Part shown: positions 1-8,186 of the stretch, piece after piece
Layout: the number at the start of each line of letters is the position of its first letter
Numbering within the stretch: position 1 is the stretch's first letter
Assembly: GCA_937858455.1 (NCBI GenBank)
Contig: CALLYN010000150.1
Coordinates: 1 to 8,186, forward strand
Length of the DNA: 8,186 bases
Source of the DNA: an uncultured Kouleothrix sp.
GTDB lineage: Bacteria > Chloroflexota > Chloroflexia > Chloroflexales > Roseiflexaceae
Direction of reading: 5' to 3'
Program-made: the position numbers and the translations under genes
The notes under the pieces: model-generated
What the model was told of the DNA's origin: nothing
Seen by the model: only the letters and a program-made list of their open reading frames with translations
Database searches by the model: none

Positions 1-494
1 CGAATGAGCTGCTGTACCTCCGGCAGCAGCTTCAGCAGCGCCAGCCGCTTCTGTACGCGCTCGCGACTCTTGCCCGACTCTACGACGATCCGATCGAGAT
101 CCCAGCCCAGCCGGGTGATCCATTTTTGGTACACCGCGCCTTCGTCGATCGCGTCGAGATCGACGCGGTTCATATTCTCCAAGAACATGATCCGCGCGGC
201 GGTCTCGTCATCCATCGCCTCGATCATGGCCGGGATCGCCGACCATCCGGCCAGCCCGGCCGCGCGCCAGCGCCGCTCGCCGGCGACGATCTCATAGCGC
301 ACCGTGCGACCGTCGACAATGCGCACATCGATCGGCCGCACGGTGATGGGCTGCTTCAGGCCGTCGCGCTGGAGGCTGGCGGCCAGCTCGCGCAGCGCGT
401 CGAGATCGAAGACCGTGCGATCGTTGTTGCCCGGCGCGATCTCGCTGTGCGGAACCATGACGGCGGTGGCGGCGATTGCGAGTTCCTTGCCCAT
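1..494 (-). CDS. parB: ParB-like partition protein / CTP-binding clamp, N-terminal part (runs off the window)
   Basis: The first 164 residues of a ParB/RepB/Spo0J-family protein are visible; the gene continues past base 1. Family members bind centromere-like parS sites, use CTP to slide along DNA, and work with a ParA ATPase in segregation; some phage and plasmid relatives act instead as nucleases or regulators. Seen here: the box GERRWRAAG (residues 72-80) and ENMNR (106-110), which match the CTP-binding motifs, then VDLDAIDEGAVYQ (111-123) leading into a helix-turn-helix-like stretch (about 131-155). The ATG at 494 is chosen because AAGGAG lies 8 bases upstream (503-508). The gene is the last in the window and follows radC, with its own copy of a duplicated promoter. 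No parA or parS is visible. The ParB-fold call is firm; whether it segregates DNA or regulates genes is unknown. Confidence 0.92.
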   Translation of the reverse strand, partial: MGKELAIAATAVMVPHSEIAPGNNDRTVFDLDALRELAASLQRDGLKQPITVRPIDVRIVDGRTVRYEIVAGERRWRAAGLAGWSAIPAMIEAMDDETAARIMFLENMNRVDLDAIDEGAVYQKWITRLGWDLDRIVVESGKSRERVQKRLALLKLLPEVQQLI

Positions 495-516
495 TGGTGT
501 CTCTCCTTGTGGGGTT

Positions 517-552
517 TACCGCTTGCTGGTGCGGTATAGCGCATCTCGCTAT
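517..552 (-). promoter_or_regulatory. Paired stem-loops in the parB leader
   Basis: Two adjacent inverted repeats lie between the predicted transcription start and the ribosome binding site. The first is ATAGCG/CGCTAT with a 5-base loop (536-541 with 547-552). The second is TACCGC/GCGGTA with an 8-base loop (517-522 with 531-536). They share base 536, so they could form one after the other or compete. Both are fully conserved before radC. They may stabilise the mRNA 5' end, serve as a protein operator, or control translation. Confidence 0.6.
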
Positions 553-558
553 GGATAT

Positions 559-587
559 ATAATAGCATAAACAGGGTACAGAGTCTA
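559..587 (-). promoter_or_regulatory. Predicted sigma-70-type promoter of parB
   Basis: Read on the minus strand: TAGACT (587-582; 4 of 6 match to TTGACA), a 17-base spacer, then TATTAT (564-559). Transcription would begin near 552, at the first base of a leader stem-loop. The same elements occur in the copy before radC. The 17-base spacing and the conservation between copies are the support; there is no experimental evidence. Confidence 0.65.
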
Positions 588-639
588 TGATAAAACCCAT
601 CTGTGGCGGTATCTTTTCGCAGCTTTGGTGGGATTTGTT

Positions 640-665
640 GCGGCCGGTGGGGTGCCACCGGCCGC
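640..665 (-). terminator. Strong hairpin between radC and parB, possible terminator
   Basis: GCGGCCGGTGG (640-650) and CCACCGGCCGC (655-665) form a perfect 11-bp stem with a 4-base loop. It begins 9 bases past the radC stop. No U-tract follows on the minus strand (next bases AACAAATC), so it is not a classical intrinsic terminator. It could be a U-less terminator or an mRNA 3'-end stabiliser. Its arm at 640-650 lies inside the 153-bp repeat, but the full hairpin is not present in copy 2. Confidence 0.5.
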
Positions 666-673
666 CCGGCCGA

Positions 674-1186
674 CTAGCGCGAGAAGCCCAGGCCGCGCTC
701 GCGCATCGAAACGAAGCTCTCCGCCCCGAGCACCAGGTGATCGAGCAGCTCGATATCGAGCAGCCGGCCAGCCGCGATCATCTCGCGGGTGATCAGCACA
801 TCCTCAGGGCTTGGCGTTGCATCACCCGAGGGGTGATTATGCGCCGCGATGATTGCCGCCGCGCCGAGCAGCAGCGCGCTCTTGAATAGCTCGCGCATCG
901 TGACTATGCTGGCGTTGAGATTGCCCTGAAACACCGGATCGATCGCCAGTACCCGGTTTTTGGTGTTCAGGATGATCGAGACCATCACCTCACGATCGCA
1001 GTTGGCGAACCGGCCGCGCAGGCAGTCGGCCCAGGCCTGCTGCGGGCTGCGAATCTGCACCGCCGCGGCCGCCTGGCTTTCGCGCACGATCTGCATGCGG
1101 ATGATCGGCGCCATGAACAGCTGCGCAGGCGCGTCCGCGCAGCTCGGCGTCACGTAGTCGTACACGGGCTTCAAGGTTCGGGCCAT
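674..1186 (-). CDS. radC: RadC-like JAMM/MPN-domain protein, short form
   Basis: This 170 aa protein carries the RadC JAB1/MPN domain, a zinc metalloprotease-like fold. The RadC role in DNA repair is doubtful in the literature, and phage, plasmid and island copies are common, sometimes next to antirestriction genes. The motif HNHPSGDATPSPED (116-129) supplies the JAMM ligands H116, H118 and D129, with S126 in the expected H-x-H-x7-S-x2-D spacing; E66 lies in the strand before it (REVMVSIILNT). The N-terminal helix-hairpin-helix region of chromosomal RadC is missing, which is typical of mobile copies. The ATG at 1186 is chosen because AAGGAG lies 7 bases upstream (1194-1199). A longer open frame reaching 1303 would translate the duplicated promoter and is unlikely. 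It has its own promoter and is followed by parB. Confidence 0.93.
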   Translation of the reverse strand: MARTLKPVYDYVTPSCADAPAQLFMAPIIRMQIVRESQAAAAVQIRSPQQAWADCLRGRFANCDREVMVSIILNTKNRVLAIDPVFQGNLNASIVTMRELFKSALLLGAAAIIAAHNHPSGDATPSPEDVLITREMIAAGRLLDIELLDHLVLGAESFVSMRERGLGFSR

Positions 1187-1207
1187 GACGTCTCTCCTTG
1201 TAGGGTT

Positions 1208-1243
1208 TACCGCTTGCTGGTGCGGTATAGCGCATCTCGCTAT
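1208..1243 (-). promoter_or_regulatory. Paired stem-loops in the radC leader
   Basis: The same two inverted repeats as in the parB leader: ATAGCG/CGCTAT (1227-1232 with 1238-1243) and TACCGC/GCGGTA (1208-1213 with 1222-1227). No base in either stem or loop differs between the copies. Confidence 0.6.
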
Positions 1244-1249
1244 GGATAT

Positions 1250-1278
1250 ATAATAGCATAAACAGGGTACAGAGTCTA
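1250..1278 (-). promoter_or_regulatory. Predicted sigma-70-type promoter of radC
   Basis: TAGACT (1278-1273), a 17-base spacer and TATTAT (1255-1250) on the minus strand, identical to the elements before parB. The predicted start is near 1243, giving a leader of about 57 bases to the radC ATG. Confidence 0.65.
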
Positions 1279-1325
1279 TGATAAAACCCATCTGTGGCGG
1301 CATCTTTTCGCAGCTTTGGTGGGAT

Positions 1326-1583
1326 TTATTGCGGCCGGCGGGGGCGCCAGATGCCCTGCGGGCGCGGATGCGGCGCGGCCGCGCGCTGCCAGTCGGCGAG
1401 CATGATGCGATCGATCAGCTCATCTTTCCGATAGTGGCGCCTGCCGGCGGCGGTGGGGATGTGGAGCGCGACTGCGATGCAGGCCAGGGTTGCGCGGCGC
1501 TGCCTGAGCAGCCAGCGACGCGCCGCAGGCTGGATGCGGAGCTGGGCGAGGAGATCGTTGCTGGCGTCGCTATCATCGTCCAT
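1326..1583 (-). CDS. Small SAP / Rho-N-terminal-like protein
   Basis: An 85 aa basic protein. Residues 31-63 resemble the SAP or Rho N-terminal helix-extension-helix fold, which binds nucleic acids: ATLACIAVALHIP is followed by the diagnostic YRKDELIDRI (51-60). The start of the protein is acidic (MDDDSD), and the tail (70-85) is rich in proline and arginine. The ATG at 1583 has no Shine-Dalgarno site. Instead TACAAT (1595-1590) ends 6 bases before it, which fits a leaderless transcript. The open frame continues upstream to 1853, but that part is arginine/proline/histidine-rich and overlaps the zinc-ribbon gene, so I leave it out. The last codons fall inside copy 2 of the 153-bp repeat. The nucleic-acid-binding role is inferred from the motif. 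Confidence 0.62.
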   Translation of the reverse strand: MDDDSDASNDLLAQLRIQPAARRWLLRQRRATLACIAVALHIPTAAGRRHYRKDELIDRIMLADWQRAAAPHPRPQGIWRPRRPQ

Positions 1584-1589
1584 GGCGCT

Positions 1590-1595
1590 ATTGTA
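1590..1595 (-). promoter_or_regulatory. -10 box TACAAT for a possible leaderless transcript
   Basis: TACAAT on the minus strand lies 6 bases before the ATG at 1583, so RNA would start at or next to the start codon. No good -35 hexamer is visible; the usual -35 position overlaps a tandem repeat at 1611-1630. Confidence 0.45.
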
Positions 1596-1610
1596 GCACG
1601 GCATAATCCG

Positions 1611-1630
1611 GCCTTTTCCGGCCTTTTCCG
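1611..1630. repeat. Two exact tandem 10-mers GCCTTTTCCG
   Basis: The 10-base unit occurs twice head to tail, covering the -35 side of the -10 box at 1590-1595. Its position suggests an operator or activator site, though a chance short repeat cannot be excluded. Confidence 0.6.
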
Positions 1631-1638
1631 TACACAGC

Positions 1639-1668
1639 GCCGCCGGCGCGAGAGGATGCGCCGGCGGC
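1639..1668 (-). terminator. Strong GC hairpin after the zinc-ribbon gene, possible terminator
   Basis: GCCGCCGGCGC (1639-1649) and GCGCCGGCGGC (1658-1668) form a perfect 11-bp stem with an 8-base loop. It lies between the stop of the zinc-ribbon gene and the promoter of the SAP-like gene. There is no U-tract, so termination is a guess from position and stability. Confidence 0.45.
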
Positions 1669-1725
1669 TGGTGGGGGTGGGGGTGAGGGTAGCCGAGGAC
1701 GTGGTGAGGCCGATGCGGGGGGGAG

Positions 1726-1878
1726 TCACCGCGACGATGGGTACCGCACCGCCGGCGGCGACGTCTGAAAGACCGCGCGCCAGATGTTGAGGCCACAGTC
1801 GACGCAGTTGGCGTACAGTGCGCCGCGACGGCGCACCAGGCTGGCTGGGCCAAGGCAATTCGGGCAGCGGCAGATCAC
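1726..1878 (-). CDS. Tiny zinc-ribbon protein
   Basis: A 50 aa protein with CPNC (5-8) and CVDC (25-28), a C-x2-C-x16-C-x2-C pattern typical of zinc ribbons that bind DNA, RNA or protein. The GTG at 1878 is chosen because AAGGAG sits 10 bases upstream, inside the last codons of the coiled-coil gene. An ATG at 1905 would add nine residues but has no ribosome binding site and overlaps that gene by 20 bases. The stop of the upstream gene (1886) is 7 bases away, so it is probably the last gene of the lysis-type operon. The function is unknown; the metal-binding pattern is clear. Confidence 0.65.
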   Translation of the reverse strand: MICRCPNCLGPASLVRRRGALYANCVDCGLNIWRAVFQTSPPAVRYPSSR

Positions 1879-1885
1879 GATCGTG

Positions 1886-2404
1886 TTACTCCTTGGGCGC
1901 GCCATGGCATTGACAGCAGGGCGGGCGTACGACAGCCTGTACGCGGATGTAGCGGGCATTCTCCAGGTCTGCGATGCGCCCCTCGGCCTCGGTCTGGGCT
2001 TCATCGTGGCTATCAATCCGGCGCGTGAGGTCGATCAGGTTGGCGTTGTGACACTGTGCAACCTGGTTCAGCACATCGATCGCGGCGCGCATGGCCAGCA
2101 AGCTAGCGTCCATGGCGGCGCGCAGCTCGCCCAGGCGCTGCGCATGCTCAATGGCCTTGCGTTCCAGAATCACGATCGCGTCGGTCGTGGTTAGGTCGTT
2201 CAGCGCGAGCGCGGCCAGGTCGTTCTGGTGGCTCGCCAGGCGGTTGTCGTGGCGGGTGATCTTGTCGAACGCCAGGCGCTGATTCATCTCCTGGTGATCG
2301 AGGCGCGCGACGACCTGCGCGAGCGTGCGCTGGAGCGCGTGAATCTGGCGGGTCAGATCGTACGCGGTCATCTCGCCGATGCACGCGTCGTCGGTTGCTT
2401 CCAT
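1886..2404 (-). CDS. Coiled-coil protein downstream of the endolysin
   Basis: A 172 aa hydrophilic protein. From about residue 12 to 150 it is nearly all helix-forming, with leucine, isoleucine or alanine at heptad-like spacing and few prolines or glycines, which indicates a long coiled coil, probably oligomeric. The end (about 160-172) has a cluster PPCCQCHG that could bind metal or form disulfides. There is no signal peptide or membrane segment. The ATG at 2404 follows AAGGAG by 4 bases, and the endolysin stop is 9 bases upstream. Possible roles are a phage fibre, tape or scaffold part, or a lysis helper; I do not recognise a family. Confidence 0.8.
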   Translation of the reverse strand: MEATDDACIGEMTAYDLTRQIHALQRTLAQVVARLDHQEMNQRLAFDKITRHDNRLASHQNDLAALALNDLTTTDAIVILERKAIEHAQRLGELRAAMDASLLAMRAAIDVLNQVAQCHNANLIDLTRRIDSHDEAQTEAEGRIADLENARYIRVQAVVRPPCCQCHGAPKE

Positions 2405-2413
2405 ACTGCTCCT

Positions 2414-3247
2414 TCAGGCGCGCACGAAGCGCACCAGCTCGGCGTCGCCGGCCACGAACCCTATGCCGCTCGCAGCATGCAGCCAGATGCGCTGCATGCC
2501 GTGTGCGTCGGGCACGACCGCATCGACGCTGAAGCGCTGGCCTTTCGGGTAGACCAGCGTGTCATTGATTGCCTTGGGAAAGCCCACATTCGGGCCGGTG
2601 CGCACGTTCGCGCCGGCGTCGGCGATCACCTCGTAGGTGCCCAGCGGGTAGCCGCGCGGCGCCTGCGCGCGGTAGGCCAGCAGTCGCTCGAACACGATCG
2701 CGCCCGGGCAGATGCTCTGGGCGGTGCCGTCCGAGCGCGGCCACTCGCGGTGGCCGTACACGGCCTGGCGGCCGGCCAGCGAAAAATCGGCGATGAGCGC
2801 ATCGCACACCTGCTCGACGCCGCGCCAGTGCTGGTCGGCGATGGGCTGCCCGACGCCGCGCAGCGTGGTGATCGCGATCGAGGCGCGGTTGGCGGTCGCA
2901 TTGCCGCAGTGGTACAGCTCGGCCCACAGGTCGCGCAGCACCGCCGGGCGGCCGCTCGGCAGCACCGCGACGTGGTACATGATCCCGTCGCCGTAGATCG
3001 GCTGCATCTGGGCCTTGTCGGCGTAGCCCCACACCTTATTGATGTGGTAGCGCGCCTCCGAGCGGATCTGGGCAAGCGCCGCATCGTCGGTGGTCGCGCC
3101 AGGCTCGACCGTGCCGGCGTAGTGGATGGTCAGGCTATCGCGCCGCGCGCACTGGCCGATGGGATCGCGCCGCTGCGGCAGCTGCGCCAGCGCATCGCGC
3201 AGGTCGATCGGGTTCAGCGCCGCCAGGCTCGGCGTGATGGGCCGCAC
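2414..3247 (-). CDS. Endolysin: N-acetylmuramoyl-L-alanine amidase (Amidase_2/PGRP-like) with C-terminal SH3b domain
   Basis: This 277 aa protein would cut the bond between N-acetylmuramic acid and L-alanine in peptidoglycan. The catalytic domain spans about 35-195. The likely zinc ligands are H42 (LTIHYAGT), H166 (VYGHREW) and C180 (ICPG); LYHCGN (111-116) is the usual second histidine block. The residue two before the cysteine, often Lys or Thr, is Ser here. Residues about 204-277 look like a bacterial SH3 cell-wall-binding domain (YEVIADAGANVRTGPNVGF). No signal peptide is visible, so export would need a holin. The start is GTG at 3247, sharing one base with the upstream stop (TAGTG) and preceded by AGGTGG. 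The two membrane proteins just upstream fit a lysis cassette. A conjugation-linked wall hydrolase is an alternative. Confidence 0.88.
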   Translation of the reverse strand: MRPITPSLAALNPIDLRDALAQLPQRRDPIGQCARRDSLTIHYAGTVEPGATTDDAALAQIRSEARYHINKVWGYADKAQMQPIYGDGIMYHVAVLPSGRPAVLRDLWAELYHCGNATANRASIAITTLRGVGQPIADQHWRGVEQVCDALIADFSLAGRQAVYGHREWPRSDGTAQSICPGAIVFERLLAYRAQAPRGYPLGTYEVIADAGANVRTGPNVGFPKAINDTLVYPKGQRFSVDAVVPDAHGMQRIWLHAASGIGFVAGDAELVRFVRA

Positions 3248-3594
3248 TACGGCGCCACCTGGGAGCGTTGGCCGAGCAGCTCGCGCAGGTGCACGATCTG
3301 GCTGGCCAGCGCGGCGACGGCGGCGCGATCCAGTGCATCGCCCAGCGGCTGGCCCTGGGCGTGGGCCAGGATCCCGCTCGCGATGATCGAGATCGCCATG
3401 GCCATGGCCAGCACGCTGATGCGCGCGCCGGCGCGGTTACAGAGCAGCCAGGTCATGCCGCGATCGACCGGATCGGTGCCGACGGGCTGGTCGCACCACC
3501 ATGCGCGCGCACGGTTGAACAGGTCGGAGGCCGCTGCGCCCGCGCCGGCCGTGGTCGCCAGGTAGGCCAGGAGTGGTAAGAGTGCGTCGTTCAC
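3247..3594 (-). CDS. Small membrane protein, holin-like
   Basis: A 115 aa protein with two hydrophobic stretches: about 4-22 (weak) and 59-78 (ISVLAMAMAISIIASGILAHA, strong). Between them is a polar segment with two tryptophans (AWWCDQP), and the tail (80-115) is amphipathic helix. Its place directly before the endolysin, with one base of overlap, fits a holin, holin-like or spanin-type partner that controls when the amidase reaches the wall. The start is GTG at 3594, overlapping the upstream stop as GTGA, so translation is probably coupled. No named family is recognised; the role is from context. Confidence 0.75.
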   Translation of the reverse strand: MNDALLPLLAYLATTAGAGAAASDLFNRARAWWCDQPVGTDPVDRGMTWLLCNRAGARISVLAMAMAISIIASGILAHAQGQPLGDALDRAAVAALASQIVHLRELLGQRSQVAP

Positions 3595-3917
3595 TGCATC
3601 GCCCCTTTCGTTGACAGGTCGCGCGGCCGCCGCGTCGGCCGTGACGGCTGCTCTGCTTTCAGCAGCGCGAACACCGCGGCCACATCCTCGCGCTGCGCGG
3701 TGGCGCCCTGGCGCAGCTCGGCGAGCTGCGCCTCCATCGCGATCTGGCGGCCGCTGAACTCGGTCATGAGCACCACCAGCTTGTCCAGCGCCTCGACCTG
3801 GCGCGCGAGGTACTGATCGCGCACCCAGGGCCAGAGGCCGCGCATGAACGCGATTCCCAGCGCCAGGATGGCGCCGGTGGGGCCGAGCGTGTTAATCCAA
3901 AGCTGCAGATCGTTCAT
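3591..3917 (-). CDS. Membrane-anchored coiled-coil protein, holin/lysis-type candidate
   Basis: A 108 aa protein with one N-terminal membrane segment (about 12-31, GPTGAILALGIAFMRGLWPW), a helical coiled-coil-like region (about 38-90) and a basic proline-rich tail (91-105). Short anchored coiled coils of this layout are common beside phage endolysins, as haemolysin XhlA-like or holin partners. It is the first gene of the five-gene lysis-type unit. The ATG at 3917 has no clear Shine-Dalgarno site, and I see no convincing promoter in the 96 bases between it and the terminator, although ATGATGGT occurs twice there in the + strand. Role inferred from topology and neighbours. Confidence 0.75.
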   Translation of the reverse strand: MNDLQLWINTLGPTGAILALGIAFMRGLWPWVRDQYLARQVEALDKLVVLMTEFSGRQIAMEAQLAELRQGATAQREDVAAVFALLKAEQPSRPTRRPRDLSTKGAMQ

Positions 3918-4013
3918 AGATGATGGTCACACGCGCCCGCCGGGTCGTCCGAATATGATGGTTGTCAGGCCAATCGCTGCCTCACGGGCAGGGGACGGGC
4001 GGGCGCGCGTCGC

Positions 4014-4066
4014 AAAAAAACGGAACGGCGGTCAAATCCGAAAACTTTTCGGATTTAACCGCCGTT
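4014..4066 (-). terminator. Very strong intrinsic terminator of the 122 aa gene
   Basis: Arms at 4024-4044 and 4046-4066 pair over 21 positions, closing on a single central base, with an AAAAGTTTT tip. In the minus-strand RNA the only non-Watson-Crick position (4033/4057) is a G-U pair, while in plus-strand RNA it would be a C-A mismatch. A run of seven U (4020-4014) follows only on the minus side. It lies 28 bases past the stop at 4095 and separates this gene from the lysis-type operon. Confidence 0.93.
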
Positions 4067-4094
4067 CTTCGGTCGGTCGGTATGCTGTGTGTGG

Positions 4095-4463
4095 CTACGC
4101 CCTGGGCGCGTCCTTGAAATGCTGCACGCGCAGGGCGAATGCCTCGAAGGTTTCGCCGGGCGCCACTTGGAGCGGCAGCGCGGTGCGCCGGGTGATCTGC
4201 GCGCCGACGATCTTGCCGTCGCGCATACGGAACTCGACCACATCGCCGTCGTCGGCCGCCGCGCACACGCGCGCTAAGAAGGCCTCGGGCAGCTCGCGCT
4301 CGGCCGGCTGGAACGTCAGCTCCGTCGAGCTATGCATCAGCTGGCCACCAGCCTTCTCGAAGCGCGCCACGCCATGGCTGTAGGTCACGTCGTCGCGCGT
4401 GAAGCGCCGCCGGATCGTCTCGAGCAGGCTGCCCGTGGTTGAGCGTGGTGTGGCGGTGAGCAT
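4095..4463 (-). CDS. Unknown 122 aa protein, separately regulated
   Basis: I do not recognise this protein. It is soluble, has a basic N-terminal part (SLLETIRRRFTRDD, about 12-25), an alternating strand/helix pattern and no membrane segment or cysteine pattern. The stretch DDGDVVEFRMRDGKIVGAQI (about 75-94) looks like a small beta-rich domain. The ATG at 4463 follows AAGGAG by 6 bases; the open frame reaching 4583 includes the leader hairpin and is not used. It is a monocistronic unit with its own -10 box, a leader hairpin and a strong terminator. Lying between the recombinase and the lysis genes, it could be an excision or control factor, but nothing in the sequence shows this. Confidence 0.72.
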   Translation of the reverse strand: MLTATPRSTTGSLLETIRRRFTRDDVTYSHGVARFEKAGGQLMHSSTELTFQPAERELPEAFLARVCAAADDGDVVEFRMRDGKIVGAQITRRTALPLQVAPGETFEAFALRVQHFKDAPRA

Positions 4464-4493
4464 CCTGGTCTCCTTTGGTGGCCCGATACACGA

Positions 4494-4529
4494 GCGCGGC
4501 GAGCCGGGTGCTAACCTGGCTCGCCGCGC
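4494..4529 (-). promoter_or_regulatory. 16-bp leader hairpin of the 122 aa gene
   Basis: Arms 4494-4509 and 4514-4529 pair at 15 positions plus one mismatched or wobble position (4506/4517), with a 4-base loop. The hairpin sits between the predicted -10 box (4559-4554) and the AAGGAG site (4475-4470). It may attenuate transcription, protect the mRNA or end read-through from the recombinase gene. No U-tract follows on either strand. Confidence 0.7.
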
Positions 4530-4553
4530 GTGCTTCGCTTTGGCTGTGCAGGC

Positions 4554-4559
4554 AGTATA
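4554..4559 (-). promoter_or_regulatory. -10 box TATACT before the 122 aa gene
   Basis: TATACT on the minus strand, about 90 bases before the ATG at 4463. No good -35 hexamer is found at 16-18 bases. The same hexamer occurs before the recombinase gene. Confidence 0.4.
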
Positions 4560-4596
4560 TCGCATGAGCGGAGCGGGCGCCATAGTCCTGCGGCCT

Positions 4597-4615
4597 ATCG
4601 CGCGATGGTACCATC
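4597..4615. promoter_or_regulatory. Overlapping palindromes, operator candidate
   Basis: ATCGCGCGAT (4597-4606) and GATGGTACCATC (4604-4615) are both perfect palindromes, of 10 and 12 bases, sharing three bases. They lie in the gap between the recombinase stop (4652) and the -10 box at 4559-4554, a usual place for an operator or recombination-accessory site. Confidence 0.5.
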
Positions 4616-4660
4616 ATGAGTCTAAACGCCCAACGAACCGGGTGAGATACGTTAGACCGC
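4616..4660. other. Imperfect inverted repeat at the recombinase 3' end
   Basis: GTCTAAACG (starting near 4620) and CGTTAGAC (ending near 4657) pair except for one extra base, across the recombinase stop codon. It might be a weak terminator loop or part of an attachment site. No U-tract or tRNA-like core is evident. Confidence 0.3.
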
Positions 4661-5560
4661 CAGGTAGTCGCTCGACGACTCGCTCGGCCGGGCGTGCGCG
4701 TACTTGGTGGTGGTGGCCAGCGAGGCGTGGCCGAGCGTGTCTTTCACCAGGTGCGCGGGCGCGCCGCGATCGAGGGCATGCGAGGCGTGGGCGTGGCGCA
4801 TCCAGTGGGGGCTGACGTCGGCGGGCAGGCCTGCGCGCACGGCCGCAGCCTTGACGATCTGCCAGGCCCACGACCGCGCGATCGGCTTGCCCTTTTTCGA
4901 GGCAAAGATCGGCGCGTCCGGCCCATCGGCGGGGCGGCGGCGCGCGCGCAGCTCATGCCAGGTCGACTCGCTGAGCTTGACCACGCGCGTCTCGCCACCC
5001 TTGCCCAGGAGCGTGATCTGGCCCGCCTTCCCATTGGGCGCCGTATCGCGCCAGGTGGCGGCCAGCACCTCGGAGATGCGGCCGCCCGAGCTGTAGAGCA
5101 CCCGGATCAGCAGGTGCTTGAAGGGGTCGTCCTCCATCGCGAGCATGCGCTGCATCTGCTCCTCGGAGAGGATCCGTTCCGCCAGGGTGTTCTTGGGCTG
5201 GCTGAGCTCGAGCGCCGCGCCGACGTTGTACGGCAGGTAGCCCGACTTCTGCCCAAAGGTGAGCAGCGATTTCACCGCCGCGAGGATGTTTTTCTGTGTG
5301 CCCTCGCTGAGCGCGCCGAGCGACTCGGCGAAGCGCAGCAGCTCGTCGAGCGAGAGCTGGCGCAGCCCCAGCCCCCGCGTGGCGAGATGCGCGAGCAGGC
5401 GATCGCCATGGCGCTGGTAGGTCGAGCGCGTGTGGGCACTTTTGCGCTTCGACCGAACCCACAGATCGACGAGCGCGGCGTCATCCGCGCTCGTCGCGAG
5501 CTGGGGCCGGGCGGTGGCGAGGCCGGTCGTTGCGGGCGTTGCAAGGCTCAAATCGTCCAT
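4652..5560 (-). CDS. Tyrosine recombinase / integrase (XerC/D-like)
   Basis: A complete 302 aa recombinase that would integrate, excise or resolve DNA by strand exchange through a 3'-phosphotyrosine. A short N-terminal leader (1-28) precedes a SAM-like core-binding domain (about 29-118; STYQRHGDRLLAHL), then the catalytic domain (about 130-295). All six active-site residues are present: R161 (SGGRISEV), K187 (LLGKGGETR), H252 and R255 (HWMRH), H278 (LGHAS) and Y287 (TKYAHA). The ATG at 5560 has only a weak AGGCGG close upstream. It lies alone between an acidic small protein and the 122 aa gene. The compact form with no arm-binding domain resembles Xer-type and plasmid or small-phage integrases, so dimer resolution of a plasmid-like element is possible as well as integration. 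Confidence 0.94.
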   Translation of the reverse strand: MDDLSLATPATTGLATARPQLATSADDAALVDLWVRSKRKSAHTRSTYQRHGDRLLAHLATRGLGLRQLSLDELLRFAESLGALSEGTQKNILAAVKSLLTFGQKSGYLPYNVGAALELSQPKNTLAERILSEEQMQRMLAMEDDPFKHLLIRVLYSSGGRISEVLAATWRDTAPNGKAGQITLLGKGGETRVVKLSESTWHELRARRRPADGPDAPIFASKKGKPIARSWAWQIVKAAAVRAGLPADVSPHWMRHAHASHALDRGAPAHLVKDTLGHASLATTTKYAHARPSESSSDYLAV

Positions 5561-5589
5561 GTGCCGCCTGTTTTTTCGGCGCGAAAACC

Positions 5590-5613
5590 AGAACAGAAGT
5601 ATAGTTATGTTCT
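5590..5613 (-). promoter_or_regulatory. Inverted repeat over the recombinase promoter
   Basis: AGAACA (5590-5595) and TGTTCT (5608-5613) are perfect inverted arms 12 bases apart, enclosing a TATACT -10 box on the minus strand (5603-5598). A repressor bound here would block the recombinase. The arms recall but do not match known LexA boxes. No -35 hexamer is clear. Confidence 0.5.
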
Positions 5614-5638
5614 AGTCCTATCGCCCTATGGTTTCGAG

Positions 5639-5968
5639 TCATGGGGTTTTCTGCAGCAACTCCGCTAGCGCCTGCGCGGCGTCGACCGGCGTACGACCGC
5701 ATGCCTTGATTGCCCACCTAGTTGCTTCATCCTCTTGAACTCGATATCCGCAACACCATGTCGTGACTCCGATGGGCCCGGCAACGTCCACCTCAAGTGT
5801 AAGCCAGAGCGTACCTTCGTCCTGATCTTCGTCGTATTCACCGCCCTCGTCCTGATCTTCGTCGTATTCATCGCCTTCGTCCGCGCGCCGCTTGTCCTCC
5901 CAGATCTGCTGCGCGCGCTCCGTTTTGCGAGCGAGTATAACTAGCATTGCCGCGAGATCAGAGTTCAT
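5639..5968 (-). CDS. Small acidic protein with tandem D/E-rich repeat
   Basis: A 109 aa protein of unknown family. A helical N-terminus (1-28) leads to two exact-sense copies of a ten-residue acidic unit (33-42 and 43-52, each ending EYDEDQDEG), then a probable beta-rich domain (53-92; LWLTLEVDVAG, WCCGYRV) and a final helix (94-106, VDAAQALAELLQ). The ATG at 5968 is preferred because AAGGA lies 7-8 bases upstream; an ATG at 5992, directly after the upstream stop (TGAATG), would add eight residues but has a poor site. It ends the upstream gene cluster. The acidic tract could mimic DNA or bind metal; neither is shown. Confidence 0.78.
   Translation of the reverse strand: MNSDLAAMLVILARKTERAQQIWEDKRRADEGDEYDEDQDEGGEYDEDQDEGTLWLTLEVDVAGPIGVTTWCCGYRVQEDEATRWAIKACGRTPVDAAQALAELLQKTP
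5821..5880. repeat. 30-bp tandem repeat, two copies, within the acidic protein gene
   Basis: Units 5821-5850 and 5851-5880 differ at only two positions (5841/5871 and 5846/5876). The repeat keeps the reading frame and adds ten acidic residues. The last bases of the unit also occur just before it (about 5814-5820). Slippage could change the copy number in frame. Confidence 0.93.
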
Positions 5969-5992
5969 GTCGCTATCCTTTCCTGGAAACAT

Positions 5993-6343
5993 TCAACCCA
6001 TCGCGGCGGTCGGCAACTGCTTTCGCCAGTCGCTGCGCCAACCCAGATCCGCCGCGATGTCGCCACTCTTGTCTCCCACCAGCGCGTTCAGCGTCTTCCA
6101 CGCCGCGTCGCGGATGTACCTTGAATCTCCTACCGTATTGACATGCTCTGCGGTCTTCCATCGCTTTATAAAAACAGAGTGGCTGATTTGCTCGGTGTCG
6201 AAAACCACCGTAATCAGCGCGTCGCCATATTCAGCGAATCCAAAAATCGTATAGAACGCCACCATCGGCGCAGGCGCCACTAGTCGCCCGAATAACACCC
6301 GATAACTTACGCCGTCGCCGGGCTCGAACACAAAAAGATGCAT
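5993..6343 (-). CDS. Unknown 116 aa protein
   Basis: I do not recognise this protein. It is a mixed alpha/beta soluble protein with an aromatic-rich N-terminal half (MHLFVFEPGDGVSYRVLFGR; then VAFYTIFGFAEYGDALITVVFD, about 28-49) that looks like several beta strands. The C-terminal half is helical and basic (WKTAEHVN, DAAWKTLNALVG). There is no signal peptide, cysteine pattern or clear active site. The ATG at 6343 has GGAGG 4 bases upstream, in the 8-base gap after the 248 aa gene, so the two are probably co-transcribed. Codon use is less GC-extreme than in its neighbours (TTT, AAA and ATA codons), a hint of separate origin. Confidence 0.78.
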   Translation of the reverse strand: MHLFVFEPGDGVSYRVLFGRLVAPAPMVAFYTIFGFAEYGDALITVVFDTEQISHSVFIKRWKTAEHVNTVGDSRYIRDAAWKTLNALVGDKSGDIAADLGWRSDWRKQLPTAAMG

Positions 6344-6351
6344 GCACCCTC

Positions 6352-7098
6352 CTACGCCGCCGATACGCGGCGAACTTCAAGGTTCGGCGTGATGGGCTCT
6401 TCTTGCAGCGTCATGCGGTACGTCTCCGAGCGGCCATGCTGATGCTGCACGATAACCACCATCTGCTCGTTGGGATCGTACTCTGCAACCCACTGCTGAA
6501 TGGTATCACTCGGCCAGGTATTGCCGTTGCGGCGCACCGTGGCATCGGTGATGTAGTAGGCCTGCGAAAAGCCCCCGCTGGCGTCGATGCAGAGCACGAT
6601 CGCGCCGCGCCCGTGCTCGCGCACCCCGGAGCGCGCCAGCTGGCTCAGCTCGCGGCCCATGGCCAGCAGGTAGAGCTGGGCCTTCTCGCTGATGCTGGTG
6701 TTCGGATCGTGGAGAAGCGCGCTGATCTGGTCTTTCTCCAAGACCGCCTCGTCGTACAGCCCGAGGCGCGCGAGCGCGCCGGTGTCGCGGTCGGCGGCGC
6801 AGGCGGCGCACCAGGCCGGCTCGCTGAAGGCGAACGTCGCATCCGGCAGCTTTGCACCGCAGAACATGCAGTGACTGGCAAGCCACACACGCGCGACCAG
6901 GATCGCCATGATACGATCGTTCTCGTCGGTGCTGATCAGCGAGCGTATCAAGCCTGCCGCGAACGGCATCGCCGGCGGCGCGGCCGCCACGGCGTAGCAA
7001 TCATTCGACTCGCGCACGATGCGCGCGCCCGCGCGCAGGCGAATCAGCGTATCGTCGATCGTCTCGTCGTCGGGCAGTGCAAGGGTGATGGTGGGCAT
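6352..7098 (-). CDS. Unknown 248 aa protein with a four-cysteine zinc-binding motif
   Basis: Function not recognised. Residues 77-100 hold CMFC and CAAC separated by 16 residues (C77, C80, C97, C100), a clear zinc-finger or zinc-ribbon pattern. Before it, residues 1-70 form a small domain (MPTITLALPDDETIDD) and a helix. After it comes a helical region (110-160), then probable beta strands (RGAIVLCIDASGGFSQAYYI, 164-183; MVVIVQHQHGRSETYRMTL, 213-231). There is no membrane segment. The ATG at 7098 follows AGGAGG by 4 bases, and the stop of the 88 aa gene is 13 bases upstream, so it belongs to the small-gene cluster. It could bind DNA, RNA or protein; no enzymatic motif is visible. Confidence 0.83.
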   Translation of the reverse strand: MPTITLALPDDETIDDTLIRLRAGARIVRESNDCYAVAAAPPAMPFAAGLIRSLISTDENDRIMAILVARVWLASHCMFCGAKLPDATFAFSEPAWCAACAADRDTGALARLGLYDEAVLEKDQISALLHDPNTSISEKAQLYLLAMGRELSQLARSGVREHGRGAIVLCIDASGGFSQAYYITDATVRRNGNTWPSDTIQQWVAEYDPNEQMVVIVQHQHGRSETYRMTLQEEPITPNLEVRRVSAA

Positions 7099-7111
7099 AG
7101 ATCCTCCTGTG

Positions 7112-7378
7112 CTACGCGATGCGCTGATCTGACTCGATCAGCCCATCGATCTCCTTACGGAAGCGTAGAAATGCGCGCGCAAAACGGTCGTGCGCCGGCT
7201 TCGTGTCCATGATCCTGCGGTAGCCTGTCGGATCGAGGAGTGGCATCGCCGCGTCGATAAGGCTCAGCTCATCAACCACGGCTTGCACGTCGGCCACCGG
7301 GATATGCAGCACGAGACTGACAAGCGCCTGCATCTGGGCGTAGATCTCACTGGTCTCCAGGCCCGATCGTTCAGGCAT
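7112..7378 (-). CDS. Unknown 88 aa helical protein
   Basis: No family recognised. It is almost wholly predicted helix with a regular pattern of hydrophobic residues (SEIYAQMQALVSLVLHIP, about 10-27; VQAVVDELSLIDAAMPLL) and a basic last third (HDRFARAFLRFRKEIDGLI). The ATG at 7378 is preferred over the ATG at 7399 because GAAGGAG lies 6-7 bases before it and would be inside the coding region of the longer form. The longer form would overlap a 15-codon open frame as ATGA. It is followed closely by the 248 aa zinc protein gene. Helical bundle or oligomerisation role is possible, nothing more. Confidence 0.72.
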   Translation of the reverse strand: MPERSGLETSEIYAQMQALVSLVLHIPVADVQAVVDELSLIDAAMPLLDPTGYRRIMDTKPAHDRFARAFLRFRKEIDGLIESDQRIA

Positions 7379-7512
7379 GCCGATCTCCTTCTTACTCATA
7401 GATGTAAACGCTCGGCCAGCAACGCGCCCGCAAATCCAGGCATATGCGCGCTTTCCGCACGGGCCGCCGCGGCAAGGAATTCACGGCGGCTCGCTCTAGG
7501 TTGAGCCGAGGT
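7379..7512 (-). other. Gap with a coding-like remnant after the 124 aa gene
   Basis: Between the TAA of the 124 aa gene and the next ribosome binding site, the same frame stays open for 38 codons and looks protein-like (REFLAAAARAESAHMPGFAG). It has only one ATG, at 7443, giving a 15 aa peptide that ends at 7396, overlapping the ATG at 7399 as ATGA. No ribosome binding site precedes 7443. It may be a decayed C-terminal extension, a tiny coupled leader, or chance in GC-rich DNA. No promoter is clear. Confidence 0.3.
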
Positions 7513-7887
7513 TTATTTCTTCTTATCAAGCGCCGCGTCAATCCGGTTTCTCAGGCTATTCGCAGCTTTCTTTGCGGCCGTAAGTGTCTTGGAATCGCCA
7601 ACCAGGTATTGCAGCCCATAGCTTAGCTCGCCAATCAATACCCACGCCTCGTGGTTCCGCTGCTGCCAGTACGCCTCCAATGCATGCGACGTGGCAAGCT
7701 GCCGCACGCTTACCTCTGCAACCTGCTCGGCGATCGCGCTCCAGGCCTCGCGCTCCTTCGGTCTAAGCTCGGCCCAGGTCCGCTTGTACGCGAAGATCGA
7801 TTGTTGCCGAGCGGCATCATACGCCGCCCGAGCGCGCCTCTCGCGCGCATCGTCTTCGATATGCGCCAACAGAACGATGTCGCTCAT
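7513..7887 (-). CDS. Unknown 124 aa charged helical protein
   Basis: Not recognised. A strongly helical, charged protein with many Arg, Ala and Glu residues (ARERRARAAYDAARQQSIFAY, about 13-33), a tryptophan-containing middle (KREAWSAIAEQVAEVS-like, 45-60) and a lysine-rich end (AALDKKK). There is no membrane segment or cysteine pattern. A helical core of this kind fits small phage or plasmid accessory proteins but gives no function. The ATG at 7887 has GAGGAAG upstream and overlaps the stop of the preceding gene as ATGA, so translation is likely coupled. Confidence 0.75.
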   Translation of the reverse strand: MSDIVLLAHIEDDARERRARAAYDAARQQSIFAYKRTWAELRPKEREAWSAIAEQVAEVSVRQLATSHALEAYWQQRNHEAWVLIGELSYGLQYLVGDSKTLTAAKKAANSLRNRIDAALDKKK

Positions 7888-8186
7888 ACTTCCTCGCGCG
7901 CGCTAAACGCCAGCATCGCTGCGGCCGCAGTCAGGCCTGGCGACGCCAGGAACATCCGCGCGGCCTGCTCCGCCTGCGCCTCGTGGATCACGATCGTGGT
8001 CGCCGCCGGCTGGCCAGCCAGCTCGTCCTCGATCAGCATCAACGTCGCCACCAGCAGCGCCCGCTTGCACGCAAGCGCCTTGCGGTCGACATTGCCGCCA
8101 GCGGCCGCCAGCGGCGTCAGCACGATCTGCGTCCGGGGCGCCGGGGCGGCGATCTCCTCGTCGCCGCCGGCGGGCGTGGGGGCCGG
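7884..8186 (-). CDS. Unknown protein, C-terminal 100 residues (gene begins outside the window)
   Basis: The frame is open to the window edge. The visible part opens with a linker rich in Pro, Ala and Gly (PAPTPAGGDEEIAAPAP), followed by a mostly helical domain (about residues 28-100) that includes KALACKRALLVATLMLIEDEL and ends FSAREEV. No motif identifies it. A GTG at 8123 could start a shorter protein, but there is no ribosome binding site there and the frame is clearly open upstream, so I treat it as partial. It overlaps the 124 aa gene by four bases, so both are in one transcript. Confidence 0.72.
   Translation of the reverse strand, partial: PAPTPAGGDEEIAAPAPRTQIVLTPLAAAGGNVDRKALACKRALLVATLMLIEDELAGQPAATTIVIHEAQAEQAARMFLASPGLTAAAAMLAFSAREEV

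Follow-up and report, generated by a model that had tools for sequence, protein, structure and literature searches.

A predicted four-copy promoter cassette, with a predicted two-hairpin leader in three copies, ahead of unrelated genes in a likely prophage of an uncultured Kouleothrix sp.

Four copies of a putative regulatory cassette, all on the same strand, each just upstream of a start codon, and distributed over two overlapping contigs, were found in what is likely to be a prophage of an uncultured Kouleothrix sp. These copies are probably best explained as a control module in which a regulated sigma70-type promoter, accompanied in three cases by a predicted two-hairpin leader and a ribosome-binding site, would place radC, parB, a 64-aa open reading frame (ORF) and a DUF488-like gene under one signal. 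Against this reading stands copy 4, which is devoid of the hairpins and precedes a gene with an apparently disrupted frame. An earlier note on the window (the whole stretch of DNA analyzed here, 8,186 bp) had proposed a reusable control module from the two copies ahead of parB and radC; this proposal gains support and is widened by two extra copies that precede other genes in the same orientation, so that the cassette is not a private feature of the radC/parB pair.

The window spans all of contig C150, and the assembly to which it belongs (5.14 Mb) is fragmented into 1,123 contigs. In the self-comparison of the window, copy 1 (499-652, minus strand), located ahead of parB, and copy 2 (1190-1343, minus strand), located ahead of radC, form a direct repeat of 154 bp with 97% identity, in length well ahead of any other of the 20 listed families of direct repeats (the runner-up is 30 nt long). 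The two near-identical copies are therefore as originally described except for their exact start, which is 499 rather than 500, and alignment of the copies returns precisely the four differences that had been claimed, namely 511 G/A, 610 T/C, 637 G/A and 648 T/C (positions 1202, 1301, 1328 and 1339 in the second copy). Two of these differences fall in the upstream block, one in the leader and one in the upstream part, with no contrast between block and leader, which suggests that copies 1 and 2 are recent duplicates or have been homogenized. The flanking genes are indeed unrelated: the 5′ part of parB (3-494, minus strand) matches the Pfam families ParB_N and HTH_ParB, whereas radC (674-1186, minus strand) encodes a short form of the JAB/RadC domain (Pfam RadC). 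Homology ends at the coding starts, again as noted before, with the repeat stopping 4 bases short of the parB start codon (494-492) and 3 bases short of that of radC (1186-1184). Upstream of copy 2, an ORF of about 85 aa (1326-1583, minus strand) has its stop codon inside the cassette; a Pfam search with the ORF at 1326-1580 gave no match.

A search of the cassette's own assembly for further copies, the check suggested in the earlier note, produced four matches, that is, copies 1 and 2 and two more on contig C134, each ahead of another gene and in the same orientation. The end of C134 (6855-6909) coincides with positions 1-55 of the window, and because this 55-bp sequence is present at these two places only in the assembly, the two contigs are very probably neighbors, with parB spanning their junction; for the opposite, outer end of each contig, no match was found elsewhere in the assembly. 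Copy 3 (C134, 6449-6273) is complete, shows 86% identity and lies ahead of the 64-aa ORF, which starts at 6276 and is followed by a 255-aa ORF (5233-6000). Copy 4 (C134, 3397-3313; 89% identity over 85 bp) consists of the upstream block and the promoter, without leader hairpins, and precedes the DUF488-like gene. The orientation is identical in all four copies, and copies 1-3 stop within 3-4 bp of a start codon. Since C134 carries two additional copies that have diverged, an assembly artefact, which had been named as a possible refutation, is unlikely. The gene that follows copy 4 looks either broken or misassembled: translation from the ATG behind the ribosome site (3282-3280) would meet a stop after 24 codons, and the weak match to DUF488 (E 4.1e-6) is in a frame other than that of this ATG. 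Accordingly, within 2934-3282 on the minus strand of C134, the start and the matching body of this gene are in different frames.

The element is likely to be a prophage or something similar, considering the tyrosine integrase and the amidase-type endolysin in the neighborhood and the phage GNAT-like/DAM-like protein encoded on C134. Scans of 17 different proteins from both contigs, the main ORFs included, against Pfam or PHROGs detected no head or tail families among the scanned proteins of these 15 kb, save a weak partial head-closure match of the endolysin protein (E 0.003). Homologues of the 255-aa ORF (252 residues in the query) were detected in 40 of the 82 genomes of the order. Among the 66 proteins listed as homologues in a separate search, nearly all are unnamed or hypothetical and one is called PadR, and no function was assigned from these names; homologues named Chloroflexus, at 47% and 48% identity, hint at a host close to this genus. 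Two further observations concern the rest of the window. A strong intrinsic terminator on the minus strand (4023-4067), with a stem of 20 pairs followed by a T run, is located downstream of the integrase and of the ORF at 4095-4583, and a small ORF contains an in-frame 30-bp tandem duplication (5814-5873) that yields the acidic repeat YDEDQDEG.

Read 5′ to 3′ on the minus strand, the cassette comprises a 53-bp upstream block, the predicted promoter TAGACT-17-TATTAT, the two-hairpin leader, the ribosome-binding site AAGGAG and the start codon. The promoter, recognized by consensus match only, carries a TG before the second hexamer (extended -10) in all four copies and maps in the sigma70 scan to 559-587 in copy 1 and, with the same hexamers and spacing, to 1250-1278 in copy 2. 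The rule that places the start relative to the -10 position predicts transcription from about 552 and about 1243, respectively. The scan of the 8,186-bp window listed two sites, both inside the cassettes; this number is unremarkable (shuffled sequences give a mean of 1.2, sd 1.0), and hence it is the placement of the sites that constitutes the evidence. On C134, which has an AT-rich stretch at 1860-2930 (42% GC), 14 sites were listed, among them both cassette promoters of that contig. The 13-mer core of the promoter, TATGCTATTATAT, occurs five times in the 5.14 Mb of the assembly, always on C134 or the window and in the same orientation, and the reversed pattern used as a control does not occur. 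Four of these occurrences lie in the cassettes. At the fifth (C134, 4206-4218), the upstream region is different, and the core belongs to another predicted promoter (4206-4260, minus strand) that precedes a further small ORF; the upstream region of this promoter contains a perfect inverted repeat of 17 bp, TGCTGAAACTTCAGCAG ... CTGCTGAAGTTTCAGCA, which is likely to be an operator.

All four copies share the same -35 and -10 hexamers, and the spacer varies between copies 1/2, 3 and 4. The upstream block, which directly precedes the -35 hexamer (588-640 in copy 1 and 1279-1331 in copy 2, minus strand), is conserved in all four copies, with 1-5 differences per 53 positions across the six pairwise comparisons, and could be the binding site of a regulator. 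No clear operator palindrome was identified in the block, the best inverted arms pairing at 8-9 of 11 positions, a level reached by 3.75% of 400 shuffles. Because copy 4 has both the block and the promoter but no hairpins, these two parts form the common core of the cassette, to which the hairpin leader is an addition.

The leader region, which spans about 58 nt and is predicted to form two hairpins, is present in copies 1-3. In copy 1, hairpin 1 (536-552, minus strand) begins at the predicted +1 and is followed by hairpin 2 (518-535), with the loop ACCAGCAA, and by AAGGAG (503-508); the corresponding segments of copy 2 (1227-1243, 1209-1226 and 1194-1199) have the same sequence in both hairpins, so that the shared promoter, two stem-loops and ribosome-binding site that had been attributed to each of these copies are all present. 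A separate GC-rich stem-loop with an 11-bp stem (640-665, minus strand; -25.9 kcal/mol) occupies the interval between the radC stop and copy 1. The same stem is found before copy 3, hence before two of the four copies only, is not followed by a T run and is absent from the list of terminators. When the folding of the leader region was compared with that of shuffled sequences, copy 1 together with the upstream GC stem gave z -4.1, and copy 2 gave z -1.2, which is not a clear signal. A search of the window against Rfam gave two matches at E up to 1, both under their gathering scores (20.4 of 40 and 15.3 of 35).

The changes between copies 1 and 3 are unevenly distributed. They affect 4 of the 76 positions that extend from the block up to, but not including, the -10 hexamer, compared to 17 of 51 leader positions (Fisher p = 4.7e-5, for segments that were picked with the alignment in view). 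In the leader stems, 6 of 22 positions are changed and yet all 11 pairs are kept, three of them via double substitution, an outcome that has a probability of about 0.001 for an equal number of random changes; no change affects the eight-base loop of hairpin 2. The conservation of the promoter and the block, combined with a leader that changes while its pairing is kept, argues for selection rather than recent duplication alone, in tests that are small, with four copies only, and in which gene conversion confined to the block could mimic the contrast. Thus, of the causes originally offered for the near-identity of the module (recent duplication, gene conversion or selection), duplication or homogenization fits copies 1 and 2, whereas the pattern between copies 1 and 3 favors selection and speaks against duplication alone.

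If the cassette functions in this manner, RNA polymerase with the main sigma factor of the host would start transcription of each client gene separately, and a regulator, of phage or host origin, acting on the upstream block would set a common timing. The 5′ hairpins would shield the end of the message and, in addition, would keep the ribosome site apart from coding sequences that are very different from each other. The copies would have spread by duplication or recombination within the element and would then have been kept by selection on the block, the promoter and the pairing of the leader; homology between the copies would let the intervening genes be gained or lost as units.

The last of these effects might alternatively be the principal one. 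Under such a scenario, which is compatible with the control module, the cassette would primarily supply short homology for swaps of single genes between phages, and the promoter function would be secondary. Both radC and parB are flanked by two copies each, and the same logic applies to the PeSLs, which are credited with a role in shuffling in the account given in PMC4503421. However, no related element with a gene exchanged between copies was encountered in the collections searched, recombination as the main role leaves the pairing of the leader and the conservation of the -35 and -10 hexamers unexplained, and we consider it rather unlikely.

Also improbable is the possibility that the copies are mere recent duplications or gene-conversion tracts, such that radC and parB share a leader by descent, with no meaningful common control. 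The 4 differences in 154 positions between copies 1 and 2, spread over the block, the leader and the upstream part, are compatible with this possibility, as are the broken appearance of the gene behind copy 4 and the confinement of the cassette to this element in the searched collections. Within the order, the cassette was found in 1 of 82 genomes, its own, and in none of the 81 others; in a sample of 400 genomes of the phylum, it was again found only in its own genome (1 of 400; the scoring took at most two candidates per listed genome, hence two of the four resident copies appeared). It was not found in phage and plasmid records, and exact-pattern scans of IMG/VR with two specific patterns gave no match. 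Thus, no related elements carrying the cassette were found in the genomes of the order, the phylum sample or the IMG/VR pattern scans. The 39 IMG/VR matches of a 16-mer from hairpin 2, the best of which extends to 25 bases at 92%, were taken as chance, and so were two 19-mer matches in the GTDB genome collection (Rhizobiales and Membranihabitans records), which amount to a 20-base match only. Mere duplication is difficult to reconcile with the uneven divergence of copies 3 and 4, in which the block and promoter are kept and the spacer and leader are changed, with the persistence of leader pairing through double changes, and with the termination of copies 1-3 within 3-4 bp of a start codon.

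A more specific hypothesis, to which we assign a low probability, is that the cassette serves the element's own ParB as an operator or centromere, and that this ParB would act as a KorB-like CTP clamp that silences or times several genes, its own included. KorB of plasmid RK2 is a ParB-family protein that represses target promoters from specific sites, with the operator near or far (PMC11790492). The element likewise encodes a ParB-family protein as one of the cassette's clients; this ParB has the N-terminal and HTH domains, its best matches in the PDB are Noc, Spo0J and ParB chains, and the match to KorB is weak (E 1.4e-5). The conservation of a long upstream block in four copies is also consistent with an operator. 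However, no canonical parS was detected within 3 mismatches in either the window or C134, and the block has no strong or clear palindrome, in a comparison with the KorB regulon in which canonical parS was the binding site searched for. Furthermore, the parB-bearing regions of three relatives are free of the cassette: in three other genomes of the order (G034:C48, G035:C111 and G040:C631), radC and a parB-like gene are found next to or near each other in one orientation and accordingly represent a recurrent pair, but the cassette of the window was not found in these regions. The presence of ParB is the one pointer to a regulator that might act in the manner of KorB. The extended version of this hypothesis, whereby ParB expressed from one copy acts as the clamp, recognizing the upstream block and setting the timing of every copy, including its own and that of radC, within a portable-cassette regulon of a Chloroflexota phage, appears quite doubtful. 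Finally, a role of the plus strand of the block in specifying a short peptide (MIKPICGG.FSQLWWDLL) or an RNA was rejected as highly improbable: in each of the four copies a frame that begins with ATG stays open across the block, but the sequence after the block is different in every copy, the changes between copies hit all three codon positions, Rfam has no match near threshold, and the -35 region of a plus-strand promoter would fall in the changing leader.

With regard to the control module, the nearest known kinds in logic appear to be the PeSLs and the promoter motif of HGTV-1. The PeSLs (promoter early stem-loops) of T4-like phages are intergenic promoter modules that are said to mediate gene shuffling (PMC4503421) and are termed composite promoter-terminator motifs in a title cited in the same source. 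Like a PeSL, the cassette is a repeated promoter module, located before four unrelated genes of one likely prophage, and each copy contains a sigma70-type site, by consensus match only. Unlike the PeSLs as characterized in that title, it includes no terminator, given that the GC stem precedes only copies 1 and 3 and is not followed by a T run, and its hairpins lie mostly in the 5′ leader. Because it lacks the terminator that belongs to this description, we regard the cassette as a variant of the PeSLs and not a member. In the haloarchaeal virus HGTV-1, a promoter module is copied ahead of unrelated genes (PMC3950731); this motif is of the archaeal promoter type, unlike the cassette, and the likeness drawn here is one of logic.

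Other repeats described in phages are more distant. The SAS of cluster K mycobacteriophages are repeats close upstream of the starts of different non-structural genes, and about half of them carry a longer inverted-repeat extension, the ESAS (PMC3203893). The SAS, however, are 13 bp long and tied to translation starts, whereas the cassette is more than 10 times longer and carries a promoter-like site; by reading, the 13-bp SAS sequence GGGATAGGAGCCC is absent at the start codons of the cassette, and copies 1-3 have ACAAGGAGAGAC... before the starts. The 17-bp dyad repeats of cluster O mycobacteriophages are present in more than 30 copies per genome, many of them intergenic, and, as portrayed in PMC4351075, differ from the cassette in being short palindromes that are mostly away from promoters and have no leader. 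RadC genes have been noted earlier in hot-spring phage genomes (PMC8597652). Among the matches listed in the open-licence literature, judged by title and the start of the abstract, none described a Chloroflexus-type phage with a cassette of this kind. What the cassette adds to the known modules is the structured leader, with pairing that seems to be kept while the sequence changes. As an example of an already known strategy, it is both good and testable, and its leader feature is new; it also provides a lead on the frequency of this strategy, a handle on the genes that such a phage would switch on together and a test object for a portable promoter and leader.

Reused leaders, of which the cassette of the window is one instance, occur in certain other phages, where radC is one client among many. 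A scan for repeated promoter-like segments in 162 loci (1.74 Mb) yielded 14 pairs in 7 loci. In a second scan, based on gene starts, reused upstream regions, unrelated in sequence to the cassette, were detected in 12 of 80 radC-bearing IMG/VR loci (drawn from 242 that encode a relative), so that such modules can be searched for systematically, and in 3 of 23 parB or integrase loci (6 of 476 genes). These counts are low estimates from starts picked by a crude rule, with 6 of the 12 loci inspected by eye; loci L021, L071 and L082 were missed, although the promoter-segment scan had found them. A preference of radC for reused regions was not significant (5 of 79 radC genes vs 59 of 1,782 other genes, p = 0.19), and a special link of radC to such modules is hence unsupported.

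In five IMG/VR phage loci, L042, L013, L024, L027 and L082, repeated upstream modules reach the start codon region and one copy lies directly before radC; their sequence match to the cassette of the window is limited to short chance stretches. The strongest analogues of the cassette are L042 (IMGVR_UViG_3300042691_020140), with shared upstream regions at 21 gene starts and 39 ORFs kept, and L013 (IMGVR_UViG_3300045999_006495), with 14 gene starts and 32 ORFs, radC being one client in each. By eye, their module consists of a stem-loop, a TCTCATCT..TTCTAATGTT-like run, a -10 box, often a small leader palindrome, and a ribosome site; a strict pattern for the conserved upstream run is found at 11 places in L013 and 2 in L042. 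The radC/parB-bearing locus L172, from one of the three relatives with the recurrent pair (G034), has a strong promoter-like TTGACA-17-TACAAT repeated at 6371-6459 and 14423-14509. In L024, five copies of TTGACA-17-GANAAT with a GCAAAGGAG leader (at about 4225, 5007, 6041, 7015 and 15203) precede different genes, one of which is radC.
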